Of a DNA stretch of 46,935 nucleotides, positions 1 through 46,935 are shown piece after piece; the first letter of the stretch is position 1; each line of letters begins with the position of its first letter. The position numbers were made by a program, and so were the translations under genes. The notes under the pieces were generated by a model. It did no database searches. It was given only the letters and a program-made list of their open reading frames with translations, and was not told where the DNA came from. Origin of the DNA: Chthoniobacteraceae bacterium (GTDB taxonomy: Bacteria > Verrucomicrobiota > Verrucomicrobiia > Chthoniobacterales > Chthoniobacteraceae); contig CANIWM010000050.1 of assembly GCA_947471505.1 (NCBI GenBank), positions 1 through 46,935 of the forward strand, in the 5' to 3' direction.

Positions 1-2
1 CT

Positions 3-3000
3 ACTGGCGATGTGACTATCACAGCGACAGCGGGCGACATCCTGCGGAGCGGGGTGGCGGCGGACATCACGGGGACTGTGCTAACCCTCACGGCAGGCGG
101 TGCGGATGGCGACCTCGGGGCCTCGGGCAATGCGTTGCTGACTTCGGGCGCGGCGATAGACTTCACGGGCGCGGGGACGGGCGACGTGTTTATCACGGAA
201 TCTGACGGCGCGACGATTACCGGAGCGACTGGCAGCGGCGGTGTGACGCTGACGACGACGACGGGGGACTGGACGATCAATTCGACTGGTGTGGATACGA
301 CGGGCAACGTCACCATTACCGCATCCGCAGGGGACATCTTGGTCAGCGCGGCAATCTCCTCCGGTTCAGGAAATGTAACGCTGAATGCGACGGGCGACAT
401 CGCGCTGGCTGGGGCGATTTCGACCACGAGCACCGTGACGCTCAACGCAGACAGTGAGGCGGGGGGGACTGGCGCGATTACATACACCAGCGGCTCGGTC
501 AACGCGGGTGGCGTCATCGCGACCGCAGCGGAAGGGATCACGCTTTTCACCGACGCGACGACCCTCACCGCGACGAATAGGAACAGCGGAACGATTACCG
601 TGACGGAGGACGACAACCTCGCTCTAAACCTGTTGGACAACGGTGCGCGCGACATCGAGATTATCTCCACGAATGGCGCGCTCACTGATAATAACGGCGC
701 TTCAAACAACATCATCGCGGCGAATCTGGAACTATCGAGTGCGACGGGCATCACCGACATCGAAACCGATGTGACCACGCTCGTCGCGACGGTGAGCAAT
801 GGCAGCATCTCCATCACCGAAAACGACGCGCTGCAAATCACCGGCGCAGGCGTGACCACCACGGGCGGCAATGGCAACATCACGCTCAATGTAGGCGGGC
901 TCTTGGACATCGCGGGGGCAATTTCCGCCGGTTCGGGAAATGTGACGCTAAATGCTACGGGCGACATCGCGCTGAATGAGACGATTTCGACCACTGGCGA
1001 TGCGACGCTTACCGCAGACAGCGAAGCGGGCGGGACCGGCGCGATTACTTGCCCGAGTGGCTCGATCAACGCGACCGATGTAATCGTTATGGCCGCCCAA
1101 GGGATTACCATTTCCACCGAGGCTACGACCCTGACCGCGACGAATACCGCCAGCGGAGCGATCACCGTGACAGAGGACGACGACATTGCGCTGAACCTGT
1201 TGGACAACGGTGCGCGGGACATCGAGATTACCTCCACGAATGGTAGGATCACTGACAATAATGACGCTTCAAACAACATCATCGCGGCGAATCTGGAACT
1301 GTCGAGTGCGACAGGCATCACCGACATCGAAACTAATGTGACCACGCTCGTCGCGACGGTGAGCAACGGCAGCATCTCGATCACCGAAGCGAACGCCCTG
1401 CAAATCATCGGTGCGGGCGTCACCACGGGTGGAAATGGCAGCATCACGCTCAGTGCAGGCGGGCTCTTGGACATCGCGGGGGCAATTTCCGCCGATGGCA
1501 GCGGGGCAGTCCTGCTGAACTCGACGGGTGCAGATACGGACATCTTGGTCGGCGGGGCCATCTCCTCCGATTCGGGAAATGTGACGCTGAATGCTAGGGG
1601 CCACATCGCGCTGAATGCGACGATTGCGACCACTGGCGATGCGACGCTTACCGCAGACAGTGAAGTGGGCGGGACTGGCGCGATTACTTACATAAGCGGC
1701 TCGATCAACGCGACCGATGTAATCGTTACGGCCGCCCAAGGGATCACCATTTCCACCGAGGCTACGACCCTGACCGCGACGAACACCACCAGCGGAACGA
1801 TTACCGTGACGGAGGACGACGACATCGCGCTGAACCTCCTCAATAACGGCACGCGCAACATCGTGCTCACTTCTACGAGTGGCGCATTTACGGATAACAA
1901 CGCGGCGCTGAATAACATCCTCTCGGCGTCGCTGACGATTTCGGCGGCGACGGGAATCGATCTGGATACCACGATTACCACGCTCACCAGCGCGGAGGTC
2001 TCGGGAGCGGGCAACATCGTCATCAACGATCTTGCTGGCGGCTTGAACGTCACCACCGCGACGACTGCGGATGGCGACATTACCATCACCGCGACGGGCG
2101 GCAATTTGAACGTCACGCTGGCGGATGCGAGCGCGGACTTGAGCCTTAGGACGATCGCCTCTGGCGATGTGAGCGTGGGCAACGTCACCGCTGGAGTGAC
2201 GGCCACGCTCGTCGCAGTGGGTGAGGTGAGGGAACTAGCGCCGACGGACGCAGGCGCAGACATCACCGCAGTCGATTTGACCATCACCGCGGGCACTGGA
2301 ATCGGCACGAACTCCGGCGGCGCGCTGGAGACGGCGATCACCGGCACGTTGACCGCTCAGACGACTACGGGCGGTGTGTTTGTGAATAACGAGGGGATTT
2401 TCACCATCGGGAATGTGGCGGCGACTACGTCGGGGAATATCACCATTAACGGCGACGCGAATATCACCGTCGCGGGTAACGTGAGCACGCCGGATGATGT
2501 GACCATTACCGCCGTGGAGACGGACGACGACGCTGGGCCATACACCAACAATATGACTGTCTCCGGCACGGTCGTCGGCGACGTCGTCACGCTCCGTGCT
2601 GGGGACGACCTGACGATTTCCTCCAGCGGTATCGTCACCTCGACGGGGCTCATGGAAGTCTGCGCGGGCTACCTCGACTCGGATATGTCCGGCGCGCTGG
2701 CGCTGGATGGGCGCTTGAACGTGGGCACAGGCCTCACGCTCTGCTCCAGCGGCGACATCGTCTTTGGCGCGCCAGCGGTGTCCCAACAACCGGTCATTAA
2801 CGCACCCGGCCTCGCGGTCACGCTCACCACATTCAACGGCAACATTTACGATGACAACGACAACGGCAAACCTGCGGGAATCATCACCGGCCCAGCGTTC
2901 GGCGGGTCCATCATCGACGTATTGGCCGCAGTGCTCACCCTGAATGCGCCAAACGGCTATATCGGCGCAGACGACGACACCATCGAGACGACCGTGAACT

Positions 3001-6000
3001 CCGTCACCGCGAATGCGGGAAATGGCGGCGTCTATTTACACAACACGAGCGCGCTCATAGTCGCGGCAATCACCGCAGCAGGAACGGGCGGCACGTCCAT
3101 CGACATCACCAGCCAAGGCAACATGACCATCAACGGCCCTGTCACCGACGCATCCGGCGACGACATCGACATGACGTTCTTCGCGGCTGGTGCGACGGCG
3201 GACTTGGCGCTGAATGGCACAGTGACCGGCAGCGGCAACATGACGTTTAATGCGTGCGACCAAGTGACGATTGGCGTGCTCGGAGTCATTAGCAACACGG
3301 GAACACTAGACGTCACGCTCGCCGCAGGATGGCCCGGCGCCGACTCTAGCCTGCCTAATAATCCGCTCGCGGATTTGACCATCTCCGGTGCGTTGAGCCT
3401 CGGTAACGCGAACCTCAATCTCACCGCGCCAAATGACGTGAGACTGAGCGGCGGCAGTGCGGACATCACGACGACTGGCAGGTTCACCGTGACCGCAGAC
3501 CGCGATGGCTCGGCGGTGGGGACAGGCGGCGCCTTCCGCAAAGAAGCGCTCGATTCGACCGTCCAAGTGGGCAGCGTGGAAATCACCGCTGCAGATGTCG
3601 TCATCGGCGGAACAATCTACGCTGGCACGGGCGATATTGATGTGTTCGCATCGATCGACACTTCGCCGATTTACATCAATAATACGGGTGTCGGCTTGAA
3701 CTTGAGCCTCTCGGACTTGCTCGCGCTGCGCAGCGTGGGCGGCACCATTTCGGTGGGTGATGACGGCCATCTCGGCACGGTGTCTATCGGAGGGAGCGGA
3801 ACGGTCGACCTCGCGTTGGTGGATGCAAACTACACCTTCAACGGCGGCGAGATTGATTTCAACGGCGGCATCAGCCTGCACGACGACCGCACGCTCACGC
3901 TCAAAACCGGAGCGGTCACGCCGACTGGCGGGAGTGTCACCGACGTGACGATCGGCGGAACCGCCGGGACGCTCGTTCTCAATGCGGACGGCGATGTGAC
4001 GCTCAATACGTACGTCACCAACCTTGGCGAGAGCAGCGTCGATGGCGACCTCATCCTGAATAACACGAATATGGACCTCACGGTGACTGGCGATGTTGTT
4101 ACTGCGACCGCAAATATCAACGTAGGCACGGGCACATTCGGCGTGGCGACGGGCTTCACTTTCGCGAGCTTCAATGACACGACTGGGGTGATGACCATTA
4201 CTGCGGATGGATTGGCCCTCGACGGCGAGCTCAGCGGCGGCGGAGATCTGACCCTGCGCGGAAACACCGTGGCGACGACGTTTGGCTTTGGAAATGGAGC
4301 GACCGGCATGTTCAACCTGACCCTCGCCGAGGTGGATAACATCCTCCCTGGCTTTGAGAAGATCATCATCGGTCGCACCGCCCAGACTGGGGCCATGCAC
4401 TTCCTCGCGACACTCGAGGGCTCAGTGACGTTCCAAGACCCGGTACAGATCATCGGCGGGACGAGCACTATTACCATCGCAGACGGAATGCTCATCGGCA
4501 CGGACGACGCCAGCTTCGACATAGACGCAAGATCGCTGGTATTCGAAGGTGCAGACACCGGCATCGAGACGGTGTCACAGGCCATAGACATCACCGCTTC
4601 GGTGACGCTCTCGGACGATACGCTGCTCGACTCGGGCGCGGCTGGGCCGGTTTCCATCATCGGTGCCATTAACGGGGTGCATAGCCTCACCATCACCGCA
4701 GGCAGTGGCCAAGTGGGACTCTATGGCAGTCCTACTCCGGTACCTTCGGGGACAGGCATCGGCGGTACGGCTCGCCTCACTACGCTGACTGTGACGGGTG
4801 GAGTGGTGTTACTGTCGAGCAGCGTAGCGACGACAGGCGACCAAACTTACACAGGCACGGATATTAGGTTAGTGAAGGGGAATCGTTCATCGTCCGCCGG
4901 TGACTTGCTGTTTACTGGGCCTGTGCTTGTCACTTCGAAGACGAGCAATAGCGCGGCGACTGGAACCATCCAGTTTACCGGCAAAGTTAATAGTGTCCCT
5001 TCCGGGAACGGAGCACTCACCTTGACGGCTGGGGACGTTATTTTCGGCGGCTCCGTCGGTGACATCGAGCCTCTCCTTCGTGTGGTAGTAAATGCCGATA
5101 ACGTGACCGTGGGACTCCCCGGAGATACATTTGAGGCGGGCGCGCTCACCCTCCGTGCGAACGAAGTGGATTTCAACGGCGGACCCGGAAAGGTCTCGGT
5201 CACTGGGTTGCTCGACATCGGAGTGACGGGTAGCGGCACCGCGTTGAGGATCGGCGGCGCGGAAGGTGACAACGTGGGAATTGCTCCGACGTTTAATTTC
5301 TCTGACGACGATATCGCCGCGTTGAGCGACGGAATCGGCTCCATCATCCTTGCCCGACTGACGGGGACGCAACCTATCGTCATCGCCGAAGCAGGTCCGG
5401 TGACGTTCACCGACCCCGTCACGATCCGCCAAGGGCAGACAAAAGTTGCCGAGATTCGGCTCCTCGGCAATCTCATGGGTGACACGGCGAATGGAAACAT
5501 CACGCTCAAGACCACGACTTACCTTGATGGAACGGTCTCCACGACCGGCGGCGGCAGTATAGACATCACGAACGGCATTATCGCGGATGATTTCACCCTC
5601 AATACATCCGTCGGTGGTGGCGACATTTTCCTCCGTGGCAACTGGGCGGCGGTCGCCGGTGGTGAGAACCTCACGGTCAATGCGGGCGCAGGCGGCATTA
5701 CGATGACCGGGGCGATTGGCCTCTCAAGCGCACGCACCCCGGTGCTCGGAGCCGTCACTCTCACCAGTGGCGGGTTTACGACCTTCGGCAGTTCGCTCTC
5801 CGCAGATTCATTGCTTGTCAACGGTGGCGGCACCACAAAGCTCGGCGGGTCCGTGACAACCATCGGAGAGGACGGCCAGGTGTATGCCAACCCGGTCGTT
5901 CTCTCGAACTCTGCGGGACTCACGAGCAAACACGCGGATGGATCGATTGAGTTCGACTCGACCATCGATAGCGTTGCGCCGAAGTTTAATTCCCTGACCA

Positions 6001-6920
6001 TCACAAATCGCTTCGCCGCCACGGGAACAGACGCCGTGGTTGTTGTGACTGGAAATGTCGGCACTGTCCGGCTGGGAACCTTCCGCATCAGCACCACTGG
6101 TGACGCTGTGGTCTCCGGAAATATCTTTGCCAAAGGCGTCGGCATCACCGCTGCGGAATTCTCCGTCAAAGATGTGGATACCTTCCTCCCACTCGACACG
6201 GTGGTAAACGCTCAGGCTTACATCGGGGCGGGGACCTTCCGCGGCGCGATCACCGCTGAGCGTTTGACAGTGACGACGACGGCGGACGTCATCAACGAAG
6301 CTCCGTGGCGCGTAGCCGGGCTGGCGACCATCAACACGAGCAAGACGGGGAACATTCACTTGAGGAATATCGACGGTGGCCCACTCAACCGCTTCGACCA
6401 ACTCTCTGCGCGCGGGAACGACATCGAGATCGAGACTGAGGGCGATCTTAGCATCAAGAGCCTCCGAGCCGAGACATCCGTCGTCCTCACCACCTTCGGC
6501 GTTGGCGACATCACGCAAACCGGAGCGATCTCCACGCCGAGCCTTACGGCGACAGCGTTTGGGGAGATAGTGCTCACGAAGAGCAATGCGATTCGGCAGT
6601 TTGAAGGCATACGCGCAGGCGGTGCGATTTCCCTGATTTCCAATGCCCGCGGGCCAATAAACCTGAACGGAGTGATTACTACGGTCACTGGAGACATCCT
6701 CCTCGTCTCCCAAGTGAGCTCGTTTATCTACTCCGATTCATCAGCGCTGACGCCCGGTAGCGGTAAGTGGACGATGTATACGTCGCGCCTGAACTACTCC
6801 GCAGACTATAATGATACCGCCGGTTGGTTCGGCTCGGATGCTCAGGAAAAGGGCACCTATCCAACTGCGCCCTCCGCGGGTGATAAAGTAATTATTTACC
6901 GAGCCCTCGGGGTATTATAG
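3..6920 (+). CDS. Giant repetitive filamentous-haemagglutinin-like surface protein, 5' partial
   Basis: An open frame enters from the left edge and runs without interruption to a TAG at 6918-6920, giving about 2,305 codons of a larger protein. The reading frame upstream of the first GTG is still open and continues the repeat pattern (TGDVTITA), so the true start lies outside the window. Composition is very rich in Gly, Thr, Ala, Asp and Ile, with almost no Cys or Lys, and short strands such as GNVTLNATGDIAL recur, as expected of a right-handed beta-helix of the haemagglutinin/autotransporter passenger type. The last 55 residues contain a GSGKWTMYTSRLNY segment, similar in style to the GRWLVYS segments seen near the ends of such proteins. 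No autotransporter barrel, LPXTG or PEP-CTERM signal is visible at the C-terminus, so the route to the surface is unknown. Function as an adhesin or matrix protein is inference from architecture. Confidence 0.85.
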   Translation, partial: TGDVTITATAGDILRSGVAADITGTVLTLTAGGADGDLGASGNALLTSGAAIDFTGAGTGDVFITESDGATITGATGSGGVTLTTTTGDWTINSTGVDTTGNVTITASAGDILVSAAISSGSGNVTLNATGDIALAGAISTTSTVTLNADSEAGGTGAITYTSGSVNAGGVIATAAEGITLFTDATTLTATNRNSGTITVTEDDNLALNLLDNGARDIEIISTNGALTDNNGASNNIIAANLELSSATGITDIETDVTTLVATVSNGSISITENDALQITGAGVTTTGGNGNITLNVGGLLDIAGAISAGSGNVTLNATGDIALNETISTTGDATLTADSEAGGTGAITCPSGSINATDVIVMAAQGITISTEATTLTATNTASGAITVTEDDDIALNLLDNGARDIEITSTNGRITDNNDASNNIIAANLELSSATGITDIETNVTTLVATVSNGSISITEANALQIIGAGVTTGGNGSITLSAGGLLDIAGAISADGSGAVLLNSTGADTDILVGGAISSDSGNVTLNARGHIALNATIATTGDATLTADSEVGGTGAITYISGSINATDVIVTAAQGITISTEATTLTATNTTSGTITVTEDDDIALNLLNNGTRNIVLTSTSGAFTDNNAALNNILSASLTISAATGIDLDTTITTLTSAEVSGAGNIVINDLAGGLNVTTATTADGDITITATGGNLNVTLADASADLSLRTIASGDVSVGNVTAGVTATLVAVGEVRELAPTDAGADITAVDLTITAGTGIGTNSGGALETAITGTLTAQTTTGGVFVNNEGIFTIGNVAATTSGNITINGDANITVAGNVSTPDDVTITAVETDDDAGPYTNNMTVSGTVVGDVVTLRAGDDLTISSSGIVTSTGLMEVCAGYLDSDMSGALALDGRLNVGTGLTLCSSGDIVFGAPAVSQQPVINAPGLAVTLTTFNGNIYDDNDNGKPAGIITGPAFGGSIIDVLAAVLTLNAPNGYIGADDDTIETTVNSVTANAGNGGVYLHNTSALIVAAITAAGTGGTSIDITSQGNMTINGPVTDASGDDIDMTFFAAGATADLALNGTVTGSGNMTFNACDQVTIGVLGVISNTGTLDVTLAAGWPGADSSLPNNPLADLTISGALSLGNANLNLTAPNDVRLSGGSADITTTGRFTVTADRDGSAVGTGGAFRKEALDSTVQVGSVEITAADVVIGGTIYAGTGDIDVFASIDTSPIYINNTGVGLNLSLSDLLALRSVGGTISVGDDGHLGTVSIGGSGTVDLALVDANYTFNGGEIDFNGGISLHDDRTLTLKTGAVTPTGGSVTDVTIGGTAGTLVLNADGDVTLNTYVTNLGESSVDGDLILNNTNMDLTVTGDVVTATANINVGTGTFGVATGFTFASFNDTTGVMTITADGLALDGELSGGGDLTLRGNTVATTFGFGNGATGMFNLTLAEVDNILPGFEKIIIGRTAQTGAMHFLATLEGSVTFQDPVQIIGGTSTITIADGMLIGTDDASFDIDARSLVFEGADTGIETVSQAIDITASVTLSDDTLLDSGAAGPVSIIGAINGVHSLTITAGSGQVGLYGSPTPVPSGTGIGGTARLTTLTVTGGVVLLSSSVATTGDQTYTGTDIRLVKGNRSSSAGDLLFTGPVLVTSKTSNSAATGTIQFTGKVNSVPSGNGALTLTAGDVIFGGSVGDIEPLLRVVVNADNVTVGLPGDTFEAGALTLRANEVDFNGGPGKVSVTGLLDIGVTGSGTALRIGGAEGDNVGIAPTFNFSDDDIAALSDGIGSIILARLTGTQPIVIAEAGPVTFTDPVTIRQGQTKVAEIRLLGNLMGDTANGNITLKTTTYLDGTVSTTGGGSIDITNGIIADDFTLNTSVGGGDIFLRGNWAAVAGGENLTVNAGAGGITMTGAIGLSSARTPVLGAVTLTSGGFTTFGSSLSADSLLVNGGGTTKLGGSVTTIGEDGQVYANPVVLSNSAGLTSKHADGSIEFDSTIDSVAPKFNSLTITNRFAATGTDAVVVVTGNVGTVRLGTFRISTTGDAVVSGNIFAKGVGITAAEFSVKDVDTFLPLDTVVNAQAYIGAGTFRGAITAERLTVTTTADVINEAPWRVAGLATINTSKTGNIHLRNIDGGPLNRFDQLSARGNDIEIETEGDLSIKSLRAETSVVLTTFGVGDITQTGAISTPSLTATAFGEIVLTKSNAIRQFEGIRAGGAISLISNARGPINLNGVITTVTGDILLVSQVSSFIYSDSSALTPGSGKWTMYTSRLNYSADYNDTAGWFGSDAQEKGTYPTAPSAGDKVIIYRALGVL
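343..1875 (+). repeat. Three long intragenic tandem repeats in the giant protein
   Basis: Within the giant gene a block of roughly 190-213 codons recurs. Anchor sequence GAAATGTRACGCTRAATGC is seen at 370, 937 and 1576, spacings of 567 and 639 bp. The second interval is longer because about 24 residues are added. The third copy decays after about 1875. Copies two and three share runs of identical DNA of around 30 bases, for example around the GCGATGCGACGCTTACCGC stretch, so duplication or gene conversion looks recent compared with the diverged remainder of the gene. Confidence 0.8.
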
Positions 6921-6933
6921 GCCGAGGCGCGCA

Positions 6934-7521
6934 ATGGCATCGGAACTCTCCGCGATATTCGCGGCCCAAACCATGGCGCGCTTGCTGGATGCAAGTGCTG
7001 CTCTCCTCGCGCCTGAAAACGTGGTGGTGCTTGGGCTGCCGGATGATGAACTGCACCGCGAAATACTGCTCCCGCTGCTGCCAGCAATGATTACGGACAA
7101 GGCGATTCGTGGCTATTGGCAGGAGCACGCAGCAGTGGGTTTTATCCGTCGGCTCGGAATCGCGCTTGATGGCGAGGGCGAATGTCCGCAGTGGCGGGCG
7201 GTGGATTTTGAGATTCACGTCACTGCCAGCTACCTTGCGGGCTCCGATGCGCGGGCGTTGGCCGATACGTTGCTTTCCGAAGAGTCGCTACGCGAAATGG
7301 CGGCGGCGATTTTGAATGCGGCGATCGTCAAGCTGTGGCCGGACTTTGCGCTCGCTCCGACTCCTCCTATGGAGCCCGCGACTTCACCTGCAACGATCTC
7401 CCTCCGGTTTTCCGTTGGAAGAAAGACGCTGCGAAGCATCATTCGCATCGCGGATACCGGTACATTTTTGGTGCGTCGCTCGCTCGCGGGGCATTGGGTC
7501 GCCCACAAAAACCGTGTCTGA
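6934..7521 (+). CDS. Hypothetical protein downstream of the giant repeat gene
   Basis: A 195-codon frame starts with ATG 13 bases after the stop of the giant surface-protein gene. Its first 140 codons have the G/C-rich third positions of neighbouring genes and encode a plausible soluble, mostly helical protein (MASELSAIFAAQTMARLLD; WQEHAAVGFIRRLGIALDGEGE). The last 50 residues are less convincing in composition, and a frameshift near 7380 cannot be excluded. There is no signal peptide, membrane segment or recognised domain. The short spacing suggests cotranscription with the giant protein. I do not recognise the family. Confidence 0.55.
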   Translation: MASELSAIFAAQTMARLLDASAALLAPENVVVLGLPDDELHREILLPLLPAMITDKAIRGYWQEHAAVGFIRRLGIALDGEGECPQWRAVDFEIHVTASYLAGSDARALADTLLSEESLREMAAAILNAAIVKLWPDFALAPTPPMEPATSPATISLRFSVGRKTLRSIIRIADTGTFLVRRSLAGHWVAHKNRV

Positions 7522-7551
7522 CCGAAAGATCTCGGCCTGTTTTCTAATGAA

Positions 7552-7714
7552 CCTAGAAACCGCAGTTCGAAGCGAAGTCTCACGCAAAGACGCAGAGGCG
7601 CAAAGAGTTTCGCAGAAACACAGGCTCACCCAATGGGTGAATAGGCTCTTCTTTGCAAATGCCTCTTCTTTGCGGCTTTGCGCCTTTGCGCGAGACTCAA
7701 CTGCGGTTTTTAGG
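7552..7714. repeat. Large palindromic REP/MITE-like element
   Basis: A 163-bp imperfect inverted repeat fills most of the gap between two genes. The outer arms CCTAGAAACCGCAGTT (7552-7567) and AACTGCGGTTTTTAGG (7699-7714) are complementary at 15 of 16 positions. Inside them, GTCTCACGCAAAGACGCAG (from 7577) pairs with the reverse complement of CTTTGCGCCTTTGCGCGAGAC (ending 7696), and each arm is itself made of near-tandem CGCAAAG-like 9-mers. The loop holds a smaller palindrome, TCACCCAATGGGTGA, at 7626-7640. There is no transposase. The CGCARAG-rich intergenic palindrome resembles repeats I have seen in many environmental bacteria; a non-autonomous mobile origin is inference. Confidence 0.75.
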
Positions 7715-7812
7715 TTTAGGACCGACGGTCCCGGACTTTTTGTACAGATGGCACATTCCTGATGCGCGACTTTGATCTCGCGTGTCCGTGGGTTGCGCGC
7801 ATTCTCCTTCGC

Positions 7813-9720
7813 ATGAAACGCTTCATCCCGGTCCTTTGGCTCGCCGTCACCACTGTCGCACTTGCGGACGCTCACCTCGCTCCAGCCGATGTATTTTCTA
7901 GCGCGATCGAGCGGCTTGCCGATGTCTATGCGCCTCGCAAGCAGCAGGCGGCGCGCACTTTTTCCACTACGCTCACCGTCGTTCGCTCCTCGGTGAAAGA
8001 AGCCGACGGACGCAAGGCAACGCTGGCGTTTCAGTCGCCGGATCGACTGCGTCTCGCGGCGGAAATCGAAGGCTCGCAGTACGCAATCGGGCGTGATGGG
8101 CAGGAGGTGTGGATGAGTGTTCCTGCGAAAAACTGGGGCATCGTCGGCAAGCCGGGGCTGCCGCGATTTGCTACGAATCCAGCGAGTATAGACACGACTA
8201 TTCTGCCGCCATTCACTTTCGCCGAGCGCGCTAAGATCGTGCTTTTGCCGACGCTCTGCACGTTCGAGGAAAAGGCGCGCGAGACGGTGCAGGGGCGTGC
8301 GTGCCGAGTCATCGCGGCGGCACCCACGGCGGCGACTCGCGAGGCGTTTCGTCTGCCTGCCCTCACCATCTCGCTCGCTATACCAGAGCCGTTTGGCGTG
8401 GATGATGTGCCGCTGCGCGTCTCTGTGAATGATGGCGAGAAACTCGACATCGTCGTGGAGCTTGCCGACGCCAAATTCTCCGCGCCTTTGCCCGCTGAGC
8501 AGTGGAAGCTCACCGCCCAGCCGGGGCAGAGAATCGAGCAGACCGCCGTCGGGCATTTCCTCCGCGCAGCGCAGGCCGTCGTCAGCGGGCTCGGCTCCAG
8601 CATCCCCACGCTCCCGCCGCCCGATGGTTCGCGCGTACTCCTCGCCACGGACGGCAAGGGCCGCCTCGAAGTCCACGACGGCGTGCGCGTCCTCTTCCTC
8701 GCGGGCACGCCGGAGGAGATGGGCCACCAGCAGGGCACGCTCGTGAAAAAGGAAGTGCTCAACCTCGTGGACCGCATCCTCTACGGCGTCGGCGTGGGCA
8801 GCTCCATCGCGAAAGGCCGCTGGTTTTTCGGTGAGATCGAGGAGGCCCAATCGCACCTCCAAAAACACATGGACCCGCGCTACCTCGCGGAGATGGATGC
8901 GATGTCCGATGCAGCCGGAATCCCCCGCGAAGAAGGCCGACTGGCGAACTATTTCCCCGAGCTTTTCCACTGCTCCGGCTTCGCTGTCATGGGCTCTGCC
9001 ACGAAGGACGGCCACATTTACCACGGGCGCGTTCTCGATTACCTGAAGGGCGTTGGGCTGGAGCAAAACGCCACCGTCGTCGTCTGCAAACCCGACCTCG
9101 GCAATGCGTGGTTTAACGTCGGCTACTGCGGCTTCATCGGCAGCGTCACGGCCATGAACGAGAAGGGAATCTCGATGGGCGAAATGGGCGGACGCGGCGA
9201 AGGAAAATGGGACGGCAAGCCGATGGCGCAGCTCATCCGCGAGGTCATGGAAAAAGCCAGCACGCTCGACGAAGCGCTCGCGATCCTTCGCACGAGTCCG
9301 CGCACTTGCGAATACTATTACGTCCTCGCCGATGCGAAGGCGAAGCGCGCCGTGGGCATCAAGGCGACGCCCGAGTTGCTCGAAATCATCGAGGCCGGCG
9401 CGGCCCACCCGCAGCTCCCCGAGGTCGTGAAGGATTGCGTCCTGATGAGCGCTGGAGACCGTTACACCGAACTTGTCCGCCGCACGAAAGACGGCTTCGG
9501 AAAGTTCGACGCCGAGAGCGCCCGCGCGCTGATGACGCGCCCCGTCTGCATGGGCTCGAACATTCACAGCGTCCTTTTCGCTCCCGACACGCTCGACGTA
9601 TGGGTGGCCAACGCCGACGGCGAAAATGTCGCCAGTCACACGCACTACCGCAAATTCAACCTCGCCGAATTGCTCAAAAGCGAACCCGCCCCGGTGAAGG
9701 GAACGGCGGCCGCGAAATGA
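7813..9720 (+). CDS. Secreted C45-type Ntn-hydrolase with LolA-like N-terminal domain
   Basis: The chosen ATG at 7813 places a signal peptide (MKRFIPVLWLAVTTVALA, cleavage near residue 20) at the N-terminus of a 635-residue protein; an upstream in-frame start at 7762 would bury it. Residues about 20-240 look like a lipoprotein-carrier (LolA-type) fold, with short beta strands such as ATLAFQSPDRLRL and QEVWMSVP. Residues about 280-620 match the C45 peptidase/acyl-CoA:6-aminopenicillanate acyltransferase family: a GTPEEMGHQQG entry motif, then FHCSGFAV with the probable nucleophile Cys387, then HIYHGRVLDY and the GFIGSVTAMNEKGISMGEMGG strand. Members act as amidases or acyltransferases after autocleavage before the Cys. 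The substrate is unknown. The gene stands alone, 55 bp before panB. Confidence 0.75.
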   Translation: MKRFIPVLWLAVTTVALADAHLAPADVFSSAIERLADVYAPRKQQAARTFSTTLTVVRSSVKEADGRKATLAFQSPDRLRLAAEIEGSQYAIGRDGQEVWMSVPAKNWGIVGKPGLPRFATNPASIDTTILPPFTFAERAKIVLLPTLCTFEEKARETVQGRACRVIAAAPTAATREAFRLPALTISLAIPEPFGVDDVPLRVSVNDGEKLDIVVELADAKFSAPLPAEQWKLTAQPGQRIEQTAVGHFLRAAQAVVSGLGSSIPTLPPPDGSRVLLATDGKGRLEVHDGVRVLFLAGTPEEMGHQQGTLVKKEVLNLVDRILYGVGVGSSIAKGRWFFGEIEEAQSHLQKHMDPRYLAEMDAMSDAAGIPREEGRLANYFPELFHCSGFAVMGSATKDGHIYHGRVLDYLKGVGLEQNATVVVCKPDLGNAWFNVGYCGFIGSVTAMNEKGISMGEMGGRGEGKWDGKPMAQLIREVMEKASTLDEALAILRTSPRTCEYYYVLADAKAKRAVGIKATPELLEIIEAGAAHPQLPEVVKDCVLMSAGDRYTELVRRTKDGFGKFDAESARALMTRPVCMGSNIHSVLFAPDTLDVWVANADGENVASHTHYRKFNLAELLKSEPAPVKGTAAAK

Positions 9721-9774
9721 GCCGGTAAGAAGTTGTCTCGACGGAACAGACGCCGTGGTTTTCATGGCAGGACG

Positions 9775-10551
9775 ATGAACGAACGAATCGCACATTTTCG
9801 CGCCTTCAAGAGCCGCAGCGAGCCTATCGCGGTGCTGACGGCTTATGATTACTCCAGCGCGCGGCTGCTTGCGGAGGCGGGCGTGGATGTGCTGCTGGTG
9901 GGCGATTCGCTGGGGATGGTCGTGCTCGGCTACCCGGACACGACGCTGGTGACGATGGACGAAATGCTGCACCACACTCGCGCCGTCGCACGCGGCGCAC
10001 ACGATGGCGGCGGCAAGGCGCTGATCCTCGCCGACCTTTGCTTTGGCAGTGCCGACACGCCTTCGGAGGCAGTGCGGAATGCAACGCATCTCGTGCAGGC
10101 TGGGGCGCACGCGGTGAAGCTGGAAGGTGGCGCTTCGCACGTCGCGCAGATCGAGGCCATCGTGGCGGCGGGCATCCCCGTGATGGCGCATATCGGGATG
10201 CAGCCGCAGCAAGTCCGCATCGAGGGCGGGTATAAAATGAAGGGCAAAACCGACGAGCAAGCCGCAGCCCTTTTAGTGGACGCGCACGCGGTGGAGAAAG
10301 CGGGCGCTTTTGGGCTCTTACTGGAACTCGTCGTCCCGGCAGTCGCAGCCACCATCACGGCCAGCGTAGGCATCCCGACTATTGGCATCGGCGCAGGCAC
10401 GGACTGCGATGGGCAGGTGCTCGTGCTGCACGACGTGATCGGGCTTTACCCGTGGTTTAAGCCGAAGTTCGCCACCAAGCGTGCAGACGTCGGGGGGGAG
10501 ATTCAGCGGGCGGCGAGGGAGTTTATCGCGGCGACAAAAAGGACTTCTTAG
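9775..10551 (+). CDS. panB: 3-methyl-2-oxobutanoate hydroxymethyltransferase
   Basis: This cytoplasmic TIM-barrel enzyme adds a hydroxymethyl group from methylene-tetrahydrofolate to 2-oxoisovalerate, the first committed step of pantothenate and CoA synthesis. The 258-residue length is normal for the family. Family signatures are visible in order: [35 protein letters not shown] (Mg-binding Asp), [12 protein letters not shown], the LLLELV catalytic Glu strand, and [17 protein letters not shown] near the C-terminus. ATG 9775 follows a GGCAGG Shine-Dalgarno-like stretch and aligns with family N-termini; the frame is open from 9733 with a weaker TTG start. No panC is adjacent. Confidence 0.93.
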
Positions 10552-10598
10552 GAGCCTTGACGAATCGCGCGCGGCCCATAGGCTCCGCCCCGTTTTAT

Positions 10599-12578
10599 AT
10601 GCTCAATACTACTGCTCTACTCCGTTCTGCCAATGAAGCCCGTGGTCTCGCCATGGATGCCGTTCATGTCTGTAATAGTGGCCACCTTGGCCTCCCGCTG
10701 GGATGCGCTGAGATCGGCGCGGTGCTCTTTGGTCACGCCCTTTCGCACAACCCGGCAGACCCAAAATGGCTGAACCGCGACCGCTTTATCCTGAGCGCCG
10801 GGCATGGCTCGATGTTCCTGTACGGCTGGCTGCATTTGAGCGGCTATGCCTCCGTGGACCACGAGCAAGTGCAGAAGTTCCGCGCCCTCCACTCGCGCAC
10901 GCCGGGGCATCCTGAGTTCCACGAGACGGCTGGCGTGGAGGCGACGACGGGGCCGCTCGGGCAGGGCGTCAGCAACGCGGTGGGCTATGCCGTTTCGCAG
11001 AAAATGGCGGCGGCCAAATACAACACGGCGGAGCACACAATTTTCGACAACCACATCGTCTGCCTCGCGGGTGACGGCTGTATGCAAGAGGGAGTGGCGA
11101 TGGAGGCCATCGCGTTTGCCGGGCATTACCAGCTCGATAACCTCATCCTTTTTTATGACTCCAACGATGTGACGCTCGACGCGATGGCCATCGCCTCGCA
11201 GTCGGAGAATGCAGCGAAGCGCTTTGGCGCGATCGGCTGGGGCGTGCAAGTCGTGGACGGTCACGACATGGACGCCGTGCTCGCAGCATACGAAGCAGCG
11301 AAAGCCGCTGTCGGCAAACCGCAGCTCATCATCGCGAAGACGCTCATCGGCAAAGGAATCCCAGAAGTCGCAGGCACTGCGAAAGCACACGGCGAAGGCG
11401 GCGCGAAGTTCATCGCCGCAGCGCGGAAAGGGCTCGGCTTGCCGGACGAACATTTCTTCGTCAGCGCCGAGACGCGCGCCTATTACGCAGAGCACGCGGC
11501 TTCATTGGCAAAAGCGTATGATGCGTGGAAAGTGACGTTTGCCGCGTGGCAGCTTGCCAATTTCGACCTCGCCGCGCAGCTTGCTTCGGCGGGCGAAGTG
11601 CCAGTGGATTTGCTCTCGAAGATTCCCGCCTTCGCAGCGGACTCGAAGATCGCGACACGCAAAGCGGGCAGCGACGTTCTACAGCCCATCGCCGCTGCGT
11701 TGCCGAATTTCGTCGGCGGCAGCGCGGACCTTTACGGCTCCACGCTGAACTACATCACCGGCGGCAACGACTTCACCCCCGAGAACGGCTCTGGCCGCAA
11801 CATCCGCTTCGGCATCCGCGAGCACGGCATGGCGGGCATTATGAACGGCCTCGCCTACGACGGCCTCTTCCGCCCGAGCGGCGCGACGTTCCTCGTCTTC
11901 GCGGACTACTGCCGCGCCAGCATCCGCATTGCCGCACTGAGCGGATTGGCCCCGATCTACATCTTCACCCACGACAGCGTGGGCGTAGGCGAAGACGGCC
12001 CGACGCATCAGCCCGTAGAGACCGTCAGCGGCCTCCGCGTCATCCCGAACCTTGACGTCATCCGCCCCGCCGACCCGGAGGAAACCGCCGGAGCATTCGC
12101 CGCCGCTATGCTGCGCACCACCGGCCCGACACTCCTTGCGCTCTCCCGCCAAGCCGTCCCGATGCTCAACGAAGCCAGCGTGCAAACCCGCCGCGAAGGC
12201 GTGGCCAAAGGCGCATACATCCTCGTAAAAGAGACCGGCGCTTTGACCACGATCCTCCTCTCCGCAGGCAGTGAAGTGCAGCACGCAGTCGCCGCCGCAA
12301 AAGTGCTCGGCGACGGCGTTCGCGTCGTCAGCGTCCCATCGTTCTACCGCTTTGATCTCCAGCCCGCCGCCTACCGCGAAGAAGTCCTCCCATCAAGCTG
12401 CCGCCGCCGCGTCGCCATCGAAGCAGGCGTCTCCGCCCTCTGGTGGAAATACGTCGGCATCGACGGCAAAGTGCTGGCCATTGACCGCTTCGGCATCAGC
12501 GCTCCCGGCAATAAAGTGATGGAAATCCTCGGCATGACCTCGCAAGCCGTGGTGGATGCCGCGAAGTCGCTGGCGTAA
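10599..12578 (+). CDS. tkt: Transketolase
   Basis: Thiamine-diphosphate enzyme moving two-carbon ketol units between sugar phosphates in the pentose phosphate pathway. The 659-residue protein has the full three-domain layout: N-terminal ThDP domain with [19 protein letters not shown] and the cofactor motif starting GDG at residue 158; a middle domain with [12 protein letters not shown], the catalytic [14 protein letters not shown] and the pyrimidine-binding region; and a C-terminal domain with [19 protein letters not shown] 10599 is preferred over an in-frame TTG at 10557 because it begins at the family-typical position. It follows panB by 47 bp and may share its transcript. Confidence 0.95.
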
Positions 12579-12622
12579 TCTCTACGATTGCCTGATACGG
12601 CGGACAGGAGTATCGAAGTAGT

Positions 12623-12808
12623 ATGAAATTCGACATTATCGAAGCGCTCCGCGAGACGCTTCATACAGTGGCGTTTCTTCCATTCTTTGTCCGCCTACAT
12701 TCGGGAGAGAGACTCCGCGTGCTGCATTCCGATTTCCTCAGCAGTGTGGTAAATGCGTTCGAATCCGCAGCGATAAACTCACGTTTTCCTTGTCGCCCAA
12801 ACCTGTGA
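12623..12808 (+). pseudogene. Truncated remnant of a small conserved protein
   Basis: The first 41 residues (MKFDIIEALRETLHTVAFLPF, then FVRLHSGERLRVLHSDFLS) have the look of a small family, about 70 residues long, that I recall from related bacteria, where the sequence goes on with a D-G-R-T turn and further strands. Here the frame loses that character after the FLS segment and runs into the 36-bp hairpin repeat at 12777, which supplies its last residues. I therefore read it as a gene whose 3' end was replaced when the repeat or the neighbouring toxin-antitoxin cassette arrived. The family comparison is from memory. It could still be expressed as a 61-residue peptide. Confidence 0.45.
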
Positions 12809-12812
12809 GTTG
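12777..12812. repeat. 36-bp hairpin repeat, copy 1
   Basis: The sequence begins ACTCACGTTTTCCTTGTCG and ends GTGAGTTG, so its ends are complementary (ACTCAC / GTGAGT). It matches the copy at 13426-13461 at 33 of 36 positions. Both copies also have AATCCGCAGCG a little upstream, at about 12762 and 13386, so the repeat family is longer than the core. It lies between the truncated gene and the antitoxin gene. Confidence 0.75.
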
Positions 12813-12844
12813 ACGCCCTGCAGCACTTCGGGCACCTTCCTCAG

Positions 12845-13099
12845 ATGAGCACGCTTGTTGAAATCGAAGAGGCTATTCTCGAATTGCCGCCGAAAGAGAA
12901 ATCTCAACTCGTGGACTGGCTGGACGAGCATCGCGATGACATCGCTCCGGTGACGGACGGGCAGCAGGCGGAATTGCGCCGTCGCCAAAGTGAACTCGTG
13001 GAGCACCCTGAACTCGCCCAGCCGCTCAATGCGGATTTTTTTGCCGGGCTGCGCCGCAAAATCGCCGATGTTTGCACTGCTCAAACATCCGCTCGTTGA
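12845..13099 (+). CDS. Antitoxin of a RelE/ParE-type module (TIGR02574-like)
   Basis: An 84-residue acidic and basic mixed protein with the ELPPKEKSQLVDWLDEH segment typical of the short addiction-module component family TIGR02574, whose members are antitoxins for RelE/ParE toxins. It would bind and neutralise the toxin encoded immediately downstream and probably repress their common promoter. The toxin start codon at 13068 lies inside this gene, so the two are translationally coupled by a 32-bp overlap. The C-terminal part (LAQPLNADFFAGLRRKIAD) is the likely toxin-wrapping segment. Both genes lie between two copies of the same hairpin repeat. Confidence 0.65.
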   Translation: MSTLVEIEEAILELPPKEKSQLVDWLDEHRDDIAPVTDGQQAELRRRQSELVEHPELAQPLNADFFAGLRRKIADVCTAQTSAR

Positions 13100-13376
13100 T
13101 TGTGATTTCGAGGAGGCCGCGCTGCACTATGCGTTGCGGGACGCGAGATTGGCAGAACGATTTATCGAAGTGGCCGAATCCTCATTGCGTGAACTCGCAA
13201 ACGCTCCGTTTCGCCATCGGATGCGGTTCGATGATATTCGTCGCTTGAATCTGCCCACTTTTCCCTACGGCATTTTCTATTTTGTCCGAGAAGAATCCAT
13301 TTACTTGATCGCACTGCTGCACGGTGCTCGCGACCATGAATCCGCACTCTCCCGTCGTCGTGCTATGTGGGAGTGA
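13068..13376 (+). CDS. RelE/ParE-family toxin
   Basis: A 102-residue protein with the RelE/ParE superfamily layout: an N-terminal helical stretch (FEEAALHYALRDARLAERFIEVAE), a second helix (SSLRELANAPFRHRMRF), then strands (IRRLNLPTFPYGIFYFVREE and IYLIALLHGARD) ending in the HGARDHESALSRR tail. That PYGIFYFVREE...IALLHGARD pattern is characteristic of ParE/RelE-like toxins, which act on gyrase or on ribosome-bound mRNA; which applies here cannot be told. The start ATG 13068 overlaps the antitoxin gene; the frame is open further upstream, but that part is antitoxin coding sequence in another frame. Confidence 0.75.
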   Translation: MFALLKHPLVDCDFEEAALHYALRDARLAERFIEVAESSLRELANAPFRHRMRFDDIRRLNLPTFPYGIFYFVREESIYLIALLHGARDHESALSRRRAMWE

Positions 13377-13425
13377 GCGGCGTGCAAATCCGCAGCGGAA
13401 AAGTGGATGGATGAAAAGCGTCCAG

Positions 13426-13461
13426 ACTCACGTTTTCTTTGTCGTCCAAACCCGTGAGTTG
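13426..13461. repeat. 36-bp hairpin repeat, copy 2
   Basis: Second copy of the hairpin repeat at 12777-12812, differing at three positions, with terminal complementarity ACTCAC / GTGAGT. It lies 49 bp after the toxin stop codon and 32 bp before the Uma2-family gene. With copy 1 it brackets the toxin-antitoxin pair in direct orientation. Confidence 0.75.
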
Positions 13462-13493
13462 CCACGCAGGTGGAAATCTGCAACCGTCCAGCC

Positions 13494-14060
13494 ATGTCTG
13501 TTCGTGTTCATCATCGCTTCACGGTTGAGGAGTATTATCGCATGGCGGAAGTCGGCTTGATCCCGCGAGGGGCTCGCGTGGAGTTATTGGACGGGCAGAT
13601 CGTAGATATGATGCCCATCGGTCCATTCCACTCGGGAGTCGTCAATCGGCTCAACGCCCTATTTTCCAAACTCAACGACGAACGCTGGATCGTCGTGGCG
13701 CAGAACCCTGTCCGCTTGAGTCGGAACAACGAACCGCAGCCGGACCTCATGCTCGTGAAGCGCCGTGCGGACTCCTACACGCGCTCGCATCCTGGCCCGG
13801 ACGATGTGTTCCTGCTCATCGAAGCGGCGGACTCGTCTTTGGACTTCGACCATGCGGAAAAGCTCCCGATTTACGGAAAAGCGGGCATCTCCGAAGTATG
13901 GATTGTGAACCTCCAAGACCGGCAGATCGAACTTTACCGTGACCCGCACTTCACCGGCTACGGCACCACCATCATCCTCCGCGAAGACGCCAAAGCTGCA
14001 CCCGCCGCATTCCCCGACGCGCAAATCTCGGTCGGTGAGTTGCTGGCGATTCAGGATTAA
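13494..14060 (+). CDS. Uma2-family (DUF820) PD-(D/E)XK nuclease-like protein
   Basis: A 188-residue protein with the complete Uma2/DUF820 layout: FTVEEYYRMAEVGLI, then ARVELLDGQIVDMMPIG, HSGVVNRLNALFS, the QPDLMLVKRR strand carrying the conserved Asp, and LLIEAADSSLDFDHAEKLP followed by YGKAGISEVWIVNL. These are the conserved acidic and Lys positions of a PD-(D/E)XK nuclease fold. The biological role of the family is uncertain, and it is often found in multiple copies in Verrucomicrobiota, Cyanobacteria and Chloroflexota. ATG 13494 fits the family N-terminus; an in-frame GTG at 13470 is less likely. Confidence 0.85.
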   Translation: MSVRVHHRFTVEEYYRMAEVGLIPRGARVELLDGQIVDMMPIGPFHSGVVNRLNALFSKLNDERWIVVAQNPVRLSRNNEPQPDLMLVKRRADSYTRSHPGPDDVFLLIEAADSSLDFDHAEKLPIYGKAGISEVWIVNLQDRQIELYRDPHFTGYGTTIILREDAKAAPAAFPDAQISVGELLAIQD

Positions 14061-14079
14061 AACGACCCAACCCCTCCCG

Positions 14080-15402
14080 ATGCCAAAGCCCGTCCATCGC
14101 CGTCACTTTATCCACACCGTCGCCGCCGGGTTCGGCGCTGCGGTGCTGGCGGAAGACGAGCCTCGCATCGAGATGCGACTGCCCGCACGCACTTGGGCGC
14201 GGCCTACGACGTGGATCGGCTCCGTCACCGATACCAAGGCTATCGTGAAAGCGAAGGTGCCCGCTGGCGCAGACTGTCGGCTCGTGGTCCGCAAGGCTTC
14301 TGGCGGCGAGTCGCTCGTATTTGGCCCCGATTCGCCGCCTGTGCCGCTGAACGTCGCGCGCTTTCGCGTGAGTAAATTGGAGCCGCTCACGGACTACATC
14401 TACACGCTGGAAGTGGGCGAGCGTCCGTCCAATTTCCCCGCCGGAAGCATCCGCACGATGGGGCCAGCGGAGAAGCCGTGGTCGTTTAACTTCGCCTTCT
14501 CCTCCTGCGCCGCCACTGGCTCGCAGCACCCAGTTTTCAGCACCATCCTAGAGCGGCGGCCGGCGGTCTTTTTGCACCTCGGCGACTTGCACTACACGAA
14601 TATCTCCCGCCCAGACCCGCGCTACTACCGCGCCGCTTGGGATACCGTGCTTTCTTCGCAGACACAGGCCGCGCTCTATCGCTCCGTGCCGCTCGCCTAC
14701 GTGTGGGACGACCACGATTTCGGCCCAAACGACAGCGACGCACGCGGGCCGGGCCGGAGCGTCGCGTGCGAAGTCTATCGCGAATACGCGCCCGTGTACA
14801 ACCTGCCGACGGGGCCGCGCGACGGGGCGATTTACCAAGCATTCTCCATCGGGCGAGTCCGCTTCATCATGACGGACCTGCGCAGCCAACGTTCCCCGGA
14901 TAAAGCGCCCGACGGCCCCGAGAAAACGATGATGGGCGCAGAGCAAAAAAAGTGGTTCAAGCGCGAACTCCGCGCAGCCGCCAATGACCACGCCCTCGTC
15001 TTCTGGGCCAGCAGCGTGCCGTGGATCGGCACTGGCGACGCAGACTCTTGGCAGAGCTACGCCACCGAGCGCCGCGAGCTTGCCGACTACATGGCCGCGA
15101 TAGGCATTCGCAACCTCTGCATCCTATGCGGCGACGCCCACATGCTGGCCGCCGACAACGGGCGCAACAGTGATTACTCCAGCACCCGCTCCCTCCGCAT
15201 CCCCGTGCTCCACGGCTCCTCACTCGACCAAGGCGGCAGCTATAAAGGTGGCCCCTACAGCGAGAGCTACTACACCCCGCGCCCCGGTGAAGGCTGCTTC
15301 GGCTGGGTAGAAATCGAAGACGACGGGCAGAAAGTCGTCGTCAATTTCACCGGCAGAACCCACCGCGATGAAGTGATGGTGAAGCATCGCTTTGAGGTGT
15401 GA
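14080..15402 (+). CDS. PhoD-like metallophosphoesterase, exported
   Basis: A 440-residue member of the PhoD alkaline phosphatase/phosphodiesterase family. The N-terminus HRRHFIHTVAAGFGAAVLA is a twin-arginine-type signal, as in other PhoD proteins. A fibronectin-like domain follows (about residues 25-125), then the metallophosphatase domain with LHLGDLHY, the VWDDHDFGPND metal-binding motif, FWASSVPW and ILCGDAHMLAADNG. The ligands fit a Ca/Fe-dependent phosphoesterase acting on phosphodiesters or phosphomonoesters outside the cytoplasm. It starts 20 bp after the Uma2-family gene. The in-frame upstream extension to 13939 overlaps that gene and is rejected. Confidence 0.85.
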   Translation: MPKPVHRRHFIHTVAAGFGAAVLAEDEPRIEMRLPARTWARPTTWIGSVTDTKAIVKAKVPAGADCRLVVRKASGGESLVFGPDSPPVPLNVARFRVSKLEPLTDYIYTLEVGERPSNFPAGSIRTMGPAEKPWSFNFAFSSCAATGSQHPVFSTILERRPAVFLHLGDLHYTNISRPDPRYYRAAWDTVLSSQTQAALYRSVPLAYVWDDHDFGPNDSDARGPGRSVACEVYREYAPVYNLPTGPRDGAIYQAFSIGRVRFIMTDLRSQRSPDKAPDGPEKTMMGAEQKKWFKRELRAAANDHALVFWASSVPWIGTGDADSWQSYATERRELADYMAAIGIRNLCILCGDAHMLAADNGRNSDYSSTRSLRIPVLHGSSLDQGGSYKGGPYSESYYTPRPGEGCFGWVEIEDDGQKVVVNFTGRTHRDEVMVKHRFEV

Positions 15403-15446
15403 GGTTTCCGCTTCCGCTTTCGGTGGGGGGCGGTATGTTTTGCGCC

Positions 15447-15785
15447 ATGCTTACGCTTACAGAAAATGCTGCTCGCCATCTTCGGACGATGCTGGAGGAA
15501 AAGGGGGAGCCGGAAAAATGTCTGCGCATCTCGATCGAGCGCGGGGGGTGCGCGGGGATGAGCTACGAGATGTCGCTCGATGCTGAGAAGCCGGGTGATT
15601 CCGCCGCAGAGCGCGAGGGCGTGAAGGTGATCGTGGATGCGGCTAGTTTGGAATATCTCGACGGCTCGACGGTGGATTATTGCGATGACCTCGCGGGCAC
15701 CGGCTTCCGCATTCAGAATCCAAAGGCGACGCGCTCGTGCGGCTGTGGCACGTCGTTCGAGCCAGCAGAGGAAGCGGCACACTGA
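15447..15785 (+). CDS. A-type iron-sulfur cluster carrier (IscA/ErpA/SufA family)
   Basis: A 112-residue HesB-fold protein that accepts and delivers [2Fe-2S] or [4Fe-4S] clusters to apo-enzymes in the cytoplasm. The three ligand cysteines are present: Cys35 in RGGCAGMSYEM and Cys98/Cys100 in SCGCGTSF. The length and the opening LTENAARHLRTMLEEKG match the family. It is not beside isc or suf genes here, so I cannot say whether it is IscA, SufA or ErpA. It is followed four bases later by the membrane protein gene at 15790. ATG 15447 is preferred over ATG 15435. Confidence 0.92.
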   Translation: MLTLTENAARHLRTMLEEKGEPEKCLRISIERGGCAGMSYEMSLDAEKPGDSAAEREGVKVIVDAASLEYLDGSTVDYCDDLAGTGFRIQNPKATRSCGCGTSFEPAEEAAH

Positions 15786-15789
15786 GGCT

Positions 15790-17400
15790 ATGGCGCGCGG
15801 GCTTCTCGGCTTTGATGTTCAGGATTCGACGCGCGAAAAGCGGGGTGGTGGGGCGTTCCTGTGGACGGTTGTTTTGCTCCTGCTGACGGGGGCTGCGCTG
15901 GCGAGCTGGATTGGTTCCTTTTACGTCATCGGCCACCCGGAACTGCCGAGCTGCTACCGGTTTTTGAAGAAGCTCAAAAAGCTGGAGTCGCCGTGGCAAT
16001 TTGGAGTGATCAGCGACCCGGTGAGAAAAGAAGACCCAGCCCGGAAAGGCCGACGGACAGAACCTCCGCGCGGGACGTTTCTTTCGCCAAAGCAATTATT
16101 GGAGCGCGTGCCGAAGGCGGAATCGGAGTCGCTTCTCGGCTTTGGCACGATGAGCAAAAAGAAGATGGTGGAGAACAACGCGGAGCTTCTGCGGATGTAT
16201 CTAAAAAACTACCGCGAGAACAAGAAATCGGTTCCCTATGTGACGGGAGTTTTTGAAGTCGTAGAGGCGCATCTTTTGAAAGCGGGCGACTTTTTCCCCA
16301 GCGGCGTCGTGGCCCTTACTCAGGCGAAGGATTACCCGCAGGTGCTCGTGGAGATGGTCTTTCCGGCGAACAGCGCGAGTACGAGGACGATCCTGAGCCT
16401 GCTGCCGAGAGGGCGCGAGATCACGCTTGAGCGCTCGCGTGATTTGGCCGCCGTGATTCACTGCGAGCGGATGTCGGACTCGCAGATGCAGTTCACCGTC
16501 GTTCCGCTTTTATATGGCGCTTTTCAACTCAAGGACGCGCGCGGCAGCTTCACGCTCAAGAGCCCCGAGGACTTGGAAGACCCGAAGTATGGTGGGAGCC
16601 CGATCAACGCCATCAACATTGATGGCAGCTTCCCGATTATCCAAGGAATGCGCTTTCAGCAGGACTTGGCCGATTACGCCACCTATCGGCGAAAAATTCT
16701 CGCCAGCGGTGAGGCGGAACGCCCCGCGCCCAGCCAGATCATAGCCCTTCGCTCCACTACGCCCGGCGGCGAGCCTGTGGAAGTCGCGACGCCCAAAGTC
16801 ATCCGCGAGGCGGCCCCGCCTTTACCTACTCCTGCCCCTGCGCCCACGCCGATGCCGACGCGGACGCAGCGCAATCCGACGAGTTCCGTCGCCACGCCGA
16901 CGCCGCGGCCTGCGATCATCAATTCTGTCGCCCCGACTCCCGTGCCGCAGCGATTCCCGCTTGCTCCGCGCCCGATTGTCCGCGCGGCCCCGCAGCCTGT
17001 CGCGCCGCCGACGCCGGAGCCGGAGCCGCCGAAGCCGGTCGTGCTTTCGATGCCTCCCGTGAAGCGGCAAGCGCTCACGACAAAGGAAGCGAGCGCTCTG
17101 GTGGACTCGTTCGACCCATCTGCCGAGATGGTAATCAGCGGCGAATTTGTTGTCACCGGCGTGCTCGGCCAGCGCGTCGCTCTACGTGCCAGCGAGGCAC
17201 TGCGCGACCGTGATGCCGACCCTACGGTCGCAGGTACGACGGGTGCGATGATCGTTGTGGATTTCCCGCAGGGCATCCAGCCTCCCGCAAAAGATACGAC
17301 CTTCTCGCGCGACGGTGCGCGTGGCTTTCGTATCAAGTCTATCCGCCGTTCCGGCACCGGGCAAATCACGATTATGGCGGAGGATGCGGCGAAACCGTAG
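15790..17400 (+). CDS. Single-pass membrane protein with Pro-rich linker, unknown function
   Basis: A 536-residue protein with a short cytoplasmic N-terminus, one transmembrane helix at about residues 24-47 (FLWTVVLLLLTGAALASWIG), a soluble domain to about residue 310, a Pro/Ala/Thr-rich linker at about 335-430 (PTPAPAPTPMPTRTQ and similar) and a C-terminal beta-rich domain (SGEFVVTGVLGQRVALRASEALRD). The linker is the kind that spans periplasm or a cell wall layer. I do not recognise the globular domains. It begins four bases after the Fe-S carrier gene and ends 24 bp before the SGNH/MBOAT operon, so it may be the first member of that transcript. Confidence 0.75.
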   Translation: MARGLLGFDVQDSTREKRGGGAFLWTVVLLLLTGAALASWIGSFYVIGHPELPSCYRFLKKLKKLESPWQFGVISDPVRKEDPARKGRRTEPPRGTFLSPKQLLERVPKAESESLLGFGTMSKKKMVENNAELLRMYLKNYRENKKSVPYVTGVFEVVEAHLLKAGDFFPSGVVALTQAKDYPQVLVEMVFPANSASTRTILSLLPRGREITLERSRDLAAVIHCERMSDSQMQFTVVPLLYGAFQLKDARGSFTLKSPEDLEDPKYGGSPINAINIDGSFPIIQGMRFQQDLADYATYRRKILASGEAERPAPSQIIALRSTTPGGEPVEVATPKVIREAAPPLPTPAPAPTPMPTRTQRNPTSSVATPTPRPAIINSVAPTPVPQRFPLAPRPIVRAAPQPVAPPTPEPEPPKPVVLSMPPVKRQALTTKEASALVDSFDPSAEMVISGEFVVTGVLGQRVALRASEALRDRDADPTVAGTTGAMIVVDFPQGIQPPAKDTTFSRDGARGFRIKSIRRSGTGQITIMAEDAAKP

Positions 17401-17424
17401 CTTGCCGCGCGGGGTGGGATTCCT

Positions 17425-18498
17425 ATGCTCCCGCGCCGTGAAATTGCCCGAGAGCCCAACCTACATCTGCTGCGCGTGACTGCTGAAAAGAAACAGCCAT
17501 CCCACGTCCGACGGCTCATCGTGGGCGCTCGCAATGTTGCACTGTTTTTTGGCGCGCTCGTTGGCGTGGGGGCGATCCAATCGCGAAATATCACGGTGCC
17601 AGAAGGCGGCTCGTTGTGGCGAAAATGGCAGCACATCTCCGAGCGGGGCGCGCAGTATTCGCTGCTCTTTGTCGGCTCTAGCCGAGTGGAGCATCATTTC
17701 ATCCCAGAGCAGTTCGACGCGATGCTGAAGGAGCAGGGGCATTCGGTGAAGTCGTTCAACTTTGGGCAGGATGGGATGTTCCCGCCGGAGAGTCTTTACG
17801 TCCTGCGCAAGCTGCTGGAACACACGCCTGCACGGCCTCGCTGGGTGTTGATCGATTTGATGGAGTTCACGCCCGTGCTTCCGAAAAACGAATACGGAGA
17901 GCGGGCGGTGTTGTGGCACGATTGGCATCACTCGTGGAGGACCTTGCAATACGTCACCGCTTCGCAAATGCCGCTCTCGGAGCGGATGGACGCCGCTTTT
18001 TACCACGCGGGATTGCTGATGCAGCGCACTGTCGGAGTGGGCGACGGGCAGGCCCCGTTGCAACTCCAGTTGAAGCTCGTGCAGCCGAGAAAGTCTCCGA
18101 CGATTGCCAACGCTGGATACGAGCCGCTGGCTGCGCGGCCTTTGTCGCCGGAGGAGGAGGGCAAGTTCCGTACGGGGCTGGCGAGCCTCCAATCGTCAAC
18201 GAGGCAAATCGAGATGCCCGCGCCTTACCGCGCCGAGCTGGAGGAAATCGTCGCGCTCGTCCGTAGGCATGGGGCGGTGCCGGTGTTCGTGGTCGCTCCT
18301 GTTTGCAATACGGAGCAGCGCTTCAAGGACTGGCCGCCTGCGGATGTTGCGCAGTTTTCGTATGATCACCCGGAGACGTACCCGACGTTGTATTTGGCCG
18401 AGCAGCGATACGATGCCGAGCATCTCGACGCGGCGGGCGCGAAGGAATTTACGCGGATATTCGCGACGGAATTTGCCGACTGGCTGAAACGCAAATGA
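17425..18498 (+). CDS. Membrane-anchored SGNH-type protein 1 of the MBOAT operon
   Basis: A 357-residue protein with one N-terminal hydrophobic segment (about residues 31-50) and an SGNH/GDSL-like domain outside. Block I is LLFVGSSRVEHH (Ser85/Ser86), a second conserved block is GQDGMFPPESLYVLRKLL, and a C-terminal YDAEHLD supplies the DxxH dyad. This resembles DltD and the AlgJ/AlgX group, which hand acyl groups to extracellular polymers. It is a diverged paralogue of the next two genes, longer at its N-terminus and less similar. ATG 17425 is the first start; a GTG at 17476 is possible. Its stop overlaps the start of the next gene (ATGA). Confidence 0.78.
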   Translation: MLPRREIAREPNLHLLRVTAEKKQPSHVRRLIVGARNVALFFGALVGVGAIQSRNITVPEGGSLWRKWQHISERGAQYSLLFVGSSRVEHHFIPEQFDAMLKEQGHSVKSFNFGQDGMFPPESLYVLRKLLEHTPARPRWVLIDLMEFTPVLPKNEYGERAVLWHDWHHSWRTLQYVTASQMPLSERMDAAFYHAGLLMQRTVGVGDGQAPLQLQLKLVQPRKSPTIANAGYEPLAARPLSPEEEGKFRTGLASLQSSTRQIEMPAPYRAELEEIVALVRRHGAVPVFVVAPVCNTEQRFKDWPPADVAQFSYDHPETYPTLYLAEQRYDAEHLDAAGAKEFTRIFATEFADWLKRK

Positions 18499-19502
18499 GG
18501 GCTCTTCTCAACATCATCGCAATGGTCGTCGGCTTTATCGCTGTGGCCGCAGTGCTTTCAAAAAAGACGCCCCCTCGCTACGTGCCGACCGTCACCGAGA
18601 AGCTGAAGCGCTACGCCTCTGCGGGCGACGACTTTGATGTGCTCGCGATTGGCTCCAGCCGCACGTATCGACAGATCATCCCGAAGGTGTTCGACGAGGC
18701 GATGGCAGCAGCGGGCAAGCCCACGCGCACGTTCAATCTCGGCATTGATGGGATGCGTCCGCCGGAAGACACCTATGTGCTGGAGAAGGCTCTGGCATTG
18801 CGTCGCAAGCCGCTGAAATTTGTCATCGTCGAGTGTAACAACATCCGCTTCGAGGTGCGCGACGAGGACGCGGACACCGTGCGCGCAGTCCACTGGCACG
18901 ACTGGAAACGGCTCGTCACGATAGGTCGGCTCGCGTTTTATGGGGACAGAAAGAAGCGTGGTTTTGGCGACACGATGAAGCGGCGGTTCGATGTGTTTCC
19001 CGAGTTCTGGGAGCACACGGAGTATTGGTTTGAGAACGTGACAGAGCTAGGGCGCGGCAACGAACTTCTCTCGGCGCGACTCTTCGACACGACAGACCCG
19101 AAGAAGTCCATCGGCTCCGATGGATTCCACGATTCTCCAGTCCGCACTGGGCTGTCTGGCAAAGAACTCGCCGCGTATGAAAAGGACGTGGAAGCCATGC
19201 GAAAGACGCCGCCGCGTGCGGAGCGCTCGGAGTGGGTAAGCCAGGCGGAACTCGCGGAGAAGCGCCGCATCATCGAGCGTGCCGGGGCGAAGATGATCCT
19301 CGTCGTCCCGCCGTATCCCATGACGAAGCGGTTCCTGCCGGACGGCGAGAAGGAGCAAGCCGCCGTGATCGATTTCTCGAACCCGCTGGAGTTTCCCGAG
19401 CTTTATACCCCCGAGCACCGTCTCGATGAAGGGCACACGAATCGCACCGGCTCGGAGATATACACGCGGCTGATCGCCGAGCGGATTTTACGGCAGCTAT
19501 GA
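18495..19502 (+). CDS. Membrane-anchored SGNH-type protein 2 of the MBOAT operon
   Basis: A 335-residue protein with an N-terminal membrane anchor (IIAMVVGFIAVAAVL) and the same SGNH-like plan as its neighbours: VLAIGSSRTYRQIIP (Ser54/Ser55), GIDGMRPPEDTYVLEKAL, and LDEGHTNRTGSEIYTRL with the DxxH dyad. It shares the GSSR, DGMRPPED and terminal H-x-N-x-x-G-S-E motifs with the following gene, so those two are the closest pair. Start ATG 18495 overlaps the preceding stop, and its own stop overlaps the next start by the same ATGA arrangement. Probable role: transfer or removal of acyl groups on an exported glycan together with the MBOAT protein; substrate unknown. Confidence 0.78.
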   Translation: MRALLNIIAMVVGFIAVAAVLSKKTPPRYVPTVTEKLKRYASAGDDFDVLAIGSSRTYRQIIPKVFDEAMAAAGKPTRTFNLGIDGMRPPEDTYVLEKALALRRKPLKFVIVECNNIRFEVRDEDADTVRAVHWHDWKRLVTIGRLAFYGDRKKRGFGDTMKRRFDVFPEFWEHTEYWFENVTELGRGNELLSARLFDTTDPKKSIGSDGFHDSPVRTGLSGKELAAYEKDVEAMRKTPPRAERSEWVSQAELAEKRRIIERAGAKMILVVPPYPMTKRFLPDGEKEQAAVIDFSNPLEFPELYTPEHRLDEGHTNRTGSEIYTRLIAERILRQL

Positions 19503-20488
19503 AAGGGCTAAACGTCGTCGCATTCATCGCCGGGTTCGCGCTCATCGCCGCTGTGCTCTCGCGAGCGGTGCCGTCGGTGCGTCCGCCGCAGATTGGCGCG
19601 AAGCTCGATTTTCTCGCACAGCACGGTGCGGGCTACGACACGTTTTTCATCGGCTCCAGTCGCGTGCATCGGCAGATCATCCCGGACCTTTTCGATGCGG
19701 AAATGGCCGCGCTGGGCGTGAAGACGAACTCCTTTAGTCTCTCCGGCGACGGGATGCGCCCGCCGGAAGATGAGTTCGTGATGGAGCGCGCCTTCGCCAG
19801 CCGCACCGCGCCCGTGCGGCTCTTGCTCGTGGAGTGCAACTCCGTGGAACCCGGCCTCGTCGAGGACGACGCGGGCACTGCGCGCGCCGTCTATTGGCAC
19901 GACGCAGCACGGATGGCGCGGCTGTGGCGCAATTGTTGGGCAGCCCCCACGGCCTCGCGCGTGTGGAAAAGGCTGCGCCAATTCCCCGAGCACATTCAGC
20001 ACTGGGCGTGGAACGCGGGGCGTCTCGGCGAAGGCAACGAACAACTCACCGCGATGCTCTTCGGCCAGCCGCCGCGCGACGACGCGCGCGAAGTCGGCGC
20101 GGACGGGTATCACGTCCCCAAGACCGTCCCGCCCATGAGCGGCTCCGCGCTCCGTGCCTACGAAAAGGATGTCGCCGCCGTGCTCAAGTCCCCGCCGCCG
20201 CGCGATGAGGAGGACTCCGAGAGCCAAGCCTCCCTCGCGTGGAAGCAGGCGCTCGCCACGAAACTGGGCGCGCGGCTCGTGCTCGTGTCCTCGCCGTTTC
20301 CACGGCCTGTCGTCTTCGCGCCGACGGGAGACATTACCTTCCTCGATTTCTCCAGTCCCGTCCGCTACCCCGAACTTTACGCCCCCGAAAACCGCCGTGA
20401 CCCCGGTCATCTCAACGTCCGTGGGTCGGAACTCTACACACGCATCATCGCCCGGCAGATTGCCGCCGCGCTTCAACCGCAGCCATGA
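19499..20488 (+). CDS. Membrane-anchored SGNH-type protein 3 of the MBOAT operon
   Basis: A 329-residue protein, N-terminally anchored (VVAFIAGFALIAAVL), with TFFIGSSRVHRQIIP (Ser53/Ser54), SGDGMRPPEDEFVMERAF and RDPGHLNVRGSELYTRII carrying the DxxH dyad. It is clearly homologous along its full length to the preceding gene, including the YWHDAARMARLW region that parallels HWHDWKRLV there. Translational coupling is indicated by ATGA overlaps on both sides. Retention of all apparent catalytic residues in three consecutive copies argues that each is functional rather than a decaying duplicate. Confidence 0.78.
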   Translation: MKGLNVVAFIAGFALIAAVLSRAVPSVRPPQIGAKLDFLAQHGAGYDTFFIGSSRVHRQIIPDLFDAEMAALGVKTNSFSLSGDGMRPPEDEFVMERAFASRTAPVRLLLVECNSVEPGLVEDDAGTARAVYWHDAARMARLWRNCWAAPTASRVWKRLRQFPEHIQHWAWNAGRLGEGNEQLTAMLFGQPPRDDAREVGADGYHVPKTVPPMSGSALRAYEKDVAAVLKSPPPRDEEDSESQASLAWKQALATKLGARLVLVSSPFPRPVVFAPTGDITFLDFSSPVRYPELYAPENRRDPGHLNVRGSELYTRIIARQIAAALQPQP

Positions 20489-22227
20489 CACTCGCAGCCA
20501 TCGAACCCGCAAAACCCATCCTCTTCGTCGAATTTCGCTTCCTCTGGATATTCGCCATCATCTTCGGCGTGAACTGGCTGCTGCGCTCGAACACGGCGCG
20601 CAAAGTCTGGCTGCTCGTGTGCAGCCACGTCTTCTACTGCTGCTTTTTCATCGGTGCCCCGTCCGAGTTTTTCCCGAATCTCTTCGCGGGAAAATGGGCC
20701 GATCTCCCCGCTGGCTGGTGGTTCCCGTCGCTCCTGTGGTTTAGCACGATCATGGACTACTATGTCGGCGTCGGCATCGAAGATGCGAAGACCGACCGGC
20801 GGCGCAAACAGTGGGTCGCCATGAGTCTGCTGGTGAATCTCGGGGTGCTCGGCTTCTTCAAATACTACGGCTTCTTCGACCAAAATGTGCGCGCCGTCGT
20901 CGCGTGGATGGGCCTCACGCCGAGCTGGGAGCCGCTGAAAGTTTTCCTCCCTTACGGCATTAGTTTCTACACCTTCCAAAGCCTCAGCTACTCGCTCGAA
21001 GTCTATCGCAGAAAGCTCCCCGCCGAGCGCAGCTTCCTCAATCTCGCGTTCTTCATCGCCTTCTTCCCGCAAGTCGTCGCGGGGCCGATTGTGCGCGCGA
21101 TGACGTTCCTCCCGCAGACTTTGAAAAAGGTGGAGTGGTCCAGCGTGGATGTGCGTGGCTGCCTCGCGCTGTTCCTCATCGGCTTCGTGAAAAAAGCCTG
21201 CATCGGCGACACGCTCTCGCAAGTCGCCGACCCGTATTTCGCATCGCCCGAGACGCACAGCGCCTATAGCGCGTGGGCTGCATCGCTGGCCTACGCGGGG
21301 CAGATTTACTGCGACTTCAGCGGCTACAGCGACATGGCAATCGCTGTCTCCCGGCTGCTCGGCTACGAGTTGTGCGTGAACTTTGCCTTCCCCTATTTCA
21401 GCAACAGCATCACTGAGTTCTGGCGGCGCTGGCACATGAGTCTTAGTTCGTGGCTGCGCGATTATCTCTACATTTCCCTCGGCGGAAATCGCGGCTCCAA
21501 GCTCTTCACCTACCGCAACCTCATGCTCACGATGGTGCTGGGCGGGCTGTGGCACGGCGCGTCGTGGACGTTCGTCGTATGGGGCGCGATGCATGGCGTC
21601 GCGCTCATCGTCCATCGCGAGTGGGAGCGCATCACTGCAGCGGCGGCGGGCGTCGGCAAAGTGATGAAAGTCATTGCTGTTCCTCTCACGTTTTTCTGGG
21701 TGTTGCTGACGTGGATTCCGTTTCGCGCGAACGACATTTACACGGATAAACCAAACGCGACGGATAAGGGGGCCAAGCTCCTGAGCCGCAGCAGCGCGGG
21801 GTTTCAGAGCCTCGATAAAGATGACCACGAAAAACCGATGGCCTATCCATTTGCAAAGACGGACGACAAAAAGACCGTCGCCCTGCTCGCCCACGATGCG
21901 AAAACGAACACTTGGACCGGCACAGGAGCGGACGGCAAACCCGCCACCATCCACCTCCACCAAAGCGGCTTCGCTCTCACCGCGAAAGTCTGGGAATCGC
22001 TCGTCCTTTTCAAAGACCACGCTAAGCGCAACGTGTGCGGCAACTTCATCTGGGCCATCCTTGGCGGCCTCACGATTGTCCATTGGCTGAACTCCCGCAG
22101 CCTGCTGGCCAAGTGGTGGCGCATCGTACCCGACTGGCTCTACTCCCTGCTCCTCGGCGCAGGCTGGGCCTTGGCGCTCCACTGGAAAGTCGTCGCCTAC
22201 AAGCAGTTTATTTACTTTCAGTTCTGA
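20485..22227 (+). CDS. MBOAT-family O-acyltransferase (AlgI/DltB-like)
   Basis: A 580-residue polytopic membrane protein of the membrane-bound O-acyltransferase family, which carries an acyl group across the inner membrane for attachment to an extracellular polymer. Family motifs are clear: PYGISFYTFQSLSYSLEVYR, FFPQVVAGPIVR, DFSGYSDMAIAVSRLLG, EFWRRWHMSLSSWLRDYLYI and the catalytic GGLWHGASWTFVVWG with His357. The start overlaps the third SGNH gene (ATGA), which pairs the enzyme with those partners as AlgI is paired with AlgJ/AlgX. Unusually, an approximately 80-residue hydrophilic segment (about residues 415-495) replaces the usual short loop after the IPFRA motif, before two further membrane helices. 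Confidence 0.9.
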   Translation: MTLAAIEPAKPILFVEFRFLWIFAIIFGVNWLLRSNTARKVWLLVCSHVFYCCFFIGAPSEFFPNLFAGKWADLPAGWWFPSLLWFSTIMDYYVGVGIEDAKTDRRRKQWVAMSLLVNLGVLGFFKYYGFFDQNVRAVVAWMGLTPSWEPLKVFLPYGISFYTFQSLSYSLEVYRRKLPAERSFLNLAFFIAFFPQVVAGPIVRAMTFLPQTLKKVEWSSVDVRGCLALFLIGFVKKACIGDTLSQVADPYFASPETHSAYSAWAASLAYAGQIYCDFSGYSDMAIAVSRLLGYELCVNFAFPYFSNSITEFWRRWHMSLSSWLRDYLYISLGGNRGSKLFTYRNLMLTMVLGGLWHGASWTFVVWGAMHGVALIVHREWERITAAAAGVGKVMKVIAVPLTFFWVLLTWIPFRANDIYTDKPNATDKGAKLLSRSSAGFQSLDKDDHEKPMAYPFAKTDDKKTVALLAHDAKTNTWTGTGADGKPATIHLHQSGFALTAKVWESLVLFKDHAKRNVCGNFIWAILGGLTIVHWLNSRSLLAKWWRIVPDWLYSLLLGAGWALALHWKVVAYKQFIYFQF

Positions 22228-22263
22228 TGCAATAATCGGGGTGATTCGGTGATTTATACAACA

Positions 22264-24996
22264 ATGCCTGCACTCCATATCAGTCTCATCTTTGCCCTCT
22301 CGCTCTCGGCTTTCGCGGCTGCACCGGAGGGCGTGGATTTTTTTGAGAAACGTGTGCGGCCTTTGCTGGCTGAGCGGTGCTTGGAGTGCCATACGGCGGG
22401 GAAGAAGACGAAGGGCGGGTTGGCGCTGGATTCGCGGGCGGGCTGGGAGGCGGGCGGCGATAGCGGCGCGGCGATTGTGCCGGGGAAGGTGGAGGAAAGT
22501 CTGCTCATCAAAGCGGTGCGTTACACAGATACGAACCTCCAGATGCCGGAGAAACGGAAGCTGCCCGATGCGGAGATCGCGGTGCTGGAGCAGTGGGTGG
22601 CGATGGGTGCGCCGGACCCGCGCGAGGGTGCGGCGGTGGCGAAGAAGCAGACGGGGATGAGCTTGGAGGACGGGCGGAAGTTTTGGTCGTATGTGCCGCC
22701 GCGAAAGGCTGCGCTGCCGCCGGTGAAGGATGCGGCGTGGCCGCGCAATGCGGTGGACTATTTTGTTTTGGCGAAGCTGGAGGCGGCGGGGCTGCGGCCT
22801 TCGGCGGATGCGTCGCCGGAGGTGTTGGCGCGACGGCTTTCGCTGAATGTGACGGGGCTCCCGCCATCGGGCGAGACGCTGGAGGCGATGCTGGCGTCGC
22901 CGCAGTTTGGCGAGCATTGGGGGCGGCACTGGCTGGACGTGGCGCGGTTCGCGGAGTCGTCGGGCGGAGGGCGGACGTTGCTGTATAAGGATGCGTGGCG
23001 GTATCGGGATTATGTGATCGGAGCGTTCAATGTGAACGTGCCGTTTGACCGGTTTTTGCGGGAGCAGGTCGCGGGGGATTTGCTGGCGGCAGCGTCGCCG
23101 GAGGAGCACGGGCGTTTGCTGACGGCGACGGCTTTTCTGGCGCTGGGGCCGACGAACTACGAGGAGCAGGACAAGCAGCAGTTGCGGTTCGACGTGATTG
23201 ACGAGCAGCTCGATACGATCGGGAAAGCCGTGCTCGGGCAAACGGTGGGCTGTGCGCGGTGCCATGACCACAAATTCGACCCGATTTCGCAGAGGGATTA
23301 CTACGCAATGGCGGGGATTTTCGCGAGCACGCGGACGTTGTTTAACTACACGGATAACGTCGCGCGCTGGGTGGATGCGCCGCTACCTGTATCGGCGGAG
23401 CAAGAGGCGGCGCTACGCTCGCACGAGGAGGCGGTGGCGGCGCTGAAGGCGAAGCTGGCAGCGGGGAAGAAGACGGTGGCGACGAAGAATGTGGCGGCGG
23501 AGACGCTGGCGGGGATCGTGGTGGACGATGAGGATGCGAAGGCGGTGGGGACGTGGGAGCATTCGCAGCGGATCGTGGGCTACATCGGCAAGGGCTACCG
23601 CACGGATACGAATATGGCGAAGGGCGAGAGCACGATTACGTTTGTGCCGAAGTTTCCTATGGCGGGGCGCTACGAAGTCCGGCTGGCCTACGTCCCCGGC
23701 GAAAACCGCGCGAGCAATGTGCCCGTCCACATTTTCCACGCAGACGGGGAGGCGGAAGTGACGGTGGACGAGGCGGTGCCGCCGCCGCTGGATGGGCGGT
23801 TTGTTTCGCTGGGGACATTCCGCTTTGAAAAAGATGGCGCGGGCTACGTGCTCGTATCGAACGAAGGGACGAAGGGCTTCGTGATTGCGGACGCAGTGCA
23901 GTTCATCGCGGAAGGCGACGCGGGGAATGCGGAAAAGACGGACACAAAAATGCTGGAAGCAGAGATGAAGCGGCTTGCCGCGAGCGGCCCGAAGCGCCCG
24001 CTGGCGATGGCGGTGAAGGAGCAGCCGGAGGACATCGGCGATACGAACATCCGCGTGCGCGGCGTGGTGCATCAGCGCGGGGAGCTAGTGCCGCGCGGCT
24101 TTCTCTCGGTGGCTGCGCAGCCGATGAAGCTGCCAGCTAAAGAGAGCGGTCGGCGCGAGCTGGCGGATTGGCTGACGAGCACGGCGAACCCGCTGACGGC
24201 GCGTGTGTTTGTGAATCGTGTGTGGCAATGGCTCTTCGGCGAAGGGCTGGTGCGGACGGTGGATAATTTCGGCACGACGGGCGAGGTGCCGTCGCACCCG
24301 GAGTTGCTGGATTGGCTGGCTGTGGAGTTCATGGAGCACGGCTGGGATGTGAAGTGGCTCGTGCGAGAAATTGTCACCTCGCGGACGTGGAGCCAGCAAT
24401 CGGCAGGCGCATCGGCCACGAGCGACCCGGATAACCGTCTCCTTTCCCACTACCCGCGCCGCAGGCTTGCCGCGGAGCAGCTCCGCGACGCGATGCTCGT
24501 CGCCAGCGGCGAGCTCGACCGCGCAGTGCTCGGCCCGAACATCGCGGGAGCGGGAGTCATCGATGCGAACGACACGAGCGCGCAGAACATCGAGTATCGC
24601 TACGAGTTTCAGGATATGCGCCGGAGCGTGTACACGCCCGCATTTCGCAACCGGCGGCTGGATTTGTTTGAGGTGTTCGACTTTGGAAATATCAACGCGA
24701 CTCTCGGCGCGCGGACGACGAGCACCGTGGCACCGCAGGCGTTGTTCTTTTTGAACCATCCGTGGGTCGCTGCCCGCGCCCGCGCCGCTGCGGTGCGGTT
24801 GCTGAAACGCGAGGCTCCCGACGCAGCGTTGCTCGATGAAGCGACGCAACGCACGCTCGGGCGTATGCCTTCGCCCGGCGAACGTGCGAAGCTGCTCGCC
24901 TTCCTCTCCACGAACGCGCGCATTGACCGCGAAGGCGCATGGGAGCAAGTGTTCCAGACGCTTTTCGCCAGCGTGGACTTCCGCTATTCCGAATAG
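22264..24996 (+). CDS. Secreted cytochrome-c/DUF1549/DUF1553 (PSD1-type) protein
   Basis: A 910-residue exported protein of the type abundant in Planctomycetota and Verrucomicrobiota. After a signal peptide (ISLIFALSLSAFAAA) comes a planctomycete-type cytochrome c domain with C39-L-E-C42-H43, then DUF1549 (about residues 155-360; DVARFAESSGG, NVPFDRFLREQVAGDLL) containing a second haem-type motif C330-A-R-C333-H334 in GCARCHDHKFDP, a beta-rich insert at about 420-550, and DUF1553 (about 610-900; NPLTARVFVNRVWQWLFGEGLV, ASVDFRYSE at the end). Family members are linked to polysaccharide degradation and are usually followed by a DUF1501 gene; none is present here. The biochemical activity is unknown. 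ATG 22264 is chosen over GTG 22249. Confidence 0.88.
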   Translation: MPALHISLIFALSLSAFAAAPEGVDFFEKRVRPLLAERCLECHTAGKKTKGGLALDSRAGWEAGGDSGAAIVPGKVEESLLIKAVRYTDTNLQMPEKRKLPDAEIAVLEQWVAMGAPDPREGAAVAKKQTGMSLEDGRKFWSYVPPRKAALPPVKDAAWPRNAVDYFVLAKLEAAGLRPSADASPEVLARRLSLNVTGLPPSGETLEAMLASPQFGEHWGRHWLDVARFAESSGGGRTLLYKDAWRYRDYVIGAFNVNVPFDRFLREQVAGDLLAAASPEEHGRLLTATAFLALGPTNYEEQDKQQLRFDVIDEQLDTIGKAVLGQTVGCARCHDHKFDPISQRDYYAMAGIFASTRTLFNYTDNVARWVDAPLPVSAEQEAALRSHEEAVAALKAKLAAGKKTVATKNVAAETLAGIVVDDEDAKAVGTWEHSQRIVGYIGKGYRTDTNMAKGESTITFVPKFPMAGRYEVRLAYVPGENRASNVPVHIFHADGEAEVTVDEAVPPPLDGRFVSLGTFRFEKDGAGYVLVSNEGTKGFVIADAVQFIAEGDAGNAEKTDTKMLEAEMKRLAASGPKRPLAMAVKEQPEDIGDTNIRVRGVVHQRGELVPRGFLSVAAQPMKLPAKESGRRELADWLTSTANPLTARVFVNRVWQWLFGEGLVRTVDNFGTTGEVPSHPELLDWLAVEFMEHGWDVKWLVREIVTSRTWSQQSAGASATSDPDNRLLSHYPRRRLAAEQLRDAMLVASGELDRAVLGPNIAGAGVIDANDTSAQNIEYRYEFQDMRRSVYTPAFRNRRLDLFEVFDFGNINATLGARTTSTVAPQALFFLNHPWVAARARAAAVRLLKREAPDAALLDEATQRTLGRMPSPGERAKLLAFLSTNARIDREGAWEQVFQTLFASVDFRYSE

Positions 24997-25053
24997 AATA
25001 CGCAGCGATCTTGTTTGCAAGAAATGCGCGCCGCGCCTACGCCAGCAGGCACC

Positions 25054-25692
25054 ATGAACCTCAACAAATTCAACTGGAACGAACTCTGGCGGCAACAATC
25101 AGCCATGCAGCAAGACCCCTTCTCCCTCGAAATGGTGAAACGCCGCCACGCCTCCGGCAGCAAGAGCCCCATGGGGCTCCTCGATTGCACGTTGCTCTAC
25201 GCACTCACTCGCTGGCGCAAACCGATGGTCGTCGTGGAGACTGGCGGCTTCCTCGGCATGTCCTCCGCATTCATCCTCAAGGCGCTCGCCGACGAGCATC
25301 TCTCTACGGCGAAACTTCACAGCATCGAGTGGATGGAAGACTGCCCGCACGGCTCGCTCATCCCGGACGAGTTAAAAAGCGGCTTCGTCCCCATGCGCGG
25401 AAAAGTGGAAGACTTCATCGCCAAAGGCGCGCTGCCCAAGCGCGTGGATATGTTCCTCCACGATAGCTCGCACCGTCGCGCGCACATGCTCATGGAATAC
25501 GAGTATTTCTGGGACCGCATGAGCGATGGCGATGTGCTCGTCTCCCACGACGTTCACCTTTCCTCGGCTTTCACCGAGTTCATCACCAAGACCTACAAGC
25601 ACGACAAGATCGGCCAGACCGACCCTGACGCCACGACGCATCATTATTGGGGCCGTTGGGGCAACCTCGGCTTCATCGTCAAAAAAGTGTAG
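25054..25692 (+). CDS. Class I SAM-dependent methyltransferase-like protein
   Basis: A 212-residue cytoplasmic protein resembling the Methyltransf_24/cephalosporin hydroxylase-like group. The SAM-binding motif I is VVVETGGFLGMSSAFILKAL, followed by LHSIEWMED (acidic ribose-binding position), VDMFLHDSSHRR and GDVLVSHDVH. The N-terminal SPMGLLDCTLLYALTR helix is typical of such enzymes. The substrate cannot be read; small-molecule or sugar O-methylation is possible. ATG 25054 gives the cleanest N-terminus, though the frame is open from TTG 25015. The gene is convergent with the sialidase gene and ends two bases before it. Confidence 0.7.
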   Translation: MNLNKFNWNELWRQQSAMQQDPFSLEMVKRRHASGSKSPMGLLDCTLLYALTRWRKPMVVVETGGFLGMSSAFILKALADEHLSTAKLHSIEWMEDCPHGSLIPDELKSGFVPMRGKVEDFIAKGALPKRVDMFLHDSSHRRAHMLMEYEYFWDRMSDGDVLVSHDVHLSSAFTEFITKTYKHDKIGQTDPDATTHHYWGRWGNLGFIVKKV

Positions 25693-25694
25693 GC

Positions 25695-26792
25695 TTACTG
25701 CTCTAGCAGCGCGGAGAGCGCGATGGTCTGCAATACGATGCCGCTAGTTGTTTCGTGAAGAACGCCGATTTTATCGCCAGAAAGCCGCGTGAGTGCGGTG
25801 TAGCCTGGGCCTTTTCTGGCGAAAATGTTCAGGCTATGCGGCCAAGTGGTGCCTTCGTCGAGGCTGGCTCGGAGGGTGATGTTTGACCGTCCGGGGCCGG
25901 CAGGGTTGCAGAAAAGGAAGACGCTTTTTTCGCCCGCACCGCTGAATGTCCAGCGGAGGAACGAGCCCTCGCAGCGCGGACACGGGAGGGCTTTTTCGTG
26001 GACGAGTGGCGTCCACTTTTCGCCACCGTCGGTGCTGCGGGCGGTGGCGCGGGTGCCTTGCGAGTGGGTCTGCATCCGTGTGTTGAAAAGTAGCGCGCCA
26101 TCGGGGAGTTCGGCGACACAGCTTTCGTTCGCGCCGTCGCCGAGTGGTTTGCCGATGTGCCAACTTGCGCCCGCGTCGTCGCTGATGATGGCGTGCGCGT
26201 CGTAGGTGCCATCGGCCCGCGAATGGTTCGCGGGTATGACGAATCGCCCTGCGTGCGCACCGTGCGCGAGTTGGATGCCGCGTCCGGGGCCGGTGGCGTA
26301 CCAGCGCCACTCGGGGCGGTCGGCTTGTGCAGAAATGTCGGTGGGTTTTGCCCAAGTGAGCCCGTGGTCTGTGGAGACGGTGTGGTAGGGGCGGCGGCCC
26401 AGCGGCGCCTTGCCAGAGCGGATGTCGCCTTCGTGCTCTGTGCCGGAGTTCCAAGTGAGGAGAAGGTGGATCGCGCCGGTTTTGGCGTCCACGACGGGGC
26501 ATGGATTGCCGCAGGTGTTGGCGTCATCGTCCCAGACGGTTTGCTGTGCGCTCCATGTTTTGCCAGCGTCGGTGGAACGACGGAGGACGAGGTCTATATC
26601 CCCTGCGTCGCCTCCGCCGCTCTTGCGCGCTTCGGCAAAAGCGAGGATGTCGCCGTTCGCTGCCGTGATGAGGGCCGGGATGCGGTAGGTGTGGTAGCCG
26701 TCGGTGCCGTTCGTGAAGATGGGCAGTTCTTCCGCACGGGTGGTCGTTGTGAGAAGCAGCGTGGACACGAGAGCGGCAGTGAGTTTGTGCAT
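25695..26792 (-). CDS. Exo-alpha-sialidase (BNR-repeat, GH33-like), secreted
   Basis: A 365-residue exported six-bladed propeller that would hydrolyse terminal sialic acids from glycans. After a signal peptide (LTAALVSTLLLTTTTRA) comes TYRIPAL, the YRIP/FRIP motif with the catalytic-triad Arg37, and four Asp-box repeats: STDAGKTWS, SDDAGASWH, STDGGEKWT and SLDEGTTW. The region ATGPGRGIQL and the ESCVAEL acidic stretch also fit the family. ATG 26792 is preferred over the GTG-like upstream extension, which would run through a terminator hairpin. That hairpin ends only 12 bp before the start codon, and no promoter or good ribosome binding site fits in the gap. Confidence 0.88.
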   Translation of the reverse strand: MHKLTAALVSTLLLTTTTRAEELPIFTNGTDGYHTYRIPALITAANGDILAFAEARKSGGGDAGDIDLVLRRSTDAGKTWSAQQTVWDDDANTCGNPCPVVDAKTGAIHLLLTWNSGTEHEGDIRSGKAPLGRRPYHTVSTDHGLTWAKPTDISAQADRPEWRWYATGPGRGIQLAHGAHAGRFVIPANHSRADGTYDAHAIISDDAGASWHIGKPLGDGANESCVAELPDGALLFNTRMQTHSQGTRATARSTDGGEKWTPLVHEKALPCPRCEGSFLRWTFSGAGEKSVFLFCNPAGPGRSNITLRASLDEGTTWPHSLNIFARKGPGYTALTRLSGDKIGVLHETTSGIVLQTIALSALLEQ

Positions 26793-26803
26793 GTCGGATA
26801 TAC

Positions 26804-26837
26804 AAAAAAGGCCGGGCAATCGTGCCCGGCCTTTTTG
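26804..26837 (-). terminator. Bidirectional rho-independent terminator
   Basis: A perfect stem GGCCGGGCA / TGCCCGGCC with an ATCG loop is flanked by A6 on the left and T5 on the right, so it would work in both directions. It closes the minus-strand gene 26857-29127 and lies immediately before the sialidase start at 26792. Confidence 0.9.
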
Positions 26838-26856
26838 TGAATTTGTTGGGAGAGGT

Positions 26857-29127
26857 TTAGCGGTTGCGCTTGTCCGTTTCCTTGTCGTTGAAGGTGGTGG
26901 AGAGTTCGGCGGTCTTCGTGCCGTCCTCGAATGCGAGGGCTACGGATGCAGGGTTATCGCGAACGTCCGTAATGGCTTGAATTAGTGCGTTGGAATCAGC
27001 AGTCCCGGCCTTTCCAGCGAGCTTGAGGAATGCTTTCTGGAGAACACCAGTCGAGGCGAGCAATGCGGCGCGTTGGCCTGTGGGGAGTGCGCTGCTGTGA
27101 ATGGTGAGGGCGATGCTGCCTGCGATGTCGTCTGCGGCACTTTGGTCGGCTGCCAGCGTCTTGGATTCTTCCAAAGACGTTTTCGAGAGTGCTTTCAGGA
27201 ATTCGCTGCCGACGTCCGCAATCATCTTGTCACGTGCCGCGATTTTTTTCGCGTCAGACAATTGGTTTCCACCAAATGCTTGGATAATGAGGTTCGTCAG
27301 GAGTGCGCCTTGTTCGCCGAGTTCGTCGCCACGATTTGCGGTGGTGACACCCGATTTTGCTTGAATGGCTTTGGCGATGGCTGTCGCGAGTGATTTAAAC
27401 GTGGTCGCTTTAAGCGGCTTGCCCACTGCCGTGCCTGTTTCGCTGACGAGGGAGCCGACTTTGAAGGCGATTTCCGAGGCTCGCTCTTCGTCCACTGCGC
27501 TTGCGACTGCGGCGGCAATGAGCGGCGCTTTGGCGAGCGCACCTTTGTCTGCCGGGCGGTTGATGACGGCCGCGGTGATGTCGCCAGCGTTGGTTTCGTC
27601 TGCGAGTGATGCGCCGACTGCGGCGTTGAGCGACAGCTTGTTGTTCGCGTCAGCGAGGGCGACGGCGAATGTTTGCTTGCTGGTGATGGTGCTGAGTGCT
27701 GCAACACGGTAGGCGATGTCGGTCGCTGCCTTGGAGGCTTTCGAGGCGATGGCGTTGGCGGTTGCGACTGCGGCGGAATTCGCGTTTGCCGGGCTGGCTG
27801 CGATATTCAGTTCGGCAATTCCGGCGGCCATGAAGCCGACTGCCGAGTAGGACGTCACCTTGGGCGCAATTGCGATTCCGAGATTATTTCGCGAAGTCGC
27901 ATCCGCGAATCCACCAGTTCCGATGAGCGCTTTAATCGCGGCGTCAGCAGATTCGGGATTGAGCAGGCTCACTGCGGAGATGACTGCTAGACCGATAGCA
28001 GGCTTGGCTTTTGCGGGGTCTTGCCCGGCGGCGAGTTTGCTTACGATGGTGCTCAGCTTGGATTCGTTGTCCCCATTGCCGGAGGCGACAATGCCCGCGA
28101 CTTTGACGACATCGGGGTTCGTGGCGATAAACGCATCCATGACTCCAGTCGCATCACTGGCGCTGCCTGCGCGCAGGACTCCTTGGGCGATGAGGGGTTT
28201 ATTGGCTGCGTTCAGCCCAGAGATGGCGAAGAGCTCGGTTAAAAGCGTCACTTTATTCGCATGGGTCTCCATGGAGGAGCCGACGATGTCGCCGAGTGCT
28301 TTTGCGAGCTTCGAGTCCATCATGTAGGCGGTGATCATGCTGGAAGTAGCGACTCCGCCCTTCGTGGCGATGAATCCACCGATGATGCTGCCGGCTGCCG
28401 CTGGGACTTTCGCCGCGACTACCTGGGCTGCTGCTAATGCCACTGCCGAACGCTCTCCATCCGTCGCAAACTCATCGGTGAGAAATCCTTGTGTAAATGA
28501 CTCGAAAGATCCCGCCGCTTTCGATGCGCTTGTCCCTAGAGCCACAGAAGTATTGGAGAGGAGCGTCGAGGCGACGCCTGTGAACTCTCCTGCTCCGCCG
28601 CCACCGATTGCTGCGCCGATGGCAGCCGCAGCGGCCGAGTTCGAGGCTTTAATAGCACCAGAGAGCGCGACTCCTTGACCTACTGCGGTGAGTGCGGCCT
28701 TGGGGTCGCCAGCGTTCACATTGAACACCGCTTTGGTAATTGCCGCGATGATGGCAGGGTCGGTGAGGTTGTTGTTCGCGATAGCGGTAGCGATGACTTG
28801 GCCAGCGATTTTATCCTTGTCGGAGCGGAATTTTGCGGCCCCGTCTTTCTGGAGCGCGGCTGAGATGAGATTTGCGTAATCCGTGGCGGTCGCGTTGGCT
28901 GGCAGTGCGTCGAGGGCAAGGGTTAGCGCGTAGAGCAGGGCATCTGATGTTGCGGTGGCGACGGTCGTTCCAACCTTGATCCCAGGGATGGTCGCGAGTT
29001 TTGCGTTGATGGTGTCAACAGCCGTGCCGCCCGCTTGCGCGTGACCTGCCGCGAAAAGTGAGAGCACAGCGACGGCTGGAGCGATTCTGCTGGTGAGAAT
29101 TTGGAGCTTATTTTTGAAGGAGTTCAT
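26857..29127 (-). CDS. Secreted alanine-rich helical-repeat protein, unknown function
   Basis: A 756-residue protein with a signal peptide (IAPAVAVLSLFAAGHAQA, cleavage before GG at about residue 33). The mature part is extremely rich in Ala, with Thr, Ser, Val and Gly and few aromatic residues or cysteines. It looks like a long series of short amphipathic helices (IAGQVIATAIANNNLTDPAII, AIKALIGTGGFAD) separated by N-P/D turns, so an alpha-solenoid is likely. The C-terminus is charged (NDKETDKRNR) with no anchor. I do not recognise a family. No clear Shine-Dalgarno sequence precedes ATG 29127; the AT-rich 104 bp upstream probably hold its promoter. Codon use matches the neighbours. Confidence 0.8.
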   Translation of the reverse strand: MNSFKNKLQILTSRIAPAVAVLSLFAAGHAQAGGTAVDTINAKLATIPGIKVGTTVATATSDALLYALTLALDALPANATATDYANLISAALQKDGAAKFRSDKDKIAGQVIATAIANNNLTDPAIIAAITKAVFNVNAGDPKAALTAVGQGVALSGAIKASNSAAAAAIGAAIGGGGAGEFTGVASTLLSNTSVALGTSASKAAGSFESFTQGFLTDEFATDGERSAVALAAAQVVAAKVPAAAGSIIGGFIATKGGVATSSMITAYMMDSKLAKALGDIVGSSMETHANKVTLLTELFAISGLNAANKPLIAQGVLRAGSASDATGVMDAFIATNPDVVKVAGIVASGNGDNESKLSTIVSKLAAGQDPAKAKPAIGLAVISAVSLLNPESADAAIKALIGTGGFADATSRNNLGIAIAPKVTSYSAVGFMAAGIAELNIAASPANANSAAVATANAIASKASKAATDIAYRVAALSTITSKQTFAVALADANNKLSLNAAVGASLADETNAGDITAAVINRPADKGALAKAPLIAAAVASAVDEERASEIAFKVGSLVSETGTAVGKPLKATTFKSLATAIAKAIQAKSGVTTANRGDELGEQGALLTNLIIQAFGGNQLSDAKKIAARDKMIADVGSEFLKALSKTSLEESKTLAADQSAADDIAGSIALTIHSSALPTGQRAALLASTGVLQKAFLKLAGKAGTADSNALIQAITDVRDNPASVALAFEDGTKTAELSTTFNDKETDKRNR

Positions 29128-29231
29128 GTTGTGAAAACGTTGGGATATTTTGGTATAAAATACGGCTTATTATTACGAAGCGACATTTCTCCCGAATCGA
29201 GAAGGATCGCAACCTCTTTTTCCGAAAATGT

Positions 29232-31142
29232 TTATTCAATAGCCCCGCTTTGATGGCCTAGTTCCAAGCTGTGTCGCTGCAACGGGACGGGATCGAGGTC
29301 TTTCGATGATGCTGCGGATGCTTGCCGCGCCTGCTCTTCGGCCTCCTCTTCCCGGCCCACGCGCCGAAGGAAGCCGCTGTAGTGGGTGCGGATGACGCCG
29401 AGGTTAGGGTCGAGGTTGACGGCCTCGCGGTAGGCGTCCCCAGCCGCTCGCAGGTCGCCGAGCCCTTCGAGGGTCTGGGCGTAGCGGACCCACAGTTCTT
29501 CGTCTTGCGGGAAGAGATTGAGGCCGGAGAGAAACGCTTCCTTCGCCTTTAATAGGTCTGGTTCGCGGGCGGGTCGGGCGAGTTTCGCTGCGGCGAAGCG
29601 GTGCCCTTGGCCGATGTGTAGGTAGATAAATGGATTCCGTTTCTCCGTTTCGAGCGCCTTTTGCCCGTAGGTGATTGCAGCGGCATGGTCGCGATTCCGT
29701 ATGGCGACGCGGGCTTTTTCGCACCAATACTCGCTGGGGAATTTCGGCAGGCCGGAAACACAAATCCACACGCCGATTCCCGCGACAGCCCAGACGGCGA
29801 TCTTGCTCGGAAGTCCCCACGGCTGGGGTGCGGGTTCGTCCTCTTCACTGAGTCTTGAGGGCTCTGCCACATCGCCAGAATTTGCGAGGAAACCGAAAAT
29901 GACCGCCAGATAGATCGCGTTGCCAGGAAGGTGCATGTTGAAATCCACTATCGCGTGCGCCGCGTGCGCGGCAAATGCCGTGAGTGCGCCGACGTTAAAC
30001 GCCAGTTGCAGCCCCGGCCCATACGGGTCGTCTTGCCGCACTTTGACCAGCCTGCGAAATCCGCCGAGCCCCGCCAGCCCATGCGCGGCGAGCAATGCGA
30101 GCATCCCCACAGCGCCGACGATTCCGTACTCCGCGAGCAATTCCAGGTAGTCGCCGTGGGCGTGTTCTGGGTCCGGCTGAAGCTCGGGACGTCGATACTT
30201 CCGCCCATAATAAAGGTGCGTCCCCGCGCCTGTCCCCAGCACGGGTGCCTCGCGCCATTGGTCCAGCGCGGCGGCCCAATTTGCCAGCCGGATGTCGTAA
30301 GTGCCCTTGGGCGCTTCGACGTTCACTAACTGCGCGAGCCGCTGCTTCAGCATCGCGCTCTGAATCATCAGCGGATAGGAAATCGCGGGCACCAAAACCA
30401 CCATCAAAATCGCCGCGTACACCGCCCCCGGAAAATGCGGACGGTCCACTTTAAATGTCACGATTAACCCCAGCCCTGCAAGCACTAGCAGCGAAAAGAG
30501 CGACGCCAGCCAGCCGCCGCGACTCCCCGAGAGCACCACCCCGACGTAGCACAAAATAGCCACGTAAATACACATCCACCGCGCCGCCGTCCGGCGAGTC
30601 CCCCAGATCGCAATCGCCAGCGCAAACGGAGCCACCGCCTCCAAAAAGCCCGCAAAGTGAATCGGGCTGGCAAAACTCCCGCTCGCTCGCTGCTGCGGCG
30701 CTCGCAGAAAGCCAAACGGCATCCACCCCCCATCACCCGCAAACTGCCGAATGCCGAAAATCGCCTCCACCACCACAAGTCCGAACACGCATACCATGAA
30801 CGCCATGCGCGTACTCGCTCTCTGGAAAAACAGGGCCGAAACCCCGTATGCCACCAAGCACGCCAGCACCATGTAAAGGTCCGCCCAAGCCAGATACTCC
30901 ACCGGCGAATGCAGCGCCCGCCACAGGATGTAGGTGAAAAACACCGAGACCACGGCGAGACACCATTTTTGCGGCTCGCGCCCCGTGCGCCGGAGCGCCG
31001 GGAGCATCAGCGCGCCCACGGCCAGCAGCGCATACGCAGGGAGACTAAAGACCAGCCGCGTCCCGCTGATCGACAGTTGGATGACGATCAGCGCGGACGC
31101 GATAAGAGCTGCAAGTAAGGCATTCACAAAGGCTGCGGACAT
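29232..31142 (-). CDS. O-antigen ligase/Wzy-like polytopic membrane protein with TPR tail
   Basis: A 636-residue protein with about ten to twelve transmembrane helices over residues 1-460 and a soluble C-terminal tail. The LSGSRGGWLASLFSLLVLAG segment and the periplasmic loop containing GTGAGTHLYYGRKYR and HAHGDYLELLAEYGIVG match the Wzy_C/O-antigen ligase family, which joins or polymerises lipid-linked glycans at the periplasmic face. Residues about 490-620 have TPR-type helices (AITYGQKALETEK, DLRAAGDAYREAVNLDPN). Ligase, polymerase and pilin/protein glycosyltransferase functions cannot be separated by sequence. ATG 31142 is preferred over GTG 31190. It lies divergent from the small gene at 31246. 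Confidence 0.82.
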   Translation of the reverse strand: MSAAFVNALLAALIASALIVIQLSISGTRLVFSLPAYALLAVGALMLPALRRTGREPQKWCLAVVSVFFTYILWRALHSPVEYLAWADLYMVLACLVAYGVSALFFQRASTRMAFMVCVFGLVVVEAIFGIRQFAGDGGWMPFGFLRAPQQRASGSFASPIHFAGFLEAVAPFALAIAIWGTRRTAARWMCIYVAILCYVGVVLSGSRGGWLASLFSLLVLAGLGLIVTFKVDRPHFPGAVYAAILMVVLVPAISYPLMIQSAMLKQRLAQLVNVEAPKGTYDIRLANWAAALDQWREAPVLGTGAGTHLYYGRKYRRPELQPDPEHAHGDYLELLAEYGIVGAVGMLALLAAHGLAGLGGFRRLVKVRQDDPYGPGLQLAFNVGALTAFAAHAAHAIVDFNMHLPGNAIYLAVIFGFLANSGDVAEPSRLSEEDEPAPQPWGLPSKIAVWAVAGIGVWICVSGLPKFPSEYWCEKARVAIRNRDHAAAITYGQKALETEKRNPFIYLHIGQGHRFAAAKLARPAREPDLLKAKEAFLSGLNLFPQDEELWVRYAQTLEGLGDLRAAGDAYREAVNLDPNLGVIRTHYSGFLRRVGREEEAEEQARQASAASSKDLDPVPLQRHSLELGHQSGAIE

Positions 31143-31245
31143 TACGGAAAGCGCCACTCCACGCAAGGACTCGCCGCAAAAATAGCACACCGCTGCTTGA
31201 CGACTGCCAAAAATCGGGCACCTTGCGTCACCAATTTAGCCCACC

Positions 31246-31461
31246 ATGAGCGACGCCGATTCCAATTTACTCAAAGGCTCCCTTCTCTACCGCGAATTTC
31301 TCGCGGAACGTAGCGCTATTCTCGAACACAAGTGGTTCCTGAGTGAGAACTCCAAGCACGATGTCGGCTTCGAGAAAGCCCTCCTGAGCTGGATTCTCAA
31401 CTATCGCGGAAAGTGGCGCGGGGACCGGCTCTCGAAAATCCTCACCAGCAAGCAGACTTAA
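31246..31461 (+). CDS. Small conserved-looking protein, unknown function
   Basis: A 71-residue soluble protein with a helical, charge-rich sequence (YREFLAERSAILEHKWFLSE, GFEKALLSWILNYRGKWR). The E-HKW-x-SE-x(5)-G-x-E-x-A-L-x-W pattern is one I have seen at the ends or as stand-alone versions of small proteins in this phylum, but I cannot assign a function. It ends 57 bp before pyrR and probably shares its transcript, and is divergent from the O-antigen-ligase-like gene. Confidence 0.65.
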   Translation: MSDADSNLLKGSLLYREFLAERSAILEHKWFLSENSKHDVGFEKALLSWILNYRGKWRGDRLSKILTSKQT

Positions 31462-31518
31462 TATAAGTCGCCGCCGCCGCCTTTTAATGCGAACCCGAGA
31501 GTCCGCAAAAGACGCACC

Positions 31519-32079
31519 ATGAATAGCAATCCACCATCACCAACCGCACGCCTCCTCCTCGACGCAGCCGCCATTGAGCGCACGCTGCACCGCATCGCCC
31601 ACGAAATCATCGAGCGCAACAGCGACCTCGGACGCCTTGCCATCGTCGGCATCCCCAGTCGCGGCATCGTCATCGCCGAGCGCCTCGCGAAGCTCGTCTC
31701 CGCCTTTGGCGGAACAGAAGTCCCCAGCGGAGTCGTAGATATTTCCATGCACCGCGACGACCTTGCCCGCCGTCCTGTGCCCGATGTCGTCGCCACGAAG
31801 CTCCCGTATGATTTAGAAAATCGGACGATTGTCCTTGCCGACGATGTCGCCTTCACCGGGCGCACCTGCCGCGCTGCGCTGGATGCCCTCGCCGACTTTG
31901 GCCGCCCGGCGCGCATCCAATACGCCGTGCTCATTGATCGCGGCCACCGGGAGCTGCCCATCCGCGCCGATTACGTGGGGAAAAATGTGCCCACCTCCCT
32001 CGGCGAGCGCGTCTATGTGCGCTTCGCGGAAATAGACAAACTCAGCGCCGACGGCGTCTGGCTCGACACCACACCATGA
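31519..32079 (+). CDS. pyrR: PyrR-type regulator / uracil phosphoribosyltransferase
   Basis: A 186-residue type I phosphoribosyltransferase of the PyrR family. In well-studied relatives it binds pyr mRNA with UMP to attenuate the operon and also makes UMP from uracil and PRPP. Visible signatures are [26 protein letters not shown], the PRPP-binding loop [22 protein letters not shown] and [17 protein letters not shown]. The stop overlaps the start of pyrB (ATGA), which supports a pyrimidine role. I see no convincing attenuator hairpins in the 57 bp before the start, so any RNA target would have to be elsewhere. Confidence 0.9.
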
Positions 32080-33014
32080 ACTGGACCCGCAAAGACCTCA
32101 CTTCCATCGCCGACCTCAGCGCCGCCGAGATTCGCTTCATCCTCCAACACTCATCGAACTTCAAAACCGTCGGCGCGCGCGACATCAAGAAAGTCCCCGC
32201 CCTGCGCGGCAAGACGCTGGTGAACTTGTTCGTCGAGCCCAGCACGCGCACGCGCATCAGCTTCGAGCTGGCTGCATTTCGCCTCAGCGCTGACGTGGTC
32301 AATATCAGCGCCTCCACGTCCTCGCTCACAAAAGGCGAGACGCTCAAAGACACCGCGCGCAACCTCGAAGCCCTCCTCGCCGACATCATCGTCCTCCGCC
32401 ACAGCAGCGCAGGCGCGGCGCAATTCCTCGCCGAGCGGCTCAACGCCAGCGTCATCAACGCAGGCGACGGCGCGCACGAGCACCCCACGCAAGCCCTGCT
32501 CGACACCTACACCATCTGCGAGGCGAAGCAGCGGATGGATGGCGACTTGCGCGGGCTCCACGTCGCCATCATCGGCGACATCCAGTTTTCCCGCGTCGCC
32601 CGCTCGAATATCCACGCCCTCACAAAGCTCGGCGCAAAGGTCACACTCTGCGGTCCGCCCACGCTTGTCCCGCGCTCCCTGGAGTCGCTCGGCGTCACCA
32701 TCACCCACGACATAGACAGCATCCTCGGCAGCGTGGACGTGGTGAATTTGCTCCGCATCCAGCACGAGCGGCAGCGCAAAGAATACTTCCCCTCCCTCGG
32801 CGAATACACCGCGCTTTTCGGCCTCACAAAAGAGCGCGCCCGCCAGCTCAAAAGCGACTGCCTCATCATGCACCCCGGCCCCATCAATCGCGGCGTAGAA
32901 ATAGACAGCGACATCGCCGACAGCGGGCGCAGCGTCATCCTCGACCAAGTGACGAACGGCCTAGCCGTCCGCATGGCCGTCCTCTACCTCTGCGCCAGCG
33001 TCCCCTCGGCGTAG
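32076..33014 (+). CDS. pyrB: Aspartate carbamoyltransferase catalytic subunit
   Basis: A 312-residue enzyme that condenses carbamoyl phosphate and aspartate in pyrimidine synthesis. The carbamoyl-phosphate loop is [13 protein letters not shown] (Ser56-Thr-Arg-Thr-Arg60), with [32 protein letters not shown], and [14 protein letters not shown] for the aspartate domain. Length is normal. It overlaps pyrR by four bases. No pyrI or pyrC follows; instead the convergent carB gene ends 31 bp away. Confidence 0.95.
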
Positions 33015-33045
33015 GAGGCGTCTCTCAACTCTCAGCCCTCAACTT

Positions 33046-36000
33046 TCAACTGACGTGCCATTCCTGCAACGGCTTCACGGTGAAGCCCGCACGCATGGCG
33101 CGGATGCCTTCGAGGCTGGCGCTGGCGGCGCGTAAAGTCGTTACGACTGGGACTCGGTTGCTGCTCGCCGTGCTGCGGATTTTTACTTCGTCTTCGCGGG
33201 CTGCTTTGCCGGATGGCGTGTTGATAACCATGACCAGTTCGCCGTTTTTCAGCATGTCTAGGGCGTTGGGGCGGCCTTCGCTGAGCTTGAAAATTTTCGT
33301 CACGGGCACGTCGGCTTTTTCCAAAGCGGCCACGGTTCCACTCGTCGCGAAGAGCTTGAACCCAAGCTCCACGTATTGCCGTGCGATGTCGGCGGCCTTG
33401 TTCTTTTCCGCGTCGGCGATGGAGATGAAGATGTTGCCGCTCTTGGGCAGCGCGGGTTGCGCGGCCATCTGGGCTTTGGCGTAGGCCATGCCGAAGGTTG
33501 CGTCGATGCCCATGACTTCGCCGGTCGATTTCATCTCGGGGCCGAGGATGATGTCTGTGCCGGGGAATTTCGCGAATGGGAAGACGGCTTCTTTTACCGA
33601 GTAGTGCGGTGGGATGACTTCGGTGGTGAAACCGAGATCGACGAGCTTTGCGCCAGCCATGATTTTTGCGGCGAGCTTCGGGAGCTGCACGCCGACGGCT
33701 TTGGAAACGAATGGTGCGGTGCGGCTGGCGCGCGGGTTCACTTCGAGCACGTACACGGTTTCGTTTTGCACGGCGAATTGCACGTTCATCAGACCGATAA
33801 CGTTTAGCTCGCGGGCCATCGCTTTCGTGGCGCTGGTGATTTCCGCTTTCACGGCATCGCTCAATGAGAACGGCGGGATGACGCACGCGCTGTCGCCGCT
33901 GTGAATGCCGGCCTGCTCGATGTGCTCCATGATTGCACCGATGACGACGGTCTCGCCGTCGCTGATGCAGTCCACGTCCACCTCGGTGGCGTCTTCGAGG
34001 AAATGGTCCACGAGAATCGGGTTTGCCGCGGTGCCGGGCGTGGTGCCGGGGCTGGCTTCCACGGCTTCGCGCACGTATTTGCGGAGGTCGGTTTCGTTGT
34101 GGACGAGCATCATGCCGCGTCCGCCGAGGACGAATGACGGACGCACGAGCACGGGATACGTCACGCGTTCCGCGACACCGACGGCTTCTTCTTCGGTGAC
34201 TGCGGTGCCGCCGTGGGTCTGGCGGATGCCGAGTTTGTCGAGCATGGCTCCGAAGAGTTTGCGGTCTTCGGCGATCTCGATGCTCTTGGGCGAGGTGCCG
34301 ATGATGGGCACGCCGGCGGCGGCGAGGCCGTTGGCAAGGTTCAGCGGGGTCTGGCCGCCAAATTGAACGATGACGCCGAGCAGGTTTTCGCTCTCCTGCT
34401 CGCAGATGTTCAGCACGTCTTCGAGCGTGAGCGGCTCGAAGTAGAGCTTGTCGCTCGTGTCGTAATCGGTGGAGACGGTCTCGGGGTTGGAGTTGACCAT
34501 GATGGTCTCAAATCCCATGTCGCGCAGCGCAAACGCGGCGTGGACGCAGCAGTAGTCAAACTCGATGCCCTGCCCGATGCGGTTCGGCCCGCCGCCGAGG
34601 ATGATGACTTTCTTTTTCCCGGATTCGCGCCGCTCATTTTCGTCCCCGTAAGTCGAGTAGTAGTAAGGCGTGAACGCTTCAAACTCGGCGGCGCAGGTGT
34701 CCACGAGGCGGTAGGTGGGGATGATGCCGTGTTTCTTGCGAGCATTGCGTATGGAATCAATCTCCTCGTCAAATGTGACCGCCAACTGGCGGTCAGAAAA
34801 CCCAAATTTTTTGGCCCGCAGCAGTCGCTCCCGGTCGTGTAGGGCGGACGGCTGGCCCGTAAACGGTAACGATTCACCCCATAGTGCTTCGACAACGCGA
34901 TCGCTCTCCGCTCCGACCATATTCAGGTGCTCAACCACAATCTGCCGAATATTTTCTAGGAACCACCGGTCAATTTTCGTCAGATTAAACACATCTTCGA
35001 CGCTCATCCCCACGCGAAATGCGTCAGCAAGAAAGAATATGCGCTCGGCGTTCGGAATCGTGAGCTTGCGAGTGATGAGCTCGATGTCCCAAAGGTCATC
35101 GAAATCCAACTCCGGCAATTCATCACTATCCTTGTCAGGGACAGGCCAGCCCTTGAACGCTGGGGATTCCTTGCCGTCGCCGATGAGCCCAAACCGCTTA
35201 ATCTCCAACGACCTCAGCGCCTTTTGCAGCGCCTCTTTGAACGTCCTGCCGATGGCCATCGCCTCGCCCACGCTCTTCATCTGCGTCGTCAGCGTCGCGT
35301 CGGCTTGCGGGAATTTCTCGAAGGTGAAGCGCGGGCATTTCACCACGACATAATCAATCGTCGGCTCAAACGAAGCAGGCGTCTCGCGCGTGATGTCGTT
35401 GCGCACTTCGTCGAGCGTGAAGCCCACCGCCAGCTTCGCCGCGATCTTCGCAATCGGGAAGCCCGTCGCCTTTGATGCCAGCGCCGAACTCCGCGACACG
35501 CGCGGGTTCATCTCGATGACGATCATGCGCCCGTTGTCCGGGTTCACGGCGAACTGGATGTTCGAACCGCCCGTCTCCACGCCGATCTCGCGGATGATGG
35601 CGAACGACGCATCGCGCATGAGCTGAAACTCGCGGTCCGTGAGCGTCTGGATGGGCGCGACGGTGATGGAGTCGCCCGTGTGAACGCCCATCGGGTCCAC
35701 GTTTTCGATGGAGCAAATGATGACGCAGTTGTCCGCGTGGTCGCGCATCACTTCCATCTCAAATTCCTTCCACCCGAGCAGCGATTCCTCGATGAGCACC
35801 TCGTCCACCGGCGACATATCGATGCCGCGCGCGACGATCGTCTCAAACTCCTCTTTATTATACGCGATACCGCCGCCCGACCCGCCGAGCGTGAACGCCG
35901 GACGGATGATGAGCGGGAACCGCCCAATCTCCGCCGCGATCTTGCGCCCTTCCTCCAGCGTATGCGCGACGCCCGATTGCGGCATATCGAGCCCGATTTT

Positions 36001-36411
36001 GATCATCGCATTCTTAAATGCCAGCCGGTCCTCGCCCTTGTGAATCGCCTCCGGCTTCGCGCCGATCATGCGGACGTTGTATTTCTCCAGCACGCCCATC
36101 TCGTGCAGCTTCATCGCGCAGTTCAGCGCCGTCTGCCCGCCCAGCGTGGGCAGGAGCGCATCGGGCCGCTCGGCAGCGATGATTTTCTCCACCACCTCGG
36201 GCGTGATCGGCTCGATGTAAGTGCGGTGCGCAAACTCCGGGTCCGTCATGATGGTGGCCGGGTTCGAGTTCACGAGAATGACCGTGTAGCCCTCTTCTTT
36301 GAGCGCCTTGCAAGCCTGCACGCCGGAGTAGTCAAATTCGCAGCCCTGGCCGATAACAATCGGGCCGGAGCCAATGAGCAGGATTTTCTGAATAGTAGTG
36401 TCTTTCGGCAT
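33046..36411 (-). CDS. carB: Carbamoyl-phosphate synthase large subunit
   Basis: A 1121-residue enzyme that makes carbamoyl phosphate for pyrimidines and arginine, using ammonia delivered from CarA. It has the duplicated layout: ATP-grasp unit 1 starting [22 protein letters not shown] (glycine-rich loop [13 protein letters not shown]), a linker/oligomerisation region (about 410-600), ATP-grasp unit 2 starting [19 protein letters not shown] ([13 protein letters not shown]), and a C-terminal methylglyoxal-synthase-like allosteric domain ([21 protein letters not shown]). It is about 50 residues longer than the Escherichia coli enzyme. ATG 36411 fits the family; 40 in-frame codons upstream read through a nonamer repeat and are rejected. 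carA is not in the window. Confidence 0.96.
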
Positions 36412-36495
36412 AGCGGTGGAAAAAAGTCCGCGCGGTGTAGCAGCGGGTGCGGTAGGGCGCAATGGGAGGGTTTGGGTTTTTCGCGGTTTTTTGGG

Positions 36496-36540
36496 GTCCA
36501 TCGCGTCCATCAGGTCGATAAAGTCCATCACGATGGACTC
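36496..36540. repeat. GTCCATnnn nonamer tandem repeat with terminal palindrome
   Basis: Four 9-bp units (GTCCATCGC, GTCCATCAG, GTCGATAAA, GTCCATCAC) are followed by GATGGACTC, so the last unit forms the perfect dyad AGTCCATC-AC-GATGGACT at 36522-36539. It sits upstream of carB on the carB promoter side, between carB and the terminator of the histone-like gene. Confidence 0.7.
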
Positions 36541-36550
36541 CCACTAAAAT

Positions 36551-36590
36551 AAAAAATGGGAGGCGAATCTCACGATTCGCCTCCCATGTT
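36551..36590 (-). terminator. Strong rho-independent terminator of the histone-like gene
   Basis: A perfect 14-bp stem (ATGGGAGGCGAATC / GATTCGCCTCCCAT, 36556-36569 and 36574-36587) with a TCAC loop. Read on the minus strand it is followed by ATTTTTTATTTT, so it ends the 36612-36758 transcript; GTTTTTA on the other side makes it weakly bidirectional. It also shields carB from upstream transcription. Confidence 0.9.
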
Positions 36591-36611
36591 TTTAGTTCGG
36601 GCGGTTAAGCC

Positions 36612-36758
36612 TTACTTCTTCTTTGCAGCGGGTTTCTTCGCAGCGGGTTTTGCAGCGGGTTTAGCAGCAGCCTTTTTCTTCGGTGCGGCTTTCTTCGCAG
36701 GAGCAGCAGCCTTCTTTGCAGGCGCGGCTTTCTTTGCAGGAGCTTTTTTAGCAGCCAT
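36612..36758 (-). CDS. 48-residue Lys/Ala/Pro histone-H1-like protein
   Basis: A 49-codon reading frame on the minus strand starts with ATG 36758, preceded by AAAGGGGGTG as a strong ribosome binding site. The product begins MAAKKAPAKKAAPAKK and ends AAKKPAAKKK: only Met, Ala, Lys and Pro occur, in AAKK/PAKK repeats, as in the tails of eukaryotic H1 and chlamydial Hc-type proteins. A function in nucleoid or nucleic-acid binding follows from the charge and is likely but unproven. The good ribosome binding site and the perfect terminator 22 bp downstream suggest high expression. The low-complexity coding explains why an opposite-strand frame is also open there. Confidence 0.85.
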   Translation of the reverse strand: MAAKKAPAKKAAPAKKAAAPAKKAAPKKKAAAKPAAKPAAKKPAAKKK

Positions 36759-36779
36759 TCTGGGACACCCCCTTTCGTC

Positions 36780-37149
36780 CGCAGTAGGCGGTAGATAGAA
36801 AATTCATTTGGGAGTCAGTAATTGCAGAGTCGGGTATAATCATCACTCTGGGGCGGTGGGAGTAGCCACTACCGATAGACGGGTCAACAAATAATTTCAT
36901 AGAGTTGACACAACATTTTGCGATATGGGCCGCAAATCAAGGTGGATAAAGGAGTTTAGAGCCGTCGGTGTCGGTAAAATATTTTTTGCACAGAGACTTG
37001 AACCTGATGAGTTGCGACCGATTTTTCTCGGATAGATGAGCGTGCATTCGCCCGTCATTTTCACACTGTCATGGAATTCCCGCTAATTTCCAAACTGCCT
37101 GCGGATACCACCCTCGCCAATTCGGCATCTCAAAAAACATATCAACACC
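36780..37149. other. 370-bp gene-free interval between histone-like and oxidoreductase genes
   Basis: No credible coding frame is present. The interval is less G/C-rich than its surroundings and must hold the promoter of the minus-strand histone-like gene and that of the forward oxidoreductase gene. A perfect TTGACA is at 36905-36910 on the plus strand, but no -10 element stands at the right distance. Nothing else recognisable was seen. Confidence 0.5.
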
Positions 37150-38541
37150 ATGATCTATACTCCACGAACCACCCGTCGCTCATTCCTTCGCGGAATCGCC
37201 GGCATCACCGCAGCAAGCACGTTCCCGAACTTCCTCCGCGCCCAGGGTGCGGGCAAGAAAATCGGCATCGCATCCATCGGAATGGGAGGCAAAGGCGAAA
37301 GCGACGCCTCCGCCGCAGCCGAGGGCAACGAGATGGTCGCCATCTGCGACGTGGACGCCAACACGCTCGCCAAGGCGCAGCTAAAATACCCGAACGCGAA
37401 AGCCTTCACGGACTTCCGCAAGATGCTCGACGAGATGAAGAGCATCGAGGCCGTCACCATCAGCACTCCCGACCACGCGCATTACCCCGCCGCGATGCAC
37501 GCGCTCCAGCACGGGAAGCACGTCTTTATCCAAAAACCCCTCACCAATACGCTCTGGGAAAACCGCGAACTCCACCTCGCTGCGCGCAAAAAGAAAGTCA
37601 TCACCCAGATGGGCAACCAAGGCCACACCTACGAAGGCAACCGCGTGACGACCGAGTGGGTGAAGGCTGGAGCCATCGGCAAAGTGAAAGAAATCCACGT
37701 CTGGACGAACCGCCCGATTTGGCCGCAGGGCAAGTCGGCAGTGCTCAATCACTCGGGCAAAGTGCCCACGACGCTCGACTGGAATCAGTGGCTCGCGGCG
37801 ACGCCAGAAGAGGTTTATTCCGACAACGTCCACACGTTCAAATGGCGCGGCTTCCTCGAATACGGAGCGGGTGCGTTTGGCGATATGGGCTGCCATCTCA
37901 TGGATGCGCCGTTCGTCGCATGTGGCCTCAAGGTGCCGAGCTACGTCACCGCCACGCAGGTGGACGATCTCACCGAAGTCGCTTGGCCCACAGGCTCCGT
38001 CGTGAAGCTGGAATTCACCGGCGTCGCAGGCCACGGCGACATCCCGTTCACCTGGTACGAAGGCAAGAAGCCCGACGGCTCGCCGTATCTCCCCGAGTTC
38101 CCGTCGTCCATAGACATGGCCGAGGCATTCGGAGGCAAAATCAGCGCGGGCGGATGGATGATCGTCGGCACTGAGGGCGTCATTTTGAACAAGAGCGACC
38201 AAGCTCAGGGTATGCAGCTCTGGCCGAAAAGCCGCCGCGACGCATTCCCGGCGGACAAAATCCCGAAGACCGAAACCCGCAGCGTGCGCCCCGGCAACCC
38301 GCAGCAGGAATGGGCCGAGGCGATTCGCAACGGCAAGGAATTCGAGACGATGGGGCACTTCGACTACTCCATCCCGCTCACCGAGACGACCCTCGTGGGC
38401 GGCTTGGCGATGCGCTTCCCCGGCAAACGCCTCGCGTGGGATTCCGCAGCGCTGAAAGTCACGAACAACGAAGACGCGAACAAGTTCATCAAGCGCGCGA
38501 AATACCGCGCGGGCTGGGAATACAGCTCGGCGAAAGTGTAG
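37150..38541 (+). CDS. Tat-exported Gfo/Idh/MocA-family oxidoreductase
   Basis: A 463-residue NAD(P)-dependent sugar or polyol dehydrogenase-like protein. The N-terminus TTRRSFLRGIAGITAAS is a twin-arginine signal, so it is folded with cofactor and exported. The Rossmann domain shows IGIASIGMGGKGESD and VAICDVD, then the VFIQKPLT motif, the Gln-Lys-Pro variant of the usual Glu-Lys-Pro common in this exported subgroup. The C-terminal domain carries GDMGCHLMD with the conserved His. Exported members are abundant in Planctomycetota and Verrucomicrobiota and are linked to carbohydrate metabolism; the substrate is unknown. A clean terminator follows, so it is probably monocistronic. Confidence 0.92.
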   Translation: MIYTPRTTRRSFLRGIAGITAASTFPNFLRAQGAGKKIGIASIGMGGKGESDASAAAEGNEMVAICDVDANTLAKAQLKYPNAKAFTDFRKMLDEMKSIEAVTISTPDHAHYPAAMHALQHGKHVFIQKPLTNTLWENRELHLAARKKKVITQMGNQGHTYEGNRVTTEWVKAGAIGKVKEIHVWTNRPIWPQGKSAVLNHSGKVPTTLDWNQWLAATPEEVYSDNVHTFKWRGFLEYGAGAFGDMGCHLMDAPFVACGLKVPSYVTATQVDDLTEVAWPTGSVVKLEFTGVAGHGDIPFTWYEGKKPDGSPYLPEFPSSIDMAEAFGGKISAGGWMIVGTEGVILNKSDQAQGMQLWPKSRRDAFPADKIPKTETRSVRPGNPQQEWAEAIRNGKEFETMGHFDYSIPLTETTLVGGLAMRFPGKRLAWDSAALKVTNNEDANKFIKRAKYRAGWEYSSAKV

Positions 38542-38561
38542 CCAGCGAGAGGAAATTCACC

Positions 38562-38594
38562 AAAAGCCGGGGGCGAAAGCTCCCGGCTTTTTTG
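38562..38594 (+). terminator. Rho-independent terminator
   Basis: A 13-bp stem AAAAGCCGGGGGC / GCTCCCGGCTTTT with one G-T pair is closed by a GAAA tetraloop and runs into T6. It ends the Gfo/Idh oxidoreductase transcript 21 bp after its stop codon. Confidence 0.93.
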
Positions 38595-38666
38595 TTGATG
38601 GGGCCTTCCGCCAAATGAGCATTTTGCTTTCGGGAAAATGGCTGTAATTCTGCGTCCACCAAACGC

Positions 38667-41600
38667 ATGAACTCGCTTCGCCGCATCCTTGCAGCCTTCC
38701 TTTTCGCAGCCTCAGCCTCAGCAGCGCCGCTCGCGAGGACCGTCCTTTACGTCACCCAGACGCCGATGCCGGATGAGCTGTTGCCGACGACGCATCTCAT
38801 CACGGATTCAAAAATGAGCATCGCCAGCGCGATGCAGAGCCCGCTCGCGGATCCGGCGCACGTAGCGCGCGGCGGCGCGCTGTGGGTGAGGTATGCGAAC
38901 GGAGTGCGTGTGAATTTGACAAATCTCGCGGGCTACGGTGGGGCGGTGGATGGGAATGGAAACGCCACCGGATTCCAAGGTGCGAGCAGCATCGCCGTGC
39001 AGCGTCCTTTCCTGCACTGGAGCGGGACGAAGGCGATCTTCTCCATGATTGTCGGCGCGCCTACGAGTGCAAGCGATACGACGGTTTTCCACTGGCAACT
39101 CTACGAACTCACGAACTTCGCGCAGGGGCAGACGCCCGTCATCACCTACGTCGCCGGGCAGCCCGCGAACTACAACAACATGCAGGCGTGTTACGATACG
39201 CAGGGCCGCATCATCTTCGTCAGCGATGTGCCGCGCGCGATGCAGGCGCACCTTTATCCGCAGCTCGACGAATATCTTTCGCTCGCCTGCAACACCGGCC
39301 TTTGGCGGCTCGACCGCGCAAACGGGAACGAGCTGAAGCACATCGTCCACGCACCGTCTGGCGCGTTCACGCCGTTTGTGGACAGCTTCGGGCGCGTCAT
39401 GTTTGTGCAATGGGACCATCTCGCGCGCGACACCGCCGCCACCTATGACCGCCCGCCGATTGCGGCGAACGGCGATACGTGGACGCAGACGTTCAATGGC
39501 AATGGTACGTTCGCCAGCGAGTCGCCGAGCGCGAGCTTCAGCCTTGGCACTGCGGCCAACTACGCGACGCACAATTTTCACCCCGAGCCGCGCAATTTCG
39601 ACAAGACCGCCCTCGCCGCGACGAACGTGAATGGCCTGCCGCTCAGCGGGCTGTCGTTTAACCAATTCTTCCCGTGGGAATGCCGCGAGGACGGCTCTGG
39701 GCATGAGGTGGATACCCACGTCGGGCGGCATGAGTTTGGCGGCACATCGCCACTGCGCAACACGATCAACGGCGACAGTAATCTCGTGACGAAGACCTTC
39801 ACCACGCCGACTGCGCTGAACTTCTTTCACCTCGCCGAATCGCCCACGAGCCCTGGCACATTCTACGCCGTCAATCCACCCGAATTCGGCACGCACACTG
39901 CCGCGGCCATCTTCCGCTACACCAGCGGCCCCGGCGTAAATCCCGACACGATGCAACTCACCTACGTCACCCCCATCGTCAACGTGCCGAACCCCGCGTT
40001 TCAGTCGCCGCTCGGCAGCGCCGTGGATATTTACCGCAACCCCACGCCGCTCAGCGACGGCTCGCTCCTCGCGGTCCACGCCGCCGTCACGCAATACGAC
40101 TCCAACACCGGCAGCACCGTGAGCCCGAAGTCGCGCTACGCATTTCGCCTGCGCACGCTCGTCACCAGCGGCGCGACGATGGCACCGGACACTGTGAACA
40201 ATCCCACGTCGCCCGCAAACGTGAGCATCACCTATTACGTGAACGGCACGCTCACCACCTACACCGCCGCGCCGCTGTGGGAGCTGGACCCCGTGGAAGT
40301 CCTCTCCCACACAGCGCCCGCGCAGCTCACCAGCAGCATCGCCAGCGTCGAGCAGACCGTCTTCGATGAAGAAAAAGTCCACGCGCCCACGTTCCAAAAC
40401 TACCTCCGTGCAAACAACTACGCGCTCTTCGTGAACCGCGACTCCACCCGCCGCGACGCTGCCGATAAACAGCAGCCCTTTAACCTCAAAGTCGCATGGT
40501 CCGCCACGCAGACCATCGGCGCATCGGGCCAAATCTACGATATCGGCTGGGTGCAGCTTTTCCAGACCGACGCCGTCCGCGCCTACACCCACGACGGCGC
40601 GAACCCAGCAGCCGTGCCGGTCGCCGGTCGCCGCTGTATGCCCATCCCGCTGCACGATACCACCGCCGAGATGCCCGTCGTCCCCGGCGCACCCACAGGC
40701 GCGGTGAAGATCGCGAACGACGGCTCGTGGGCCGCCATCGTCCCTGCCGGGCGCGGCCTCACTTGGCACATGCTCGACGGCACCGGCACCCAGAGCTACG
40801 TGAAAGAACGCTACACCGTCAGCACCGCGCCCGGCGAAGTCCGCACCTGCGCCGTCTGCCACGGAGTGAACACCGCCGACCAAGCCGGCAACCTCGGCGT
40901 CCCCACCAACAAGCCGCAAGCACTCCGCCCGCTGCTCCAGTTTTGGCGCGGCAACCATCCTCCCGGCGCGATGCAGCACACCGCGCCGACATCGTCCGCG
41001 ATTAAAAATGCAGGCACCGCCACGCTCAGCGTCGCTCGCACTGGCGGCAGCACCGGGCCTGTCAGCGTGAACTTCACCACCGCCAACGGCACCGCGCTCG
41101 CAGGAACCGACTACACCACTGCAAGCGGCACGCTCACTTGGGCAGACGGCGACACCAGCGCAAAACCCATCTCCGTCCCACTGCTCAACAACGCCGCCAT
41201 CGGCGCGAGTAAATCGCTCACCGTCGCCCTCAGCGCGCCGCTTTACGGTGACCTCGGCGCGACCACCGTGACCACGCTCACCATCGCCGAGCCACCGTTC
41301 CAAGCATGGCAATTCGCCCACTTCGGAGCCACCGCAAACACGCCCGCCATCGCCGGAGACAATGCCGACCCCGATGCCGACGGTATCCCGAATCTCGTCG
41401 AGTATTTCCAAGGCACGATCCCCGCCGCCCATGCCGACACCGCCCCACAAGCCATCGCCGAAACCCTCGCGGGCATCCCATCGCTCTCCCTCACGTTCAC
41501 CCGCGACCCCACTCGCACCGAACTCACCTACACCGCGCAAACCAGCACCGACCTGATCACTTGGACGCCCGTCGCCGACACGCTCACTGGCACCACCGGC

Positions 41601-41681
41601 CCGCTGGAAAACCGCAAAGCCAGCATCCCCATCGCCCCCGGCCCACAAAAGTATCTGCGACTCAAAGTCACCCGGCCATAG
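38667..41681 (+). CDS. Secreted propeller-like haem-motif protein with Calx-beta domain
   Basis: A 1004-residue exported protein. After a signal peptide (ILAAFLFAASASAA) come about 700 residues that look like the propeller-containing hydrazine-synthase-alpha-like proteins of this phylum (GRIIFVSDVPRAM, FVDSFGRVMFVQWDHLARD). A single haem-binding C728-A-V-C731-H732 follows, then a Calx-beta-like domain at about 775-870 (LSVARTGGSTGPVSVNF, GTALAGTDYTTASGTL). Next is a C-terminal segment with WQFAHFG and the Asp-rich DPDADGIPNLVEYFQG motif, then a final beta domain. The DxDxDG stretch probably binds calcium. No activity can be named; a redox or polymer-binding role outside the cell is inference. 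It follows a terminator, so it has its own promoter. Confidence 0.75.
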   Translation: MNSLRRILAAFLFAASASAAPLARTVLYVTQTPMPDELLPTTHLITDSKMSIASAMQSPLADPAHVARGGALWVRYANGVRVNLTNLAGYGGAVDGNGNATGFQGASSIAVQRPFLHWSGTKAIFSMIVGAPTSASDTTVFHWQLYELTNFAQGQTPVITYVAGQPANYNNMQACYDTQGRIIFVSDVPRAMQAHLYPQLDEYLSLACNTGLWRLDRANGNELKHIVHAPSGAFTPFVDSFGRVMFVQWDHLARDTAATYDRPPIAANGDTWTQTFNGNGTFASESPSASFSLGTAANYATHNFHPEPRNFDKTALAATNVNGLPLSGLSFNQFFPWECREDGSGHEVDTHVGRHEFGGTSPLRNTINGDSNLVTKTFTTPTALNFFHLAESPTSPGTFYAVNPPEFGTHTAAAIFRYTSGPGVNPDTMQLTYVTPIVNVPNPAFQSPLGSAVDIYRNPTPLSDGSLLAVHAAVTQYDSNTGSTVSPKSRYAFRLRTLVTSGATMAPDTVNNPTSPANVSITYYVNGTLTTYTAAPLWELDPVEVLSHTAPAQLTSSIASVEQTVFDEEKVHAPTFQNYLRANNYALFVNRDSTRRDAADKQQPFNLKVAWSATQTIGASGQIYDIGWVQLFQTDAVRAYTHDGANPAAVPVAGRRCMPIPLHDTTAEMPVVPGAPTGAVKIANDGSWAAIVPAGRGLTWHMLDGTGTQSYVKERYTVSTAPGEVRTCAVCHGVNTADQAGNLGVPTNKPQALRPLLQFWRGNHPPGAMQHTAPTSSAIKNAGTATLSVARTGGSTGPVSVNFTTANGTALAGTDYTTASGTLTWADGDTSAKPISVPLLNNAAIGASKSLTVALSAPLYGDLGATTVTTLTIAEPPFQAWQFAHFGATANTPAIAGDNADPDADGIPNLVEYFQGTIPAAHADTAPQAIAETLAGIPSLSLTFTRDPTRTELTYTAQTSTDLITWTPVADTLTGTTGPLENRKASIPIAPGPQKYLRLKVTRP

Positions 41682-41818
41682 CAGACGCAGGTATCCGTGT
41701 TACCGCCGCGCTCTCGGTCCGGATGTGCCGTAGTATCTGCATCTTGTGGCAGACGGCTCCACTGCACCGCTTTCTCCAAAGGCGTGACAAATCCGCCCGG
41801 AGCGGTTCACTGAGGCGC

Positions 41819-42997
41819 ATGTTGAATCAACTCCACTTGGATCGCTGGGCCGAAGTGCTCGTCGATCATGCCACCAATATCCGGACGGGGAGCATCGTGC
41901 GCATCAATGCGCAACCGAGCGCCGAGCGGCTGCTCGAGGCCGTTTATCGAAAAGTCCTCACCGCAGGCGGTCTGCCCGTGGTCAATTGCCGGCCCGAGTT
42001 TTTGGGTGAGGCGTTTTACGAACTCGCCAACGAGCAGCAACTCGATTGGGCAAACCCTTTCACCCGCTTCGAAGCCGAGCGCATCGATGCGTCGATCAAT
42101 ATCGGCGCGTCCAACAACCTGCGCGCTTTGGATAAGTTCGACCCCAAAATCACCCAACGCGCCGCACGCGCAGACCGCCCCACTCGCGAACTTTTTTTCC
42201 AGCGCGCTGCGGTCGCCGACGATCCGTCCATCGATTCCACGCTCAAGCCGCTGCTCTGGACCACGACCCTTTTTCCCACCAACGCCTACGCCCAGGATGC
42301 GGGAATGAGCCTCAGCGACTACTGCCAATTCGTCATCCGCGCCTGCCAGCTCAACCAGGAAAATCCGGTCGCTTTCTGGCAGGAACTCGACCGCTGGCAG
42401 TGCGCACTCGCCGCGCAGCTCATGACCGGCAGCGAACTCCATTTCCAAACACCCGCCGGCACGGATCTCAAAGTGAACGTCTCCGGCGCGCGCTGGCTCT
42501 CCAGCCCCGGTCGGAAAAATTTCCCGGATGGAGAAGTCTATTCCGGTCCCAATCTCGACGCCGCAAATGGCGGAGCCGACGGAGTGGTGTTTTTCGATAA
42601 ACGCTGCGTTTACCAAGGCCACGCCGTGCGCGACGCCCGCATCGTGATGAAAAACGGCCGCGCCACCGATGTCACCGCTGCGGAGGGCGAGGACTTTCTC
42701 ATCTCCATGCTCGACCAGGACGATGGCGCACGCCGCATCGGCGAGGTCGCATTCGGAACCAATCGCGCCATCTCCCGACCCACCGGACAAATTTTGTTCG
42801 ACGAAAAAATGGGCGGCTCATTCCACCTAGCATTCGGTTCCGGCTATCCCGAAACCGGCAACTGCAACAAAAGCGCCCTTCACTGGGACCTCATCGCCGG
42901 CCTCGCCCAAGGCTCACGCGTGACCCTCGACGGCAAACCATTCTGCATCGACGGACAATTCGTCACCATGCCGCCGGAAGTTCGGTGGGAGGCATAA
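41819..42997 (+). CDS. M29-family metallo-aminopeptidase
   Basis: A 392-residue cytoplasmic enzyme of the thermophilic aminopeptidase (M29; AmpS/PepS-type) family, which removes N-terminal residues using two metal ions. The conserved C-terminal half is clear: FPDGEVYSGP, RRIGEVAFGTNRAISRP, LFDEKMGGSFHLAFGSGYPE and ALHWDLIAGL, which together supply the Glu, His and Asp metal ligands. The N-terminal RTGSIVRINAQPSAERLLEAVY is also family-typical. ATG 41819 is chosen; the upstream frame to 41306 overlaps the previous gene. It ends just before the 21-bp repeat array. Confidence 0.9.
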   Translation: MLNQLHLDRWAEVLVDHATNIRTGSIVRINAQPSAERLLEAVYRKVLTAGGLPVVNCRPEFLGEAFYELANEQQLDWANPFTRFEAERIDASINIGASNNLRALDKFDPKITQRAARADRPTRELFFQRAAVADDPSIDSTLKPLLWTTTLFPTNAYAQDAGMSLSDYCQFVIRACQLNQENPVAFWQELDRWQCALAAQLMTGSELHFQTPAGTDLKVNVSGARWLSSPGRKNFPDGEVYSGPNLDAANGGADGVVFFDKRCVYQGHAVRDARIVMKNGRATDVTAAEGEDFLISMLDQDDGARRIGEVAFGTNRAISRPTGQILFDEKMGGSFHLAFGSGYPETGNCNKSALHWDLIAGLAQGSRVTLDGKPFCIDGQFVTMPPEVRWEA

Positions 42998-43096
42998 AGT
43001 CCTGTCGGCATCTGAGGGGAGCACATCCACCATGGAGGGACCATTTTGCGGGCGAAAAACGGTCGTCTTCTCTGTAGAAGCGCCATTTTTGCCCGC

Positions 43097-43327
43097 GGAG
43101 GCAACTCTCGCAGCACTGGAGGGAACTCTGTCCGCTCTGGAGTAAAGTCCCTCCACGGCGGAGGGAACTCGGTCCGCACCAGAGTAAACTCCATCCGCTT
43201 CAGAGAGAACTCTGTCCAGCCCGGACAATACTCTGTCCGTGATGGAGAGAGTATTGTCCAAGACGGAGAGAGTTCCCTCCGGTCCGGACAGAGTTGCCTC
43301 CAGACCGGAGAGAACTCCCTCCACCGG
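43097..43327. repeat. Array of eleven 21-bp units with a 16-bp dyad core
   Basis: Eleven consecutive units of exactly 21 bp fill 231 bp. The first 16 bases of each follow the pattern GGAGAGAACTCTNTCC: nine units begin GGA (two AGA), ten end TCC, and the middle is an imperfect inverted repeat (unit at 43307 reads GGAGAGAACTCCCTCC; unit at 43244 reads GGAGAGAGTATTGTCC). The five bases between cores vary. Because 21 bp is seven codons, frames on both strands stay open across the array and give heptapeptide repeats, but I see no good start site or family match for any of them. There are no unique spacers of CRISPR type. Confidence 0.88.
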
Positions 43328-43443
43328 TCAAAAAACGCCACCCAAAGCGACGAAAACATGCGCAGTTTGTGATTCGGTCGGAAGAGGCGCCGCCTTCGAA
43401 AGCTGTGCACCATAGATTATCTCAGAATGATTGCATGCGACTT

Positions 43444-43584
43444 TCACTGTGTCCGCCGGATATCGGCGAGCAGGAGTTGGAGTGCTTCGTCTTTGGTGAA
43501 GCCTTCGGCGACAAGGGCGTCGTAGAGGGCTTTTTCTCGCGGGCGATGGCTCGGTTTGCGTCGAGTTGCTCCCGGCTTTAGCCG
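43444..43584 (-). pseudogene. Start-less remnant of a small gene
   Basis: A 46-codon minus-strand frame lies between in-frame stops, with no usable start codon. Its C-terminal half, EKALYDALVAEGFTKDEAL then QLLLADIRR, reads like a genuine small helical protein with codon use similar to neighbours. I take it as the 3' remnant of a broken gene; chance cannot be excluded. Confidence 0.3.
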
Positions 43585-43739
43585 TCAAACCGCCGCGCTG
43601 AGAAACAGGGCACGCTTCGCAGAAATCCCACCGCCCGCGAGTCTCAACGTGGCCTCTGCTTGCCAAAGTGGATAGTTTGTCAGGTTCCACCTCGGGGATG
43701 ATTTGACAAGCTCCTCGTGCTCCAGTCGTCTGTGCCCGT

Positions 43740-44168
43740 ATGCTCATGCTTCTTATTGTCGGATGTATTGCGTTTCTCTTCTTCGCCATCGCGACGACGA
43801 AAGGGGAGCTGAAGACGTATGACCCCGATGGGATGGCGTTTCATCCAGTCTCGAAGTTTATCGTCGCTGGCGGGGTTCCCGTCCTTGTGGCGGGTGTCAT
43901 GACCTACCTCTTTATCATCGAGGGTGGCGCGTCAACGGCGCAGCTCAATGCCGGAAGCGCGTCCAGAGTAAATGTGTGGCGTGTTTGGCTCTCACTCTTT
44001 CCGCTGTTTCTGTTTCTCACCGCTGGCAGCGGTATCGGCACCTTTATATGGGCGGTCGTCTGCGCGGCCCGGAAAAGCAGTCGGCCAAATCTGGGGCTTG
44101 CGGCGGGGTCGTGTTGCTTGTCGGTCATCGCGTTCTTTACGGTGGCGGAGAATTTCCCCTCTGCGTAA
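43740..44168 (+). CDS. Small integral membrane protein, unknown function
   Basis: A 142-residue protein with about four predicted membrane helices: LMLLIVGCIAFLFFAIA (residues 3-19), FIVAGGVPVLVAGVMTYLFI (40-59), WLSLFPLFLFLTAGSGIGTF (83-102) and LGLAAGSCCLSVIAFFTV (119-136). The loops are short, and the segment at 20-38 (TTKGELKTYDPDGMAFHPV) is soluble. No family is recognised. It stands alone between the repeat array and gltB. Lower third-position G/C than its neighbours leaves some doubt, but the hydrophobic pattern supports a real gene. Confidence 0.6.
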   Translation: MLMLLIVGCIAFLFFAIATTKGELKTYDPDGMAFHPVSKFIVAGGVPVLVAGVMTYLFIIEGGASTAQLNAGSASRVNVWRVWLSLFPLFLFLTAGSGIGTFIWAVVCAARKSSRPNLGLAAGSCCLSVIAFFTVAENFPSA

Positions 44169-44223
44169 ATCCCGAGGATGGGGATGTTATTCCCACGTTA
44201 TTCACATTCAAAAAGCCGGACTT

Positions 44224-44239
44224 TGGGCGGTTTATTGCA
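44224..44239 (+). promoter_or_regulatory. Candidate sigma-54 promoter upstream of gltB
   Basis: TGGGCGGTTTATTGCA places GG and GC ten bases apart, as required for -24/-12 (sigma-54) promoters, with the TTGCA half matching well and the TGGCAC half partly. It lies 95 bp before the gltB start. Nitrogen control of gltB would make sense, but this is a single short match. Confidence 0.3.
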
Positions 44240-44334
44240 GTCGTGTGACGGGAATTGAGCATTCCTAAAAGAAAGAGTGGACAATTTGTGTCTGTTTTCG
44301 CATTTTCCGCGTCCGATTTCATTCGGAGGAACGA

Positions 44335-46935
44335 ATGGGACGGGGGAAAGACTTTACGACGATGCAAAACGACCAACCAACTAGCGACACGTCCACGGCA
44401 GTTTCTATCGGGTATCCGAAGAAGCAGGGGCTTTACGATCCAAGGTTTGAGCATGACGCTTGCGGCGTCGGCTTTATCGCTCACATGAAGGGGCAGAAGT
44501 CGCATGAAATCGTGGCGCAGGGCCTGCAAATGCTCATCAATCTCGACCACCGCGGCGCGTGCGGTGCCGAGGTGAATACGGGCGACGGTGCGGGCATTTT
44601 GATGCAGATGCCGGATTCGTTTTTGCGCAAGGTGACGGAGGGGAAGATCAAGCTCCCGGCGGAGGGGCAATACGGGACGGGGCTTTTCTTCATGCCGAAG
44701 AACCCGACGTTGCGGCGGAAGTTGGAGGAGGTCTTCGAGAAGATCGTGGCGGCTGAAGGACAGTATTTTCTGGGCTGGCGGAAGGTGCCTACGGATAATT
44801 CTTCGCTCGGCGAGACTGCGAAGGGCGCGGAGCCGGCGATGATGATGGCCTTTATCGAGCGCGGTGAGAATTGCGCGGACGATGCGGCTTTTGAGCGGAA
44901 GCTTTATGTGATCCGCAAGCGGTCGTTTAACGAGATCCGGTGCTCGACGCTGGCGGGCGGGAATTTCTGGTATGTGTGCAGTCTGTCTTACAAGACGCTG
45001 GTCTATAAAGGCATGTTGCTGACGGACCAGGTGGGCAAGTATTTCGCGGACTTGAGCGACCCGGATATGAAGTCGGGGCTGGCGCTGGTTCACTCGCGGT
45101 TTTCGACGAACACGTTCCCGAGCTGGGATCGTTCGCATCCGTATCGCTACATCGCGCACAATGGTGAAATCAACACGCTGCGCGGGAATATCAACTGGAT
45201 GCACGCGCGTCAGTCGCTGGCGGATTCGCCGCTGTTTGGCGAGGATTTCAAGCAGACGCTGCCGGTGGTGAATCCGAACGGCTCGGACTCTTCGATGTTC
45301 GACAACGTGCTGGAGCTTCTCGTGCTCGCGGGGCGTTCGCTGCCGCACGCGATGATGATGATGATTCCGGAGCCGTGGAGCGGTCATGAGTCGATGAGCG
45401 ATGAGCTTAAGGCGTTTTACGAATACCACTCGTGCCTCATGGAGCCGTGGGATGGCCCGGCGTCGGTCGCTTTCACCGATGGCAAAATGATCGGCGCGAC
45501 GCTGGACCGCAATGGTCTGCGTCCTTCGCGTTACTACGTGACGAAAGACGACATCGTGGTGATGGCGAGCGAGGCGGGCGTGCTTCCGTTTCCGCCGGAG
45601 AATATCGCGATCAAAGGACGTTTGCAGCCGGGCCGCATGTTCATCGTGGACATGGAGCAGGGGCGCATCGTTCCGGACGAGGAAATCAAACGGAAGATCG
45701 CGACAGCGCAGCCTTACCGTTCGTGGCTGAATGAGAACCTTCTACCGCTGGCGAAGTTGGAGGAAGTGGATCATTTGCCGGAGCCGGATCACGCGACGGT
45801 GCTGAAGCGTCAGCAGGCGTTCGGGTATTCGTTTGAAGACTTGCGGATGCTGATGGTGCCGATGGCGCGCGACGGTGTGGAAGCCGTGGGCTCGATGGGC
45901 ACGGACACGCCAATCGCTGTTCTCAGCAATAAGTCGCAGTCGCTTTTCAACTACTTCCAGCAACTCTTCGCGCAAGTGACGAATCCGCCGATTGACTGTA
46001 TCCGCGAGGAAATCATCACGAGCACGCTCACGACGATTGGCTCGGAGGGCAACCTTCTCGACCCGCAGCCGAAGAGCTGCCACCTCATCGCGCTCGACTC
46101 GCCGGTGCTCACAAACGAGCAGTTTGCGAAGCTCAAGCACATCAACGAAGAGGGCTTCAAGTCGGTGACGATCCCGATTTTGTATCCCGTAGAGGGCGGC
46201 GAAAATGCGCTGCGCAAGGCGATGACCGAAGTGTGCGCGAAGGCGTCGCAGGCTGTAGAAGACGGCGTGAACATTATCATCATCAGCGACCGCGGAGTGA
46301 ACGCGGAGCTGGCGCCGATTCCGTCGCTTCTCGCGACGAGCGGACTGCACCATCACCTCATCCGCGAAGGCACCCGCACAAAGGTCGGCCTCGTGTTGGA
46401 ATCGGGCGAGCCACGCGAGGTGCATCACTTTGCGCTGCTCATCGGCTACGGCATCGGTGCGGTGAACCCGTATCTCGCGTTCGAGACGCTGGACGACATG
46501 ATCAAGCAGGGCTTGCTCGGCAACATCGACCACAAGACGGCGTGCAAAAACTTCGCGAAAGCGGCCATCAAGGGCGTCGTGAAAGTGGCTTCGAAGATGG
46601 GAATCAGCACCGTGCAATCGTATCGCGGCGCGCAGATTTTCGAAGCGGTGGGACTCAGCAGCGCGGTGGTGGAGGAATACTTCACGTGGACCGCGTCGCG
46701 CATCGAGGGAATCGGCCTGGAGCAAATCGCGGGAGAAGTTGCGATGCGCCACTCGCACGCATTCCCGAAGAGCTCGGCGACGAGCAACACGCTGGAGGTC
46801 GGCGGCAATTACCAATGGCGCAAAGACGGCGAGGAGCATCTCTTTAACCCGACGACCGTGCACAAACTGCAAGCGTCGGTGCGTCAGGGGAACTACACGA
46901 TCTTCAAGCAATACTCGGCCGAGGTGAACGAGCAG
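44335..46935 (+). CDS. gltB: Glutamate synthase large subunit, 3' partial
   Basis: The first 867 codons of an enzyme usually about 1500 residues long; the frame runs open off the right edge. It transfers glutamine amide nitrogen to 2-oxoglutarate. The start ATG 44335 is preceded by GGAGG at ideal spacing. A 42-residue propeptide leads to [11 protein letters not shown], where Cys43 would become the N-terminal nucleophile of the class II glutamine amidotransferase domain (to about residue 460; [28 protein letters not shown]). The central domain follows (about 500-790; [17 protein letters not shown]), and the window ends as the FMN/synthase domain begins ([19 protein letters not shown]). The 3Fe-4S and FMN sites and gltD lie outside. 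Confidence 0.96.

Follow-up and report, generated by a model that had tools for sequence, protein, structure and literature searches.

The question raised by this locus is how one MBOAT acyltransferase can be served by three SGNH-like partner proteins, S1, S2 and S3, whose genes precede it in tandem, and whether these partners hand an acyl group along a chain or work side by side. The window, that is, the whole stretch of DNA that was analysed, comprises 46,935 nucleotides and is one contig of a draft genome of 6.07 Mb that is 97% complete. The layout described in the first-pass annotation, in which S1, S2 and S3 are followed by MBOAT with an ATGA overlap at each junction, was borne out, and the four open reading frames were all found on the + strand (Table 1). 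All four genes, together with the overlaps and motifs, are kept in the same-genus orthologues of genomes G006 and G009, and the dN/dS values between the window's genome (G000) and G006 were low (S1 0.14, S2 0.15, S3 0.12, and MBOAT 0.05), so that the operon is not a chance arrangement. By these ratios, S1, S2, and S3 are each under purifying selection. A scan for promoters and terminators gave counts no different from those of shuffles.

Table 1. Positions of the operon features, numbered from the first nucleotide of the window.
Feature	Position	Strand	Description
S1	17425..18498	+	357 aa; SGNH-like acyltransferase type A (predicted); membrane helix aa 27-53; putative catalytic set Ser86-Asp330-His333
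ATGA stop/start overlap S1-S2	18495..18498	+	
S2	18495..19502	+	335 aa; SGNH-like acyltransferase type B (predicted); membrane helix aa 2-24; putative catalytic set Ser55-Asp311-His314
ATGA stop/start overlap S2-S3	19499..19502	+	
S3	19499..20488	+	329 aa; SGNH-like acyltransferase type B (predicted); putative catalytic set Ser54-Asp301-His304; sublineage common to G026 and G044
ATGA stop/start overlap S3-MBOAT	20485..20488	+	
MBOAT	20485..22227	+	580 aa; PF03062; DltB-like fold class
His357 codon, LWHGAS	21553..21555	+	Invariant in 17 MBOATs
MBOAT insert	21745..21957 (approximate)	+	About 70 residues, before the last two membrane helices (alignment)
FIYFQF, FXYXXF acyl-shuttle motif	22207..22224	+	Residues 575-580; predicted acyl-acceptor Tyr577 (alignment)

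Pairwise comparison of the three paralogues showed 42% identity between S2 and S3 (E 2e-90), 28% between S1 and S3 (E 1e-30), and 25.5% between S1 and S2 (E 8e-28). The motifs GSSR, DGM(F/R/R)PPE, and DxxH, as claimed earlier, were found in all three alike, the C-terminal one reading DAEHLD in S1, DEGHTN in S2, and DPGHLN in S3. No Pfam or NCBIfam family matched S1-S3: the AlgX/AlgJ family PF16822 gave no match to them (and there was no ALGX match in the window's genome), DltD gave none in Pfam at E 1 or in NCBIfam, and DHHW (PF14286) had zero matches anywhere, while a search of PDB sequences with profile A2 returned no meaningful match. Structure prediction, which the first-pass annotation had proposed as a check, gave AlphaFold models with an N-terminal membrane helix and an SGNH-type fold for both S1 (mean pLDDT 83.6, pTM 0.79) and S2 (mean pLDDT 86.8, pTM 0.85), and S3 would share this fold given its identity to S2. 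The first Foldseek match was DltD for S1 (E 7e-4, probability 1.00) as well as for S2 (E 1.7e-3, probability 0.99), which, because the Foldseek matches have low TM-scores, establishes the class of fold and not close kinship. Comparison with PAF acetylhydrolase gave Z 12.4 and 3.7 Å for S1 and Z 14.6 and 3.9 Å for S2, with 173 residues in each case (VIA-align), PatB gave Z 11.1 with S1 and Z 12.3 with S2, and many other SGNH enzymes matched too. The view of the partners as membrane-anchored proteins of SGNH type is therefore supported by the predicted fold of S1 and S2.

In an alignment of 49 rows, the catalytic Ser and His were conserved in every homologue that covers them, and the Asp nearly so. 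The second Ser of GSSR was taken as the nucleophile because relatives may have Thr in place of the first, and the triads listed in Table 1 are taken to be the putative catalytic sets, Ser, Asp, and His occurring in S1, S2, and S3. Among the oxyanion-hole candidates in the same alignment (block II Gly, block III Asn), the Asn at position 81 is replaced by Ser in S3, and position 115 varies. Several residues beside the catalytic ones, for example at positions 84, 88, and 272, are fixed within and different between S1, S2, and S3 across the three genomes of the genus, and in the S1 subclade the residue two positions beyond the catalytic His is Asp and not Asn.

The MBOAT protein matched PF03062 with 98.8 bits (cut-off 27, E 5e-28), and its nearest solved structures are those of DltB (E 3e-41); against the DltB equivalog of NCBIfam, TIGR04091, it scored 158 bits, below the cut-off of 375 bits. 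Three of its histidines (317, 357, and 370) are invariant among 17 aligned MBOATs, and His357 is presumably the catalytic His expected in this family. The insert before the last two membrane helices is predicted, from inferred topology, to be extracytoplasmic; it was considered as a docking site for extra partners and rejected, its presence being independent of the number of SGNH copies. At the C-terminus, the pattern F-x-Y-F-Q-F is invariant in the same 17 proteins, which include relatives and MBOATs of the window's own genome, and the shuttle motif is present in all relatives of the S-MBOAT module that have a complete MBOAT gene. PatA auto-acetylates the Tyr of such a C-terminal FXYXXF hexapeptide, the hexapeptide then being the donor for PatB, and DltX bears the same motif (PMC12148441). 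This hexapeptide, the key to the mechanism, had been overlooked in the first-pass annotation.

The distribution of the module was surveyed in draft assemblies. Of the 213 genomes of the order, 36 had a match to a profile of the SGNH family; outside the order weak partial matches were obtained in only 3 of 387 genomes spread over the phylum. With a narrower alignment as query, eight named related loci were recovered from Verrucomicrobiota assemblies, some of them Chthoniobacteraceae or Spartobacteria. The great majority of loci, which come from several families of the order, have their S gene or genes immediately upstream of an MBOAT gene with the shuttle motif. Within this one order the number of S copies per MBOAT is 1, 2 or 3, with a single copy in most; two copies occur in G008, G014, G028, G132, and G148, at least two in G031 and G135, whose loci lie at contig ends, and three only in the window's genome, G006, and G009, which belong to a single genus. 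The ratio of three to one is hence unusual, as had been supposed (3 of 213 genomes), and its conservation in the neighbourhood survey extends to the three genomes of this genus and to none of the other genomes surveyed.

Phylogenetic analysis of 49 S proteins placed S1 in type A and both S2 and S3 in type B. S3 and the only S protein of G026 make up a clade (support 100/98), with that of G044 further out, while S2 groups with B copies of the same genus, and its single-copy sister group is weakly supported (50/63). Trees with S2 and S3 as sisters were rejected by AU tests (p 7e-5, and p 0.007 with G026 added), which rules out a recent tandem duplication as the source of S2 and S3; the triplet thus did not arise by recent amplification, and the three copies are old lineages. 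Each broad type also occurs alone with an MBOAT: a type B copy in G001 (100% complete) and G007 (96%), a copy of the S3 lineage in G044 (93%) and G026 (86%), and a type A copy in G024 (92%). The subclade to which S1 itself belongs is never alone, a type B partner being always present, and type A precedes type B in G008, G028, and the triplet genomes alike.

The MBOAT tree joined G026 to the triplet genomes, and the window's genus as one clade was rejected (AU test, p 0.0002). The MBOAT of G026 shares 79% identity with that of the window, against only 38% for the upstream core gene, and XseB of G026 is 52% identical to that of the window's genome and 71% to that of its own genus. A mis-binned contig was considered as the source of this result and discarded, as the adjoining XseB is closest to that of G018, which belongs to the genus of G026. 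The simplest account is that S3 and MBOAT moved as a unit between the two lineages, in either direction.

We favour, with a probability of about 0.6, the reading that the MBOAT-SGNH module passes an acyl group across the inner membrane to a polysaccharide outside and that S1, S2, and S3 act in parallel. MBOAT would load the acyl group of a cytoplasmic donor onto Tyr577 of its own FXYXXF arm, using His357; the arm would swing outward and hand the group to the catalytic Ser of an adjacent anchored SGNH protein, and the acyl-loaded protein would esterify the polymer at a glycan hydroxyl. We infer that the acyl group is most likely acetyl and the donor acetyl-CoA. The three SGNH proteins would compete for the one arm, each probably acting on a different hydroxyl or polymer, and with one arm for three anchored acceptors they would therefore have to alternate. 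The class-fixed residues beside the active sites fit different acceptor sites for S1, S2, and S3.

The first-pass annotation had offered a choice between such acceptor sites and a sequential relay, in which the acyl group goes from MBOAT to one S protein and from there to a second, the one that acylates the polymer. The relay has a precedent in AlgIJFX (PMC10641220), and the preserved order of type A before type B would suit it; S1 in particular could have a dependent role of this kind, because its subclade is never alone and carries the changed residue near the catalytic His. An obligatory chain of three steps is unlikely, however, because a single S gene with MBOAT occurs in near-complete genomes, which shows that a lone SGNH partner suffices, whether of type B or of type A broadly defined. 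The variation in copy number from 1 to 3, the S3 lineage as sole partner elsewhere, and the joint movement of S3 and MBOAT disfavour a relay and favour parallel action; moreover, S1-S3 all have an N-terminal anchor, so that none resembles AlgX, the soluble last member of the alginate chain, and the operon has no recognisable AlgF-like gene. We thus regard a relay as unlikely in general and the obligatory form as disfavoured by the distribution, and different acceptor sites as the better reading of the two.

A shared catalytic set, and the fact that single-copy relatives live with one S protein, would also be expected if the three proteins were equivalent transferases that merely speed one reaction without division of labour. 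This is rather improbable in view of the old divergence of the copies (25-42% identity) and the rejection of a recent S2/S3 duplication, and likewise of the similar purifying selection on each copy and the residues fixed by class near the active site. Esterases and transferases alike can have the SGNH fold, and peptidoglycan O-acetylesterases trim acyl groups. By Z, the closest structures to the S proteins are hydrolases such as PAF acetylhydrolase, so that just one of the three might be a transferase and the others esterases that trim or proofread acyl groups. To this we give the lowest probability of all, since the best Foldseek matches are DltD, S1-S3 are membrane-anchored and encoded in one overlapping operon with MBOAT, and each broad type is somewhere alone with an MBOAT, a setting in which transferase is the simplest role for it. 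Parallel action remains the preferred reading, and it may be extended, tentatively, to one acyl-Tyr arm as the hub for three distinct anchored SGNH transferases, each writing a different surface ester.

Comparison with known systems revealed that the module is not undescribed in kind, as had been suggested, since an MBOAT with an SGNH partner and a C-terminal acyl-Tyr shuttle is known (PMC12148441), and AlgI and WssH each have two known or proposed SGNH partners (PMC10641220, PMC10302187). Like the operon studied here, PatA/PatB of Neisseria and Campylobacter, which acts on peptidoglycan, combines an MBOAT bearing a C-terminal FXYXXF acyl-Tyr with an anchored SGNH protein, but it has one such partner instead of three, and no relation between S1-S3 and PatB was detected at the sequence level. 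The Dlt system for D-alanylation of teichoic acid (DltB/DltX/DltD) resembles the operon studied here in its related MBOAT, in DltD as the best fold match, and in the shuttle motif, whereas the motif there lies on the microprotein DltX and not on the MBOAT itself, there is one DltD, and the window operon has no DltA or DltC.

More than one SGNH protein serves one MBOAT in alginate acetylation, where AlgI works with AlgJ and AlgX under the relay model AlgI to AlgJ to AlgX (PMC10641220), and in cellulose acetylation, where WssH works with WssI and WssF and two terminal transferases have also been considered (PMC10302187); the bcsII cluster of K. xylinus has two SGNH partners as well (PMC10302187). 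The alginate and cellulose systems, in contrast, have two different SGNH types, AlgF or WssG, and a polymer synthase cluster, while the operon in the window has three paralogues of one family outside PF16822, no recognised AlgF, and no synthase nearby. Within the same bacterial family, ALGX-MBOAT-ALGX modules (15 loci in 40 genomes) also set two SGNH genes beside one MBOAT, but their PF16822 proteins are on both sides, often divergent, and genomes with the S-MBOAT module mostly lack these modules. Two SGNH proteins per MBOAT are therefore already known from alginate and cellulose and common in the host's family, and the triplet is a modest elaboration. In the open-licence papers searched, we found no report of three partners of one family in an overlapping operon, and no paper on MBOAT with SGNH proteins in Verrucomicrobiota.

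The neighbours of the S-MBOAT loci do not indicate the acceptor polymer, as no polysaccharide synthase was found among them; in the order's other family the module may be flanked by pgk and tpiA (locus L068). The Pro-rich gene at 15790-17400, thought earlier to be a possible part of the module, is a real gene but belongs to the core: 38 of 40 genomes of the family have it, whether or not they carry the module, and in most of them it lies at a different place; in G006 a restriction-helicase-like open reading frame separates it from S1. Its near-universal presence and its position apart from the module ruled it out as a component. A strong ALGX match was found in 1 of 15 genomes with the S-MBOAT module vs 18 of 25 without it (Fisher p 6e-5; within-genus permutation p 0.006), an exclusion that was tested after the pattern had been noticed and in few genera. 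An accessory glycan, on the surface or outside the cell, is a more likely acceptor than peptidoglycan, given that the module is patchily distributed, passes from one genus to another, and is nearly exclusive with ALGX-MBOAT-ALGX; the patchy distribution argues against PatAB-like action on peptidoglycan, without excluding it.

The way in which a single MBOAT supplies several SGNH proteins is debated even in the alginate and cellulose systems, for which both a relay and a parallel model are considered. In the order studied here the same type of MBOAT occurs with one, two, and three paralogous partners, from an SGNH family that has no Pfam or NCBIfam model, and these natural versions may serve to separate relay from parallel action. 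If the single arm is indeed a hub, gain or loss of an SGNH gene would alter the pattern of acylation while the donor enzyme stays unchanged.

The gene preceding the SGNH-like triplet (S1 to S3), which encodes a membrane protein with a Pro-rich linker and without a Pfam family, is an uncharacterised core gene, present in 38 of the 40 genomes of the family. Its junction with S1 is variable, since a 944-aa ORF separates the two genes in G006, a triplet genome of the same genus. An IscA-type Fe-S gene adjoins the core gene in the window's genome, G008 and G009. Directly 3' of the module MBOAT gene lies a gene whose product carries an inserted Golvesin C-terminal domain, and G006 likewise has a cytochrome c/DUF1549/DUF1553 protein with this domain.

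Coordinates of the features discussed
Feature	Location	Strand	Genome or family
Upstream core gene	window 15790-17400
Cytochrome c/DUF1549/DUF1553 protein, planctomycete-type	window 22249-24996
ORF with type III restriction/helicase domain (PF04851)	L035:4261-7095	-	G006
S genes	G018:C39:372087-373040, G018:C39:388290-389273		G018
MBOAT	G018:C9:202269-203774		G018
ALGX-MBOAT-ALGX, example loci	G060:C268, G032:C80, G011:C8		family f1
MBOAT of the other kind, without C-terminal shuttle motif	L034:7582-9123	-

The S genes and the MBOAT of the module clade are unlinked in G018, where the MBOAT lies on a different contig. In another family of the same order the module is housed in the gapA-pgk-tpiA glycolysis neighbourhood (loci L062 and L068). 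SGNH genes of PF16822 (ALGX) stand on either side of a single MBOAT at 15 loci in genomes of the window's own family, f1; on contig G003:C121, the MBOAT is followed by a tandem pair of ALGX genes. MBOATs without the shuttle motif occur at about one per genome across much of the family.
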